NCBI GenBank assembly: GCA_019915135.1
Contig: JAHLMK010000004.1
Span: 868,001 to 932,000, forward strand
Direction: 5' to 3'
Source of the DNA: Strobilurus pachycystidiatus
Taxonomy: Eukaryota > Basidiomycota > Agaricomycetes > Agaricales > Physalacriaceae
Length of the DNA: 64,000 nt
The notes below the pieces were generated by a model. The model was not told the DNA's origin. It did no database searches and saw only the letters and a list, made by a program, of their open reading frames with translations. Numbering within the stretch: position 1 is the stretch's first letter; every line of letters begins with the position of its first letter. The position numbers and the translations under genes were made by a program. Below, one piece after another: positions 1 to 64,000 of this stretch.

Positions 1-660
1 CCCGAGAGCACATGTCCGAGTTCCGATTTGTGAATTTCCCCAAGGGTGCGCTCCAATTCGCGCTGCTCCAGATCGAGGGCATAATAAGTGATTGGTGACG
101 ATATAGTGTCGTCGACGAGACCAGCCAAGCCGCGAAGGACGTGGGATGTCTTACGCAGAGCCCTGCAAAGAAGTATCAGCTGACTGGATCCAATGGTGGT
201 GGCACTGGCAGAGCCAAAGCGAATAGTGTGCGGTGACTGGTCCGTGCCGTGTATGAATGAAGGGATGGATGCATGGACTAGGCACGTCATGATGGATTGA
301 TCGTGTCAGGGCATTGTGATCTGACAGTGACATTCGAACCCCAGAACAGACATGCACTCACCCAGAACCGAGCTCAAGGATGACTTCGTCGGGTGATACG
401 CCGACGCCAGCGTGCATAACGCGAACGATCTCGTCCGCTTTGTTCTTCAATATTTCCTCCTCTGCCCCGAAGAGATAGTATTCCGGAGCTTCCGTCGTGA
501 TGTCGTCGTAAAGCCTCAGCCCACGTTCATCGTAGAGGAGCATTGTGGGCAGCGTTTTGGCGCCAATGGGCTGCTGGAGGCCATCGATGATGTCCTTGCG
601 GATAGCGAGGCCATTGTCATTGCCGCTTTGTACGTGAAGGTCAAGGATTTTGCTCGACAT
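1..660 (-). CDS. egt1: Egt1-like ergothioneine biosynthesis protein, N-terminal methyltransferase part (partial, runs off left edge)
   Basis: Exon 1 is 660..362 and exon 2 is 162..1, continuing past the window edge. The intron 361..163 starts GTGAGT and ends TGCAG. Joining the exons completes the SAM-binding block LELGSG followed by ALRKT, which is strong support for the splice. The N-terminal segment LLYDERGLRLYDDIT and the following EYYLFGAEEEILK are typical of the EgtD-type histidine N-alpha-methyltransferase domain. In fungal Egt1 this domain makes hercynine from histidine and SAM, and a C-terminal sulfoxide-synthase domain then adds cysteine towards ergothioneine, a cytosolic redox-protective thiol. 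Only about 150 residues are visible, so the C-terminal half cannot be checked. The ATG at 658-660 gives a compact N-terminus with no targeting signal. Confidence 0.82.
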
Positions 661-1208
661 TCGATGGTGAGGATAGATGGAGAAGAGGGCTATACTTATT
701 TGAGACAGTCCTTTAAATATCGTCTCAAGTCGATTATAAGCCCTCGGGGCATGATCATGATGTCACTGCATTTCAAAAATGAATTTCCCGGAACCACTGG
801 TTCTGATTCAGAGTTCGTCAGCAGCCCGTTCGTCTCGTCGCTCCCAGTGGCTCATCACCACGGTTTTATGTCAGTGAAAGGCTAGATGCCTATGTGCCAT
901 ATGCGCTAGAGTTCCCACAAGGGTTTTTAAGTGGCGCGAGTACAGATTTGGGGATATTGCGACTCATACCTGCCTTCTATACTCGTACATCGACCACGGA
1001 GAGCTACGGCAATATGAGTACGGTGACCAAGCCAGACCGTCAGAAGTGTGTCACTTACCCTTCGCCAGACCTTCGCTACTCCGAAGGTTGACAAAGCGAA
1101 CAGGCGGTGTAGGCGGTAGTACATTGCCTATTTGGGAAGACTCATCGGCGTCGAGACCTTGCCAATAAAAAGGATGATATGCCTACAAAGAAAGTCCATG
1201 CGTGTGAT
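661..1208. other. Intergenic, promoter side of the egt1-like gene
   Basis: About 550 bases between the start of the egt1-like gene and the stop codon of the transporter. I see no convincing coding exon; the open frames here lack splice-consistent partners. It must hold the egt1 promoter and the transporter 3' end, but no specific motif stands out. Confidence 0.5.
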
Positions 1209-2884
1209 TTACCACTGCCCAGCAATGTGTCCTACTGCCCAAGCACCGCCTCCACATCCAACCGGTACTAACAAAAACCAGACCCCAAGGTCCCAAATTA
1301 TACGCTTACGCAGCTGCGCACGTTGTAAGGCTCGCTCTTTGCGCTGCAACAACTCATCATGAGCAGTTGGAGATCGAGTTTGAGCGACTGGGTTGGGCGT
1401 TGACGGCGGCATTATGATCGACAAAGGCCGTTTGAAGTAGTGAGCAGTTATGTGCACCAACGCTATACTATGAGGTCAGTGCGACGAGACAATTTGATGA
1501 GGGTAGGCCTTGCCTGGAAGGAAGTATGTCCCAAGAAGGGCGCATACTAGTACGACATCGCTCACGACGGCGAATACAGCGGCTGGAAGAAGGGAGAAGA
1601 TGATGACAAGGGTAAAGATACCAAGCCTAGATAGAGGGATAGTTGTCGACTGGCGCACTCGCTCTGGTATGGGGAGAGAAGGTGTTGTCACGAGAATGGA
1701 GGGAATGCCGAGGAGTAGGGTGAACGCGTTCATCGGGGCTATGAACGGTTCTAGTGGGTATGCAGCCAGATCCTGCTACGTTCAGTTAGAGCGGAGATGT
1801 GTGCGATGCAAAGGGTGGCTTACGACGCGCGGAATGTTAGGGAATGCAGAGAAAAACATCAAGGGTAATGTTAAAACAACGGCTAGTGTTACAGACATAA
1901 TGGACAAGATCATGAAGGAGTGTGATTTTGGGCTTTTGGCGGTCGTTACGGTTGCTGGTAGGCTTGCTTTCAAAGAAGCATACAGAGGGAGTGTGGTGGA
2001 CGACGTGAATGCAAAAGCGATGGTACCTGTGGAGATGATTGAGATCTAGGTTAAGTTTCGACTGGTTATGCAACTCACTGATGCCCTCCCATAGAGCCCC
2101 TGACGAAGACCAGCTCTTCAGTGATCCCTTGGCATGTGCAACGGACACCAAAGTGAGCCAAAGGATGTATGTGACAATGGAGGTCCCGGTGCAATATATG
2201 GTGCGTTTCGAGCCTAGGGATTGGCCGAAGCAAAGTGGTAGGAGGCAGATAACGATGATGATGGATAGGACGATGCCAGGCGACAATGGAAGGTCCGAAG
2301 GAAATAAGGGGACAAGGACATCAACGGAATCTGAGCACTTGTCAGAGTGATTGAGATGATCGATTTCAGTGCTACGCACCACGAAGATACAGCGAGGCTA
2401 CGAGCACTCGCAGACCGCCTGTGCCTCCCCGCACGACACTTCTCAAGACAGCCCTCGGCTTGACGTTGCCCCTCCCTTTCGCGAAGACATCCAGCACGAC
2501 GTCCTCCAAATCGCCCTTGCGAAGATAGCGAGACAGCATGTACCAGATCCGCCGTGTGAACGTGCTCAGCACAGCAAAGAGGAAGAATGCCGGCAGCCCG
2601 TACTTCAGGGGCAAGTGGGTGTGCGGCAGAAGCAGTGCACCGAGCTTCAAGAATGGGGAGAGGAGATAGAGCAGGACGACGGAGGGTCCCAACGGAAGCA
2701 CATATGGCCTGCCAATGTCGAAGACAGCATCATGGTCATCCTGGTCGTCGAGGCTGAAATCCAATGGGGCACCAGTGTCGTCGTCGTCATCGTCGTGCAC
2801 AAGAATGAGGTGAGCGGAGGAATCAAGCGCCGAGAGCACCGGCGACGATGAGCTCGACGAGCTGGAGGAAAGGCGTCCAGACAT
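1209..2884 (-). CDS. Amino acid transporter, Aa_trans (AVT/SLC36-38) type
   Basis: Five exons by eye: 2884..2380, 2330..2079, 2026..1824, 1772..1514 and 1462..1209, giving 490 residues. The N-terminus is a serine- and aspartate-rich soluble tail of about 60 residues. It is followed by repeated hydrophobic segments such as LSIIIVICLLPLCFGQ, a block reading TIAFAFTSSTTLPLYASLK across an intron, and a C-terminal YFLPALVHITAHYF across the last intron. Spacing and motifs fit the amino acid/auxin permease fold that exports or imports amino acids across vacuolar or plasma membranes; substrate cannot be told. The last intron (1513..1463) must use a GC donor (GCAAGG) with an AG acceptor to keep the frame. 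The ATG at 2882-2884 is preferred to one 27 codons upstream because the extra residues look non-conserved and cysteine-rich. Confidence 0.68.
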
Positions 2885-2981
2885 GGTGGGACATGTACAA
2901 GGTTGTATCGGAGCAATCAAAGCTGCACTACATTTCCTTTTCCATCGATTCCCATCAAATGTCATTATGTACGGCCGAACT

Positions 2982-4563
2982 CTATCTATGTCCTACGTAC
3001 ATCTGGTACATGGTCCGCCCACTACCCGCCCAAAGACACACACCCTCCCGCTCATGGGTCACCTGCATGGACGGCACGTTCCCTGGGAGCTGGCAACTGA
3101 ACGCTTGCACGCCACTCCGAGTTGACCAGCCCCGGATCATCCCATCTTCTCCTGCTGCGAACAACACGTCGTTGAGCGAGTCCACGGCAACGCCCTATAC
3201 ACCGTTGTCAACGAGATTCACATCTAGACTCGACTTCGCCCACCAGTTTCTGTGTGACAGTATTGGCATGGCCTTCAAACACCATATATGGAGTGTTGCC
3301 TCTCGAAAACCGAAGATCATAGCTGCATAACTGCAAACAAATGAGGAAAATGCCAGAGGTCTCGTAGCCACATCAACGAACCGATCCATTCAGGTGGCTC
3401 ACCAGCAATCGCGTCTCATGTAGGGCGTACAGATGTACCACAGAACTGCGCTCGCTCGGAAACCGGTCGTCGTATAACACCTGTCCACCGTTCGTCCGCG
3501 TGTCGAAGCGCGTAACGGAGCCATTTCGAGCACCAGCATAGACTGTATTCTGCAAACACGATGAGTATGGAGTAGACGAAACAAGTCTGTCTTCCTTTAC
3601 CGGTGTTTGAATGACGGCAAAGACATCGCTTTTTGTGTCAAGCATTTCGACAACTTGACGTTCGATGTCTCGCATCAATACGGCTTTTCTATTCGCGCCC
3701 AGAACAAGTGAACGATCTCGGAGGTTACTCGTCCATATATCGTGTACATTCTTCAACGTTAGGATCGTTGTACGTCTGAAATCGACGCCACTGTCAGACA
3801 TCGCATGAGCGTAATCTCAGATAGTTTACTCACTCTGATGATTCTGAGCTTTGTAGAGCAATCTTGGATGAAGATCCAAAAGATGTCGCGCTGGCGAGAT
3901 TTAGCATGGGAAAAGGGAAGGTGCTGCCCGTCCTCACACACATAGGTTCTCGGATAAACAGAGGGACGAGACCTGCGAGATATATTAGCTAACATTCTGG
4001 TAGGAAGAAGTCAAATCAACCTGTGATGAAGGATGCAGATTGAGCTGAGCAGTCCAAATTCCACTTTCGTTGTCAAGATTATACAGCCAACCATGGTCGT
4101 CCCCCAAGACACGACGCGTTTCGGAGGACTATGCAACCTTTGAGATCGTCTCGGTGGATTTGTATGTCGCCGCTTACAGAAAATGCTGTTATGTTCCCAA
4201 AAACCGACGTGGGTGAGGCCATGACGCGGCAGTTGGCCTGAATGCGGGTGCACCATATATCACTTGACAGGCAGTGAGAATGGGCTCGCATACAGGCTCG
4301 AGAGGAGAAACTCACTGTCTGGCACGACTGCGTTCTCTATATGTCAACAAGTTCGGCGTCCTCACAGTGTGTCGTTTTCGTCTGGGAACAGATGGTACCG
4401 CGTCGTCTGCACCCTTAACAGAATTCCCCTTCGGTTTGTTTTGTCGTGGTGCAGGCACCGCAACCTTCTGAGCTATAGTCGATGGCCCAGCAGGTTTGGA
4501 GGACAACGGGAAGTATCGATTCCGTTCTTGGTCCCAATAGAGGCCAGGTAGCTCTCGAGGCAT
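2982..4563 (-). CDS. DCAF4-like WD40-repeat protein
   Basis: Multi-exon minus-strand gene. The N-terminus MPRELPGLYWDQERNRYFPL matches the opening of DCAF4/WDR21 proteins, in which a short LPGFYYD-type motif precedes a beta-propeller. Exon 1 ends near 4312 with a GTGAGT donor. Later exons encode propeller-like strands, for example CIVLRNASCLGGRPWL, and the block 3801..3373 with YAGARNGSVTRFD. The last exon (3185..2982) has the WD-like LFAAGEDGMIRGWSTRSG. Known family members are substrate receptors for the CUL4-DDB1 ubiquitin ligase. I did not fix every splice site. The start codon of the transporter lies only about 100 bases downstream of this stop, so the two genes are tandem with a short spacer. 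Confidence 0.58.
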
Positions 4564-5074
4564 CCAGAGAAGAGTGAAGTATCAAACACAATTGAGTCGC
4601 AAGTATATGGCTTTAATAATGCCAGAGAAGGATTTTGGACCCTGGTGGGGAGAAACGAAGGCTAACGGAGTTGAAGTACCGGCTTAATCGGCCCGAGCTC
4701 AATTTGCATCTCGTTGTCGAAGCCTTGTTCGATTCTCATCCAGCTGGCACTGCTTCACTCAAGAAAAACCAATGAGGTCGTAAGTCAAATAAGATATTGC
4801 ATCGCAGACGTAGCTAACATGAACATAAAAACATGAAATGTCCAAACAAAATCATGCAAAAAAATGCGTACCCGTGAAAAAAAAAAGGAATAACAACATG
4901 AATTCATCGTGAAAAATGGCTAATGCACGTAACAAAAAAGCATCGATAGCAAATAGATAGCAGTGTCGTCAAGTCAAGAGAATGTGATGTGGAGATGATG
5001 ATGAGGAGATAATGGAGGAGAAAAAATGCAGCGATAAATATACAAGAGAGTCAAGAGATATAAAGTTTAGATTT
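4564..5074. other. Intergenic, A-rich spacer
   Basis: Holds the promoter of the DCAF4-like gene and the 3' flank of the kinase gene. It contains short A-runs around 4855-4945 and a purine-rich ATGATGATGAGGAG patch near 4995. No coding exon or RNA gene was recognised. Confidence 0.5.
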
Positions 5075-8000
5075 TCACTGGACGCGAGAAACGCGTCTCG
5101 ATACAGAGGCCCTTCCGGGCACAATAGCCTTCATGGCCCGCCGCATGCGGGCCATAGTCGCGTTACTCTCGTCCTTGTAGATCGTCGTAGTGGGAGTGGA
5201 ATCAAAGGTCATCACCCCGAGCTCATCGATAGTCATATGGTCCCTGTTCGGAGCATCCCTCGACACAGGCGGCGGTGGCACTGGTTGGGCTCGCCGGATC
5301 GATCCAAACTTGGGCGTCGATTTCTGCCGTGACACGGGTTTCTGGCGCGGCACGCTGGGCGTGCTGTTAAACAGGGACTCCGATTGATAGCCTTTTCCAA
5401 GGCGTTTCACACCGGAGGTGGCCATCAGGAATCTGTCGTAGACGCCCTCCAATCGCCTTTGGCTTGGTGTATCCGGTAGCATCTGGTTAGCATTTGTGCG
5501 CCTCTGAGGGTAGGGCTCAACATGGAGCGGGGAGGATGTCAACTCATCGAGCGATTTGTTGACAGTCCGGGGTGTGGAAATGAGCAGGGAGTCTCGAGAT
5601 TGCCTGGGAGTCGCGATGAACATCTTCCGGTCCAGCGGGGGAGATGCTTTAGGTGGTGATATCCTGGAGCGTGCTTGAAACGAATAGTCAGGACCAATCC
5701 ATAAGGCAACTCCCAGATCAACTCACTTGCAAGATCGACGGAAGCGTTGGGACTAACGCGCAGCAGATCGTGGGATCTGCTCTTGCCTCTGTGCCTCAGT
5801 GGAGTTTCAAGGATACGCGAATCCGTCGACAGCGTATTGCTACGGTGTGTTGACGACGACGGAGTGTAAATGACAGGGACTGGGCTTGATGCGGTGGTTG
5901 AACCACTACCTCCAATCGTCGTATCATAGCTCAAGGTGTTGAAGGAGGAGTTGGGGGAAAGGCAATCCGTATCAGTCGCAAAGATTTGGTTAGCAGCGAG
6001 GACACGGCGAGGAAGCCGACCCGAGCGCTGGCTCCTCGATTGAGAGGGAGATAACCGGCCTGGTGGAGGAGAAAGTGGGGACGTTCCACGCTCAGGTTCA
6101 ACGGACGGCGGAGAAGGAGACGATCCAAAGTTCTGACGCGCATCATCAACGACTCCTGCATTGCAAGTCAGTGACTGAATACCCATGAAAGTCTGGATTG
6201 ATGTGAGACTCACTCTCCACATTTCTCCTCCATGTTGATATCCTGTCTGCTGCCTGGGCATCCGTTTCATGATTGACATTGAGAGCCGGGGTAGAGGCAT
6301 TGGTCTGTTGAATGTCACCCGCCCACGGTTCGACAGTCTGTGACGCATCCCGCAAATCAGCAGAGTAACTGCGGGCCTTCTTCGCACTTGAGCCCAGAGT
6401 GGATGATTTGTACATTTGCACGGTTTTGTCTAAGAGGTGAAGTAGTCAGTCGGGACCACCCCCATGGAGCAGACAATAAATATATACCAATTGACAACTT
6501 GATGCCATGTCTCAAACCATTAAGGGCGGAGGCGGAGTTCTTCCTCGACATGGGACCAGGTGAGAACGCCGGAGAGACAGCGGTGACTGGTTGAAGGTGA
6601 ATGGCGAATCTCATACAAAAGTTGGCGAACGAACCTGACATGAACGTCTTGTCCAACTCCGGAGACGAAACCTTGGGACTAGGGATCGGAGAGAATGTCG
6701 ACAATGCTGCAGAGGACTCAGCGCCAGACGGGACCGAAGATGCACGGAACACACCTGGACTGTAGGCTGGCGTCACCTCCACCGCCGTGAAAGTAGTTGA
6801 TGTGGCCATCGAACCCGACGCCGGCTCCGCCGCCATCAGATTCTCCTTGTCGCTATCTCTCGCGCCTCCGTCGTTTTGTGGGACATCAGTGTCATCCTCG
6901 TCCGTGTCGGTCTCATCCTCTGTATCATCCATTCTCGAAATCTCCCTGAGCCGCTCCCAATCCCGTACCCTCTGATTGACGTGATTCTCCTTCTCCACAG
7001 CAGTGGCGTTCCTATCGTTCTCCTTCACCGGTTCCTTCACCTTCGGCTTTCGGACGGTGACATGCATGTCGCGAGCCTTGACTCGGCTGTCTGGCAGATT
7101 TTCGCGTGTCTGTGGACCAAGTGGGTTGCGCTTGACGGCCAGAGACCTCCCGTTCGCGGGAGAGCTAGTGCGAGGGCCTGATGCACGAGGGGAGGTTGGA
7201 GGAGACGCTTTGATAGGCGAGAGATCGGTAAGCGGCGCAGGGGCACGCCTCCTGGGTGGCACAGTCGCGGCTGGCAACGAATAAATATACGAGCAATGTC
7301 CGCTCAATGATGTGAAACACTTACGTTTGCTTGCAGTTACTTTGGGTTGTGACTTGGTCTGAGCAGTAGCATTGTGACGCAGTGAATCCTCATTCTTCGA
7401 CTTGGGAGAGAAGAGGCCGGGCGGGGTGTTGAGGTTTTCCTTTCCTTTAGTGATGCGTGAGCGCGTCGGGGTGGTGTAATCAAGTAGTTTGGAGATGTCC
7501 TTCTCAAAAACAATGCTAGAGGTATAGCTCGAGGACCGCCCTACGTGACAATGAGCAAGAATTCGGGGAAGAAGTGGAGTTCATACTGAGCTGCGATTCC
7601 GTCTCCCTGACAGAGACCCAGTATGGGTCCCTCATGGCTTGTGATACAGTGCATCGGAGATCAGCATTGGGAGCGATCATTCTATGGAGTAGCTTTTCCA
7701 TGCCGCGCGACATTTTCCAGCTGCCAACCCACTTTCCGCGTATCTAGGAAGGAGGATCAGATTATGATCAACAGAAACAGTATCACCTACTGTTCGCGAC
7801 CAATACTTCTCAAGATCATCCTTTGTTGTGAATTGTTCCTGATCTGATTCTTCAAAGGGAGTTCGCCCAACGAGAATCTCAAAAAAGGTAACCCCGAGTG
7901 ACCAGACATCGGATTTCCTGGTATCGTGCGGTATCTCGCGTGCACGCTCAGGTGATAGGTACTGCACGGGTTATCAACAATCACGTGACCGCATCGAGCA

Positions 8001-8834
8001 GGAGGACGTACCTCTGGAGTGCCATAGGCGACCTTGCTGTGGAATGCAACGTCGGAAGTCGTGTCGTACTTTTCGGCAAAGCCGAAGTCGACCAGTACAG
8101 GGATGTTTTTGTCCGAAACAAGAATATTGGCGGGCCTGACCATGGGAAGGAAAGTGTCAGGGAACGGTGCGTAGCAAGAATGCATAGGTTGAGGAGACGC
8201 ACTTGATATCGTTGTGTACAACTCCACGCTTGTGAAGGAACTCTACGCCAGAGAGAAGATACCGGAACCAGCCGCGCGCTTGAGACTCCTCTACTTCCAC
8301 AGGAACTAGGGTGGGTAGCAATGCCCTGGGCGAGGATTAGTTGCGTTGCGGGCAGTCAGCAGAGGAGAGGTCGACGCACATCGTTATCAGTGCAAAAGAT
8401 GGGGTAATGATGAAGGAATAGAACGGTACGATAGAAGGATGGGGGTCGCTCTTGAAGGTGCGGATGATCTTCATTTCGTTCCAGCTGTCAGAACCAGTGA
8501 GCAGACGCCGTGAGTGACAGAGGAAGTCCGCTTACAGGGACTTGACGCGTGCAACACTGGTCTTGCTCTTCGCCTCCCGATGGACGACCTTGACAGCGAT
8601 GTGGGGTCGAAGAACTCTGTCAAAGTCTTCTGCCGTCGTCGCCGACGGGTCTGTCTTGGGCTTGCATCGCCAGACACTGCCCCAGTTGCCGTTTCCAATC
8701 TACGTGGCCCTCGTCGTTGGATAGGGCGGGCAGGGACGCGGGAAAAAACGCACCTCTTCGATGAACGTCAGCTTCTCGGCCAGGACGTCGTCGGAAAGAG
8801 AGAAGATGTCGTTAATGTCTTGAGGCGTGTCCAT
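5075..8834 (-). CDS. Serine/threonine protein kinase with long disordered C-terminal tail
   Basis: The start is the ATG at 8832-8834 (MDTPQDINDIFSLSDDVLAE). Splicing 8 or more introns gives a kinase domain near the N-terminus. Visible motifs are a glycine loop IGNGNWGSV formed across the first intron, AVKVVHR with the ATP lysine, HNDIKPANIL as catalytic loop, VLVDFGFAEKY as DFG, YLSPERARE as APE-type, and SDVWSLGVTFFEILVGRTPFE. The catalytic loop has HND instead of HRD, so it is a non-RD kinase. The remaining two thirds is serine-, proline- and arginine-rich, with SPxK-like sites and several short acidic stretches, and ends in a basic RRVSRVQ. It resembles CAMK-group fungal kinases, but I cannot name an orthologue. 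The tail suggests regulation by phosphorylation or docking. Confidence 0.78.
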
Positions 8835-9084
8835 GGCGGATGACAGGCGGGGACATGCAGCACTGCGCTCAGAGCTGACGGCAGGAAGGAACCCGTGTGG
8901 GATTGAACCTCGCGCAAACAAATACAACCTGAGACAACGCGCTCCCCCTTCCGGCCCGCGTCCCTTGTTCCCATTTTGCTTCCGCGGACCTGTCACTGTC
9001 TGTCCTCGAAGCTGCAAGCTGGCTGCAACCAATGTAAACTGTTGTACAATACTATACAACACTGAATTGACGAAATATTTGATT

Positions 9085-9858
9085 CTACATCCGTTCCTCC
9101 TCCTCCACCCGCGTCTCGCGAATCACTCGTTCAACCGATTCCAAGCCCTCTATCACCTCCTGGCTGGCGTATAAGGGCAATGTTTCTCTTCGGCTGTCAT
9201 AATCTGGAAGTGAGAATGCAATCGCGTCAAGTACACCGCATCTGGCCGAGAAGTATCTTTCCAACCACGCTGGGCGCTCATCCTCTTGCATCAGCCGACG
9301 GAGTCGTGCAAGTCGGCTTGGTTTGAGCAACAACGCGACCGTTCCAGGCCCTCCGTACGTTGGCTCAGTAGAGATGGTGTATTTCTTACTGGCCGTTTGT
9401 CGCAGCATATTCCAAACTTCGATACCAGGCTTGGTGGCGGCTGCAGAGGGATATCTCAGTCTCATCAATCCCAACTGCATTGAATGCCGCTGACGCACCT
9501 GGTGTTGCTCCAATTCTGTTTCCTCCTAGAGCTGCCTCGAATGATACCGCCTTGAACGCCTCTTCCCCGATGCGCAGGATATGGCTGCGGCCACTATTGA
9601 AGCATTGAGATCGATAACTGGGTGATAGTCAGGCAACGTACGTTACCCTCAGATAACAACAGAGGTAGTGGATCTTTCTCAAGACTTGCGTGCAGTCCGA
9701 ACCATTGAGAAACTTGCTGATCTCGAGGTCAGAGGAAAGATTAGTACTCGCATTGGGGCGGATACAAACCATAGTACGTATCCACTCAGGACTTCGTTAA
9801 TTCCACTGTCGTCGTGACACCGATCAAAGTATCGCGCAGCTTGCGCTTGGCTGAGCAT
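9085..9858 (-). CDS. Orphan protein, paralogue A of a two-gene family flanking DCP1
   Basis: Starts at the ATG at 9856-9858 (MLSQAQAARYFDRCHDD) and is spliced from about four exons. Successive blocks, ISKFLNGSDC, HILRIGEEAFKAV, ALGGNRIGATPG, ATKPGIEVWNMLRQ and TYGGPGTVALLLKPSR, can be aligned by eye with the gene at 12767..13496. The last exon ends in a glutamate-rich tail. No known domain, signal peptide or membrane segment is seen. The pair has the same exon order and lies on the same strand on both sides of DCP1, which points to a local duplication. Function unknown. Confidence 0.62.
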
Positions 9859-10149
9859 GATGGTAGGAGACAAGGTTCATGATGAATCATGATGTCAGGT
9901 GCCACCCTCGATTGAATACCTCCATTTACCCTCAGCTCGCTTTCTACAATTCGTTAGACTGCAGTCACCATCAAGGTCCATCTCATTGCCAAAAGTATGA
10001 AGAGAAGATGTCTATTCCCAAGCCCTCTTCAGATCCTAGCAATCGTTTCACTCCATGGGGCTCCAGAGCTCTAGCAGAGTCAAAGTCAGCTCCTAGGAAG
10101 TTACTATAAGCACGCTTTCAGCTTGTGTGTATCTGAATAGTACGGAACT

Positions 10150-10290
10150 TGCACCAAAAATGGCACCCATTGTTTCAATCCTCAATCCAACTCACTTCGA
10201 GAGATGCCGACCTGAACTCTCCTTGAGCTTGACGGCTTCCTCCTCAATGCATGGGATATGGCTTCGTGTAGACTTTTGAGCTTAGCTACT
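10150..10290 (-). pseudogene. Possible relic of a third member of the DCP1-flanking orphan family
   Basis: On the minus strand this stretch reads like the HILRIGEEAFKAV exon of the gene at 9085..9858. It keeps the bases around CATATCC, GAGGAGGAAGC and GTCAAGC and the same following pattern, but carries stops and lacks the other exons in order. It lies in the divergent promoter space between paralogue A and DCP1. The alignment is by eye and short, so this is tentative. Confidence 0.3.
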
Positions 10291-10486
10291 AATCGCCACC
10301 GTCATTTCAGGGGATATAGCAAGTCATAACACCTCCCAATGAACCTCTGCTGGGAATAGGACAGCACATATGGTAGGACCCACTATCGTCCACACGGATG
10401 TGGCGGGAGACTGGCGGCGGCAAAGACGGCAATTGATGCCGAGTCACAGACCGTCACACCAGTTCTTCTCTACCTCCTACCTCATC

Positions 10487-12638
10487 ATGCCTCATCATCA
10501 ACGAGCGCCCTCAGCGACAAATGCCAATCAAAATGGAAACGCAAAGCACAAGCAGAAGGCTGTCCGCCCCGTCTCAGTGGGCCCACCTCCGCCCAATCAG
10601 AAGCCAGATTTGGGCATGTCGCAAGACGCCCGATACGACCACAACCTCAAGGTCCTGCGCCGTCGGGACCCGTCCATCACGAGCATATTCGATCAGTTCA
10701 GCCACGTCTGCGTGTATCACTACAACATCAACACGAACAAATGGGAAAAACTCGGATACGAGGGCACCATGTTCCTATATGAAAGGTCCGTTTTGCGGTC
10801 CCTATCTGGAATTCTTGATACTCAGCACTTCTGCAGAAATGAATACCCACCCTACGGCTTCTATGTCTTAAACAGGGCGGGCATGGACGACTACATCCAG
10901 CGCATGCAGCCAGATGACGACATCGGCGAAGTGGGCGGCTATGTGATGCTTCGCTCGTACCCAGAATTCACCCGCCGCCGGCTGGGCAAAATTCACGAAC
11001 AACATCCCCTCGAGACGCCTCCTCCGTTCTCCGACGCATACCGCCTATCTAGCCCCCCTCCTACCAAACTGGAGAAAGAGGCAGACAGCACTTTCAAGAC
11101 GGTCGGCCTCTGGGTCTTTGCGACTGACGCTCGTGAACCATTGCGCGACGTCATGTACAGACTGCACTCATACATCAAGAAAAACGAGCCGTATCCAGAC
11201 GACTTCCGCTACGGCCCTGGTCGACCTCCGCCACCTAATCCACATCTGCGCACGACACCTGCATCGCCCGCTGTCACACATAGTGCAGCTAACGGTACGC
11301 CCCTTTACATCTTTCTCACTCGATAGCTGAATGAATCGCAGCAATCCGGCCACCTGCTTCATCTAATGTACAGAATCCCGGTCCTACGCCAGAATTCACT
11401 CAACTCCTAGCGAAGTTAGACTCGTCTACTGGTATCCAGCAGACCCCTTCGCGAAGTGCCATGACCGTCGAGACCCTATTCGCGACAGCAGGCAAGACTC
11501 CTCACCATAATGGAACTCATCCCACTCCACCTCCCCGGACACCTGTCACTGGAATTCCTTTACTAGATTCCATATTCGCATCAGCTGGTCCGCCTGCACA
11601 AACCCCGTCCACATTACAGCCTCCTGAACAACCTGAACCCATTATTCACTCTCCCAAACCATCTGCTTCCGCACTCCCACAAATCTTGAACCAAGATGTC
11701 ATTGCGAACCTTCTGGGGCTTCCCAGTTCACGATCATCGTCCACCAATTCTTTCTCCAGTTCTCGAGAAGCAGACTGCGAAGACCAATCTGCAGCGAGTA
11801 CTGTATCCGACATGGAGACCACGCCTGACTCGGATAACATGCTCGGTCTTGCTGCGGCTCAAGCTCCTGTTAATGGAGATGTTACGCCGCGCGCGCCTGG
11901 GACGTCGCTCAAACCTACTCCCGCACCACCAATGATGGAGTCATCGGCGACTTTACGACCATCTCCACCGCAAGCTGCCTTTGTCCCTCTCAACGACAAC
12001 AGCAATGGGCGCCGTCTGGTTCCCTTCGACGACGCAGACGCACAGCTTTGGCCTTATCCCCGCGCGCCCATCGATGAGGACCAAGAGGAGCTTGTCGAGC
12101 TTGATTTCCGAGATACGAGCGCCCTCAGCGACACGGAGAAGTTTATGAGGGAAGCGGCTAGATATAAACACAACGCAGGCGAGGATGGCACGAGTGAGAG
12201 CGAAGTGGGCAGGAAGGAGAAAAGAGGGGGGAAGAAGGCGAATAAAAAGAAGAGAAATGCTAGGGAGAGGGCAGAGATTGAGAAGAGTTGGGACTTACCG
12301 GATGCGGTGCATGCGCCTGAGCCCGCGCCCGCGCCCGTCGAGTCGCCAGCTACGGCGAAGCCATACGTCAATGGAAAGGCCAAGGCTATCGTCAATGGAC
12401 ACGACCACCCAACGTCGGGGCTGGACCCTGCTATCCTGAAGGCGAGCGTGATCAACACCCTCTCTGCAGTTCAGCTGCCTATGGAGAAGAATGATTTCAT
12501 GCGGGAGGTGTTGACTCTCATGCACGTACGTCTTTGTTCTTTCCGCTGTTTAACCTGCCCTCATAATCAAAATTGAACTAGACGGACAAAGCCTTCGGCG
12601 ATAGCCTCTGGAAGGACTACCACTCACGCACAACCTAG
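10487..12638 (+). CDS. dcp1: mRNA-decapping enzyme subunit DCP1
   Basis: Exons 10487..11294, 11342..12525 and 12582..12638 give 682 residues. The first exon carries a DCP1 EVH1-like domain: HNLKVLRRRDPSITSIFDQF, HVCVYHYN, KWEKLGYEGTMFLYER and FYVLNRAGMDDY. The long middle is proline- and serine-rich, with an acidic patch and a lysine-rich stretch around residues 560-610. The C-terminus, KNDFMREVLTLMH joined across intron 2 to TDKAFGDSLWKDY, resembles the DCP1 trimerisation helix. DCP1 activates DCP2 in 5' cap removal in cytoplasmic P-bodies. The ATG at 10487-10489 starts a conventional N-terminus; an in-frame ATG lies 39 codons upstream. It is larger than yeast Dcp1, as is usual for filamentous fungi and animals. 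Confidence 0.88.
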
Positions 12639-12766
12639 AAATGTATCCATCGTCCTACTTACTATCATCACCTTGCTTTCTTGCATTCGTTCTATCTATT
12701 TGCAGTGTATCACGAATTGTATTTCCAGACTACTCATTAGTGTTCTCGTTAGGCTACCAACTCAGA

Positions 12767-13496
12767 TTATATTACGATTATCATGTCCCCGCTGATATTC
12801 GCGTATGTGGGAGGTTCAAGGCGGCGATATGCGGGGAGGGCGAATGCCTCGGCGTCGAGGTTCTCTAGGCGCGCAGAGTAATAGCGTTCAACCCACTCCG
12901 GGCGTTCTTGCGACTCGGCGCTCGTTGAGCGTTGGAGGTCGTTGCTTTGTGAGGGTATGAGGAATGTGTGTATTGAGCCGGGACCTCCGTATGTTGAGTC
13001 GGTCAGCATCGACTGGTTGAACTTCTTGTTTCTGCGTAACTCGTTCCATGCTGCGATACCGGGTTTCGTCACGGCTGAGTATCAGGTCACTTCAAAATGC
13101 GCAGCAGATATGAGAAGTGATGCTTACCAGGACTCTTGCCGATTCGTTCTCCACCTAGGGAAAGCTCGATGCAAAGGGCTTTGAGTGCTTCGTCACCCAT
13201 GCGCAAGATATGACCACGGCCACTGTGGATGACGCGCGATGAGACGTGTGGATAGCCCAGAAGCAAGCTAGAGAGCAACCTACGTGACGTGCAGATAGCA
13301 GCGAAGAAGGTACAGTTTATGCAGCACTAGCGCACAATTCGCGCCATTCAGCATCTTACTAGTCCAGTGTGAGTCCGATTTAGAAAGGGTCAAATGTCGA
13401 AATTCACCTCAAGACGTAGGCGCTAAGGACCTCGTCAACGCCATCGTTGTCTGTACAGTCGTCGAAATATCGCGCGACTTGAGATTGGCTTAGCAT
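12767..13496 (-). CDS. Orphan protein, paralogue B of the DCP1-flanking family
   Basis: Starts at the ATG at 13494-13496 (MLSQSQVARYFDDCTDNDG). Short exons encode blocks parallel to paralogue A: MLNGANCALVLHKLYLLRCY, HILRMGDEALKALCIELSLG, GERIGKSPG, VTKPGIAAWNELRRNKKF and TYGGPGSIHTFLIPSQ. Its last exon ends at 12767, about 130 bases past the DCP1 stop, so the two genes are convergent. No domain is recognised. An inverted-repeat element begins only 87 bases upstream of the start codon, so its promoter may lie partly within that element. Confidence 0.65.
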
Positions 13497-13635
13497 GGGG
13501 GTAAAGGTTGGGGGAAGAGGTGCATGGTACGATTTCGATATTTATAGTAGAGGCTACGATGAGCTATCGAGAAGCCAGTAGCGTCTTAGACCAAGAGTAG
13601 ACTCCACATCGAGGCCTCATGCTCAGTAAATATTC

Positions 13636-13800
13636 CGTTGACCTAGATTGACCCGTATTGACCTGGAAGGACTGAAGTCAATACTGTCAACCAAGGTCAA
13701 TGGAGCTCGATGGAGGTCAAAAAATGACCGTCCCACAGACCTCAGTTGACACACATTGATATCGATTGACTTACATTGACATGCATTGACCTTTATTGAC
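13636..13800. repeat. Phased 10-bp TTGAC / GTCAA array, left side of the inverted-repeat element
   Basis: TTGACC occurs three times at exactly 10-bp steps from about 13638. Then GTCAA-type units in opposite orientation recur at 10-bp steps from about 13676. Then six TTGAC/TTGAT units occur at 10-bp steps from 13746 to 13800. Weaker units continue to about 13860. The register of one unit per helical turn is visible directly in the sequence. Confidence 0.75.
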
Positions 13801-14630
13801 CCAGGCAGCTTCTGATCGTACCGGTCAATTCAGGTCATTCCAGGTCACCATAGGTCAATGAAAATGGCATATATTGGTAGGAGCAAACAATACAAGGTAC
13901 GATACGAAGGTCCATCTGATTCCGGCAAGTCACCCAAGACTCGGAACGCAAAGACTAGATGACGAGAATCAGACGGTGTCATTTATAGAGCAAATTAGAC
14001 ACGTACAAGATAAGATTCCGCGAGGCTGACACGAGTACGCTCCGTGCACAGTTTTGAAGGAAAGTGTCAGACGAGCATATGAGCTACACGTCGATGTACG
14101 CACCGGGCAAGGACTTCCAAGCGTCGACACATCGGGAGAGCACTGCGAAAGAAAGAGTCAGAGGATATGGTACAAACAACAAAATGTTGCGCACCGTCGC
14201 CACGCGCTATTGGTCTGCTGTCGCGGGTGATACGCGTCCAAAACTCTCCTCTATCATCGTGTTCGTTGCATAGCTGCGAGTCTTGGTTGCGCCATTGCTG
14301 GGGTCGCCTTTGCGCCTGCATCGTCATCGTGGGGATCGTCGTCGGTGCTTTCGTGAGCTTTGCTGGTGAAACTAGTACTGAACGGAGGCAGAATCCGGGC
14401 GCTGTCGGCCTTGGTCGCGTACACAGGGCGTGCGAAGGCGGTGCGGAGGCGTCGGGAGCTCTTGGAAGCGACAAAGAGGGGAGGGGCCGGAGGACAGAGG
14501 AGGGCAGATGGTGGGGAGAGAGAGAGAAGCAATCGCAACAAAAGCCCCGATGACGCGGCTTTTTAGCTTCGAAATCTCAAGCTTTTCAAGTCCGCTCAAG
14601 ATCGGCTGTTTACAAGTACTTACGAGAAGC

Positions 14631-14702
14631 AGTCAATGAAGGTCAATAGGTGGTCGATCGAGGTCAACTGAAGTCGCTGAAGATCATCCACGTCAACAGA
14701 GG
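14631..14702. repeat. Phased 10-bp GTCAA array, right side of the inverted-repeat element
   Basis: Units GTCAA, GTCAA, GTCGA, GTCAA, GTCGC, (A)TCAT, GTCAA and GTCTA follow at about 10-bp intervals. The orientation is the complement of the left array, so together they form part of the element's long inverted ends. Confidence 0.7.
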
Positions 14703-14908
14703 TCTACGGAATTTTTACTGAGCCTCATGAACAGGTAGACTCGATTTCCACGGTCACAAGATTTCGGAATAGGCAATAGTGACACTGACAGTCTTGGTCT
14801 AAGACTTCCTTCCTTCCATTACTGCCCCGCAAGAAGAATGCGAATTTACATTTGGCAGCTTAACATACAGACATAATCCAGGCAGAGAGCTATCCATCCG
14901 ATGACACG

Positions 14909-16767
14909 TTACACTTTGGCGAAATCAATCATACAAATGGCAGTTCGACTTTCGGTGACGACCGGATCTACCAGCATTGTTCAGCAAGAATCACGATGAG
15001 AAAATACGGGACTCACCAGCAAGATTAGGATGGACATGTAGACTTGCAATAGGAACATGAGGCGAGAACACTATCCAGGTGTTGAGATCTGTAGACCACT
15101 CAAAGCAGAGAGACAGCTTTACCGTGATATCGCAACCTTTCTCTCAAATAGCTGGTAAAGTCGACCCTCTGTCCGCCATAAAGCGGGCATTTCCACGTTA
15201 ACCACAGAGCAGTGTCCGTCATCTGCAGACAGGAAACCTCCGAAAGGGCCATCGGGTTATCCAGTAAGGTCGCTCTGCATACGTGCGGACGCTTGTCATG
15301 CCCGACATGAATCACAAAAACACCAGTGTCTGTGACAACAGCCGCGCGCGTCCCGTCGAAAGCCAAGTACCGCGAAGCATGCAACCTACTACCCAGCTCC
15401 AATTCTAGAACGACGTCCTTGAGCATGGCAGGCGGGGAGAGGTTAGAGAACAACCGCTCAAAGTCGGGGATAATCAAGATCCGAGACGTCCCTGCCATCA
15501 GTGCGAGGTGACGACCACAGGGCGAGACGTGCACTGGATGCAGTTAGTTATCAGCGGAAAGGGACGGACAGAGGAGAAAGAGAGAGCGTACCAGCTTCAA
15601 AGTGATCATAGATTCTCTGTATGGATGCTGGTGGAGCAGGAGGTTGTTCCTTGTGCGTTTCATGCACGCAAAAAGCCGAACCTGGCGAGGTGATCATGTC
15701 GGGGTTGAGTTTGTAGGCCTCGTCAGAGTAGTTGACGCGATCTGAAGGTATGTCCAGGAGAAGTCTGCCAGTTTGACGCGAGACAACTCTCAGTGAAGGA
15801 TACCCGCTCAAGAAGATATGTCGGTCGCTCAGTTCGACATACGAGAGGAGTGTCCGGTGGTCTGTTTCTGGGTCGTCGACAGTAAACTCCTTTTCCAATT
15901 TCCCGGAAGGCGCATCATAGAGGTAGATCTGCCGCCGTGTGGCCGTAAGAAGAGTGGGATAGACGAATCTGAAAGCTGAGGTGGTCTCGGGGATCCTGAG
16001 GACACACCAAGGCTCGAAGGCGCCCCTCGGATAGGTGTCTGTGTAGATGCTTCGCGCTCTCTGGTTTTCATCTTTCTGTAGGTCATCTGCAGCATTCTCC
16101 AAAGGAGACAGAATGTCGTATTTCCGATCAATCAGGCGCCATATTTCCTTGCGACGACCGAGCATGTTGAAGATGAGATATCCGTGGTCATATTCAACGT
16201 GCGCGACTTCGGGTACGTGACGCTGAAATAAGGCGTAAATATAGTTCAAAGCTGCGACCACCGATGCGTACCCTCGACAATCCCCAGAGGATGGAGCCAT
16301 CCTCCAGATCGGACACGGTGATGCCGCCATCCACGTATGAGCAGATGACAATGCCTGCTTTTTCGTCGACCTTGAGGCGATGCACGTCGTCGACTTCAAG
16401 AGGCAAACACGTCCTAATTGCTGATGGACCCTTGCCTTGCCAGGCCTTCTGGATTTGAAGCTGTTTTTGACCTACGCGTTAACTGAGACAACGTAGCTGT
16501 GTGATGAGCTGATCACCTACAAAGTGATTTCCAGCCTTTTACGTCGCGGAGAGCCCTTGGCGTATATCTCTGGGAGAGGTCGGGGAGAGTGTATTCTCTG
16601 GACGGGATGAATTGATGCTCTACAGCAGCATTACGGTAGATATTGGACTCGTTAACGTCAATGAAGTCCTTGGCGATACGAGCGACGGTATAGACGGCAG
16701 CCAGAGAGCTGAGCGGCAAATGAGAGAGGATCTCAATGATTATTTCGGTGGGCAGATCATCGAACAT
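14909..16767 (-). CDS. F-box protein with a beta-propeller-like C-terminal region
   Basis: The N-terminal exon encodes an F-box, DDLPTEIIIEILSHLPLSSL followed by YTVARIAKDFIDVNES, starting at the ATG at 16765-16767. Later exons encode beta-rich repeats, such as DEKAGIVICSYVDGGITVSD, QIYLYDAPSGKLEKEF, HIFLSGYPSLRVVSRQTG and VSPCGRHLALMAGTSRIL, spaced like WD/propeller blades. The last two exons end in DPVVTESRTAICMIDFAKV and the stop at 14909-14911. By family knowledge such proteins are substrate adaptors of SCF ubiquitin ligases; the target is unknown. The neighbouring plus-strand gene starts only 40 bases away. Confidence 0.7.
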
Positions 16768-16806
16768 GATGGCCGGAGGTAAAGGAGCCGCTTGTCCTGA
16801 GCCGCC

Positions 16807-18100
16807 ATGACGGCGGCTAGCTGGCTCGGAATGTTCTTCAATTCGACAATACCGAGCTCAGCCTTAGCCTACGCTGCTACCGTCAACTGGTGGCCGGTAT
16901 CGTCCTCCACGACCGGCCTAGAGCCTATAAATTGCCTCAGCGACCCTCCGCCTTCTACCCTTGTCGAGCTCTCCGAATGCTTCAACAACTACACAGTCCT
17001 CAGCGAATATTACACGTCCGGAACGTATGCGGATGCTCAGCCAGATGATGCCCAGCGCATAGCATGGTTGCAGGCGGTCACCGACTTACTCTACGTCGGC
17101 GAGGACAACTGCACATCTGTTGCGGTGCCCCCCGACTTGCGAAATATCTTCACCGTCTCATTATTCACCAATACTCCGGACGGCGCGCAGTATTGCATTC
17201 TCTCAGAGGTGTACGCCAATAACGCCAACTTCTACGCGAAAGGTTGGGGTATTTTCATGGTCGCTGCTCGTCCTACCCTCGGCATCCATCTCGCCTCCCC
17301 GCATCCAATGTTCGATTTTGATACCCCAGACCAAGCGGTCACACTGTTTCAACGTACTGGAGCAAAGAGCCTCTTGATATCGGGCCGTCACCGTGCAGCG
17401 TACAGCGTCGCCTCTGACTGTGTACCCTCTCCCGCAAGTACGACGTACTATCACACTGATCCAACGCACGATGTAGTATGTCATCTTCTTTGTCAATGTC
17501 ATCGGCCCCTCACTGATAGCCTTTCTAGAACGAACCTTTCAGTGTCGCCAACCTCGCCATCCGCGCTTGGCAAGATGCCAATGGCGGGTGTACACTCGGA
17601 TCCTGCGCCTACATTCAACTTCACGGAAAAGCCTCTACTTCATGCTCTGCTGTTGACATGATGGTCTCTGCTGGTCTTGGTGAGTCGGATAACTACCCTG
17701 CTTTCGATGTGTTTCTCATACCAGTGGCCTCCATAGGTTCAGCCAATGCCGCTTGGTATCTCGACAGCACTGATAGGCCAGCCAAACGCCTGAGAAGAGA
17801 ACTCGCGGCCTCCTTCCCAGACTATAACGTCTCGCTCCCATCTGACACGACGTGCTCCCTGACCGCAACCAACAATGTTTTTGGCCGTTTATTGAATGGG
17901 GTTGCCGAAGACGCAGTGTGTACGCAGGCCGCTGCAGTCGAAGACGCCACAGGCCAGTTCGTTCACATAGAGCAGGCATATCGATCTACCCTTCCACAGG
18001 CGTATGATGGATGGGCTCGCGCACTCAAAGCTACATTTTCCGTAAGTCGATGACCAGCGATGTTTTCAAGAGAGTCTGATCTTGGTCTCTTCAGCAGTAG
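16807..18100 (+). CDS. Orphan protein, probably secreted, cysteine-containing
   Basis: Exons 16807..17472, 17529..18041 and the tiny 18095..18100 give 394 residues. The first 20-30 residues are hydrophobic (WLGMFFNSTIPSSALAYAA), and the protein is rich in N-x-S/T sites and scattered cysteines, as in secreted fungal proteins. Landmarks are GIHLASPHPMFDFDTPDQA, GAKSLLISGRHRAAY and, after intron 1, NEPFSVANLAIRAWQDANGG. I recall similar agaricomycete hypothetical proteins with a conserved SPHP and SLLISGR pattern but no assigned function. The final exon (two codons including the stop) depends on a GTAAGT donor at 18042. The start lies only 40 bases from the divergent F-box start, so the true 5' end may differ. 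Confidence 0.6.
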
Positions 18101-18254
18101 GACTCAAGCTTTGACTCTCATAATCGATAATAGGACTATCAGCTGATACCAGATGACTGAATTTGTCGTTGCTGCTTAGGCGTCCTCGCGGCAGATTCGG
18201 CAGAGCCCAATATAAAGTCATGAACTTCTGATGAACACCCAGAATCTGCCCACG

Positions 18255-19543
18255 ATGTCAATGTTTCCTCCCGCCCCAGATCCACCTTCGAAACTCGGCA
18301 TTTACCGTGTGTTGTCCCCGAATGCTGGCATACGCGTATCTCCTTTGCAGCTAGGAGCAATGAGTATAGGCGACAAGTGGGGCCAGTATCTGGGCGAGAT
18401 GGACAAGAAGACAAGCTTTGAGGTTTTGGACGCGTATTATAACATGGGAGGCAACTTCATCGATACCGCAAACGTCTAGTAGGTCAATGTCGACGGGAAT
18501 GGAACATTATCTGACTTGCTCTGTAGTCAGGATGAGACCTCGGAAGAGTTCATCGGCGAATGGGCCGAGCAGCGTGGCATCCGAGACCAGCTCGTTATAG
18601 CGACGAAGGTATGCGCGCACTCGAAAACTTCTGTGATTTTCTGACAGGTGTACAGTATTCCACCAACTTCAAGAGGGGCGACGTCCAGCAGAAGATCAAT
18701 TATACTGGAAACAACAGTAAATCCCTATTTCTCAGTGTCGAGGCCAGCTTGAAGAAGTTGCGCACGTCATACATTGACATTTTGTACATCCACTGGTGGG
18801 ACTATGAGACCTCCGTCAAGGAGGCGATGGACAATCTCCATCATCTTGTTGCCGCCCGTAAAGTCTTGTATCTTGGCATCTCCGATACACCTGCTTGGGT
18901 CGTCGCGCAAGCGAACCAATATGCCCTCGATCATGGCAAGACACCCTTCGTTATCTACCAAGGCCGGTGGAGTGTGCTGGAGAGGTCATTTGAACGCGAC
19001 ATTCTGCCGATGGCCCGCTCGTTCGGGTTGGCGCTGGCGCCGTTCCAGGTAATTGGATCGGGGCGGTTGAGGACAGAGGAGGAAGATAAGCGACGAAAGG
19101 CAGCGGGGGAGACGGAGCGGACTGTTGGAGGCGCAAAGACAGTCGCTCCTGAGCTGACAGAGCTCGAGATTAAGATGTCGAAGGCGCTCGATAAAGTGGC
19201 CAAGGAAGTCGGGGCAAAGAACATCACGTCTGGTATGTTGTTTTCGGACATTGATAGGCGATTTACTGATTTGCTTGTCCCAGTGGCCATTGCATACGTG
19301 ATGTCTAAGACACCATACGTCTTCCCGATCCTCGGCGGTCGGAAAGTCGAGCACCTGAAGAGCAACACCGAGGCTTTGGATATCTCTCTGTCAAAAGAAC
19401 AGATCAAATTTCTGGAGGACGCCAATCCACTCGACTTGGGCTTCCCAGTGGGACAGCTGGGTGATGGCACAAGTCATAACGTGTTCCTCAAGTCTGCGGC
19501 ACGACTAGCAAAGCAGCCATTACCCGAACCAATCAAGCCCTAG
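18255..19543 (+). CDS. Aldo/keto reductase, aryl-alcohol dehydrogenase (AAD) type
   Basis: Four exons (18255..18478, 18527..18608, 18656..19232, 19284..19543) give 380 residues. The aldo/keto reductase barrel is clear: [23 protein letters not shown] with the catalytic Asp and Tyr completed across intron 1, QLVIATK with the catalytic Lys, [10 protein letters not shown] with the catalytic His, [15 protein letters not shown], and [17 protein letters not shown] for NADPH binding. Length and the WWDY signature match fungal AAD proteins, cytosolic enzymes that reduce aromatic aldehydes to alcohols and are linked to lignin-related metabolism. An upstream in-frame ATG at 18231 would add eight residues; I prefer 18255. 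Confidence 0.86.
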
Positions 19544-20029
19544 AAAGGCTGCAGAAACGCAGTGGGCTTGGATCTGCATAGCTTAGGAAACATGTATGCG
19601 TTGTTAGATATCGATGTTTGAGTAGAAGACCATCAGAGTCATAGGAATCGATTCACCAGTGCATTGAATGGTAAATACCGGTTCGTGCCTAGTGTTCACT
19701 GTCCGGGTGTGTCAACTCAGGTAACAGGTAGCACTAAGCAGGCTACAGCCTACCTGAAATTTCCCAGTGTCCGGCTATTGAAGGTCCCAATGACACACAT
19801 TCTAGTCTCTGAGTCCTGACTCCTCGGTCCGCAGTCCAGACTAGTCCAGAGTGACTAGTGACTAGTGACTAGTCCACTGTCCAGAGTGCAGACCCATTAA
19901 AGTTTCTACTATCTAGTACTAAGTAGTGCGCCACAGTCACTGTCCAGTGTCCACACTAAATAGTAAATAGTAAATAGTAAATATTTATAATTTAAGTTTT
20001 AACTAAGTGACTGTGGCATGTGCAGTGTA
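19544..20029. other. Gene-free spacer with short tandem repeats
   Basis: No gene seen. It holds TGACTAG-type 7-bp repeats near 19850-19876, scattered CAGTGTCC/GTCCAGAGTG units, and about four TAAATAG units at 19958-19985, followed by AT-rich sequence. It marks the left edge of the mobile-element island. Confidence 0.6.
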
Positions 20030-20189
20030 GGGCAGTGGAAAAAACTTAGGTTTGGATACCGAAACATTTTTTACCGGTAAATTACCAGGTAAAATACCGG
20101 TTCGAAACCTCGGGGGTTGACAATGAGACTCTGAGAGGGAGGTTCGGAACCTGTCACATGATTTATTCACGTGATGCGCTGGCGGGAGG
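20030..20189. repeat. Palindrome-rich repeat family R, copy 1 (truncated by the DNA transposon)
   Basis: Contains TTACCGGTAA, ATTACC and GGTAAA runs, GGTTCGAAACCTC, GGAACCTGTCACATGA and CACGTGAT. The same order of motifs (GGTAACTTACCGG, GGAACCTGTCACATGAT, CATGTGAT) is found in copy 2. The DNA transposon interrupts it at 20197. Confidence 0.5.
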
Positions 20190-20196
20190 TTGGAAC
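20190..20196. repeat. Target-site duplication, left (TTGGAAC)
   Basis: TTGGAAC lies directly before the TGGGGAGG end of the DNA transposon and again directly after its right end at 24771-24777. Seven identical bases on each side support a complete insertion. Confidence 0.7.
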
Positions 20197-20345
20197 TGGG
20201 GAGGTCCATTCGTGGGGAGGTCCATCCGTCGGATAGACCACGGCCGCTTACTCAGCGCACAGCCACTGGATCATCGCGACAACTTTTGTTGCGTTCTGCC
20301 ATCGTCCCGTTTGGCGTGTTCTGACTCAGATACCAACATCAGAGC
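20197..20345 (+). repeat. Left terminal inverted repeat of the DNA transposon
   Basis: Starts TGGGGAGGTCCATTCGT, then has a second copy of the first 16 bases (GGGGAGGTCCATCCGT at 20214-20229) before the subterminal CGGATAGACCACGGCCGC. The right end has only one copy of this 16-mer, so the duplication is specific to the left end. Confidence 0.65.
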
Positions 20346-20704
20346 CCTCTGATGCCGATATTCTGATGAGATTGATACAACTCGATGTCATTTAAACTGT
20401 AGTATGAGCAGATATCGATGAATCAATGATTTACGTTGGCTCTGATCATCTGAACCCGTTGAAAACATCCTCTCGTCGCCCCATCTACTCTCACATCCAT
20501 GTCCTTGTGTGATTCGGTCTTTGACTCGCACTTTCTCACTCCACCGGGGTCCCTGGCACCGTTCCTGCGATGTATGACATCTCCTAGAGGTAGGGCTCTC
20601 TTTAGCATGCTAACAAGCATTGTATCAGCAAATTTTGGGTATGATACAATGGTAAATTATCTTCAGTTTACTCATGGTGCACTTCAACTGCCAGATTGAG
20701 GCTC

Positions 20705-21560
20705 ACTCAAGCTGAATCAACGTTCTCGTCGAGGTAGGGTGACAATTGACGTGTCTTGTCACACTGTGTCACTCATCGCGTCGCGCGAAAGGCGGTGAAT
20801 GTCCCGGACAAGATTATAAGACGCACACCGGCTGTGGTGCTCCCAAATTACACACAACATCTTTTGGATACTATTAGCAGGATTTGTTACCAAAATTGGT
20901 GCAATGCAGAGTGTAGATCTCGAGATCTTGTCTCTATCTCAATTGTTCTCCTACATAGCAATGATTCACTGGTAACAGATCCTAGCATCATAGTTGAGAT
21001 AAATTATGAGCTATCAAACTCACAATGGAATGAGCCGTACAGCTCATAATCTTGCTCCCTGTTTTGACGCGCTGATAGTCAGTAGAGCAAATAACACCAA
21101 ACAAAAGGGTCTAACAGGCGGATGGACCTCCCCACCATTCGTCAGTTGGACCCTTGTGTTTGGCGCTATTTGTGCCAGTGCCAATTAGCGCGTCAAAATA
21201 GGGAGCAAGTTTATAGACTATGTAGCTCATTATACCGTCTTCTTAATGCCTGATAATCGACCTGGGGTATAAAACTGGGAGTTGTTACCAATGAAGTGTC
21301 ATTTAGTTGAATAATGAACGAGATCATAATGAGATCTTGCGATCTACGCTCTGCCTCAGCTAATTTTTGGTAACAGATCCTTTCTATAGCTCCCAAAAGT
21401 ATCTCTGTAAAATTTGGGAGTGTATCAGTCAGTGTGCACCTTATAATCTTGTTTTGGAGATCGAGTGCCGTTCGCGACGCGTTCAGTGTGACCAGACGTG
21501 ACAGAGCGCGTCCGTTGTCACCTTTCCTCGACAAGAAAATTCTTTTGAGCTCAATAAAGA
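20705..21560. repeat. Large imperfect palindrome (two arms of about 400 bases)
   Basis: The arms 20705-21118 and 21135-21560 are inverted copies. Matching landmarks include GACAAGATTATAAG, GATTTGTTACCAAAA / GATCTGTTACCAAAA, CTTGCTCCCTGTTTTGACGC / CTTGCTCCCTATTTTGACGC, and AAGGGTC. The centre (21119-21134) is CGGATGGACCTCCCCA, the complement of the transposon's own end. The structure looks like two element ends joined head to head, with one lacking its outer 9 bases. Confidence 0.65.
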
Positions 21561-21652
21561 CTCAGTCCGACCGATATTTTGCATGAAAAAATACTCTAAG
21601 GTAGCGTACTATATTTGAATACCAAATTCCACTCATTCACGTCCTCATCAGT

Positions 21653-24546
21653 ATGCCAAAATCGCTAAAAAGACGCTCTAAACCTCGGAGATCGCAAGCA
21701 CAGCTTGAGTCTGCGGAAAAAGGTCGCCAGACTCAAGGCAGGGATGGAGAGGATAAAGAGAACATACCTCCCTCTGCTAAGCCGCGCAAAAAGGCAGGAA
21801 TCGACTGGAAAGCCCGGGCACAAGATTACCAAAGGAGAGCTCATGGTCTAGCAGCACAGCTCAAGACCCGGGGAAATACACTGGCTAAGCGGGTTGGCGA
21901 GCTTGCAGGTCTAAAGAAGATTACTCTACCTTCCTTGAAGCAGGAGCTGTCAACCACCGAGGCTCTGCTGTCCCGAGTACAACAGGAACAGCAGCAATTG
22001 CAGTTCTGTCTCCAAGGGAAGGCAGCGGCTCTTCTGGCTCTTCGAGAGGCTCTCAAAACGTCAAATGCAGAGTCACGAAAGCTTCGAAAGCAAGTTGGGC
22101 GTTCCAAGAGTGTGCTGGCGCGGGCAATAGTGCGCACAAAGGAGAGGACTCGAAAGCAGGCGGCGTTTTGCCGGCTTAAGTCTAAGGGTGTATATGGGAA
22201 TCAGGCTCGTGCCCTGGTACGGCGGCTGGCGTTGCTGGGCTGTGCAGAGAAGAATATCGGCGGTATTATCCAAGAAGTGGGCGAGGTATTGGGAGTGACA
22301 GTCGAGGAGAAGATGAGCAAGACCCAGGTTGCACGCGTTGTTGCTGAAGGCGGCGTTATAGCGGACATGCAGCTTGGACATGCAGTTGCTACTGCTGAAA
22401 GTGAGTCTATCAATCAATATATGTAGCTGATTATAACACTCAACTACTAGACATCACGTACAGCAGCGACGCGACGTCCCACAAGCACATCAATTACGAT
22501 TCTCGTGGGATGACCTGCACCTTTGGAGATAGATCTCGGCAGGTTCTGTCAATGGGCGTCGAGTCGTCAGTGGACCATAGCGTGGAGACCAATATTGCAG
22601 GCACCGTCAAAGTAATCGAACGCTTCTCGGACGTCTATAACAGAAGTCCGCTAGCTATCCGACTTGGGCTGCAGTCTATAGTTCGTGTCTGGCTCACCAA
22701 GCTTCGAGGTACCTACGGTGACCACGCAAACGACGTCAAAAAAGGCAATCGCACTCTGAAGGAGATGAAGGACAAGGAACGAGATCTGGCACTTGGACTT
22801 ATCGAACTTCGCACTCGTGGTCCTGACGTGGTATACCCGCTGCTGTTGAATGCAAAAGAGAAGATGAAAGAGAGCGTAGGAGGACAAGAGGCATGGGATT
22901 CTCTATCCGACGAGGCCAGAGCACTGTCCGAGTCACAGCTCCTTGACAATCTGGCTTGTCAGCTCGGGGCAGAAGTCTACGCAGCCATGTCACCCGAAGA
23001 GAGGACTGAAAAGTTCGGACATTGGATCATGGGCGGATGCTGCATGCACAAGTACCTGAACTCGGTGAAGGGAGGAATGAAGAAGGTTCAGGCTCACTGG
23101 AGTGCGTCCAAAGATGGACATGGTCCGGTCGTCCTTCCGAACAAGGGCAATAAAGCTGTCCTTGATCTTGCATCAGAGACTGCTGGAACCGCTTCCAATG
23201 AGGCTGCGACACGGGCTACATCGCAATCAGGAGCTGGTGGTGTTCATGCAGCAATGTTGGGTGGCCTGATATGTGCACACAAGGACGACAAGAAGGGCCA
23301 ACAGGACGAGTTTACGTGGTACTTCGAGACGCACCTGGGAAAGCATATCACCTATCCAGGGACCTGCAATACCCGGTATCAGTCCCACTGCGATGCGGCT
23401 GAAGTGATTCTTCTCCATCAATCAGACTTCGTTGGCTTCATGGACTATGTACGCGACTCTAAGGATACTCAGACGTTCACGAATATCGAGCTCAATTTCT
23501 CCCGAGCTTTGAAGGATCCTGGGACAACAACAGAGTGGTGCATACTGGCACTCGACTCACAGGCTGTCGGACGACCCTACATGCAGTACGTCCGCGGCCA
23601 GCAGAATATCAATCTTCTCAACCTTGGTCCACTGCACCACAAGTTGCTTGCACACTATCAACGGCTTGCCGACGATCCTGACCTTCTGATTGGCGAAACG
23701 GCGACTCACAAGACGGGAACATTCGATGGTTCGCCCTATCAGAACCCAGAGGTCATTGAAACCGTCAAACGCCTTGCTCCAACGTTACCGGCACTGCGAG
23801 ATGCGCTGAAGGCATATATGGAGGGTGCCCTTGAGACTTTGACTCGATTCTCAAGCGAGTTTGAAGTGGGTGGAGTCATTGATGGGTTGACACCAGAAGA
23901 GCGGGAGGCGTATTTCATGCACACCACTAATGACTTGAATGAGGGTCGGCTGGGTCAAAAGCGCGTCCAGTCGCGTCGAAAGCCGCGCATGACGACGGAG
24001 CAGTCAAATGCCAGGTACACCTACCAGCAGAACAAGTCCGAGGCATGGGCAGCCAAGAACTTCACTGACGCAGATCACACTTATGTGCGTCGCGAAGCAA
24101 AGGAGCGGCGGAGATCTGCAGGGAGGCGAGGGAGGGAGGAAAAAGCGGTCCATGTAGCTGCCAAGAAGAAGAGTATCGAGGTCACGAAGAAGAAGAAGCA
24201 GAAAACTGCCGATGACAAGACCCGACGCACAAATGCCGTCCTTGCAGTACCATATACCGACCACGAGAGCAAGATCGACAAGTTGACGGTGAAGGAGATC
24301 CAGGTTCAGCTGGATATCCATCGTGTTTACGGCAAAGACGCGCTGATTCCCCTCAAGAAGGACTCGAAGAATCGACCCCGGGCAGTAGTAGCCCTGCAGG
24401 ATGCCATACGTCGAAGGAACGGTGCTGGAGACCCTAGACCATCGCAGCCAGAGAGTGCGCCGGAAAGCGAGTCAGACGACAATTCGGATCTGGAAGGAGA
24501 GGGCAATGATAGAATGTATTTGACAGATACGGATGAGGAGAGCTAA
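21653..24546 (+). CDS. Transposase-like protein of the DNA transposon (947 residues)
   Basis: Exon 1 is 21653..22400 and exon 2 is 22451..24546; the intron (GTGAGT..ACTAG) joins A-E to N-I-T-Y-S-S-D. The N-terminal 250 residues are basic, with a long coiled-coil-like region (QQEQQQLQFCLQGK). The core has a candidate first acidic residue in YSSDATSHKHINYDSR (D256), a C-C-x-H motif in GGCCMHKYLNSVKGG (446-449), CNTRYQSHCDAAE (555-565) and TNDLNEGRLG (E747). The tail is lysine- and acid-rich. The D..CxxH..R-Y-S..E order recalls RNase H-fold transposases such as hAT, but I cannot prove it. I recall many agaricomycete proteins with the same SSDGTSHK and RYQSHC signatures, consistent with a mobile family. 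The reading frame is intact, so the copy may be active. Confidence 0.7.
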
Positions 24547-24770
24547 TGATACTAATCACTTTATCAATGATTATTCGCTTATTTCATGTTGGATTGAGCT
24601 TACTGGTATAAGTTACACCTTACTACCACACTGGGAGGGTTGGATCTTGGTATTGAAGGCAGAACGCGTCTAACGAGATGGTGGCAGAAGGCGACAAAAG
24701 TTGCTGCGATGATCCAGTGGCTGTGCGCTGACTCAGCGGCCGTGGCTTACCGGACGAATGGACCTCCCCA

Positions 24771-24777
24771 TTGGAAC
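24771..24777. repeat. Target-site duplication, right (TTGGAAC)
   Basis: Directly follows the CCTCCCCA end of the transposon and equals 20190-20196. Confidence 0.7.
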
Positions 24778-24906
24778 GGTGAACCGTTTGTGGCGCACAG
24801 TAATACTCATGGACATGTCCTGGTACAATGTCCATCTGTAGACAGTACAAGTAGTAGCATATAAAGCTTTTTAAGATCTTGATAGGGCATCAAAGCCCGG
24901 AGATCT

Positions 24907-25259
24907 CAGAATTGAGATTCAGGAAGCCATTTGAGGCGGGACCAGGGCGGGAGGCGCGCGGCGGGACCACGTGAGTAAGTCACGTGCAGGTTTGGAACCG
25001 GTAAAAAACCGGTTTGAAACCTGGCGGGGCGGCGGAGTAGGTAAAATACAGGTATGATATTACCCCCAGAGGTTTTTTCCACTACCCTAGTGCAGTGTGA
25101 ACTTTTGTTTGGACTTTGAATAGGGTAGTGGGGGAAACCTATGTTTCCCCCCGAAAATGGTTTGACTCGGTAACTTACCGGTTTGGAACCGGTTCCAAAC
25201 CTCGGAGGGCTGGGAGGGTAGGTTTGGAACCTGTCACATGATAAAGTCATGTGATCTGC
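24907..25259. repeat. Repeat family R, copy 2
   Basis: Begins near TTGAGGCGGGACC, then CACGTGAGTAAGTCACGTG, GGTTTGGAACCGGT, ACCGGTTTGAAACCTGGCGG, and ends with GGTTTGGAACCTGTCACATG and GTCATGTGATCTGCGGGC. It is itself an imperfect inverted repeat: GC-rich ends with CACGTG-type palindromes, and a centre with a TTTTCCACTACCCTA / TAGGGTAGTGGGGGAAA palindrome. No coding capacity. Confidence 0.6.
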
Positions 25260-25413
25260 GGGCAGGAGACTGCCAAAGCATATGTGGCGTGAAATGACGA
25301 GGAAGATACTTGTAGACTGACCAATTAGACCTGCAAGTCCCTGTGGCAGCTACTACTGGACTCATTGGGACTAGAGAACTCAAACACAAAAACTCAGAGA
25401 GCTATGTGTGGCT

Positions 25414-25733
25414 GCCAGATTGAGGCGGGACTGGGGCGGGCGGCGGGCGGCGGGCGGCGGGATCACGTGAAAAAAGCACGTGAGAGTTTGGAACCGGTTC
25501 CAAACCGGTATCAAACCTGGCGGGGCGGCGGGGTCGGTACCAAACCGGTTTAGTACCGCCTCTGGAGGTTTACCTAGGGTGGCGAAGTAAACCATAGGTA
25601 TCAGTACCGGACCGGTTTGTGACGGTAAGTTACCGGTAAGTTACTGGTAAGATACCTCGGCCGCTGGAGGGTAGGTAAGTTACCTCCACGTGATGCTTTC
25701 ACGTGATCATTTCACGTGAGAGGCGGGCGGCGC
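25414..25733. repeat. Repeat family R, copy 3 (interrupted by the LTR retrotransposon)
   Basis: Starts like copy 2 (TTGAGGCGGGACTGGGGCGG) with four GGCGGGC units. It then has GATCACGTGAAAAAAGCACG, GGTTCCAAACCGG, GGTTTACCTAGGGTGGCGAA, GGTAAGTTACCGG, and three CACGTGA palindromes before the LTR. The LTR element inserted at GCGC near its right end. Confidence 0.6.
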
Positions 25734-27403
25734 TGATACGCAGGGTACTATTCCAGTACTAGAAACGGGGAATTTTGCGATTCCTGAACAGCCCAAAGAC
25801 CTTAGGAACCTCCAGTCAAGTACTTAGGATAGAGCACGCAGGAGTTACTGCCTTGACGCGGGCAAGCCTCCAGGACAAGGTCCAGGCGCCTTAACAAGTC
25901 CTTTAGGACAGGCGCGATCGAAACCTTCGATCACCTTCATCCGAATATCCTTATCCGCGCGTTGGATCCCTTTCAAGATCCCGTACCTTTGCGTGTACCT
26001 TGTACTACAGACGATGTGCTATAACCATTCGCACCCAAGGAGGGTCCAAAGGTCTCCAGGCGGTTCAGTTTGAGCGACCCAAGACCTGCGCACCTCAACC
26101 CAAAGACCTGGAAGGTCCCGAAATAGTTCAAGGACGTCACAACCCTTTTGGGGAAACAATCTTCGGAGCTGTCAAGGACTCCGAACCGACGCCTTCCGCT
26201 ATGCCGATCAATCATGATCCACGATCAAGGACCACCCCGAAAGCAGGGTGTATTACCACTTTAAGAAAGCACTCCCCCGTAGTGTCTGCGCTCGAAAGGA
26301 CGTTCTTAACGATCTCCATCCAACCTATTCACAAGAAAGCAGGTGTCCGTAGGACCTTGCAACATAAAGATACCTAAGGATCGAAGTCCTTATCGGACCT
26401 TGATCTCCTGGGCACAAGGATTGTACCATACCGCCAAGGTGGCGTATATGGCTAAAGGACCAAGCGGCCTGTCCGCAGTTGTTTCGACCAGGGATAGCCA
26501 ATAAGAATCCAGCTCTTGTATGACTCGAAAGTCCGATGTATCCGATCCTAGAATAGATGCTTACTCAGTAGGAACCCACCAGTAGTATAAAAGGGCCCAA
26601 AGGACCCATATTTCGGTAGCTTAGAGCCCCCTCCAGTAGCCGCTAGTCAGACGCAGCCGTTGTAGTGAATCTATCTCGAGTTTCGACTCATTTCTGCAAA
26701 GTACCCAAAGACCCCAAAGACCTTTCCAAGATTTAAAGACATCAGGTGTTGCCAAACTCCTTGAAAGACTCAAAAGAACCTTATTCCGACGTACCAAGTC
26801 GAGTACCAACGAATCTACTTGGTGTTAGAACCTTGTATTCGCAAGAAGGCCGGTTTGCAAGTGGTTCTGCCCTGCACTCACGCTCTTTCGTGAAGTACTT
26901 TCCTTTGAGGAATAAGTTGAGTTTGAACGAGTGTTGTCAACGTCTGAGACACCTTTCGGAACCTTTGGTCCCGGTGCAAGACACTAGAAGTTTGGTTTAA
27001 GTGCAAGAAGGAGTCCTTATCGTTAGCAGTCCAGTGGCGTAAAACCTGCGGTAGCGGCCTGACGATTCCAAGACAAAGTCCTTGTACACCAGAGCACTTG
27101 ATAGGTAGAAGCTACATTGCCTCGCGCTGTTTAAGGTCTTCATACGTCAAGAGGTTCGGCCTACGACTTCAAGGTTTTCTTGTGTCATTTCGATCAGAAT
27201 CCCTACACCCCCAAAAACAACTCGTAGTTTAACTACAGCGATTCGGAATACATCTCTATTTCTCCATTACCCAAAAGCACCTTGTTCTCTCGAACCTTTG
27301 TGCACCCCGTCTCCCTTACAAGGAGTGTTAGTTGTGATAAGGATTGATAGTGTGGTTAGACGATAGCTTCTTTTTCAGAGGTCTATTCCGAACTTGCACA
27401 TCA
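25734..27403 (+). repeat. 5' LTR (1670 bp)
   Basis: TG..CA termini. A TATA box lies at offset 852. Downstream sequence to the end of the LTR has no ATG. Open frames within it are start-codon-less and have no domain, so I treat it as non-coding regulatory sequence. Confidence 0.92.
26586..26593 (+). promoter_or_regulatory. TATA box of the 5' LTR
   Basis: TATAAAAG in the context CAGTAGTATAAAAGGGCCC. The same box is at 41782-41789 in the 3' LTR at the same offset. Transcription would start about 30 bases downstream, dividing U3 (about 0.88 kb) from a long R-U5. Confidence 0.65.
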
Positions 27404-27408
27404 TATTT

Positions 27409-27426
27409 TGGAGCCCACCGCGAGGG
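27409..27426 (+). other. Candidate primer binding site
   Basis: TGGAGCCCACCGCGAGGG begins five bases after the 5' LTR. It starts with TGG as expected for pairing with the CCA end of a tRNA. I could not assign the tRNA. Confidence 0.55.
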
Positions 27427-27470
27427 GGTGTAAATTTTGATTTCGAAAGAGACTTCTAAGTCGACCTTGA

Positions 27471-29339
27471 GATCGGAATCTCCATAAACAAAAGACACTG
27501 GCTGCAAGGAACTCTGGTCGTTACACCAACAGCCAGAACCGCGCAAATCCACAACCACCAAAAGGAGACCCAGTTATTGCCGGATCTTCAAATCCAGCAA
27601 CCTCTGGTATCACTAGTCGCCTAAGAAGCAATCGCCCAATCGCCGGCTCACTTTACAACGGTTTACCTAGTGAAGTAGCTCAAGCACAGCGACGCTTTGC
27701 AGACCCGACTACTCCCAAGAACCAAAAGAAGAAACGTACGCAAGTACCACCTTCAACACCTACTGCCTCTAGGATCAGATCTTCTTCAGATCCTGAATCA
27801 CCTTCGAGAACTCCAACCAGTACCCGAAGACATTCGGACTCTAGAACTTCGCCTAGTCCCGCATTTGTGACACCTTTCGGAAGTCCTTTGACTGACCTTG
27901 AAGACCCCGAAAGTCCAGAACCTATTACCCCCTTCATTGACTTTAACCCGTCTACCCAAAACACGATACCAGTTCCAGTAATGGCAGTACGAGCAATTGT
28001 ACCTTCCGAGGAACTTAGCGCTGAAGCTAGAGGCGAGATCCAAGGCAAGAAGATCCCGATACCATTCTCAAGGGATGCCCCAAAGTTCAAGGGACACTCC
28101 GGAGACGATGTGAGGGAATTCTTCACGATGTGCAACTGGATCTTTGACCAGACAGGAATCACCGAACAAGGTACTAAGTTGGAAGTAGCGGCGCTATACG
28201 CCGGCCACGAACAACGCCTAAGGTGGCACAAAAACCCAGACTACCTGAAAGGTGTCTGGGCGGACTTCCAAGAATCAGTTCTTTCCTCATACTCAAAGGG
28301 AAAGAACGATCCTACGTACGTCCCGGCCGACCTAAAGGATGCCTTGGACCCGTACCTGGCTAGGCCCGTAGCCAACAAGCAGAAATGGGAAAGCTTTCAG
28401 CGCGAAGTACTCCATATCATGGGGCATCTTATCACGTCGGGAGAACTTACCAATAAGGGTGCTATAGAAGATATCAAGTCCTCTATCACAGAGGGAGTTT
28501 GGCATAATGTCCTTGGGGACCTCAGGCGCGATGCGAAAGCTAATGCAACAGCCGGGACCACCCCCATCTATGACTTCACGTTGTCAGAGGTTGAGGCAGC
28601 AATCTCCAACTACTTCTTGACCGATAAATGGATGAGCAAGAGTGCGAAGGATAGTCCTTATAACAGAGAACTTATTCCCGCCTCTACCACCCGAATCAAG
28701 ACAGAGGAGTTGGATGAATACCTGAATAGGGTAGCTAGCCTTCAGGACATTATCCAGAAAGGAGAAAAGGAACGCGAAGAGGCTCGTAAGGCTGATCAGA
28801 AGATGATGGCAGAACTTCTCCATACCTTACAGCGTGGAGGTCCGCAAGGACTCCGCACCCAAGGTTTTGTACAAGAAGCCTCGCCGATTTATCTACAAAC
28901 ACCTGCTCAAGGTGTCTCAGTCCCGACCAACTTACCGAATGGACTCTACAAAGCTCCTCCGGGCGCGTTCCCAGGAAACAAGTTCGTAGTTAACGATGGA
29001 AGGTGTTACTTCTGTCGTGAACTAGGGCATATTGTAGCGAATTGTCCTACAAAGGAAATGTGCGAAAGCAATGGTCATATCTACAAGCCTGGTGGTACAA
29101 ACATATATCATGTAACGAACGGAACTACTAGTCAACCTATTCAAAGGGTTAGTCCCAAGCAGCCTCTCAGCCCTTGGGAACAAGTTCAGAAGTTTCAACA
29201 AGAAAATGCACCTAAGGTATCGGCGTTCCAATCTCAAGAAGATGAGTTCGCACCTGAGGTCGCGATGTATGTTCAAACCCCAACCCAAGAAGAAGAGTTT
29301 GCCCCCGACGCCTATCAGGGTTTCGGCAGGGCTCGATGA
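27471..29339 (+). CDS. gag: gag: capsid and nucleocapsid polyprotein
   Basis: First ATG is at 27981 (MAVRAIVPSEELSAE), but the frame is open without stops from 27471. The upstream 170 codons are rich in S, P, T, R and K. The central part, with FKGHSGDDVREFFTMCNWIF and RLRWHKNPDYLKGVWADF, resembles gypsy capsid. A lysine/glutamate helix (residues near GEKEREEARKADQKM) follows, then a single CCHC knuckle CYFCRELGHIVANC. The stop TGA at 29337-29339 overlaps the ATG of the next frame in ATGA. If the frame begins upstream of 27981, initiation must be at a non-AUG codon or come from splicing; the sequence alone does not decide. Confidence 0.8.
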   Translation, partial: DRNLHKQKTLAARNSGRYTNSQNRANPQPPKGDPVIAGSSNPATSGITSRLRSNRPIAGSLYNGLPSEVAQAQRRFADPTTPKNQKKKRTQVPPSTPTASRIRSSSDPESPSRTPTSTRRHSDSRTSPSPAFVTPFGSPLTDLEDPESPEPITPFIDFNPSTQNTIPVPVMAVRAIVPSEELSAEARGEIQGKKIPIPFSRDAPKFKGHSGDDVREFFTMCNWIFDQTGITEQGTKLEVAALYAGHEQRLRWHKNPDYLKGVWADFQESVLSSYSKGKNDPTYVPADLKDALDPYLARPVANKQKWESFQREVLHIMGHLITSGELTNKGAIEDIKSSITEGVWHNVLGDLRRDAKANATAGTTPIYDFTLSEVEAAISNYFLTDKWMSKSAKDSPYNRELIPASTTRIKTEELDEYLNRVASLQDIIQKGEKEREEARKADQKMMAELLHTLQRGGPQGLRTQGFVQEASPIYLQTPAQGVSVPTNLPNGLYKAPPGAFPGNKFVVNDGRCYFCRELGHIVANCPTKEMCESNGHIYKPGGTNIYHVTNGTTSQPIQRVSPKQPLSPWEQVQKFQQENAPKVSAFQSQEDEFAPEVAMYVQTPTQEEEFAPDAYQGFGRAR

Positions 29340-30508
29340 AGGAAGGAGTGCAGTTAGCACATACTCCTCCGGAGAGCCAGTTCACTGTAGAAACTCGTCA
29401 GACTCGTCAGAGCGCAAAAGCACCTAGTGCACCTGTGGATTCAACTCCACAAAACAAGGTAACCTCATGGCCTAAGGACCGGGTGTCCGTGGTCATTCCA
29501 AAAGCAGCGCCGCCTAAGGTATCATTCTCCAAGCCGGAAGTCACTCAAGAAGTAGAACCTGTTGACCAGGACCTTCTTGACGAAGTCCTGGCGATGGAAG
29601 AACCCGACCCGGTGCCGCAACCAAAAGCAGATTCAACTCTGCCAGAAAAGAACCAACCAAAGGTTCAACCTAAGGAACCTAAGGGCAAGAGTTTCCAACG
29701 TCGTAGCCTGGCAGAAGAACTCTTGCACAAGAATCCCAGTTGGCGTGAAGCCTGGAAGTTCTTGTTACCCGAAGCCCTACTAGCTACCAACCCCCCTTGG
29801 CAGCAGAGCATTTCGGACTTCATCAGGAAACGCAACACGCCTGTGGCTGTATTCAAGACGGAAGAAGTGGCCGATACGGTCCAAGATCACTTCCAACCCG
29901 AGCTGTATTCAGTCAACTTTCATGAGCAAGGTGATTTACCTATTGGTGGAATTGTAGTCCACGATGCGGTAGAACAGTTTGTAAACCTTTCCGGAGGTCA
30001 CTATACTGGTCCCTTTCAAATGATAAGTGGCAATATGGCGCCGGAAAATGCAGATCTACGAACCTTTTGGCCCTTGATCAACAAGAATGGTAAAAAGGAG
30101 AGTTTAGTGGATGGTGGGTCGCAGATCGCCTCCATTTCGCTCAAGGCAGCATTGGAACTAGGAATAGCCTATGATCCCACTTTCACCATTACTATGGAAA
30201 GTGCGGACAAGGGACGAACCAGTACCTTGGGATTGGCTCGTAACATACCTTTTGACTTTGAAGGAATTGTCTATTACCTTCAGTTGCATGTGTTGCAGGA
30301 TCCCGCCTATGAGGTCCTACTGGGACGACCTTTCGAGATCGTTTCAAACCTGGTCATCACCAACCTTCCCAACGGGAACGCAATCGGAACCCTTACGGAT
30401 AACACCAATGGGAAGAAGTTATCGCTACCTTCTTACCGTCGAGGACAGATCCCAAGACATATGATTCCAGGGGGACAAACGGGTTTTCACGGGAACCTAA
30501 GGACGTAG
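29336..30508 (+). CDS. pol: pol, part 1: linker and aspartic protease
   Basis: Starts in ATGA overlapping the gag stop. The first half is a P/K/E-rich linker. The protease has SLVDGGSQIASISLKAALEL, in which the usual D-S/T-G is D-G-G, and a later EVLLGRPFEIVSNLVI flap-type end. The frame stops at 30506-30508, while the next frame is open across this stop and continues the protein pattern (REPKDVGNSYEEA). One base has probably been lost near 30470-30490, so protease and reverse transcriptase were one reading frame. Confidence 0.75.
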   Translation: MKEGVQLAHTPPESQFTVETRQTRQSAKAPSAPVDSTPQNKVTSWPKDRVSVVIPKAAPPKVSFSKPEVTQEVEPVDQDLLDEVLAMEEPDPVPQPKADSTLPEKNQPKVQPKEPKGKSFQRRSLAEELLHKNPSWREAWKFLLPEALLATNPPWQQSISDFIRKRNTPVAVFKTEEVADTVQDHFQPELYSVNFHEQGDLPIGGIVVHDAVEQFVNLSGGHYTGPFQMISGNMAPENADLRTFWPLINKNGKKESLVDGGSQIASISLKAALELGIAYDPTFTITMESADKGRTSTLGLARNIPFDFEGIVYYLQLHVLQDPAYEVLLGRPFEIVSNLVITNLPNGNAIGTLTDNTNGKKLSLPSYRRGQIPRHMIPGGQTGFHGNLRT

Positions 30509-30528
30509 GAAACTCCTATGAAGAAGCC

Positions 30529-32181
30529 GTGTTGATCCTTGAAAGGTCACCAGAAGGAAACATCGAAGTAAAGCAAAGTTGGATACCTGGTGATAACAGG
30601 GAGACCTTCGGGGAAGGGGACTTAACGTCCTTATACATGAAGAAGTCACCCAATAGGGTTCATCAGGCAGCCAAACGGCTAAGGAAACAACACGCCTTTA
30701 TGCATGCATCGATGCATCAAGCATCGACACATATGACTGTCCCAAAACATATGGTGACACCTACGGGACTATTAAAGGTCCCAACCAAGACTCAAGGCTT
30801 TCGCAAGGTATTCAATATCAACCAGATTGCGGAAGACCAAGAAGAACTTAAGTCCTACGCTACTGCGACTTTGAACCTCTTTTATGGGGTACCAAAGGAG
30901 CTAGAACAAGTCTTTACGGGCTTGTCGGTAACCTTACCAAAGGATTACATGGCGGAGGCCCAACAGGAGTTCCTAAGGTTGGAAAGTCAGATCCCTAAGA
31001 GGGGTGTATTCGTAGGAAAGAAGTACAAGCCAGTGGCCTTGAAAACCAAAGCTCACCTTGGAACCTTACCTGAAGAATTCAGGATCAAGCGCCACATTCA
31101 TGGAGACCCACTAGCTGGGATGCCGGAATTAGTACCTGATCCACCACCCTTCGTACCCACAGGTAGGTATACTGCCGAAAGGAGGGAACAGATACAAGCC
31201 GACCACGTCGGGGACTTCCTGACGGATGCAGAAAGACGGATTATAGACTCCATCTTCTGTAACCAGAACGAAGGCTTTGCCTGGGAAGAATCTGAGAAAG
31301 GACACTTCAAACCAGAGTTCTTTCCACCAGTGGATATCCCGGTAATACCGCACACACCTTGGGTGTTAAGGAATATACCAATTCCACCAGGAATCTATGA
31401 CGAAGTCTGTAAGATTATCAAACACAAACTAGACTCGGGCGTGTATGAGCCTTCGAACTCCTCATACCGCTCCAGGTGGTTCTGTGTTGTGAAGAAGGAT
31501 GGAAAGAAACTTCGCCTAGTGCACAGTCTGGAACCACTCAATGCGGTGACCATTGCGCACTCAGGGTTACCTCCAGCCACGGAGGAACTAGCGGAGTCCT
31601 TTGCAGGACGAAGTTGTGGAGGGACCTTGGACCTGTTCGTTGGATATGACGAACGGCTCCTTGCCACCGCGTCTCGCGATATGACCACCTTCTCAACACC
31701 TTACGGAGCGTTAAGGTTAAAGACCTTGCCAATGGGCTGGACTAATTCAGTACCTATCTTTCATGACGATGTTACAACGATTCTCAAGGATGAAATACCA
31801 GCCTTCACCAGACCTTATATCGACGATGTGCCCGTCCGCGGGCCCGCCACGCGATATGAACAAGCTGATGGTACCTACGAAACGCTTCCAGGTCATCCTG
31901 AAGTAAGGCGTTTCGTTTGGGAACACCTTGTGAACATGAACAGAATCATACAACGAATGAAACATGCCGGAGGGACCTTTTCTGGTCACAAGGCTATCAT
32001 TTGTGCAGAAGAAATTGTGGTAGTGGGACATGTCTGTACCTACGAAGGTAGGAAGCCAGCCGAAGATCGTGTTAAGGTGATCTCGGATTGGCCCCCTTGT
32101 AAAGCGCTCACGGAAGTCCGTTCATTCTTAGGAACAGCTGGAATCTTCAGAGCATTCGTAAAGGACTACTCTAAGAAGTAG
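30529..32181 (+). CDS. pol: pol, part 2: reverse transcriptase
   Basis: The frame is open from at least 30481, so there is no natural start. It contains the basidiomycete gypsy linker GVFVGKKYKPVALK and LPEEFRIKRHIHGDPL, then RT motifs: PHTPWVLRNIPIPPG, YEPSNSSYRSRWFCVVKKDG, LRLVHSLEPLNAVTI, LKTLPMGWTNSVPIFHDDV, and the catalytic box YIDDVPVRGP. It reaches the thumb/connection FLGTAGIFRAFVKDYSKK, where the MITE cuts the frame at 32179. Confidence 0.82.
   Translation: MLILERSPEGNIEVKQSWIPGDNRETFGEGDLTSLYMKKSPNRVHQAAKRLRKQHAFMHASMHQASTHMTVPKHMVTPTGLLKVPTKTQGFRKVFNINQIAEDQEELKSYATATLNLFYGVPKELEQVFTGLSVTLPKDYMAEAQQEFLRLESQIPKRGVFVGKKYKPVALKTKAHLGTLPEEFRIKRHIHGDPLAGMPELVPDPPPFVPTGRYTAERREQIQADHVGDFLTDAERRIIDSIFCNQNEGFAWEESEKGHFKPEFFPPVDIPVIPHTPWVLRNIPIPPGIYDEVCKIIKHKLDSGVYEPSNSSYRSRWFCVVKKDGKKLRLVHSLEPLNAVTIAHSGLPPATEELAESFAGRSCGGTLDLFVGYDERLLATASRDMTTFSTPYGALRLKTLPMGWTNSVPIFHDDVTTILKDEIPAFTRPYIDDVPVRGPATRYEQADGTYETLPGHPEVRRFVWEHLVNMNRIIQRMKHAGGTFSGHKAIICAEEIVVVGHVCTYEGRKPAEDRVKVISDWPPCKALTEVRSFLGTAGIFRAFVKDYSKK
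32171..32178. repeat. 8-bp target duplication of the MITE, left (CTAAGAAG)
   Basis: CTAAGAAG at 32171-32178 recurs at 32641-32648, directly flanking the inserted segment. Confidence 0.85.
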
Positions 32182-32640
32182 ACATGACCACGAATAAGGA
32201 GTAAAGGAGAATATTCATGAATATATTCCTAATCTTATTCATGAATATGAATATGATGAATATATTATATTCGTGAATAAGAATAAGTTGACGAATATAG
32301 AATATGAACCTTCAAGTTCACATAATCCTCAACTCATTCATGAGTGTCTGACAATACTGAATTCTCAGTACTGAAGACAAGTTTATGATAAATTTAGATG
32401 CTGTTTGAATGATTTATAGTTCATTCAATAACTTTAACTGTGATTTTGAGTGACATTGAGATGATTATACTTGTATATTCGTGAATATTCATGAATAAAA
32501 GCAAAATATTCGCAGTGAAGATTAAGTTGACGAATAAGATTAAGAGTATATTCATGAATAACAATTATGACCCTTGGAGGGGGGATTATTCGTGTGCATG
32601 AATAAGAATATACTCGAATATATATTCGTGGACATCTCTA
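32179..32640. mobile_element. hAT-type MITE inserted in pol (462 bp)
   Basis: Ends TAGACATGACCACGAATA and the complement of TAGAGATGTCCACGAATA form 18-bp inverted repeats with two mismatches. CTAAGAAG is duplicated on both sides. The interior is AT-rich, full of ATTCATGAATAT palindromes, and has no coding capacity. The pol frames on the two sides agree exactly if one copy of the duplication plus the insert is ignored. The 8-bp duplication and TAGA-type ends point to hAT transposase as the mover. Confidence 0.88.
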
Positions 32641-32648
32641 CTAAGAAG

Positions 32649-34844
32649 GCGTTACCTTTGACCAGGTTAACCAAAGACATTACCAAGTTCAGATGGACAG
32701 ACGAGGAGCAGGAAAGTATGGATACCTTAAAGGAAGCTATACGAACTTGTCCGATGCTGAAACCACTGAATTATGAATGGTCCACGCCAATCACGCTGTC
32801 GGTAGACACCTCTTACCAGGCAGTAGGTTTCTATCTGTCCCAGGTAGATCCCAAGGACCCTAAGAAACGATACTTTGCCAAGTTTATGTCTCTGACATTG
32901 AACGAAAGAGAGGCAAGGTACTCGCAAGCCAAGCGAGAACTATTCGGGCTCTTCAGAGCTCTGTCCGCGTGCAAGTACTACCTTCTAGGGTGTAGAAAAC
33001 TAGAAATTGAAGTGGATGCAAAATACATCAAGGGCATGTTATCCAACGTGGACTCCTTAGCGAACGCAAACCTGCAAAGGTGGGCTGAGGAGATCTTGAT
33101 GTATCACTTCACGCTTGTACACGTACCAGGAAAGGTTCATGGCCCGGATGGTTTAAGTCGCCGTCCAGCCTCAGAGCATGATGTAGTAGTACCCAGACCT
33201 CACATAAACATAGAGGATGACGAGGTCAATACCTTTGAGTACCAGGAGCCTAAAGGTCTGCCTATAAAGGAGCAGCCGTTAGACTTTGACACTTTCAGGA
33301 ATGACATCGACAGTAGGGGAGGCTATGTCCAGGAAATAGTACGGAGTCCTTTACCAGACCATATAAAGGTTTCTAAAGCGGTAAGGACTTCGGGACTAGT
33401 CAATGTTAAGGATATCGAAGGTTGGATGCATATCACGGAGTTCCCGGAGCTCAATAAGAGCAAAAGGGAGCGTTTGTGGGAGACCTATTTGCCCAAACTT
33501 CAACCTTACTTACAATCGGAAGATGTACTTGAGGACGAAGACTTGGAGAAATGGAGCAAAGACTTCTTTGTCCAGCATGAAAGGTTATACCGAAACCATT
33601 CGGACTCCCACCCCCGTCGAGTGCTACTTCCAAATGAACGAATCCCGGTTTGTAAAGCTCTACACGACCGGGCAGGACATAAAGGACAATATTCCGTGTT
33701 ACAACTCATCATGAAGCGATTCTGGTGGCCAGGTATGGAGGTCGACATACGATGGTATGTAAGGACTTGCGTACTATGCCAGAAACGCCAGAAACGTAAC
33801 ATAAAGGTTGCACCAACAATTACTTCGACTCCAGGTATCTACGAAAGGGCTTATATAGACACCTTCCGGATGCCTAAGGCAGGAGAGGAATCTATTCGAA
33901 AGAAACGACCTTCAAAATGGGCCGGCTTCAATGCTGTGACCGTCGCAAGGTGTGGATTAACAAGTTGGCCAGAGGCAAGGGCTCTCAAGGAAGAGACCGC
34001 CGAGTCGCTGGGAGAATGGATCTTCGAGGACATTCTATGCAGGTGGGGTTGTATCAAGGAAATTGTAACCGACAATGGGCCAGCAATCAAGAAGGCTTTA
34101 GTACATATTGAACAGAAATATGGTATTACAGGTATCTTGATCACGGCGTACAATAAGCAAGCCAACGGAAAGGTTGAACGAGGACACTGGGATATCCGTC
34201 AATCTCTCTTCAAGGTATGCAGGGGTAAACCCGAGCAATGGCCAGAGTTCCTACATGAGGTCCTTTGGGCAGAGCGCATTACCATAAAGAGGAGTCTAGG
34301 TACTTCAGCGTTCCAGGCAGTAACCGGTTGTGAACCAATCATGCCAATGGACCTGGAGGAATTGACTTGGCTGGTCGAAGCACCAGGCCGACTGGTCTCC
34401 CATTCGGACCTTATTGCCTTCCGAGCTAGGCAGCTCATCAAGCACAAAGAAGATACTGTCAAGCTAAGGTCAAAGGTCCTTCTAAATAAACAGAAGGCCG
34501 CGGCGAAGTTCCTAGAGGATTTCCAGAACAGTATCCCTCGCTACAAATTCAAAACTGGTGAACTAGTACTAGTAAGAAACACTAGGATCGAATCAGAAAT
34601 GAATGCGAAGTTCAAGGAAAGGTTTATGGGACCTTACGCGGTAGTAACAAGGACCTCGGCAGGAAACTATGTGGTCTGCGAGTTGGACGGGACGATCTAC
34701 AAAGACAAGATAGCTCAGTTCCGTGTAATACCTTTTGTATCGCGACGAGATCCTATAGACCTTGGGAAACAGTTTTTTGATCGGCTACACTTCATAAGTA
34801 AACCGATCACGAAGACCTTAGATGTCCTTGCTAAAACTACGTGA
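32649..34844 (+). CDS. pol: pol, part 3: RNase H and integrase
   Basis: The genuine coding begins right after the MITE (ALPLTRLTKDITKFRW). RNase H residues are visible in SVDTSYQAVGFYLS (D), YSQAKRELFGLF (E) and KLEIEVDAKYIKGML (D). The integrase has the HHCC finger in LHDRAGHKGQYSVLQ and CVLCQK. The DDE core is AYIDTFRMP, IVTDNGPAIKK and KQANGKVERGHWD, and a GPY/F-type MGPYAVV follows. No chromodomain is seen after it. This open frame is preceded in-frame by MITE sequence, so it has no natural start of its own here. Confidence 0.85.
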   Translation, partial: ALPLTRLTKDITKFRWTDEEQESMDTLKEAIRTCPMLKPLNYEWSTPITLSVDTSYQAVGFYLSQVDPKDPKKRYFAKFMSLTLNEREARYSQAKRELFGLFRALSACKYYLLGCRKLEIEVDAKYIKGMLSNVDSLANANLQRWAEEILMYHFTLVHVPGKVHGPDGLSRRPASEHDVVVPRPHINIEDDEVNTFEYQEPKGLPIKEQPLDFDTFRNDIDSRGGYVQEIVRSPLPDHIKVSKAVRTSGLVNVKDIEGWMHITEFPELNKSKRERLWETYLPKLQPYLQSEDVLEDEDLEKWSKDFFVQHERLYRNHSDSHPRRVLLPNERIPVCKALHDRAGHKGQYSVLQLIMKRFWWPGMEVDIRWYVRTCVLCQKRQKRNIKVAPTITSTPGIYERAYIDTFRMPKAGEESIRKKRPSKWAGFNAVTVARCGLTSWPEARALKEETAESLGEWIFEDILCRWGCIKEIVTDNGPAIKKALVHIEQKYGITGILITAYNKQANGKVERGHWDIRQSLFKVCRGKPEQWPEFLHEVLWAERITIKRSLGTSAFQAVTGCEPIMPMDLEELTWLVEAPGRLVSHSDLIAFRARQLIKHKEDTVKLRSKVLLNKQKAAAKFLEDFQNSIPRYKFKTGELVLVRNTRIESEMNAKFKERFMGPYAVVTRTSAGNYVVCELDGTIYKDKIAQFRVIPFVSRRDPIDLGKQFFDRLHFISKPITKTLDVLAKTT

Positions 34845-35183
34845 CCTTGAGTACCCAGAAATGAACCAAAGGTTCTAAGAAAGCCAAGGTACCATACCAG
34901 ATGACGGGGACGTCATCAGAAAAGTAAAGAGAGAATAGAGGGACATCGGTCCATTTATTCAAAGACTATAAAAATTTTATTTAAGACTTATTCCGTGCCT
35001 AGCTGGCTACAAAGGTAGCTAAGGTAGCATTGAACTAAGGACAGAATAAGGAAGCAAGACAAGGCACGAGGCATCAGGGAAGTGGCGGGGTGCGAATAAA
35101 GAAAAGCTTAAAAATGATAAGCCCGTAGGCGATGTGGTAAGCGCAGAAAAGGAAGCACCACTCACCGAACAACCACCACGACC

Positions 35184-37296
35184 ATGCCCCCTCAAGAGAA
35201 CGACCCCACTGTGGACGCGAAGGTAAGTACCTGGCGCGATCACAGCGTAGAACGAGGCGGTGAACTTACTTACCAAAAGGAGCAGTCACCGCCGCCATCG
35301 CAGCCGCCGACGAAAGACAACCAGGAGCCTCCCGCAGCCCAGGAGGAGAAGGAAATGGAGGTACAAGGGCAGGAGCAGGTGCGTAGTAACGAAAAACGCG
35401 TTGAGAAACGGCGAAACTCACCACTGCCACCCCCTCTGCTAGCTCCCGTCCATTCCCTGCGAAGCCAGGCCGGACCACGTCAAAATGACGCGTCCCCTGT
35501 TCGACTACAGCGGTTTCTTGACGAACAGGACCGCGCCGCCCGAACTAGACGCAGGTATCAGCCTGCACCTGGCCGAGTCACTGTGCGCCAGTCCAGGAGC
35601 AACCCGAGATATCCTGCAGGAGGCCGGATACCAAGGATACCTCCAGAACGGTGTCTTTTGGCTAACATTCCAGGACGCGCTGAAGGCGAAACCAGCAAGC
35701 AAAGCCACTCCGCTCGAACGAGTCGAGACCGCGCTCAGCACGGCGTGGCGCACCACCTCCGCCTACAAAAAGCAGGTCCGCCCCACCCGCGCAACCACTT
35801 TCCTAAACAACGACCGCGTTGCCCCAGAGCTCGCGATCCGGCTCTCAGAAGACGACGCCCAGCGCTGTTTTCTGGAGTTGGACCATCTCTGGATGTTCGT
35901 GCATGACCAGGACCGCGCCAATCTGTTCTGGGGCGCCTTGATAGTGGAGATGCGCAAGCAGCGCGACGACCTCCCCATCCACAGGTCGTTCCTCAAGACG
36001 ATGGATAACCTCATCGAAAGCGCGATCGCCGAGCTGGGCATCGCAGACTACCAGCGCGACGAAACACCGAGTCTCGACAGCAAGGTCGACGACGAGGGCA
36101 CTCCGCGCCCCACCATGCAGCAACTGGCGCAGGAGGCGTCGCCCAGTCCCCACGACTCGCGAATCCCGTCACCAGCGCCCGCCTCGCACCACGAACCCAC
36201 GCCCGAGCCCGAGATGGAACCCCCCCAGCGTCGACCATACGTCGCGGCAGGGAAGGGTGGCCCCAAATCGGTTACCAAGTACGTCGCTCACCGTACCGTC
36301 GCACCTGTAATCTTTGCTAATGCCCCGGCCAGGCCGAAGGCCGTCGTCGTCAAAGTGGAACCGAAAGACAAGGACGTCGCCCCCACCCGAAAGACCTCGG
36401 TCGCGCGCGCCACCACCGGTGGAAGCCACAAGCGCAAGTTCGTCGAGGAGGAACCGGAGGAGGAGGACGAGTTGGAAGAAGACGCCGAAGCCAGCGACGA
36501 GGAGGAGGACGACTTCGTCCTCGATGTACGCGACAAGACCAACCCGCGTATTCCCCTCCACCGCGACGATGGCTTCTGCGTCCCGTGCATCAAGCAGAAG
36601 TTGGGTTGCACCTACTTCAGGATCCACGCCACGCCCGCGGAGAGGAACAACAGCTTCACCTGCGACCAGTGCAAGGAGAAGGACGGGCAGCACGGTCCGT
36701 GCTGGGTCGCATGGAGGCGAAGTCAGGTCCCCGAGCCATGGAAGGAGGTCGCGCTCAAGGTTCGCGCCCAGTTGCAGGCCGTGGCAAGGAGTAAGCCCGA
36801 TTCCCAGATCCGGGCCCGGCGCCACCAGGACTACTCCGACGCCGCGCAAGCTATCGCAAAAGAAGCGGACCAGCGGTGGAAGGAGGAGAAGCAGAGGAAG
36901 AAGGACGAGCCCCCGGCGAAGCGCCGTCGCGTCGAGAGCACGAAAGGAAAGAAGGGCAAGGCGAAGAAGGAGGAGACGTCGGACGAAGAGGGCACTGGCG
37001 ACTCCGACGTCGAGGAAATCCAAGCGCCCCGTACCCGCCTCCAGAAGGGAAAGGTCAGCGCCGCCCCGCCTCCCGCCTCCACCAAGTCCTCGAAGGGGGC
37101 CACCACCTCGATCAGCACGGCCCAGCAACAGGACAAGGGTGAAGGAGCCAGCCGTCAAGGCGCGTCGTCCTCCACCTCCGCTAGCCGTGTCAACCCCGCC
37201 GAGGACGTGGACAAAGTCCTGGCGTTGTACTTCTCCCTGAGTGAGAAGAGCCGCCGGAAGTTTAGGAAAGTCGCCGAGATCGCGGTGGGACGCTAG
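35184..37296 (+). CDS. Sense cargo gene of the retrotransposon: protein with a Zn2Cys6-like cysteine cluster
   Basis: Exons 35184..35222, 35280..35378 and 35443..37296 give 663 residues; both introns are phase 0 with GTAAGT and GTGCGT donors. The N-terminus is P/E/Q-rich. The core FDYSGFLTNRTAPPEL and helical HLWMFVHDQDRANLFWGAL are unknown. A long acidic stretch (EEEPEEEDELEEDAE) precedes a cysteine cluster C-x2-C-x6-C-x17-C-x2-C-x9-C at about residues 425-472. This resembles fungal Zn2Cys6 DNA-binding clusters but has a longer central loop. After that come basic nuclear-localisation-like runs (KRRR, KGKKGKAKK) and a C-terminal SEKSRRKFRKVAE. It is much more GC-rich than gag-pol, which suggests capture from a host gene. 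DNA binding is inference. Confidence 0.72.
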
Positions 37297-37684
37297 TAGC
37301 GTCCCGCCGTCATATCTTTTTTTTTATATACAAGAATACTAGTCACAGTGCCAAAAGGACACTCTCATATACGCATCGCCCGCCCCCGTTGTATTTTATA
37401 TAAAAATTTACAACTTCTTGAACTCAAAGAACCGTGTGAAAAACACTAAGGAAACAAGAACAAGGACCTTAGTTAAAACCTTAAGTCAAGGGGAGAGCCC
37501 AGGACTCTCCTTGATATACCAAGGGTCGCAAAGGTCAGAGGTTAGGGACCTTGGAAGTCAAAAAGGACCACAAGGAACTGCGTTTACGAGTAAGGTAATA
37601 CAGGCAAAAGCAATGTGACTATAAGGAACATTCGTAAGGAAGAAAAGAAAGGCGACCTTTAGGTCAAAAGAAGTCAACTAAGGA
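37297..37684. other. Spacer between convergent cargo genes
   Basis: Contains T-runs and TATATA (37317-37330 and 37390-37410) suited to 3' end formation of the sense cargo gene, then AAGG-rich sequence. One 66-codon open frame is present, without recognisable features. Confidence 0.5.
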
Positions 37685-38848
37685 CTAAGCAAAACGACTC
37701 CAATCAGGAGGGACCGCAAGGTTCGCGAGGCGCGCATAGAAAGGTCCTGCGTGGCGAAGGTCGATTGCTAACATACTAGCAGCAAGGAGTTCGTAGTCTA
37801 CTTCGGTGGCCTCCGACCAGTCGATGAGCCAGAGTAGTGGATCGATGATAGGCAGCGACTGGTTGGGGCGCTGGAAACACAGAAGTTACAAACGGACCTC
37901 AAACTACGAAGTTGTTCACGGACCCGATTGGCGGGAAGGTCAATCTCAGGGATCAACCGACGCATATTGGGAGGTCTATCCAACGCGTAGACGTCGTCCC
38001 AGCCATAAAGAGCAGAGTTCTGACGCTGGAACTCTGGCCACCACTTCATAACCGTGACAAGGTCGGCAGGAAGGTCCCCATACTGGACAGGAAGGACCTT
38101 CAGGTCGTCAGACCCGATGTAAAGCGAGCGAAGGAGTGTGGAAAAGCCAGAGTAACCACCAAAGTGGGCCTCGACCTACGTCTAAGGTCAGCGCCGACCA
38201 CAAGACATGAAAGGAAAAGACCAGGTTTAACTCACCATGAAAGGTCCGATGAACTCTTGGGTAAACCAAGGGTGACTCGCAAGGATGTCCATGTTAAGGT
38301 CCCCCAGGTGGAAGCGGGCGCCTTCACCGTCAAGGGTATTGCCTTTGGCGAACCAAGCTTTGCAAAGTTCGACGGCGGTGTAGTACAAAGGAAAGAAGTG
38401 CGCCTTGAAGCCGTGAGGAATGGCCCCGTTCTGGAAGTGAAAAGCGGGTTCCCAGATATAACGAAAGCGGACCTAAGGACCATCCGTTAGTCAAGAAAGG
38501 TGTCGAGGCGAAGTCAACTAGACCTACCAGGACGTGCAAAAGGTAGCGCAAGGTTGGAACGTCTAGAGGTTCGTCGCGACCAAAGGCATGAACCGGAGGC
38601 TTGAGCTGGGGAAGGAGGCGAGTGTCGTCCTCCGTAGCTAAGGTCCCATCCGGATGACGGACTACCGCAACGAAGTAGCGTGTATAGTTGTACATCTCCA
38701 TGGCGCAGCTCAGCGCAAGGTCCGCTGTGACTAAGTCATGTTGAAAGGAGGTCAAAGGCGAGCGAAGTCGAACGCCTTGAATGCGGGTATCTGAAAAGGA
38801 AGGCAGGACGGGCGCGGGCATGATCAAAGATGAGATTCCTGTCGCCAC
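37685..38848 (-). CDS. Antisense cargo gene A of the retrotransposon: orphan 331-residue protein
   Basis: Four exons: 38848..38528, 38472..38236, 38175..37924 and 37870..37685. All three introns are phase 0 and 53-60 bases long, and each splice shifts out of frames that would otherwise stop. Examples are LLHVL to VRFRYIWEPAFHFQ, and EFIGPFM to VEAHFGGYSGFSTL. Other landmarks are YFVAVVRHPDGTLATEDD, FKAHFFPLYYTAVELCK, YGWDDVYALDRPP and LLWLIDWSEATEVDY. Aromatic-rich, globular, no signal peptide or clear membrane span, no domain I recognise. Intron 3 uses a GTCCGT donor, which is unusual. The gene is antisense to gag-pol. Its intact frame over four exons argues that it is maintained by selection. 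Confidence 0.72.
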
Positions 38849-39196
38849 GACCGACTTAAAAGAAAACCTCCGCCAGTCAAGAAGGTCCGAACACGCCGAT
38901 AAAAGGACAAAGTTTAGGCGCCACCAATCTAAAGGTAGGTACGATCGGCGATAGCCGATCGAACTAAGTTCGATCTTAGGCCTACCAGGAGGCGGTCAGG
39001 AAACTTTGAGGGTTCAAATCGAAAGGAGTTGGATTATGCACCAACTGGGCCTAGAGTAGTCTAAGGAAACAAAGTGACTACCGCTCCTACAAGTAGAGAA
39101 GAAATCCGAAACCAGTATAAAGACGAAGTAGAGAAAAACTATGAGTAGTACTGGTTAAGACTTGGCGAAAGCTAAGCTAAAGAAGGACCTTGTAGT
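38849..39196. other. Spacer between the two antisense cargo genes
   Basis: About 350 bases holding the upstream region of cargo gene A and the 3' end of cargo gene B. A GATCGGCGATAGCCGATC-type inverted repeat lies near 38944-38961. No exon seen. Confidence 0.5.
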
Positions 39197-40731
39197 CTAC
39201 TGAGCCTGGTCTATCGCGTCTAAGGCCGAGATATAAAGGTCGCGAGTCGACTGCAAGACTTGGATACGACCCCAAATCTCGTTGAAGGTCGAGATAATGT
39301 CGTGCCGGTACTGGCGTTCCAAAATGACCAAGTTGGGCGAGATGTTGGGATCGTCAAGACCAGACAACCTTGACATACGCTTGTGGACTTGGGCCAAGGC
39401 AGCAGACAGACCATTGATGTACTGGTTCGCTAAGGGGAAGTAACCAGGAATCAACAAGGCAAACCAAGGAGCGAGGAAGAAGCACCTTACCGCCTTCAAG
39501 TTGTTTAAGAACGACGGGTTCGACCCCAAAGGTCGAAGGCCGGGCCGCCTTTACAACCCGGCGAGCGTTCTCATCGTTAAGCTTACGCTTAGGAGGAGCT
39601 TCTTGACCATTGATCGCGCCCAAGGTTTGAAGGGCTTTCTGGTAAACACGGGCGTTAATGTCCATACCGGGAAGAGCTGCGAAAGGAAGGTAACGGACGG
39701 AAGATGACTATTAAAGAAGTCATAAGGACGTCCGGGACAAACATAGGATTCAAAGGAACGTACCGCTTCGGCTTCCTTTGACAAGGAATTGGCGAGTTGG
39801 AGCTGGCGAAAGGCTTCAATAAAGGAAGATGAGACTGGCAAAGAAATTGAGCGCACAGTATCACCGACGACGACAACGGAGTCCTCACCGTCGCTCTCGC
39901 CAGCTGCCACATCGTCAGCCCAATTAAAGTACTCCGGACGAAAGAAGCGCGCACAAGAGTCGGGATCCATCGCGACGTCGCCGTCTCCCGCCTCGGCTCG
40001 TTTCTCCATGGCCTCGGTAACGGCCTCGGGCGATTTCTTTGTCTTCTAAGCGAAGACATCCAAAGGTTACAGTAGGAAACCGACGAGTAACGAACGGACA
40101 TACCTTGCCTTTCTCAAGCTTGTCCGGCTTGAAATAAGCGTTATCCGGATGCATAGGGTGACCCGGGGACAGGCCAGGGAAGTGGGCGTTAGACGCCTTC
40201 TTGCAGCTGCTCACCAAAGGTTGGAGGATATGAGCGATGTGGTGCGTCGGCGTCTGAGGGTGAATCCCCAGCAGGTGTACCAGCATCCCTACATAGAGGC
40301 GAAGGTTGAAAAAGAACACCGCCATGTCCGTCGACACCTTGGAACCATTCGGAAAGGTGCGAAGGTCATGGGCGACGGCCTAAAGAAAACAAGGACAGGA
40401 TGAAGTCAGGATCAGGAAAAGAACACAGCGAAGGAGTACACACAAGGACTCTCTCCATGATCTTGTCAACATAGCCGGTGATCTCCAGTGCCACGTCGGG
40501 ATTCGAACACGCCTTCTTGAGGTCCAGACGATGGACCTTGGGAATGATGAGCGTAAGATGCATGCCGAGGTACATAAGGAAGTCGGGTGTGTTGGCTGGA
40601 GGGTCGTAGTCGAGCGCATAAGCGACAAGACCAGCACCAAGGTCGCGCGTAGTGATCAGGTCCTTTGCGGACGGAACGTGCGGCGTTGTGGGAAGCAGTT
40701 TTGCGATGGGGGTCCAAGTTTTGGGAGCCAT
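39197..40731 (-). CDS. Antisense cargo gene B of the retrotransposon: orphan 432-residue protein
   Basis: Five exons: 40731..40444, 40379..40104, 40045..39730, 39676..39491 and 39429..39197. Splicing gives a continuous frame: MERVL to AVAHDLRTFPNG, KLEKGK to KTKKSPEAVTEA, then into LPGMDINARVYQKALQTLG, and LEG to ANQYINGLSAALAQ, ending DLYISALDAIDQAQ. Intron 3 needs a weak GTCCTT donor; the others are GTGTGT, GTATGT and GTAAGG. Contents include an acidic central stretch (DGDVAMDPDS, GESDGEDSVVVV) and helical ends that may form coiled coils. No known domain. It begins 198 bases from the 3' LTR, so its promoter lies against the polypurine tract and LTR. Confidence 0.7.
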
Positions 40732-40918
40732 GATAGGATAAAGGCAGGAATGAAAGGTCTGAGGACAAGTCCCAGAACCTTTTATAACGGAACGAAGTTA
40801 GGCAAAAGAGGGTCCATCGGGCGATAGAAACCAAAAGGGGACTTCGTCACGGCGGCCTGGTACCCAGGATAAAGGTTCTGAACCACCAAGGACTATGTCG
40901 CGGACGACATTTCATAAG

Positions 40919-40929
40919 TCAAGGGGAGA
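40919..40929 (+). other. Polypurine tract before the 3' LTR
   Basis: Purine-rich AAGGGGAGA abuts the TG of the 3' LTR, as expected for the plus-strand primer of reverse transcription. Confidence 0.7.
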
Positions 40930-42599
40930 TGATACGCAGGGTACTATTCCAGTACTAGAAACGGGGAATTTTGCGATTCCTGAACAGCCCAAAGACCTTA
41001 GGAACCTCCAGTCAAGTACTTAGGATAGAGCACGCAGGAGTTACTGCCTTGACGCGGGCAAGCCTCCAGGACAAGGTCCAGGCGCCTTAACAAGTCCTTT
41101 AGGACAGGCGCGATCGAAACCTTCGATCACCTTCATCCGAATATCCTTATCCGCGCGTTGGATCCCTTTCAAGATCCCGTACCTTTGCGTGTACCTTGTA
41201 CTACAGACGATGTGCTATAACCATTCGCACCCAAGGAGGGTCCAAAGGTCTCCAGGTGGTTCAGTTTGAGCGACCCAAGACCTGCGCACCTCAACCCAAA
41301 GACCTGGAAGGTCCCGAAATAGTTCAAGGACGTCACAACCCTTTTGGGGAAACAATCTTCGGAGCTGTCAAGGACTCCGAACCGACGCCTTCCGCTATGC
41401 CGATCGATCATGATCCACGATCAAGGACCACCCCGAAAGCAGGGTGTATTACCACTTTAAGAAAGCACTCCCCCGTAGTGTCTGCGCTCGAAAGGACGTT
41501 CTTAACGATCTCCATCCAACCTATTCACAAGAAAGCAGGTGTCCGTAGGACCTTGCAACATAAAGATACCTAAGGATCGAAGTCCTTATCGGACCTTGAT
41601 CTCCTGGGCACAAGGATTGTACCATACCGCCAAGGTGGCGTATATGGCTAAAGGACCAAGCGGCCTGTCCGCAGTTGTTTCGACCAGGGATAGCCAATAA
41701 GAATCCAGCTCTTGTATGACTCGAAAGTCCGATGTATCCGATCCTAGAATAGATGCTTACTCAGTAGGAACCCACCAGTAGTATAAAAGGGCCCAAAGGA
41801 CCCATATTTCGGTAGCTTAGAGCCCCCTCCAGTAGCCGCTAGTCAGACGCAGCCGTTGTAGTGAATCTATCTCGAGTTTCGACTCATTTCTGCAAAGTAC
41901 CCAAAGACCCCAAAGACCTTTCCAAGATTTAAAGACATCAGGTGTTGCCAAACTCCTTGAAAGACTCAAAAGAACCTTATTCCGACGTACCAAGTCGAGT
42001 ACCAACGAATCTACTTGGTGTTAGAACCTTGTATTCGCAAGAAGGCCGGTTTGCAAGTGGTTCTGCCCTGCACTCACGCTCTTTCGTGAAGTACTTTCCT
42101 TTGAGGAATAAGTTGAGTTTGAACGAGTGTTGTCAACGTCTGAGACACCTTTCGGAACCTTTGGTCCCGGTGCAAGACACTAGAAGTTTGGTTTAAGTGC
42201 AAGAAGGAGTCCTTATCGTTAGCAGTCCAGTGGCGTAAAACCTGCGGTAGCGGCCTGACGATTCCAAGACAAAGTCCTTGTACACCAGAGCACTTGATAG
42301 GTAGAAGCTACATTGCCTCGCGCTGTTTAAGGTCTTCATACGTCAAGAGGTTCGGCCTACGACTTCAAGGTTTTCTTGTGTCATTTCGATCAGAATCCCT
42401 ACACCCCCAAAAACAACTCGTAGTTTAACTACAGCGATTCGGAATACATCTCTATTTCTCCATTACCCAAAAGCACCTTGTTCTCTCGAACCTTTGTGCA
42501 CCCCGTCTCCCTTACAAGGAGTGTTAGTTGTGATAAGGATTGATAGTGTGGTTAGACGATAGCTTCTTTTTCAGAGGTCTATTCCGAACTTGCACATCA
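40930..42599 (+). repeat. 3' LTR (1670 bp)
   Basis: Same length and ends as the 5' LTR. By eye the only differences are a C to T near 41257 and an A to G near 41408. Confidence 0.92.
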
Positions 42600-42754
42600 G
42601 CGCGGTGGGCGGCAGCGGGATGGTGTGGGGAGGTGTGGCAGGGCTCCAGGCATCCAGAGAGTGTAGTATTTGGGAATAACAGACTTTTAATTGGCAATTA
42701 AAGCTCGAATATGATGATTCTGGGGGGCGGAACAAAAATCTTGTGTTATTTTGA

Positions 42755-42925
42755 GCTGGGGCGGAAAATGCGCCACGCGCATCACGTGAAGCAGTCATGT
42801 GACTATCGGACGGTAACTTACCGTATCGATACCTCGGGGGTCCGGAGGGGTCGGTAAAAAACTGGTAAGATACCAGAGGGGGGGTATACTTCGCCACCCT
42901 AGGTTTACCCCACGGCCCTAACTTT
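42755..42925. repeat. Repeat family R, copy 4
   Basis: Carries ATCACGTGAAGCAGTCATGT, GGTAACTTACCGTATCGATA, GGTAAAAAACTGGTAAGATA and TTCGCCACCCTAGGTTTACC. The last block is the complement of GGTTTACCTAGGGTGGCGAA in copy 3, so the family has both orientations. It ends about 35 bases from the tRNA-Leu gene. Confidence 0.5.
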
Positions 42926-42958
42926 GAACAAAAGACAAAACGATATGCACTTCGACAT

Positions 42959-43063
42959 TGATGAGGATGGGATTCGAACCCATGCCCTTTCGGACCAGAT
43001 AGTGTGCTCGCAACTGCAAGCTGATCCTTAGTCTGGCGCCTTAGACCGCTCGGCCACCTCACC
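42959..43063 (-). tRNA. tRNA-Leu(AAG) with intron
   Basis: On the minus strand the acceptor GGTGAGG pairs with CCTCATC (one G:U), followed by discriminator A. D-arm GCCGAGCGGTCTAAGGC, anticodon stem CCAGA/TCTGG with loop CTAAGGA (anticodon AAG), extra arm TCCGAAAGGGC typical of class II, and T-arm ATGGGTTCGAATCCCAT. About 25 bases interrupt the sequence one base after the anticodon, the standard position of nuclear tRNA introns. Confidence 0.92.
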
Positions 43064-43323
43064 ATGCCGATTCTGTGCCTGGAGGCTCAGTGTCCAATGA
43101 AGTTCCTTCCCCGGGACCTCTGCCCCGGACTGTTTCACGTCATGTTTTTTATTCGTTTCTTCATCCGAACCATCTAAGCACTGAGCCTTACTTACTCATC
43201 TACTTACTCACCTGCTTACCTCCAGGATGATTATCGGACCTTCATTTCCAAACACCTATAGGTTTAAAAGACGATGAACATCTCCCCCCATTCAATACCT
43301 ATCCCCTCTATAACTACTCAACG

Positions 43324-44264
43324 ATGTCCATCCTTCTCACTGGTGGAACAGGGCAAACTGGCCTCCGCCTGGCGCGTCTCCTGCAGGCCGCCAACAAACG
43401 CGTCCTTCTCACATACCGCAAGAGCGCTATTCCCGAGCCTTTTACTGGCGTCCATTTTGATTGGCATGACCCCACCACATTCGAGAATCCCTTCGCTGCA
43501 GATCCCAATATCGAGAGCGTCTACCTCGTTTCTCCCAGCGGAGCGCTCGATGCACTGGGGCCCATGAAGCCCTTCATCGACCTCGCTGTGAAGAAGGGCG
43601 TCAAGCGCTTCGTCCTTCTCACCGTGTCGACTATTGACGTTGGGGGCCCTGCCACAGGCGTAGTTCATGAGTATCTGATCAGCCTCGGCGTTGACTATTT
43701 CGTTATCCGCCCAACCTGGTTCCATGGTACCCGATCCCTCTAGACACAACGCGACCGTTGCTGACATACTTCCCAGAGAATTTCCTCACTTCACATCTAC
43801 TCAGCATCAAAGATCAAGGAACTATCGTCAGCGCATCCGAGGATGGCAAAGTTGGGTTCATCTCAGTCGACGACGTCGCGGCCCTCGCGTTCGATGCTTT
43901 GACTGTCGAGAAGAGTTACAACACGGACAAGCTTCTCCTAGGACCGGAGTTGTTGTCTTACGGCGATGTCAGTTTACATTCTATCGCAAATGTCAAACAA
44001 ATTGACCCAGACCTACAGGCCGCCGAGATCTTCAGTGATGTCCTGGGTCGTACGATCACTCATACTCGAATCTCAGTCGAGGATTTTCAGAAATTCTTCA
44101 TCTCACTCGGCCTCAATGAGGAATTTGCGGGATTCTTGGCTTCGTTGCAGGGCTTGAATGCGTCTGGGGTGGAAGAGAAATTATTTGCCAACCCAAACAA
44201 GGTCACAGGCAAGAAGACATTGAGGTCTTTTATCGAAGAGAATAAGGAGGCATGGGCGAGTTAA
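43324..44264 (+). CDS. NmrA/festuclavine-dehydrogenase-like NAD(P)-binding reductase
   Basis: Exons 43324..43726, 43777..43967 and 44019..44264 give 279 residues. The N-terminus MSILLTGGTGQTGLRLARLL is a Rossmann dinucleotide-binding loop. It continues with DPNIESVYLVSPSGALDAL, VKRFVLLTVS, YFVIRPTWFHENF completed across intron 1, and DVLGRTITHTRIS. The order matches EasG/FgaFS-like proteins, which reduce iminium intermediates in ergot alkaloid routes. In basidiomycetes such relatives are common outside that pathway, so the substrate is unknown. The second intron (51 bases, GTCAGT donor) keeps the frame open if retained, but removing it restores the LSYGDAAEIF pattern. No other alkaloid-type gene is nearby. 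Confidence 0.8.
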
Positions 44265-44599
44265 GAAGCTGCTCTTTCATAGCAATTAAACACTCTTCGA
44301 CCGTGGATGTGTCAATGGTCTTGTACGCGGAGCTTCCAGAGATGAGCGAAGATGACGAAGATGACTTCCATTCTACAAGTCTCATTCCAAGCTTAGTTCA
44401 GACCGTGAAGAAGAATCACAAGCACAGCTGCAGTGGCTGTAAACGTGGATGCTTGATGTCCCGGACCAGAGAGAAACGATTCATATCAAGTTCAATCAAT
44501 GCACACAATGATGGCGATATTCCGTCAACTCTGCACGTTCATGAATCCCTTTCCGAGCTCCAGCATGATACGGAGCGCATTTGACATTTCTCCCAGACA

Positions 44600-45080
44600 G
44601 AGAACACAACCTGTAGAGACTAGACGCGTTATCTTCTTCCTACCTTGGCAGGGTAACACCATCGCAGGCACAACCGACACCCTATGATAGTAGCAGTTAC
44701 GCGGGATCCCAAAGCTCAAGAGGAGATCCGCTGGGTCTTGGATGGATCAGGCGCTACCTCTCGCCTGACATCAAGGTTCGTCGAGGTGATGTGTTGAGCG
44801 CTTGGAGTGGTCTTCGCCCGCTAGTGCGCAATCCCAATGCCGCGAGTACAGAGGGACTGGTCCGTAACCATATGATCCACGTCAGTCCGAGCGGGCTGCT
44901 GACCATCGCTAGCGGGAAGTGGACGACTTATCGGGCCATGGCGCAGGGGACAGTCGATGAGGCTGTCAAGGTCTACAAACTGGAGGATCGTGTGGAGAGT
45001 GGTTGTGTTACTGACACGCTCAGGCTGGTTGGAAGCCATGAGTTGCGGTCCAGTCCGCGTCGGATCGATCCACATTTGAT
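44600..45080 (+). pseudogene. Decayed fragment of mitochondrial glycerol-3-phosphate dehydrogenase
   Basis: Pieces in different frames read RVIFFLPWQGNTIAGTTDT, then TRDPKAQEEIRWVLD, then YLSPDIKVRRGDVLSAWSGL, LVRNPNAASTEGLVRNHM, VSPSGLLTIASGKWTTYRAM and TVDEAVKVYKL. These are consecutive parts of the C-terminal half of FAD-dependent glycerol-3-phosphate dehydrogenase (Gut2). Stops and two frameshifts separate them and the FAD-binding N-terminal half is absent. It is a truncated, non-functional copy. Confidence 0.78.
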
Positions 45081-45212
45081 TGTTCGAGCATCAGCAAGAA
45101 TCTCAGTGTGTTCAACACCAAATTCATCCAACGAAAATACGATCATTAACCTACTGGCAAGTGATGAAAATATGATATGGATGTATGTGGTCGTAAATTA
45201 GCATTACGGTCG

Positions 45213-48200
45213 TCATGATGGTAATTCTGGTACCTCCCACTCAGTCTGCCCCTCCTCTAACTCGGGCAACGATTGCATATCTGCACACAGCTTGTAATCA
45301 GCATCGATGAATGCGAGATGCAGGAAGATTCGACATACCAGGACACTCTGTGAAATACTTCCCCATCGCTGTGACGAAGCGCTCCTGATACTCCGTCGGA
45401 GGCACCACTGTAACCTCCTCGGGCTTCCTCGCCGCATTCGCTTTGAGGTTATACTCTAACGTCTTTGCAAACGTATAGGACCCGATCGTATCCACAATCC
45501 CGCCCACAATCTCCCCCTTCTTATTATCCACCCCAAGGAGCAACGAGTAGTCCATGATGTTGCTCTGTGCGAGCCACGCCGCATCAGCGCACAGCGCGGC
45601 AATAAGCACGGCTTTCGACTGGGGCGTGACAAGCGTCTGCGGGCCCTGCAGCCACTCGGCGTCGAACAGAACACCAGACGGAGCAGCAACCTCTCCCAGC
45701 TTCACCCCATCTTTCTCTTTGTCCTTCAGAGGCTCCTTTTTCTTCACCTTCCGCCCCTGTATCCCCTTCAGATCATACGTCCTCTCAACCTTCCTCCCCC
45801 AAAAGAGATTCTCCATGACCAGCAAATCCACCTTTTCCCCTGCCCCCGTGTCTAGGTTCCGCACCTCTACCGTATAAAACCCCACGAATTTGACCATACC
45901 GCCCTTCTCCCCACCCTCTCGCAGCACCCAGTCAAAGTAGCTCGGGCTCATCGCAAGAAGCACAGAGAGATCCGCAACGCCCCACTTGCTCACAAGCGTC
46001 TTCACGAGCCACCGCCCGTCCGTGGTGCGCCAGAACCCGCTCGAGCTCTTCCCGCCCTCGGCCGCGAACGGCTCCAGCCGTGATAAGGAGCGCACAAACG
46101 CCGAATGAGGAATCGAGCATTTGGAGCGCAACATCGAAAAGGAAGACGCATAGTAGATGGTGGAGGAGAACTTGAGACGGCGGGGGTTTGTTTGAGCGGA
46201 GGATCCGTCGGATGGGCGCGGACCCTGGGAGACGGTGAAATCATACTTGATGTGCGGACGAGGGTCTGGTATCGATGCAGTAGCTGGCGCACCAGGAGAT
46301 GTGGGGAACAGCCAACGGTCAATTCCGAACGCAGACCGTAAAGTGCTTTTGGACGGCGTAGGCGGCGGGGGACAGTTATCCGCTAGAGGTGTCGCATTCG
46401 CACCGTCGTCTTTCGGAGGGACTTCAGGTCCCACGGTATGATCACTCCCGGCGTCACTGGCGGAAAAGACGCTCCCGCTGCTCACAGAAGTTGTACTGCC
46501 GTCCTCGGCCCTAACACTGTTAACGTCCGTTGACGTCTTCAACGAGCTACCGCCTTCAGAACTCGTAGACGCCTTGCCGTCCAAGCCTGCCTTGCTCCAC
46601 GAGCTTGGCGCTGCGCTTGACTCTGAGCCACCATGTCTGACCTCTCGCATCTTTATCCCAGGAAGACGCAAACTGCCTGGGGGGGAAGTCAGCGGGTGGC
46701 AAAAACACTGATATTGAGAAACCATACCGAACTTGCTGCCACGGTCCTTCAGCACATCAAACACCCCAACCTGAGACGGGTTCTCTTTCCGACTTATGAC
46801 AGCCGAGAATTCGTCTTCAAAAGTTGTCGACTTGAGGTCGCTGAATGAGGAAGAGGTTGAAGAGCTTATGGTAGAGTCACTGGCCAACGCTCGGAAGGGG
46901 GCGAAGAAGGAACCTGTGACCTTGGACAATGTCGGAGAGAGTAGCGATTCAGTGGTAGACGGCGCAGACAAAAGCGAAGCATGGTATTCTGGAGCACTGG
47001 AGAAGTCGAATGAGCATGAGCGATTCACTGATGATGATGAGTACGAACCTCATACTAAACGCAATTATACTACCCCAGTCATCTTCCCGGACGATGACAT
47101 CTCCCGAGGGAGGAACATGACAACACTTTGCCCACCAATCTGGGATCGGTTCGTTCCCTTCGTCATCGCGCGGAATGTCTGGACTTCCTTTCACTGTGTC
47201 TAAACTCTCTTTGGCCTTGACCGAATCGCGGCTACTTTCGGGTCCTGCGTTCTTCTTTATCGTATCTCGGCCCTTCTTATCGTCACCCCCAAAACCTCCC
47301 AGAACACCCTCGGCTTCCTTTGCCGCACGCAGGAAAGCCCTCCTCACACCATTGAGTTCTCCCTCACCGGCCTTGGCAAGCTGGGTATAGAGACTGTGCT
47401 CTGTAGTGTGGAAGGATTCGCGCAGAGCTAAGACGTCCGGTTTCTCAGAATCCGTCGACAAGGACGATGAAGTGGTGATCGAAGAAGAGGTGGATGCAGA
47501 TGTGTTGTCGACATCATCGCACCACTCACTGGGAAGGCGAGGAAGTCGTTTCTTCTTGTGTAATGCACCTTCGATCTCCTCTTCGTAGGTATCCAAGCGC
47601 GTGCCAACACCCTCCCACCAAGCACGGATCTCGCGCCGCAGCTGATGCTTGTCCTCTTCGATTGGAGCCTCCTTCATTGGAAGCTCGGTAGGTTTGGGTT
47701 GGACAAGCGGTGGACACATGGTGTACACACTAAGATCACGCTCGACGGAGAAAGCGACCTCTTTCGAACTCCCAATCCTGAACTTCAGATTGTCTGGATT
47801 GGCGTCGATAAAGGTTTTCATCCGAGGCGAGTAGATGAGAAGCTCCAGAAACTTGCCAAAGGAGAGGAGCGGTGTTAGCGGCGCCTTAGAGTGCACATGG
47901 ATAACCTCCAACGTAGAGGGCTCAGTCGGGGGATTGGGTTCACTTAAAGCAGCAATGGGGAGATCGGGAACATTAGACTCCGAGTCGGGATCTGCGGGTG
48001 CAGCCGCGTCCGTTTCAGGATGGATGATTGTGGCCCGCACTCTGACGCCTGCATGGACCCACTCCTTATCCCCACCGAAAGATCGGATCGCGTCGAGCAG
48101 CGAAAGGTCCCCTTTGCCGTAGTACCGCATCACTTCCGTCGTGCACGAGTCAACTAGAACGGAGATGGCCTGCGTTTTGAGAAAGTCGGACGCCAATGAA

Positions 48201-48914
48201 GGGAATTCGACACCTGGCGATGTCGAGACTGGGAATGTCTCTGGGTCTTTCTTCTTGACCTCTTTGTTTAGATGAAGATGGGGGAGCAAGGAAAAGCGCC
48301 TCTGTCGCATGTAGCCGGCGGGACCGTCCACGGACGACCGCGCAGAAGCTGTATAGTCGCGGCGCACAGAGGATGAGCTGTCTCGGCTGAGACTCCTCTT
48401 GGAGAAAAAGTTGAAGATGCTGGCAGGGAGGAAACTGTTCCGCGAGCCGGCGCTGCCCATCCTGCCCTCTTCCTGTATGGGGGACGATGCTACACTGTGG
48501 CTGACCGAGTGCTTTGGCTTAATCCTCGGAGGCGGGTAGGTCATGGGTACCCCGCACTCCTGTAGAAAGGTCTCTTCGATGACAAGACTGCGCTGGGCGT
48601 ACAGAAGAGGCGCCGCCTTGACACCAGAAGGTAACAGGGATTGAATGTCGCCCGATTCTGCAATATCCGGCACTTAATCCGCATATACCGTGTCCACGTT
48701 GAACAAACTAGCACGCACCATCCAGAGCCTTTTCAACCTGCTCAACGAGACCGGCTTTCTTCTCGCCAATGTCCTCCCAGTCGTCATCGGCGACGACCTC
48801 CTCAACGTTCAACAAGCCCATAAGCGCCTTGACCACTCTCCGGCGATGCTGTCTCGCCTCGCTCGACAAGGGGTGGGATAGAGGGATGGCGGGGAGCGGC
48901 TTGCTGGCGGACAT
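45213..48914 (-). CDS. Fab1-like phosphatidylinositol phosphate 5-kinase without visible FYVE/chaperonin domains
   Basis: The start at 48912-48914 (MSASKPLPAIPLSHPLSSEA) is spliced to DIAESGDIQSLLPSGVKAAP. It then shows RSLVIEETFLQECGVPMTYP, a serine-rich region, a middle block related to the Fab1 conserved region (IEVIHVHSK-like stretch, GKFLELLIYSP, FRIGSSKEVAFSVERDLSVY), then EDDWGSIIAFSMSAPEYHA across an intron. The C-terminal lipid-kinase domain has GFWRTTDGRWLVKTL, YFDWVLREGGEKGGMVKFVG, LLVMENLFWGRKVERTYDLK, NIMDYSLLLGVDNKKGEIVG and GIVDTIGSYTFAKTLEY. This is the PIP kinase core of the Fab1/PIKfyve type, making PI(3,5)P2 on vacuolar membranes. About 1,100 residues, far shorter than canonical Fab1, and I see neither a FYVE finger nor a full TCP-1 domain. 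The last exon is short and ends at 45213. Confidence 0.76.
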
Positions 48915-49245
48915 TCCGGCATCGGTTGGTGGCCGCGATGCGCGAACGGTGGCGCGCAGGCTGGCTTATCAATTGGCAAATTGAGGCGTGGCAGTCGCGA
49001 CAACTTGTCTTTATGTGGCCGTCGTAAGTTAACGTGAACAAGTGACGTCAGTGTGACCTCCACATCTGTCCACTACTCCCGAGCTCGTTCAAGACCCTGC
49101 CAACCTCTGACGGTTCGTCGAGAATGGTGGCGAAGAGCACGGATCTCAAGCAGCTTCCCATCCATTTTCAACCCACAGCATGCCCACCTAATGGCGAGTT
49201 CAATAAGACTATTCTGTTGATACCGCTGCACCACACCGAGCTTAA
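48915..49245. other. Intergenic between the Fab1-like gene and tRNA-Tyr
   Basis: Holds the Fab1-like promoter and the 5' flank of the tRNA. No exon or repeat recognised. Confidence 0.5.
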
Positions 49246-49331
49246 CCGACCTTAGCTCAGTTGGAAGAGCGCAAGACTGTAATGGATAACACTTCATCTT
49301 GATGTCGCCTGTTCGAGCCAGGCAGGTCGGA
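49246..49331 (+). tRNA. tRNA-Tyr(GTA) with intron
   Basis: Acceptor CCGACCT pairs with AGGTCGG, discriminator A. It has D-arm TAGCTCAGTTGGAAGAGC, anticodon stem CAAGA/TCTTG with loop starting CTGTAA (anticodon GTA), and T-arm GCCTGTTCGAGCCAGGC. About 13 bases follow the position after the anticodon, the usual intron site; eukaryotic tRNA-Tyr genes nearly always carry one. Confidence 0.92.
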
Positions 49332-49511
49332 CTGAGTTAGTACTATTGATGACTCCCCTTTTTGCGTTCGAGTCTCGAGAAACTGGGGCCAGGCGTGGCA
49401 GGCGCGCCGCGCGCCGCGTTCTCATTTGCGGACCAGTGACCAGTAACCAGTTACCATTGTTGTAAGCGATGTGTTCCAGGCGAGGATTTAAGGTACCAAT
49501 TCATCAAGAGG

Positions 49512-50555
49512 TTACGATTGCTCTTCGGCATCCGAATCTCCCCAATCAACTTCAACCTCACTCGCCGCAGAATCATGGCCATCGGATTCCTGCGAATCCG
49601 AGTCGTAGGCACCCAACAAAGCCAGAGCGCTGTTGGCCTTCTTCGCATCAGGCTCCTCTGTTTCATCCTCCTCGCTTCCGTATCCACCCAGAATACCCTT
49701 CATGGCTGCAGGACCCAGCTTCCGTGGTCGCTCCTCCCAAACATCAAAGGTGGGGTACTCCACAAAAGATTTACCAACCAAAACCTCTCGGAGCGTTTTC
49801 GAGAGGTCAACAGTGGTATCTGCAAAGGTACACCACGACGACGGGTGTGCGTCCAGTATTGAAGCTAGCGTCGTGTCTAGCCTATGACGGTGTGTGATAG
49901 TTGAAGTTTTTGACGTGCCCGAGTGGGTTTTGACTTCGACTGTGAGGTATGCCGTTGACGATCTGGAGGGTAAGAAATGAGACAAATGAGGAGCTATCTA
50001 GAGGACTACAGATACGCACTTGACATCCCATGTAGATTGATTTAGTTTACGCCGGGACATCCCCAAGGGAAGAAGTTCCATGTCGATACCTAACGCCTGC
50101 AGTTGCGACTGCAGTAGTTCGCGCTTGCCTCGTCCCCTCTTGAAGCTTGCGTGGTCCTTGGACTTGCCCTTCCAGTCTGCAGAGCGACGCCCAAGGTCTT
50201 CCAAGTATGTGTAGTCGCCCATCATTTGGCCCCAGCCGTACTTGTTCATGGGCACATAGGCCACTTTGTTGCGTTGTCCGGAGCAACCGGATTGAGACTT
50301 GTGCCCTTTCGAGCACGTTAAAGAACAGGTGGGGGTGGAACATCCCGGGCAGGTATATTTTGTCGGGTTCGACTTGCATATTGGACAAAGTGACTGCCTG
50401 GAGGTAGAAGGGCGTGGTGATGTCTCCGTGCCCGGCCTCGTGGAGTCAGTTTGGAGTTCTGGGCCTGGTTTGGGCTGCGAATCAGAAATGTCATTCGTTT
50501 CGCCTATGGTCGCATTAGAGGTACGCACCTGCACGGACACTGTAGAGAAATCCAT
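49512..50555 (-). CDS. bcd1: Box C/D snoRNA assembly factor BCD1 (HIT-type zinc finger)
   Basis: Starts MDFSTVSVQ at 50553-50555. The HIT zinc finger is CPICKSNPTKYTCPGCSTPT then CSLTCSKGHK and SGCSG, near residues 55-95. It is followed by the BCD1-specific YVPMNKYGWGQMMGDYTYLE and LQALGIDMELLPLGMSRRK. One intron joins STWDVK to SSTAYLTVEVKTHSG. The C-terminus is acidic (GGYGSEEDETEE, VDWGDSDAEEQ). Bcd1/ZNHIT6 stabilises box C/D snoRNPs for rRNA methylation in the nucleolus. A 54-base in-frame stretch after MDFSTVSVQ with GTGCGT..CGCAG ends may be another intron. Confidence 0.85.
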
Positions 50556-51163
50556 TGTTGAGAAGCGAAGGTAAGATGAAGCTGATTGACGGGAGTGGCC
50601 CTGAAATTGATTGCCACTGATTACCAGCAGAGTCGTGACAGGCGTCAAGTAGAAACGGCGGACTAGTGAAAGCCCGTTCGTAAACGAGGTGGCACTGGAA
50701 GTGCAAAAGACGGAAGCCGATCACAGATCACCCTGGCACGTGGAAATTGGCAAGATTCGGCATTCGGCTACCCTGCCGCTTGCCTCGTTCATCATCAACT
50801 CTCTTACTTATGTACCTCCATCATTGCGGTTTGACAGCGATTGTCTTATCGCGTGGGCGCCGCATACTGACTAAAGGTCACGTACCCTCACGTGGAAGAT
50901 TTCTTACTCTACTTGGTCGGCGAAAGTGTTGCTAATCACCTACTTTTATCGTTCCGCGTTCATACTGTTACATCAGCTGGAAGCCTCCAGCACACGCGGA
51001 GTATATTGCCCTTTGACGTTAAGTACCATTGACGAAGTTCTAACCCCCGTTCTGACCATTGGAATGCATCAGTGTGCTACTTGCTCCGGCGCGGATAATG
51101 TTAATGAACCTTGACAGATTCCGATACCCCCACTAAGCACTTCCACACGTAAAGGTCTCTTAG
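50556..51163. other. Intergenic, no feature recognised
   Basis: About 600 bases between BCD1 and a weak gene model. Short open frames only. Confidence 0.5.
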
Positions 51164-51928
51164 ATGCCACTTCACCTCATCTTCCAGTGCTCTGAGATCA
51201 TCGCGTCGTATCTACGAACAAAGGAAAAAGGCTTCCACGGACCGCGAGCACATGCGTCTGTTCCGACTTCGATTGCTACATGGCCACCGGTCTTCCCGAG
51301 TACCCATGGAGCTCTCATCATACTTCCATATGCTGTCGAAATGCTTGGTTTTGATTTCGACTTTCGAACTTTCGCTCGACGAATGATGCGTGGTCGGCCA
51401 ATTCCAGGAAACTTGGCAAAGATCAAAGTTAGCCAAGACCAGTTCCTAATTTGGGTCTGAGCCATTGATGCACTGCGGACGTCGCAACGCGCCACACTGG
51501 TAGGTAATCCCACATCACTATATGCGGTCAACGTGTGTGATCTTCTTTTTCTGTAGATCATGGAATGGGAGATATCTATTGTGTCAGACGGTCCTACGGT
51601 AGACCCAATACGAGTCGAGAGTTTGACATGGAGAGGTCACAGCTACATGCGAAACAAACTTGTCATCGCAGTCCCATCCGATGGCGGGAATCCACACTCG
51701 ACAACGGTATTAGTGATGCGCTTTACGCAACTAATCGAAACATCGTGCACTGAACCGTATCTCCAAGAAGGTGTTCTCATCTTCAGCACGCGCTGTGGAT
51801 TGTTATCTCCCTACGACAACAGTCAGTAAGTACTTATCAGTGTGACATTATTAGTTGCTTATAAAAGACTCAGTGTCGCTGTGGATTTGGACCAGCGCCC
51901 CATAGACGTCGTGTATCTGCCCAGATGA
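51164..51928 (+). CDS. Possible orphan gene (weak model)
   Basis: Two open blocks, 51164..51460 (with GALIILPYAVEMLGFDFDF) and 51545..51829 (with VESLTWRGHSYMRNKLVI), could be joined by an intron. A good GTAAGT donor at 51829 leads to an acceptor near 51874 that gives DQRPIDVVYLPR and a stop overlapping the ATG of the next gene. No domain recognised; the first join is uncertain. It may be a decayed gene. Confidence 0.3.
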
Positions 51929-53717
51929 GCACTCCCGCATCTGCCCTTCCTTCCCTCAGCTACGAGCCTACCAGTCCCACCTGCACCGGCCATGAATCCA
52001 AGGCCGAGTCGACTGTTCATGGCGACGCGTCGCTCAAGTCCGAGACGTCCAGTGTAATCGAGAAGCTCCCTTGGGACGGTTACTTGGAGGTCGACATCCC
52101 GGACAAGTCCCAGGGAAAGGTGATGCGAGACTTTCGCCATCTGGTCTTCACCATCTACCACCGCCTCTTCGGCGTGGTATTTGCGTCGAACTTGGGAATC
52201 CTCGTCGCGCTTTTAGTCTACGGCGTCAACTCGCAGAGACTGGGCCTGATCACGGTCGCCAACATCTTCGTCGCTATCCTCATGCGGCAGGACTACGTCG
52301 TGAACGCCTTCTTTAACGTGTTTACTTCCGTCCCTCCATCGTCAGTCGTTTCTAGTTCCTTTTGACATCACTGAATGCGATCCAAAAGATGGCCTCTTTG
52401 GTTCCGCCTGCTCATGGCCCGCGTCTACCACCTTGGTGGTATTCACTCCGGAGCAGCTGTATCTGGAACTGTCTGGCTTGCTGCATTGGCGGGCCAGGGC
52501 ACCAAGGAACTCGCCCGAGGAGAGCAGGTACATCGAAGTCACTTCGGACTTATCCTGTCATACCTCTAACCCTGGCGTCATGTAGATCTCTGTTGCCACT
52601 GTTGCCGTTACGTGGATCATTCTGGCCTTTCTGGTCGGAATTATCATCTTTGCCCATCCTCGATTCCGTTCCAAGAGTCACGACACCTTTGAACGGATCC
52701 ACAGATTCATGGGATGGACCGCGACTGCTCTTGTCTGGGCTCAGGTAAGACGTTTTCTGTGCGTTCCTTTGTGAGATAGTACTCAAACCGTATCATGGCA
52801 TAGGTTGTCTTGCTCACCAACGACTGGAGAGGCGACGCATCGCTTGGATACGCGTTGGTTCATTCAGCCCCCATGTGGCTTATGTTCATTATCACAGGTC
52901 CGCCTCTATGACATCCCGAATGAAGTGTGCACTCATAAACTTTCAGCTTCTCTTGCTCTACCTTGGACCCGGCTCCGCAAGATCCCTGTCCGCGCGGTCG
53001 TCCTGTCTGACCACGCTGTACGACTGTTCGTCAACTATAGAGGTAAGTGTTTACCCGCAAATTCTTCGAAGCATCATACTGATTCGTTACCAGTCTTCGG
53101 TTTCCGTCCTCGCCCGGTCCCAGGAAGCTTCAGCCGTATCAGTAAAGATCCCCTCCATGAATGGCACGCGTTTGCCAACGTGCCTGTTCCTGGGACTGAC
53201 GAGTTCTCTCTCGTTGTCTCCCAGGCCGGTGATTGGACCACTGAATTGATTCGTAACCCGCCCAAAGAGATTTGGGTACGCGGTACCCCCGTCTGTGGTG
53301 TCCTCCGTGTCAATATCATGTTCCGTCGCGTGGTCTTTGTGGCCACTGGCAGCGGTATCGGACCCATCGCGCCGTGTCTCTTCGAGATGCGCAGGCCGTC
53401 CCGTTTGCTGTGGACTGGTGCCAACATTCTCAAAACCTTCGGCCATGATCTTGTCGACGCAGTGAGAACGGCCGACCCTGACGCCTGTATTTATGGTGAG
53501 CACGATATCTCTTACTCCCCGAGGATCCTTTCTGACTGCGGCCTCAGACACACGCGTCCATGGACGGCCCGACATGGTCAAGTTGACCTACAAGATGGTC
53601 CAGGACTTTGACGCAGAGGCCGTCGTCGTCATCTCCAACGAACCTTTGACGAGGAAGGTTGTATATGGTCTGATGGCTCGGGGCATTCCCGCCTTCGGAG
53701 CCATCTGGGACTCTTAG
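51925..53717 (+). CDS. TmpA-like integral membrane oxidoreductase
   Basis: Seven or so exons. The N-terminal 60 residues are soluble and serine-rich. Membrane segments follow: FRHLVFTIYHRLFGVVFASN, LGILVALLVYGV, ILMRQDYVVNAFFNVF, then across introns WPLWFRLLMARVYHLGGIHS, GAAVSGTVWLAALAG, ISVATVAVTWIILAFLVGII and FERIHRFMGWTATALVW. The C-terminal cytosolic part has FVATGSGIGPIAPCL, an NAD(P)-binding loop like that of ferric reductases, and ends PLTRKVVYGLMARGIPAFGA. The layout matches TmpA-type proteins known from Aspergillus, flavin/NADPH oxidoreductases that affect conidiation. Here TmpA-like is by family resemblance only; splice sites were mostly readable (for example GTACAT..ATGTAG after GEQ). 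Confidence 0.72.
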
Positions 53718-55992
53718 ATTTCTTCCGCATCCTTTCCATCACGACCGACATTTGCATCTCTCCCAACATTGACTTCTCATTCATTCATCCACTAGATCAT
53801 CATTGCCTTCTCTGATGAAGAGCTCCCAACCGGTTGGGCTCATAAAACATCCTTGTGCGCCGTAGTAGCGCTCAATTTTTGCATTGCATAGCTGTCGACT
53901 TGTAACTTCTGTTGTAGTATTCCTTGTAATGTATAGATATCAACGCAGTGCTTTTATCTTTTCATTGTTCTGCCTGAAGCACAGCGTCTACGCGTGGACC
54001 GGAAATGGGCCCTAGCAAGGGCCAGGCAAAGACTCACATCGAGATTGTGTCCGCAGTTGACGGAATTCCAAGCATTCGCAACTGTAAGCTGGCCAATACG
54101 CGCATATGCTGGCCTTGCAATGGCAACGGCACAGAAGAGTCCCCGAAGTCCGGCGTGACAATCTCTTCTTCTCGTCGTCACCGTCCCAAACAAATATGAA
54201 GAGCTAGCACCCTGTGACAGACTCGGAGGCACTATTCCTGCACATCAAGACCTGATGCGCCCTTCTGCTCCCAGAAAGGTAAGGAGTCATCACGGACAAT
54301 TTGACAAAGTCTCCTCAATTCCCTACGTTCGGGAGTGGCATGTCCTGTATTAGAGAACTTGTGATAGCGGTATGAAGCCAGTATTTTCTATTGTGAAATC
54401 GCGCTTGCCACATGAGTAGTAGCATCGTGTGCCCGTGTAGCAGCAAACTCACTTCAAATCTCGGGAGTCTTCGTTCCGTGTCCGATTGCCACACCAACTG
54501 GGTAGCCATTGTTTGTGGTGTGGGAGTGCGCCAATATTCAAGAATCAGCGGTGTTAGATGCATGGAGCTTTGCTTTCTCATGAATTCCGTCTGACTCAAT
54601 TGTTATCCTGTGAACTGTATTGTCGGGTGGAAGAGGACTCGGTGAGAGCCAAAGATCAAATGTCTGCGTATTGGCAGACATTTCCAAAGCTCGCAATGCA
54701 TTGCGCAATTGAAGACTCACCTAAACTTGGATGAACGCATGTTGTGCGCGTCGGAGTCCGAGTTCGAGTTGATGATCATGAGCACCAAGGTCCAACACCT
54801 GGAGTATGATTTATCGCTGCTCTAGACAAATTCTGCGTGGCACTAGATGATGGGACAGCGCCAATGGATAGGCACACCGTAAGGAGTGTTCGCAGACTCT
54901 GATCGTCCTGATAGCAGCAATCTATGCTTTTGGTATCAATAGATGTTCACGAAAGGATGAAGAGCCGAGAGGGAGAGTCCAGATGAAGTAGACGACTTGG
55001 ACGGGGTTGCAATGCATGAGTAGTATTACTCAGGCTGTAGCCTATGCAACATTCCGCGAACGTTGACCCAATCTTGCAGCAGTCTCAAGTCCTCGAAAGA
55101 TATGATTGGCGCCTTATTCGACAAAACGCCGTCATCGCGAGACTGATGGTGACATATTGTCGTGAGAAATTCATCTATGTAGCTTCATCACTGAAGTTGT
55201 CTCTCCTTTGAGATTGAGCTACGAACTTGAGCGTTTCATAATCCGTCACACCTTTGCCTTCAATTGGATCAGCGAACCATGCTCCTTAGAGTACCTTAGA
55301 GTAATGAATGCTTCCTCCGCCATAAGGTGGTGCGATATTCAATCTGCCTCTTGAAAGTATCCGACATTCAATGACCGCTGTTGGTGATGTCGAATACTTC
55401 CTACTGCTTCTATGAGAGTAAACATGCGCGGGTACGGCCTAGGGGAAGGCCGTCGTGGGAGTCCACCGCAGTGAGGGTGAACACCAAGGGAGGGAGACCG
55501 TACGACGTATAGACAATCAGATTTCCGTCAACGGCATTGACAGTCGAAGAGGCTCCTTCTTTTTACTGATCAGAAGGGCGTGTATGGGAAGTCACCATAG
55601 ACCAAGTGAGCCAATCAGGAGCCAATTATGCCTCATCGAGTTGATTGTGGTCAGCGTTACTGATGCCATTAGTAGTAGCCGTCAAAAGTCCTGTAGAGAT
55701 AGGCGAGTAGACAGTAGGATGATTGAACACTTCCCCATCTCGAATGTCAAGCGGTGATCCCATACAGGCAAGCATGCGGTAAATCGTTTCATTGTTGCAC
55801 TGGGAGCGGCGGCCTGTTTTTCTAGAACCGAGATTCGTTTCTCATCCTGGTTTCCGCGTGGAATATCTGCTGTGAGCAGAATTCGAGGTTAGTACCGGTG
55901 CGAGAAGTTCACAGCACGGTGGGAAAGCCCAACTTGTCGAGACCGGAAAAGGCAAGCCGAGGCGGCAAGCCCTCTTGAGGTCGGCCGTCATC
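53718..55992. other. 2.3 kb with no convincing gene
   Basis: Only short open frames. On the minus strand, 54840-54315 has exon-like pieces (for example TFDLWLSPSPLPPDNTVHRI after a GTGAGT..ACGCAG intron) that do not extend into a full gene and may be relics. A TTAGAGTACCTTAGAGTA repeat lies at 55286-55305. No tRNA or transposon end recognised. Confidence 0.4.
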
Positions 55993-56640
55993 ATGGCGCA
56001 GGCGCACATCCAGTCCTACGAGGTCGCGCTCTTCGCCGAGTTCTTTTCGCGCGACCTCACGCCGATCCTGGCGCGCATCACGCTGCACAGCGAGTCCTCC
56101 GAGACCATGCACGTCCGCGAGGTCGTCTTCGAGCCCGTCACGCGCGACGGCGACCCCATCCTCCTTCGCGCACGCAAAGACCTCATGGACCCCGACGCCG
56201 GCTGGACCCTCTTCTCCTATCTCGCTCCCGAATCCGTGCGCGCCCATCCGGAAGCTACTGTCCGCCCATGGGCGACCGTCCGCGTGCAGGGCGACGCGCT
56301 GAGTTTCGCGTGTGCACTAGGCTACGTCCGCCGCTCGCAGATCTACAAGAAGGGATACCTCTTCAGACGGGGCATGCTTATCATTCAAATGTTTCAGCAG
56401 GAAAAGGTGCGTATCCCGCCTGGAAATGTCTCTATGTCCCTCAGAGACGTCAAGTAGATTGACCCAAAAACGCAAGAGCCGGCGCCAGCGAGCGTCGACA
56501 CGTTGTGGGAGGTCGAAGTAAAAACTGCTTTCCCCATGCAGAATACGCAAGAAACACCTCTAAGGCTCGCAATCGACGCCGTCTTGGAAGTGCAGATGCT
56601 CATGAAAGGTCTCCTTGATCTCCGCCGTCAGGACGTCTAA
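55993..56640 (+). CDS. med18: Mediator complex subunit MED18
   Basis: Exons 55993..56406 and 56458..56640 give 198 residues. Starts MAQAHIQSYEVALFAEFFSR. The Med18 pattern is visible in VRPWATVRVQGDALSFACAL, GYVRRSQIYKKGYLFRRGML and IIQMFQQEK, continued after the intron by TLWEVEVKTAFPMQNTQETP, LRLAIDAVLEVQMLMKGLLD. Med18 (yeast Srb5) is a head-module subunit that helps RNA polymerase II initiation. The intron 56407..56457 starts GTGCGT and ends AAGTAG; retaining it would stop the protein early. A few in-frame codons upstream (from 55975) are less likely. Confidence 0.86.
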
Positions 56641-56689
56641 TTGCAGGTTGTATCTGTTTTGACTCGCTTGCGAAGTAATTGACATTTAT

Positions 56690-57230
56690 TGAGTTGTCAG
56701 TAACCCCTTGGTCAATTCACGACGTCCCACAAAAACTGCCTGTATCGACGATATTCTTAAGGACCCTTCAAATGAGACCGACGTCCCTTAAACAACTGTA
56801 AGGAGCTGCTGAGGAGCGTAAGGACTGCATGTTGATGTTATCTCTTTCGAACCTCGAGGCAATCAGTCGATGAAGCCCATCAGCATGCTTCCGACGACCT
56901 CCCTGTCTTGCAATCTTTGGATGTTACCTGAAGGATTCGGAGCGTGATGAGCGATACCCTTGATACCGCGCCGCGGGCCATGGATGGTTCGGCTGTACTT
57001 ACAGGGCACCATCTACATGTTTGGAGAGTGTTTGGAGTGAATACGACGTGTCACGGTGTCAAATATAGGGTGTACACACACTTTGAACACGATGTGTGTC
57101 AATCACGGACCGGGTGTTCGCGAGAATCGAGATGCAAATGAGCTTGATGCTCGATGGTAATTCGAGCATTCGATTCTGGTCAACCGTAGTAACGCGTCGG
57201 CATACATTTAGAAGCTTGCCCCTCATCTGA
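56690..57230 (-). pseudogene. Decayed paralogue of the F-box-like gene at 59274..60421
   Basis: Stretches match the downstream gene in order: GTATCGACGATATTC near 56733, TGTTATCTCTTTC near 56837, GATGAGCGA..CCCTTGATACCG..GGGCCATGGATG near 56946-56985, and ATCGAGATGCAAATG near 57126. Stops and deletions break every frame. It lies on the other side of the 506-residue orphan gene from its parent-like copy. Confidence 0.6.
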
Positions 57231-57486
57231 TTACCTGGAAGTTATCAATGACGGCGTCCAAAGTTGTGACGCTGAAGTCAACTTGTACAAGACATCTGAA
57301 GTATGTACGTCCTTCAGCGGTCTTGTGAGATCTAAGAAGTTCAAGCCGGTTCGCCACCAGCAGAACCCGAACCGGTTACCAAATAAGCAATAGGCGTGAC
57401 CAAGGCGTGACTCGGGAGTCGGCACCGCCTTTCATTGTCAGAGTCAAAGGCTCAAGCCTCCTTGATCAACGACCACAATCATCAAT

Positions 57487-59007
57487 ATGGGCACTCGCGG
57501 CTACAGGGTCTACAGACACAAGAAGCACTGGTTTTTTCAGTACAACCACTGTGACTCGTACCCTGACGGTCTTGGCCTTGAAATCTGGGCCCAGGTTCCC
57601 CAGAACCCAGCCCACTTTGACAAGTGGCTCAAGGCACGTCGTGCTTGGCTTGACACGCTTTTGAAAGCACGGGAGGAGGCGGGCGAGGATTGGAATCCAA
57701 CTAGTTACGACTGGGAGGTTCAAGAGACGCCACCCTGCAATGACATCTTCATCGAGTGGATGTACGAACTCGACCTAGACAATCTTGTCTTTCACATCAA
57801 TTCCCAACCTATCTTCAGTCTCACGAACATTCCAAAATCTGAGAGCGACTTCTTGGAATTTTTCGGGGCTAACTCCTATGAGCATGGGCCCTCATATAGC
57901 CGCCAGTGTCCCGAGGTTCATCGATTCCACGTCGGCTGGGATGCTCCTCCACCGGTCGTTGACACTGCAGCATTGGACGCGTACTCATCCCTATCGACAC
58001 GCGGCTCCGAGTCAGACCTATTGTTGCCGACTACCGCAGTGACGCCGCTCCGCTGTCGCTTTCTCGAGGCATTTGTGGGCGACTTGATGTACGCCCGAGA
58101 CGTCTATCAGGCGTACTTGATGCTACTTCAGACGCCCCGGCGCGATGATTTACCTGACGCTGTCGTCAATGTAGCACAGCAACTATTGTTCATCACTCTC
58201 ACACCTCCGATCTTCTCCTCCTCTGACGACTTGGATCGGGTAATGGACATGCACGCTCATATTCCATCGGACATGCGACAACTTTCCTGGATGATTCGGG
58301 AGAACCTCTATGTCTATCTATCCACTCATTTGGAGGACCCGGCCAATTTCAGGGCGAGCGTGGTTGGGGCCGTTGACGAAATGAAGAAAGGGCGCTTGGA
58401 CGACAAGAAGGACCCAATGTTCACCGTCCTCTTTTCCATCACCAAATGCGCCGTCGTACGGCTAGAACCTTCCACTGGAGAGGTCATTCATAGTCAGGCG
58501 CTCGACTTCTTACCGTCCTGGCACGCCACGGGGCCCAGCACTCCTGGAATCGCCTTACTCACTCGCCTTTGCGAGTATCTCGACGACCTTCACGGTCCGT
58601 CTATCGTCTCATTGCCAGACCAAAGCTCTCTCAAACTCCCTGTGGAGCTGGTCGACTTGACAATTTCCTACGTCGATGATGCCAGCACTATACTGAGCGT
58701 GGCTCAAGCTTCAGAGGCGCTGAAACTCATCGTCAAGCCTTATCTCATGCGGCCATACTTTGATGGTCATTTTGTTGCGGGACTCATGGCCACTGGCGAA
58801 GACGATAGCATCGAGGAGGAGGAGGAAGGGTATGGATTCGGGGATCAGAGGCCTAATAAGAACCTCTTTACCGCACGATTCCGCTGCGAGGATGGGCAGA
58901 ACCGTACCTTTCCATGGCTCGGCACTAAACGTCGGGGAGGTGTGCTATACGGCTTGACGAAGCGGATGGTGAATAGGTGTAAAGATAATGCGAGTCACCG
59001 TGACTGA
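57487..59007 (+). CDS. Orphan 506-residue intronless protein
   Basis: Single exon. The N-terminus MGTRGYRVYRHKKHWFFQYN followed by HCDSYPDGLGLEIWAQVP is a signature I recall from many agaricomycete hypothetical proteins of about 500 residues. It continues with a tryptophan-rich stretch, a helical middle (FLEAFVGDLMYARDVYQAYL), LSWMIRENLYVYLSTHLEDP, LPVELVDLTISYVDDASTIL, which resembles an F-box-like helix pair, and an acidic patch SIEEEEEGYGFG. No signal peptide or membrane segment. Function unknown. It is flanked by an F-box-like gene and that gene's decayed copy. Confidence 0.78.
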   Translation: MGTRGYRVYRHKKHWFFQYNHCDSYPDGLGLEIWAQVPQNPAHFDKWLKARRAWLDTLLKAREEAGEDWNPTSYDWEVQETPPCNDIFIEWMYELDLDNLVFHINSQPIFSLTNIPKSESDFLEFFGANSYEHGPSYSRQCPEVHRFHVGWDAPPPVVDTAALDAYSSLSTRGSESDLLLPTTAVTPLRCRFLEAFVGDLMYARDVYQAYLMLLQTPRRDDLPDAVVNVAQQLLFITLTPPIFSSSDDLDRVMDMHAHIPSDMRQLSWMIRENLYVYLSTHLEDPANFRASVVGAVDEMKKGRLDDKKDPMFTVLFSITKCAVVRLEPSTGEVIHSQALDFLPSWHATGPSTPGIALLTRLCEYLDDLHGPSIVSLPDQSSLKLPVELVDLTISYVDDASTILSVAQASEALKLIVKPYLMRPYFDGHFVAGLMATGEDDSIEEEEEGYGFGDQRPNKNLFTARFRCEDGQNRTFPWLGTKRRGGVLYGLTKRMVNRCKDNASHRD

Positions 59008-59273
59008 TTTCCAAATATTTGCTGGTACTACCCTCTATACATCTCACACACAACATGTATGTACAATTCCTTGAATTGTCTACCACTTTCGGCATAGCGC
59101 AATGGTGTATTGGTCGTCCACACGATGTCGATTTCAAGTTTTAGTGTGAAATACGCAAGAATCATCTTAGGCTAGCAATCGCCGTCGACTTCCAATAGGT
59201 GCAGAAACTCGGGGAAGATGCATATTGTATTTCTTCACTCGCCATCCAGGTACAAATTACAATCTTTAGTTGT

Positions 59274-60421
59274 TCATATCAAGTGGCCAATCCAATTCCA
59301 CAAATCCTGGTTGTATCGACGATATTCCCAAACTTGATATTCCAGTATTTGGCACTGAACGAGACTGTCTCCACAGTCACCGCCGTAAGGCCACAAGATC
59401 ATGAATCGAGGATCAATGGCTGTTATCTCTTTCTTGTATCGAGACAACCAGTCGAGAAAGTTCAGCGGTATGCTTTCGCAGTTCTCTGTCGGTATGTTGA
59501 TCATCGGAATGTACACCAATCTCCTGAGTGACTCGGGGGCGCAGGAGAGAATACGATGAGCGACAACCCTGATACCGTACTGCGGCCCATGGATGTCATG
59601 GCTGTACAGGTCATGATGTGCTTTCCCAGAGGAAGTAAGCACGATGTGTGTCAGTCCTGGGCACTGTTCGAATAGGGTGGGCCACGGAATAGGTTCCTTG
59701 CACCAGCGCAGATAATCGAGATGCAAATGGGTAACGCTCCCTGGAAGATATTCAACCATCTCTGCAACTCGATCCCGGTTGAACCGTAATGACAAATGTG
59801 TCGGGCGCACCCCGAAACGCAGATGCAAGGCGTAATGTGTCCAATCTGCAGTCTCGTTTGGATTGTGTAGGCAAAATGCCAGCCTCTTCACCTGAGAGCA
59901 GGCATACATGATAGTGTTGATGCATGTCTCCACAACGCTGGCGGGGCTGCCCCAGTCGACGACACTGGCATCTGCTTCGGGTGGGTCTCTGTGCTTGTGC
60001 ACCCACAACTTGTGCTGGAGTACGTGTGTGATGGTGAGGGTTCTGACGCTCCGCGCGAAGAATGGAAAGTCTTTGCGCCACCGAATGCCATTAGCGAACA
60101 AGACCAACCGTCTGGGACTTCCCAGGATGACGGTTTCATACACAATTGGCTCAAGCCTTTGTGCGTCTACGATGAGCAGGACGTAACGAAAGAGTTGGAT
60201 CGATGAACTAACCAACTGTGAACTATCTTGGAGACTCGTAGAAGATGGGTGTTGACGACTCCAGTACGGTCAGAAACCGCGAACTCGAATATTGTACGCC
60301 CAATATCCAGCGGCATCTCTGGGAAAGGAACTACAGAGACGGCTCGGACCTCTTCGTCACAGTTCTGCGAGGATAGAAGGGTCGGCGACAAGGGATCAAC
60401 GGTGACGGGAGAGGCGTCCAT
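59274..60421 (-). CDS. F-box-like/LRR-type orphan protein
   Basis: Exons 60421..60213 and 60156..59274 give 363 residues. The N-terminus has an F-box-like PEMPLDIGRTIFEFAVSDRT, followed by HLLRVSKIVHSW joined across the intron to LEPIVYETVILGSPRRL. This VSK..W.EPI.Y.TV pattern is standard in basidiomycete F-box-like proteins. The rest has LRR-like spaced hydrophobic strands (VRTLTITHVLQ, VKRLAFCLHN, VTHLHLDYLRW, LTHIVLTSSG). Likely a protein-interaction adaptor; its target is unknown. An alternative ATG at 60616 would add 65 residues without family character. Confidence 0.68.
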
Positions 60422-61357
60422 CGTCGGAACGTCGACTCGGAGGGTCAAAGAAGGTGATCTTTCTATCCAGGAGACAAAGGTAGAGGCGACCGTTCCTCGG
60501 ATTCGCACTGGTGGTCTTATAGCCAAGGACACGGTTTCATTACCCTTGGGGCAATCGGAGATCAAGTTGAAGCAGATCTGATCACTGATAGATTGTGTCA
60601 CGCAGTCTAGTGTCACACACCGTGTGGTTCTATGTGGTTCTCAGTTCGAGCCTGACGAACGGATGTCTTGCGCCTCAATGTATGTAGAGTACATTCTCGC
60701 CATTTCTTCAGCACATGTGCCATAGCTCACTGGCGCTCACTGGCGAGCTGGCATGTCGATTTTTCTAATGAATTACCGCGCATAAGACCATGACTTCAAA
60801 ATTCGACAAATGGCCCAACCCCAATTGTTAGAATGGTGTAAGGATGCTACATCCTTACGTGATCGTGCATGATCACCATATATACTGTCCATTGGCTGAT
60901 AGCGTGAGCTATCAGTTACTCCGCCTTTTGTGGCTCAGCCGTACTGGTGGTGGACAGTCCAGTCGCGTTGCAAATGGAGGGCCATGTTCTCCCGAGGCCC
61001 GATGCAGAGGATACCAATTGTTGATTGAGTTTCTGACGACTGAATTGTGGCCCAGGCGAAAACAATACAATAGCGATGGTCCATAACGCCTAGTGGTCTT
61101 AACTAGTATAGAACAAGAGAGTCTCTCATATAGAAGGCCAGCTCTTTTCGTGGCTACACCCACATACTACCACCACTCGCTGCAAGAACAGTCGACATCC
61201 TCTCATCGCCCGTCTAATCATGAAATTAGAAGCCAGAACACATTCGAAAGCGGCCTTAGGTTCCACAGCGGCCTTAGCCTTGTGGCGCTCGAAGGCAGCC
61301 TTAGTCTCGTGAGGCCCCAATCTCCCCATCCAGAATTTTCTGTCTCTGACATCGACC
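60422..61357. other. Intergenic, no feature recognised
   Basis: About 900 bases. It holds the promoter of the F-box-like gene and of the next plus-strand gene. A GAAAGCGGCCTTAGG / CACAGCGGCCTTAGCC / GAAGGCAGCCTTAG short repeat is at 61247-61308. No gene. Confidence 0.45.
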
Positions 61358-62221
61358 ATGAGCAGGAAGAAGCGTCGCCAATCACGGTCGCAACCAGAGA
61401 TACCGATCACCCAGGAGATCGTGAAGCGTGTCTTGAGCCACAAATTGGGGCGGAAGGCCGTAGGTGAAATGCTGGATGAGAACTTTGGGTCCGCCAACTG
61501 GTGCAACAATGTCTATGATAAGCTCTACGTAGCATCCTGCGAGGGACCTTTCCATTTCAACGATGACAAGGAGATTGTTTGGAATGAAGACGAAGACGAT
61601 GAAAAGTCACCTTTGCGGCCTGCCCAAGCCTTCTCTCGCTTTCTCAAGAAGGTTTGTGTCCACCCTGCATGATAAGTCAGCCTGTTTACTGACGCTTTGT
61701 GTCGGACAGTTTTACAAACCAGACCCATGGTGTCCATATAAACTTGACATAGAAGAGGGAAAGCTCTGGTACTCATGGGGCTCGGACAAGTTCGTACTTA
61801 GCCGATGACCTAACGACTCGGAGCCTAACAGAGAATTTCTAGATGCGGATTCCAAGATGTAACGCACTTTCGTGCCTTCTGCTTCCTCGGCGACATCGAT
61901 CCCGACGCCGGTGTCCTCTACGAGAGGGCAGAAGGCGAATGGGTTAAAGACGATTTCGGCGAAGAGGAGTGGAAATTGCCCCCAGGCGCTAGTCCACCCA
62001 GGACACATGAACAACTACTGAAGGGTGGTGACTGGAGCGGTCGATGGATCTTCATATCCAAGCAACGGGATGTCATCTTCGTGAGCTCGAGTGACCCCTG
62101 GAGAAGAGGATATTGCCACCGCTTTGGGTTGACGGGAGAAGCAAAGAAAGCTAGGGCTATGCGAGAGTTCATGAATCGCGAACCCTCCGGGTGGACTGAA
62201 AAGGGTCGTGGTTTCATCTAG
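61358..62221 (+). CDS. Orphan 250-residue protein
   Basis: Exons 61358..61651, 61710..61789 and 61843..62221. The second intron uses a GTTCGT donor and makes GSDKCGFQDVTHFRAFCF. Starts with a basic MSRKKRRQSRSQ. Landmarks are LGRKAVGEMLDENFGSANWC, FYKPDPWCPYKLDIEEGKLW, DIDPDAGVLYERAEGEWVKD, GGDWSGRWIFISKQRDVIFV and RRGYCHRFGLTGEAKKARAM. Rich in tryptophan; may be a small nucleic-acid or chromatin-associated protein because of the basic N-terminus, but no domain is recognised. Confidence 0.62.
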
Positions 62222-62373
62222 AATCTTGTCAGTGCTTACCGAGCATGACATAAGGCTGGGGACGCGTCTGGCGCGTCGAAGAATGAATATAAAGCTATGC
62301 TCACTTGACGTGATATGGGGCGTAATTCTCCAGGCCTCTGTATCATCCCGGATTTGAAAGGACCAAGGGCATC

Positions 62374-62607
62374 GTGGGAGTCGTGGTCCTCCAAACGGAA
62401 GCCGATATCTGCTATAAGTCTGTAGGTGTATTCATGCGCCTCTTCGAGGAACCTAACAGTCAATGGGTGCTGAACGGAAGTAAATTTGAGGCACGCGATC
62501 TCGTCAACTTTAAGAATGCATTCGATTGGGGAGGCATCTATGATGACTGGTCCTTCTTTCCTAGGTGGCCTAATCACTCTTCTCTTCGGCCTGCTTGGGA
62601 GAGTTGA
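62374..62607 (+). other. Possible gene fragment
   Basis: A short open frame with protein-like composition (FMRLFEEPNSQWVLNGSKFE, FDWGGIYDDWSFFPRW) and no matching exons on either side. It overlaps the 3' end of the minus-strand mitochondrial gene, so it is probably a relic or chance. Confidence 0.22.
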
Positions 62608-63376
62608 CGTCGCCCTTCTGTGATGACCGTTAGTTTCACCGACGCGACTTGGGTCGTCGGGACACGTACCACCTGCTGCTTGGCAGCGTCCTCAATCTTG
62701 GTTGGGGATGAATCGTCGTCTTTGACCACGCCGGAAGTGTCAGTCTCAGGGTTAGAATTCTGATGCGGGGAGTCCGACGATTCAGGTTTGCGGTCGACGA
62801 CAGTTGGGGGCTGGAAGTATGGGTGAGGACAGGAAGTATGCGCAATGACTGTATGTACCTCAGCAGAGTCAGAGGCGGGGGCGTCACTGGCCTGGAGAAT
62901 CATTCTGGTGAGCAACGCTGTATTGTGACATGGACATGGGCGCACCTCGGCAGTCGCGAGAGAGGCGGTCACTTCCGCCTCGGTACCCTCATCGTCGGTC
63001 ATGGTGACGACGGGGACCTCTTGCTTCTCTGCGTGGCCGGAATCATGGCCATGGGCATCCGCCTTGGCCGCTCCACGGCCGCTCGGAGAAACGAGGTAGG
63101 CGAACTAACGCGAATCAGTCCCTCCTTTCCAGTCAAGAGCTCGTTTGGGCGCACCAAAGGACCGAAAAATAGTGCAGAGCCAATCTGAAAGCGAATCCAT
63201 GAGTTCAGCGCCAGAATACTGGCAGGGGAGCTACGCACAATCCATGGCTTGTCGCTCTTGGGCGCGGCGTGTGCGGCGGGGGAGCTCATCATCCGCCGTC
63301 CAGCACAGCGAGCAGAGGACCGTAACGACGGGCGCAACGACGTGCGCAGTGATGAGGTGAAAACGCGAGTGGCCAT
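62570..63376 (-). CDS. Small mitochondrial membrane protein (181 residues), unidentified
   Basis: Six exons by eye: 63376..63239, 63184..63155, 63104..62946, 62891..62859, 62810..62673 and 62617..62570, all introns phase 0. The first 40 residues are basic and serine-rich (MATRVFTSSLRTSLRPSLRS), a typical mitochondrial presequence. Next is KSDKPWI joined to IGSALFFGPL and FAYLVSPSG, a single short membrane span. The rest is soluble and acidic (MTDDEGTEAEVTASL, SGVVKDDDSSPTKIEDAAKQ). Similar small basidiomycete proteins exist, but I know no function. Exon 2 is only 30 bases. Confidence 0.62.
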
Positions 63377-63835
63377 GTTGGTGTGGATGGAGCTGGTCAA
63401 CGTCGGAGAAGAACGGCGCTGGACGTTCTCCGCTATACTTGAACGATCACGTCATAGGATGACGATTCTGCAAGGGACAAAAACCTGGGGTCCCCACTTC
63501 GCACCTGTCACTATCAGTGTTTATGGGTCATGAAGCGCAAGTTGCCAGCCGTCGTTCAACAACAGAATGACTGTGACCACTGACCAAAATGCACTCAAGC
63601 TGATCACACTCATGGCCTCGAAGCCGTCGAAGAAGCAGGCGCATCCTTGAGCAACGACATGCAGCCTTACCCCATTCCGTACAAAACGCTGTTCCAGTCC
63701 GCCCAAGAGCAGTTCATTATTTCGCTCGGCACCTCACTATTTTCTCTTCCTACCGCATCTTCATCCTCGCACATCTGCTCTTGTGAAATCCAGCGTAAGG
63801 CGAACGTCCGTCAACCTTGAAGTCCTCGAGTAGGA
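63377..63835. other. Intergenic between divergent genes
   Basis: Shared promoter space of the mitochondrial gene and the gene at the right edge. No exon recognised. Confidence 0.45.
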
Positions 63836-64000
63836 ATGGCGACTCGTGATGAGAAGCAAGTACGTTCACGTGATAATTTTGGGCTATGAAGTAGACAAGA
63901 GTGTAGGACTTTGCAGTAAAGACAGTCCCTTTTCGAGCTGCCGACCGATGTGCTCTCTCGTGAGCTTCTCCCGCAAACGTCCATCCAAATCGTAGTCTCC
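63836..64000 (+). CDS. Start of a gene running off the right edge
   Basis: MATRDEKQ (63836-63859) is followed by a GTACGT donor. An acceptor ending AAAGACAG near 63932 opens a frame reading SLFELPTDVLSRELLPQTSI to the window end. The LPTDVL segment is F-box-like, but too little is visible to name it. Confidence 0.4.

Follow-up and report, generated by a model that had tools for sequence, protein, structure and literature searches.

Additional genes in LTR retrotransposons are already known. In plants, gypsy elements of the Retand, Grande and RIRE2 type have been described as carrying antisense ORFs with a proposed regulatory role (PMC11963269, PMC7264820), and in Retand-type elements an antisense ORF with a TRP28 domain is reported between pol and the 3' LTR. 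Boty-like elements of Botrytis cinerea were reported to contain the antisense gene brtn (Zhao et al. 2011, via PMC8365987). The CERV protein of Cer1 from C. elegans was described as nuclear, with an NLS and a Cys-rich region, and as needed for export of the unspliced genomic RNA (PMC10309623). For Ty1 and Ty1' of Saccharomyces, it was reported that gag has diverged and is exchanged by recombination, which affects self-encoded copy-number control (PMC7055915). In a survey of fungal LTR retrotransposons, complex elements with many extra domains were attributed to multiple insertions at one locus (PMC3248453).

The locus studied here lies in a 64,000-nucleotide stretch of the Strobilurus pachycystidiatus genome (contig JAHLMK010000004.1, positions 868,001 to 932,000), referred to below as the window. 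Positions 25734-42599 are occupied by a Ty3/gypsy LTR retrotransposon that has three additional spliced genes in the interval from integrase to the polypurine tract. As originally predicted, its LTRs (25734-27403 and 40930-42599, forward strand, TG..CA) are of equal length, 1670 bp, and differ at exactly two positions, both transitions. The predicted GCGC target-site duplication (TSD) was found on both sides (25730-25733, CpG-centred, and 42600-42603), and the polypurine tract AAGGGGAGA (40921-40929, +) adjoins the 3' LTR. The primer binding site (27409-27426, +) begins 5 bp past the 5' LTR; its 18 nt match the 3' terminus of a sequence that is present in the genome in 13 exact copies, and the one copy that was read is tRNA-Thr(CGT). 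The gag ORF (27471-29339, +) encodes 622 aa with a CCHC knuckle, the zf-CCHC match being slightly under the cut-off. It is overlapped in another frame by a protease-region ORF of 416 aa (29258-30508, +) with a weak gag-asp_proteas match under the cut-off.

The reverse transcriptase part of pol (30403-32181, +) matched best the solved-structure chain 4ol8 (E 2.6e-12), with the Ty3-G Gag-Pol chain 7q5b at E 6.1e-11. The second part (32641-34844, +) contains RNase H and the integrase zinc domain (RT_RNaseH_2 1.4e-16, RT_RNaseH 2.1e-15, Integrase_H2C2 8e-18). This is the Ty3/gypsy order that had been predicted, and the assignment rests on domain order and on the ranking of solved-structure matches, Ty3-G being among the best; LTRs of TG..CA type with a TSD, a tRNA primer site and a polypurine tract are also present. 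The element had been called complete, which holds for its structure but not for its coding capacity, since a 462-bp MITE-like insert (32179-32640) with inverted ends and an 8-bp TSD CTAAGAAG splits pol between reverse transcriptase and RNase H. The insert is a dispersed repeat: all 40 scored sequences (of 93 candidates) matched at least 443 of its 462 bp at 97-100%. The prediction mentioned neither this break nor the hypervariability described below.

The three spliced genes expected past integrase are indeed there. Gene A (35184-37296, +) encodes 663 aa in exons 35184-35222, 35280-35378 and 35443-37296. Gene B (37685-38821, -) encodes 322 aa in four exons (38821-38528, 38472-38236, 38175-37924, 37870-37685), and gene C (39197-40731, -) encodes 431 aa in five (40731-40444, 40379-40104, 40045-39764, 39707-39491, 39429-39197). 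Their GT..AG introns were kept across the copies read, except for one intron in copy M4.

The abundance of the element was studied genome-wide. The 21-base LTR-start pattern, with up to 3 mismatches, was found at 143 places (reversed control, 1), and the PPT/LTR junction pattern, also with up to 3 mismatches, was found 74 times; the family has 78 5' and 74 3' junctions. Junction spacing defined a full-size class of 25 pairs with an internal region of 13.00-13.07 kb, a sister subfamily of 9 pairs with 13.19-13.23 kb and a short class of 12 pairs with 7.9-8.9 kb. Among 17 copies, gag was an ORF of 622-627 aa in 15, the protease region an ORF of 416-420 aa in 14, and pol a single ORF of 1310-1331 aa in 12. 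The window copy belongs to a recently expanded Ty3/gypsy family, and its pol was broken by a later small insertion. All 10 fetched full-size copies, on five contigs and with TSDs that match wherever both flanks are readable, carry genes A, B and C at the same place, which bears out the prediction of one large element that moves three genes together. An assembly artefact or a one-off insertion of the block, the proposed refutation, has a vanishingly small probability against this multicopy module, and nothing was found in its favour.

Full-length copies without the three genes had been proposed as another refutation. Such copies exist as the short class, but 8 of the 9 sampled have the same deletion junction, 35082/40175, with microhomology of about 8 bp, the ninth sample ending before the junction; therefore, they represent a derived loss. 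The LTR pairs of copies lacking A, B and C (S5, S11) and of copies lacking B and C (M1-M3) have 0-3 differences. These reduced copies also multiplied recently, and therefore the accessory genes are not needed in cis. Such young derived copies provide a natural comparison for the role of these genes. The LTR dating covered copies other than F3, F7 and F10, whose LTR pairs are cut short, and F4/F5, a tandem array that shares its middle LTR and represents one insertion. The family has a second unusual trait, strict CpG-centred insertion, observed at all 23 sites counted; F3, F7 and F10, not readable on both sides, were outside this count, and F7 and F10 each have a single readable flank, which is CpG-centred.

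The original prediction took the three genes, host- or element-derived, for cargo; capture of such cargo was not supported. One sister-subfamily copy was read, and genes A, B and C are all present in it, diverged in sequence but unchanged in order and orientation: amino acid identity was 82-85% for pol, 31-36% for A, 44-56% for B and 49-53% for C. Therefore, the module is ancestral rather than recent cargo, and by this comparison the set of sense A and antisense B and C is an old part of the element. Intact frames were found in 12 of 15 copies for A, 12 of 12 for B and 11 of 12 for C, and dN/dS across copies was 0.157, 0.123 and 0.095, respectively, compared with 0.103 for gag and 0.06 for pol (broken frames of F5, F9 and M4 for A and of F2 for C were omitted). 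As judged from these ratios, purifying selection acts across copies on A, B and C. Capture of host genes as passengers would agree with the third-position GC of gene A, 0.79 versus 0.46-0.51 in gag-pol. However, in addition to the shared sister module and the purifying selection, 59 of the 62 gene A places checked are no more than 12 kb from an element junction, and host capture was rejected as quite improbable. The other three places lie 12.3-17.5 kb from a junction; two match sister-type A at 98-99%, and the third is on C18.

The products of all three genes were scanned against Pfam, spliced forms of B and C and two A versions from the sister subfamily being covered as well, and no match exceeded the cut-off; B and C matched no Pfam family up to E 1. 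The exon 1 region of gene C has four relatives in public contigs, at 78-86% amino acid identity. A protein search for A (7997 candidates sharing most words) was presumably crowded by low-complexity stretches and hence was repeated with residues 1-205; both searches found only P0001 and P0002.

Gene A differs from the rest of the element in its variation. Mean pairwise identity was 83-90% in 500-bp intervals over 35404-37403, 88-93% in the two edge intervals of the gene A block (approximately 35000-37690, +) and 95.5-99.2% in all others; mean dS was 0.43 in gene A versus 0.04-0.10 elsewhere. The 15 copies fall into 8 gene A groups (less than 1% apart). Genome-wide, gene C was at least 96% identical to that of the window copy in 29 of 30 doubly scored elements, and 18 of these 29 have A at 83-90%; this pairing left aside gene A matches shorter than 1400 bp (5 of 42) and gene C matches shorter than 1300 bp (5 of 40). 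The rank correlation of gag-pol with B-C distances was 0.62 (Mantel p 0.0015), compared with -0.03 for gag-pol with A (p 0.48) and 0.12 for B-C with A (p 0.24), all at n 12. When the tandem duplicate F5 was left out, the values were 0.61, -0.12 and -0.02, respectively, so that these tests are based on 11-12 copies. By these correlations, A distances track neither flank, whereas the flanks track each other.

Individual pairs illustrate this pattern. F6 and F9 differ by about 2.5% on both sides of A and by 0.6% within it, and sister copies C1 and C27 match the sampled sister copy at 98% in gene C, yet their A proteins are only 36-37% identical to its own. Faster mutation of gene A in place would explain why the differences are restricted to one block. 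However, F3 and F4 have identical gene A with gag-pol 1.7% different, whereas F3 and F8 differ by 16% in gene A and by 0.8% in gag-pol; moreover, 9491 of the 15666 pairwise differences fall on the third position of a codon, with ts/tv of 1.68. Hypermutation, which we consider very improbable, was rejected because A divergence is decoupled from gag-pol divergence in F3, F4 and F8. Comparison of the aligned copies thus demonstrated that gene A occurs as several old, deeply diverged haplotypes in near-identical backbones, between which they have been moved. No copy lacking the first intron of A was found with a search pattern that would catch 14 of the 15 copies read; therefore, the copied RNA was evidently unspliced at that intron.

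A serious rival, which we regard as possible but somewhat doubtful, is a neutral patchwork produced by a recombination-prone edge beside A and a reservoir of diverged relatives, with no selection for diversity. Only purifying selection was seen in A: pN/pS was below 1 in every 40-codon interval (maximum 0.56, residues 1-40), and so gives no direct indication of an arms race. Mosaics also occur within A: at 36400, F10 is nearer to W than to F1 or F8, but across most of 35200-36100 it is nearer to the latter two, and a sister copy on C6 is a mosaic that splits 78/99%. In addition, the 5' edge of the A block holds a segment conserved between subfamilies. Against such a patchwork, B and C are also deeply split between subfamilies, yet old haplotypes within the window's subfamily are found only in the A block, and many donors with similar edges every time would be needed.

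Two hairpins (34900-34960, +) directly follow pol, where the swapped block has its 5' edge, with fold z of -4.8 in the window copy and -4.7 in the sister copy. They do not vary with the A haplotype, and the second is deleted in M1, which argues against a matched pair of A and hairpin.

The features of protein A were studied. The fungal Zn(2)Cys(6) cluster has the spacing C-x2-C-x6-C-xn-C-x2-C-x6-9-C, with n of 5-12. In all 11 aligned A proteins, a six-Cys motif in Zn(2)Cys(6) order was found, but its middle loop is longer than this n. Protein A also has basic stretches. For PF00172, the window's A gave no family, and the best score, 11.5 bits against a cut-off of 21, came from one sister version. 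A structure model of the main A exon, made with its two public relatives, had a mean pLDDT of 38 and was unusable. As a spliced sense gene between integrase and the polypurine tract, A is placed like an env-like entry gene, but it has basic runs and the six-Cys motif instead of a strongly hydrophobic stretch (maximum 19-residue KD 1.05). One stretch in gene C is moderately hydrophobic (KD 1.74, residue 117), but this gene is antisense. An envelope glycoprotein with a transmembrane segment was therefore rejected for A on the hydropathy of A only, and we hold an env-like role to be highly improbable.

The reading that we prefer, with about even confidence, is that gene A may specify a nuclear factor of the element, and that its versions pass between copies by template switching, with their diversity maintained. 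The swaps would occur as reverse transcription proceeds on genomic RNAs packaged together. The protein would be nuclear and zinc-cluster-like, with RNA or DNA of the element itself as its target; candidate roles are export of unspliced genomic RNA, as for CERV of Cer1, or regulation of expression or copy number. Rare versions would be favoured if common ones were recognised by the host or by resident copies, and this recognition could be why old diversity is kept in A and not in gag, pol, B or C. The swapped versions hint that the element may be competing with its host or with rival copies. By analogy with the immunity regions of temperate phages, A might even define compatibility groups among copies, although we think this unlikely. 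Each version would then act with, or be limited by, its own kind; common versions would be self-limiting or host-recognised, and copies would gain by template-switching in a rare one. If so, the polymorphism of the element in this accessory regulator would be a balanced one.

The element may be compared with known systems. As described, the Retand, Grande and RIRE2-type elements resemble it in being Ty3/gypsy elements with a long region between pol and the 3' LTR, conserved antisense ORFs and amplified deletion forms. It differs from them in having one sense and two antisense multi-exon genes, none at the Pfam cut-off, and in the haplotype swapping of one extra gene, a feature outside those descriptions. 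Boty-like elements, compared by description, are likewise fungal gypsy elements with an antisense extra gene, but with one only. Also by description, CERV resembles gene A as a spliced sense ORF between pol and the 3' LTR of a Ty3-family element, whereas Cer1 as reported has no counterpart of B and C (PMC10309623). The giant LTR elements Ogre and Burro are similarly large and have extra ORFs, but the present family, at about 16.4 kb with 13 kb internal, is below the 20-kb internal limit given for them (PMC6431247). Unlike the complex elements described in the fungal survey (PMC3248453), the extra genes here are a fixed part of a multicopy fungal Ty3/gypsy family.

Among titles and abstract beginnings, no precedent was found for an LTR retrotransposon with an accessory gene that is swapped or hypervariable, the analogue being gag of Ty1. 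Ty1 belongs to another superfamily, Ty1/copia. In Ty1 and Ty1', as described, one gene has likewise diverged and is exchanged among related elements, but there it is gag, and here it is an accessory gene. As for the role of the accessory genes, evolution singles out A, which is kept by purifying selection and yet exists as mobile old haplotypes. Gene A thus offers a testable handle on accessory-gene function and on specificity groups made by recombination, as reported for Ty1 gag.

The predicted anatomy was confirmed in the window copy: two LTRs of 1670 bp each (25734-27403 and 40930-42599), which differ by two transitions, are flanked by GCGC, and the 5' LTR is followed by gag, a protease-region frame and pol. 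The RT part resembles Ty3-G, the downstream part of pol resembles RNase H and an integrase zinc domain, and the primer site matches tRNA-Thr(CGT). The description of the element as complete and recent held for its age but not for its integrity, since pol is interrupted by a 462-bp AT-rich repeat (32179-32640) with inverted ends and an 8-bp TSD; the window copy is therefore young yet not intact. At this place, pol is uninterrupted in F4, one of the fetched like-sized copies (13.0-kb internal length). All 40 genomic candidates scored for the repeat, out of 93, were 97-100% identical; it also sits within an LTR of like-sized copy F3. Immediately left of the element, at 24946-25571, is a direct repeat of 130 bp whose units are 77% alike.

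The window's own genome (51.8 Mb) was searched with junction and LTR patterns at up to 3 mismatches, which gave 143 LTR starts, 78 LTR/PBS junctions and 74 PPT/LTR junctions; 5' and 3' junctions were paired by contig and strand to obtain internal lengths. The window subfamily comprised 25 copies of 13.00-13.07 kb, 12 of 7.9-8.9 kb, three of 10.1 kb and one of 11.9 kb, as well as some longer copies and 7 unpaired 5' junctions; the window copy itself measured 13.5 kb. A sister subfamily, whose LTRs start with TGATACGCATTG, contributed 9 copies measuring 13.19-13.23 kb, together with 8 longer ones and 4 unpaired. Ten of the 25 like-sized copies, two of the 12 short ones, all three of 10.1 kb and the 11.9-kb copy were fetched; with the window copy, 17 copies from this one genome were read fully or nearly, and one sister copy was read in part. 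The original prediction that the extra genes travel with the element was supported, the same block being found at the same place in 10 of 10 fetched like-sized copies. The short class lacked 35083-40174, with an identical junction and microhomology of about 8 bp in 8 of the 9 copies sampled (of 12), the ninth sample ending before the junction; the 10.1-kb class retained gene A and lacked B and C. Five copies of the short and 10.1-kb classes were read, and their LTR pairs showed 0-3 differences; a single pol ORF of 1310-1331 aa was present in 12 of the 17 copies. The family has been mobile recently. Copies F4 and F5 form a tandem array, LTR-internal-LTR-internal-LTR (contig C3:1154135-1185428, L015-L018), with CCGC at both outer ends.

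The target preference is strict and CpG-centred. CG occupied the middle of the TSD in every one of the 13 insertions that could be read on both sides (F4/F5 counted as one) and in 10 of 10 further 5' flanks; outside the element, CG starts at 6.5% of window positions. The pattern A/C/G-CG-N described all 23 insertions, including the window copy (25730-25733 and 42600-42603), and T was the first base at none of these 23 sites.

The extra genes A (35184-37296, + strand), B (37685-38821, - strand) and C (39197-40731, - strand) have GT..AG introns of 53-64 nt in models that held across copies, and frames were intact in 12 of 15, 12 of 12 and 11 of 12 copies, respectively. It was found that dN/dS across copies was 0.157 for A, 0.123 for B and 0.095 for C, with 0.103 for gag and about 0.06 for pol. 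These low values indicate that copies were selected for the three genes, which are under purifying selection. Third-position GC was 0.79 in gene A (35443-37296) versus 0.46-0.51 in gag-pol and 0.62-0.64 in B and C. The introns of gene A are in sense orientation, yet a pattern search that would have matched spliced forms for 14 of the 15 copies read revealed no gene A without intron 1, and the reverse-transcribed RNA was therefore unspliced there. In the sister copy, A, B and C have the same order and orientation, with tblastn identities to the window copy of 31%, 44-56% and 49-53%, respectively, and 82-85% for pol; in the multiple alignment, A reached 36%. Considering this shared order and the diverged sequences, it can be concluded that the three-gene module is ancestral to both subfamilies and evolves faster than pol.

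Gene A lies in a hypervariable block with approximate edges (about 35000 to 37690), and its haplotypes have moved between backbones. Across the 500-bp windows spanning 35404-37403, mean pairwise identity among 11 copies was 83-90%; it was 88-93% in the two edge windows and 95.5-99.2% in all others. Mean dS was 0.433 for A, 0.066 for B, 0.043 for C and 0.064-0.097 for gag and pol, and fifteen copies carried 8 A haplotypes at a 1% cut. Distances in A (n = 12) followed neither those in gag-pol (rank correlation -0.03, Mantel p 0.48) nor those in B-C (0.12, p 0.24), and the latter two were correlated with each other (0.62, p 0.0015); when tandem duplicate F5 was left out, the values were -0.12, -0.02 and 0.61. 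F3 and F4 share an identical A with gag-pol 1.7% apart, and F3 and like-sized copy F8 are 0.8% apart in gag-pol and 16% apart in A. Genome-wide, 40 of 47 gene A candidates and 40 of 84 gene C candidates were scored, and identity to window A ranged from 100 down to 82%. Among 30 elements in which A and C were spaced as expected, C was at least 96% identical in 29, in 18 of which A was at most 90% identical. Mosaics within gene A also exist.

Sister-type gene C matches were 95-100% identical to the query, and sister A proteins grouped near 98-100%, 85-86% and 36-38%, with one 78/99% mosaic. When a divergent sister A was fetched, its identity was 33% with its sister A and 33-35% with the versions of the window subfamily, which are nearer to a public-contig protein (71%) than to either sister version. 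A short gene A match (45% over 92 aa) was located at C18:743882-744154, the closest element junction being 12.3 kb away.

All 11 aligned A proteins keep a six-cysteine motif and basic runs. Conservation is highest in the motif region (93% aa, pN/pS 0.09) and lowest in the N-terminal tail (75%); pN/pS exceeded 1 in no window along A. Judged by sequence, the motif resembles a fungal zinc cluster without passing as one, and neither the motif nor the basic runs are proof of DNA binding. Two hairpins (34900-34960), directly after pol and just before A, fold far better than shuffles, with z of -4.8 in the window copy and -4.7 in the sister copy, values that are not independent tests because the two sequences are alike. 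The first hairpin was present in 11 of 11 rows displayed and the second in 10 of 11, being deleted in M1 of the 10.1-kb class. They are alike between both subfamilies, unlike the adjoining gene A; a matched A-hairpin pair is disfavoured by such constant hairpins beside a changing A.

Template switching may be the route by which A haplotypes were exchanged, and balancing forces might act on the versions of a protein with a putative nuclear role. Such balancing has a serious rival in a neutral patchwork that diverged relatives would supply. The nearest functional guide to A is CERV of Cer1, encoded at the same element position and described as a nuclear Cys-rich protein needed for export of unspliced genomic RNA (PMC10309623). 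The nearest evolutionary guide is Ty1, where the exchanged gene is gag: diverged gag, exchanged via recombination, is reported to alter self-encoded copy-number control (PMC7055915).
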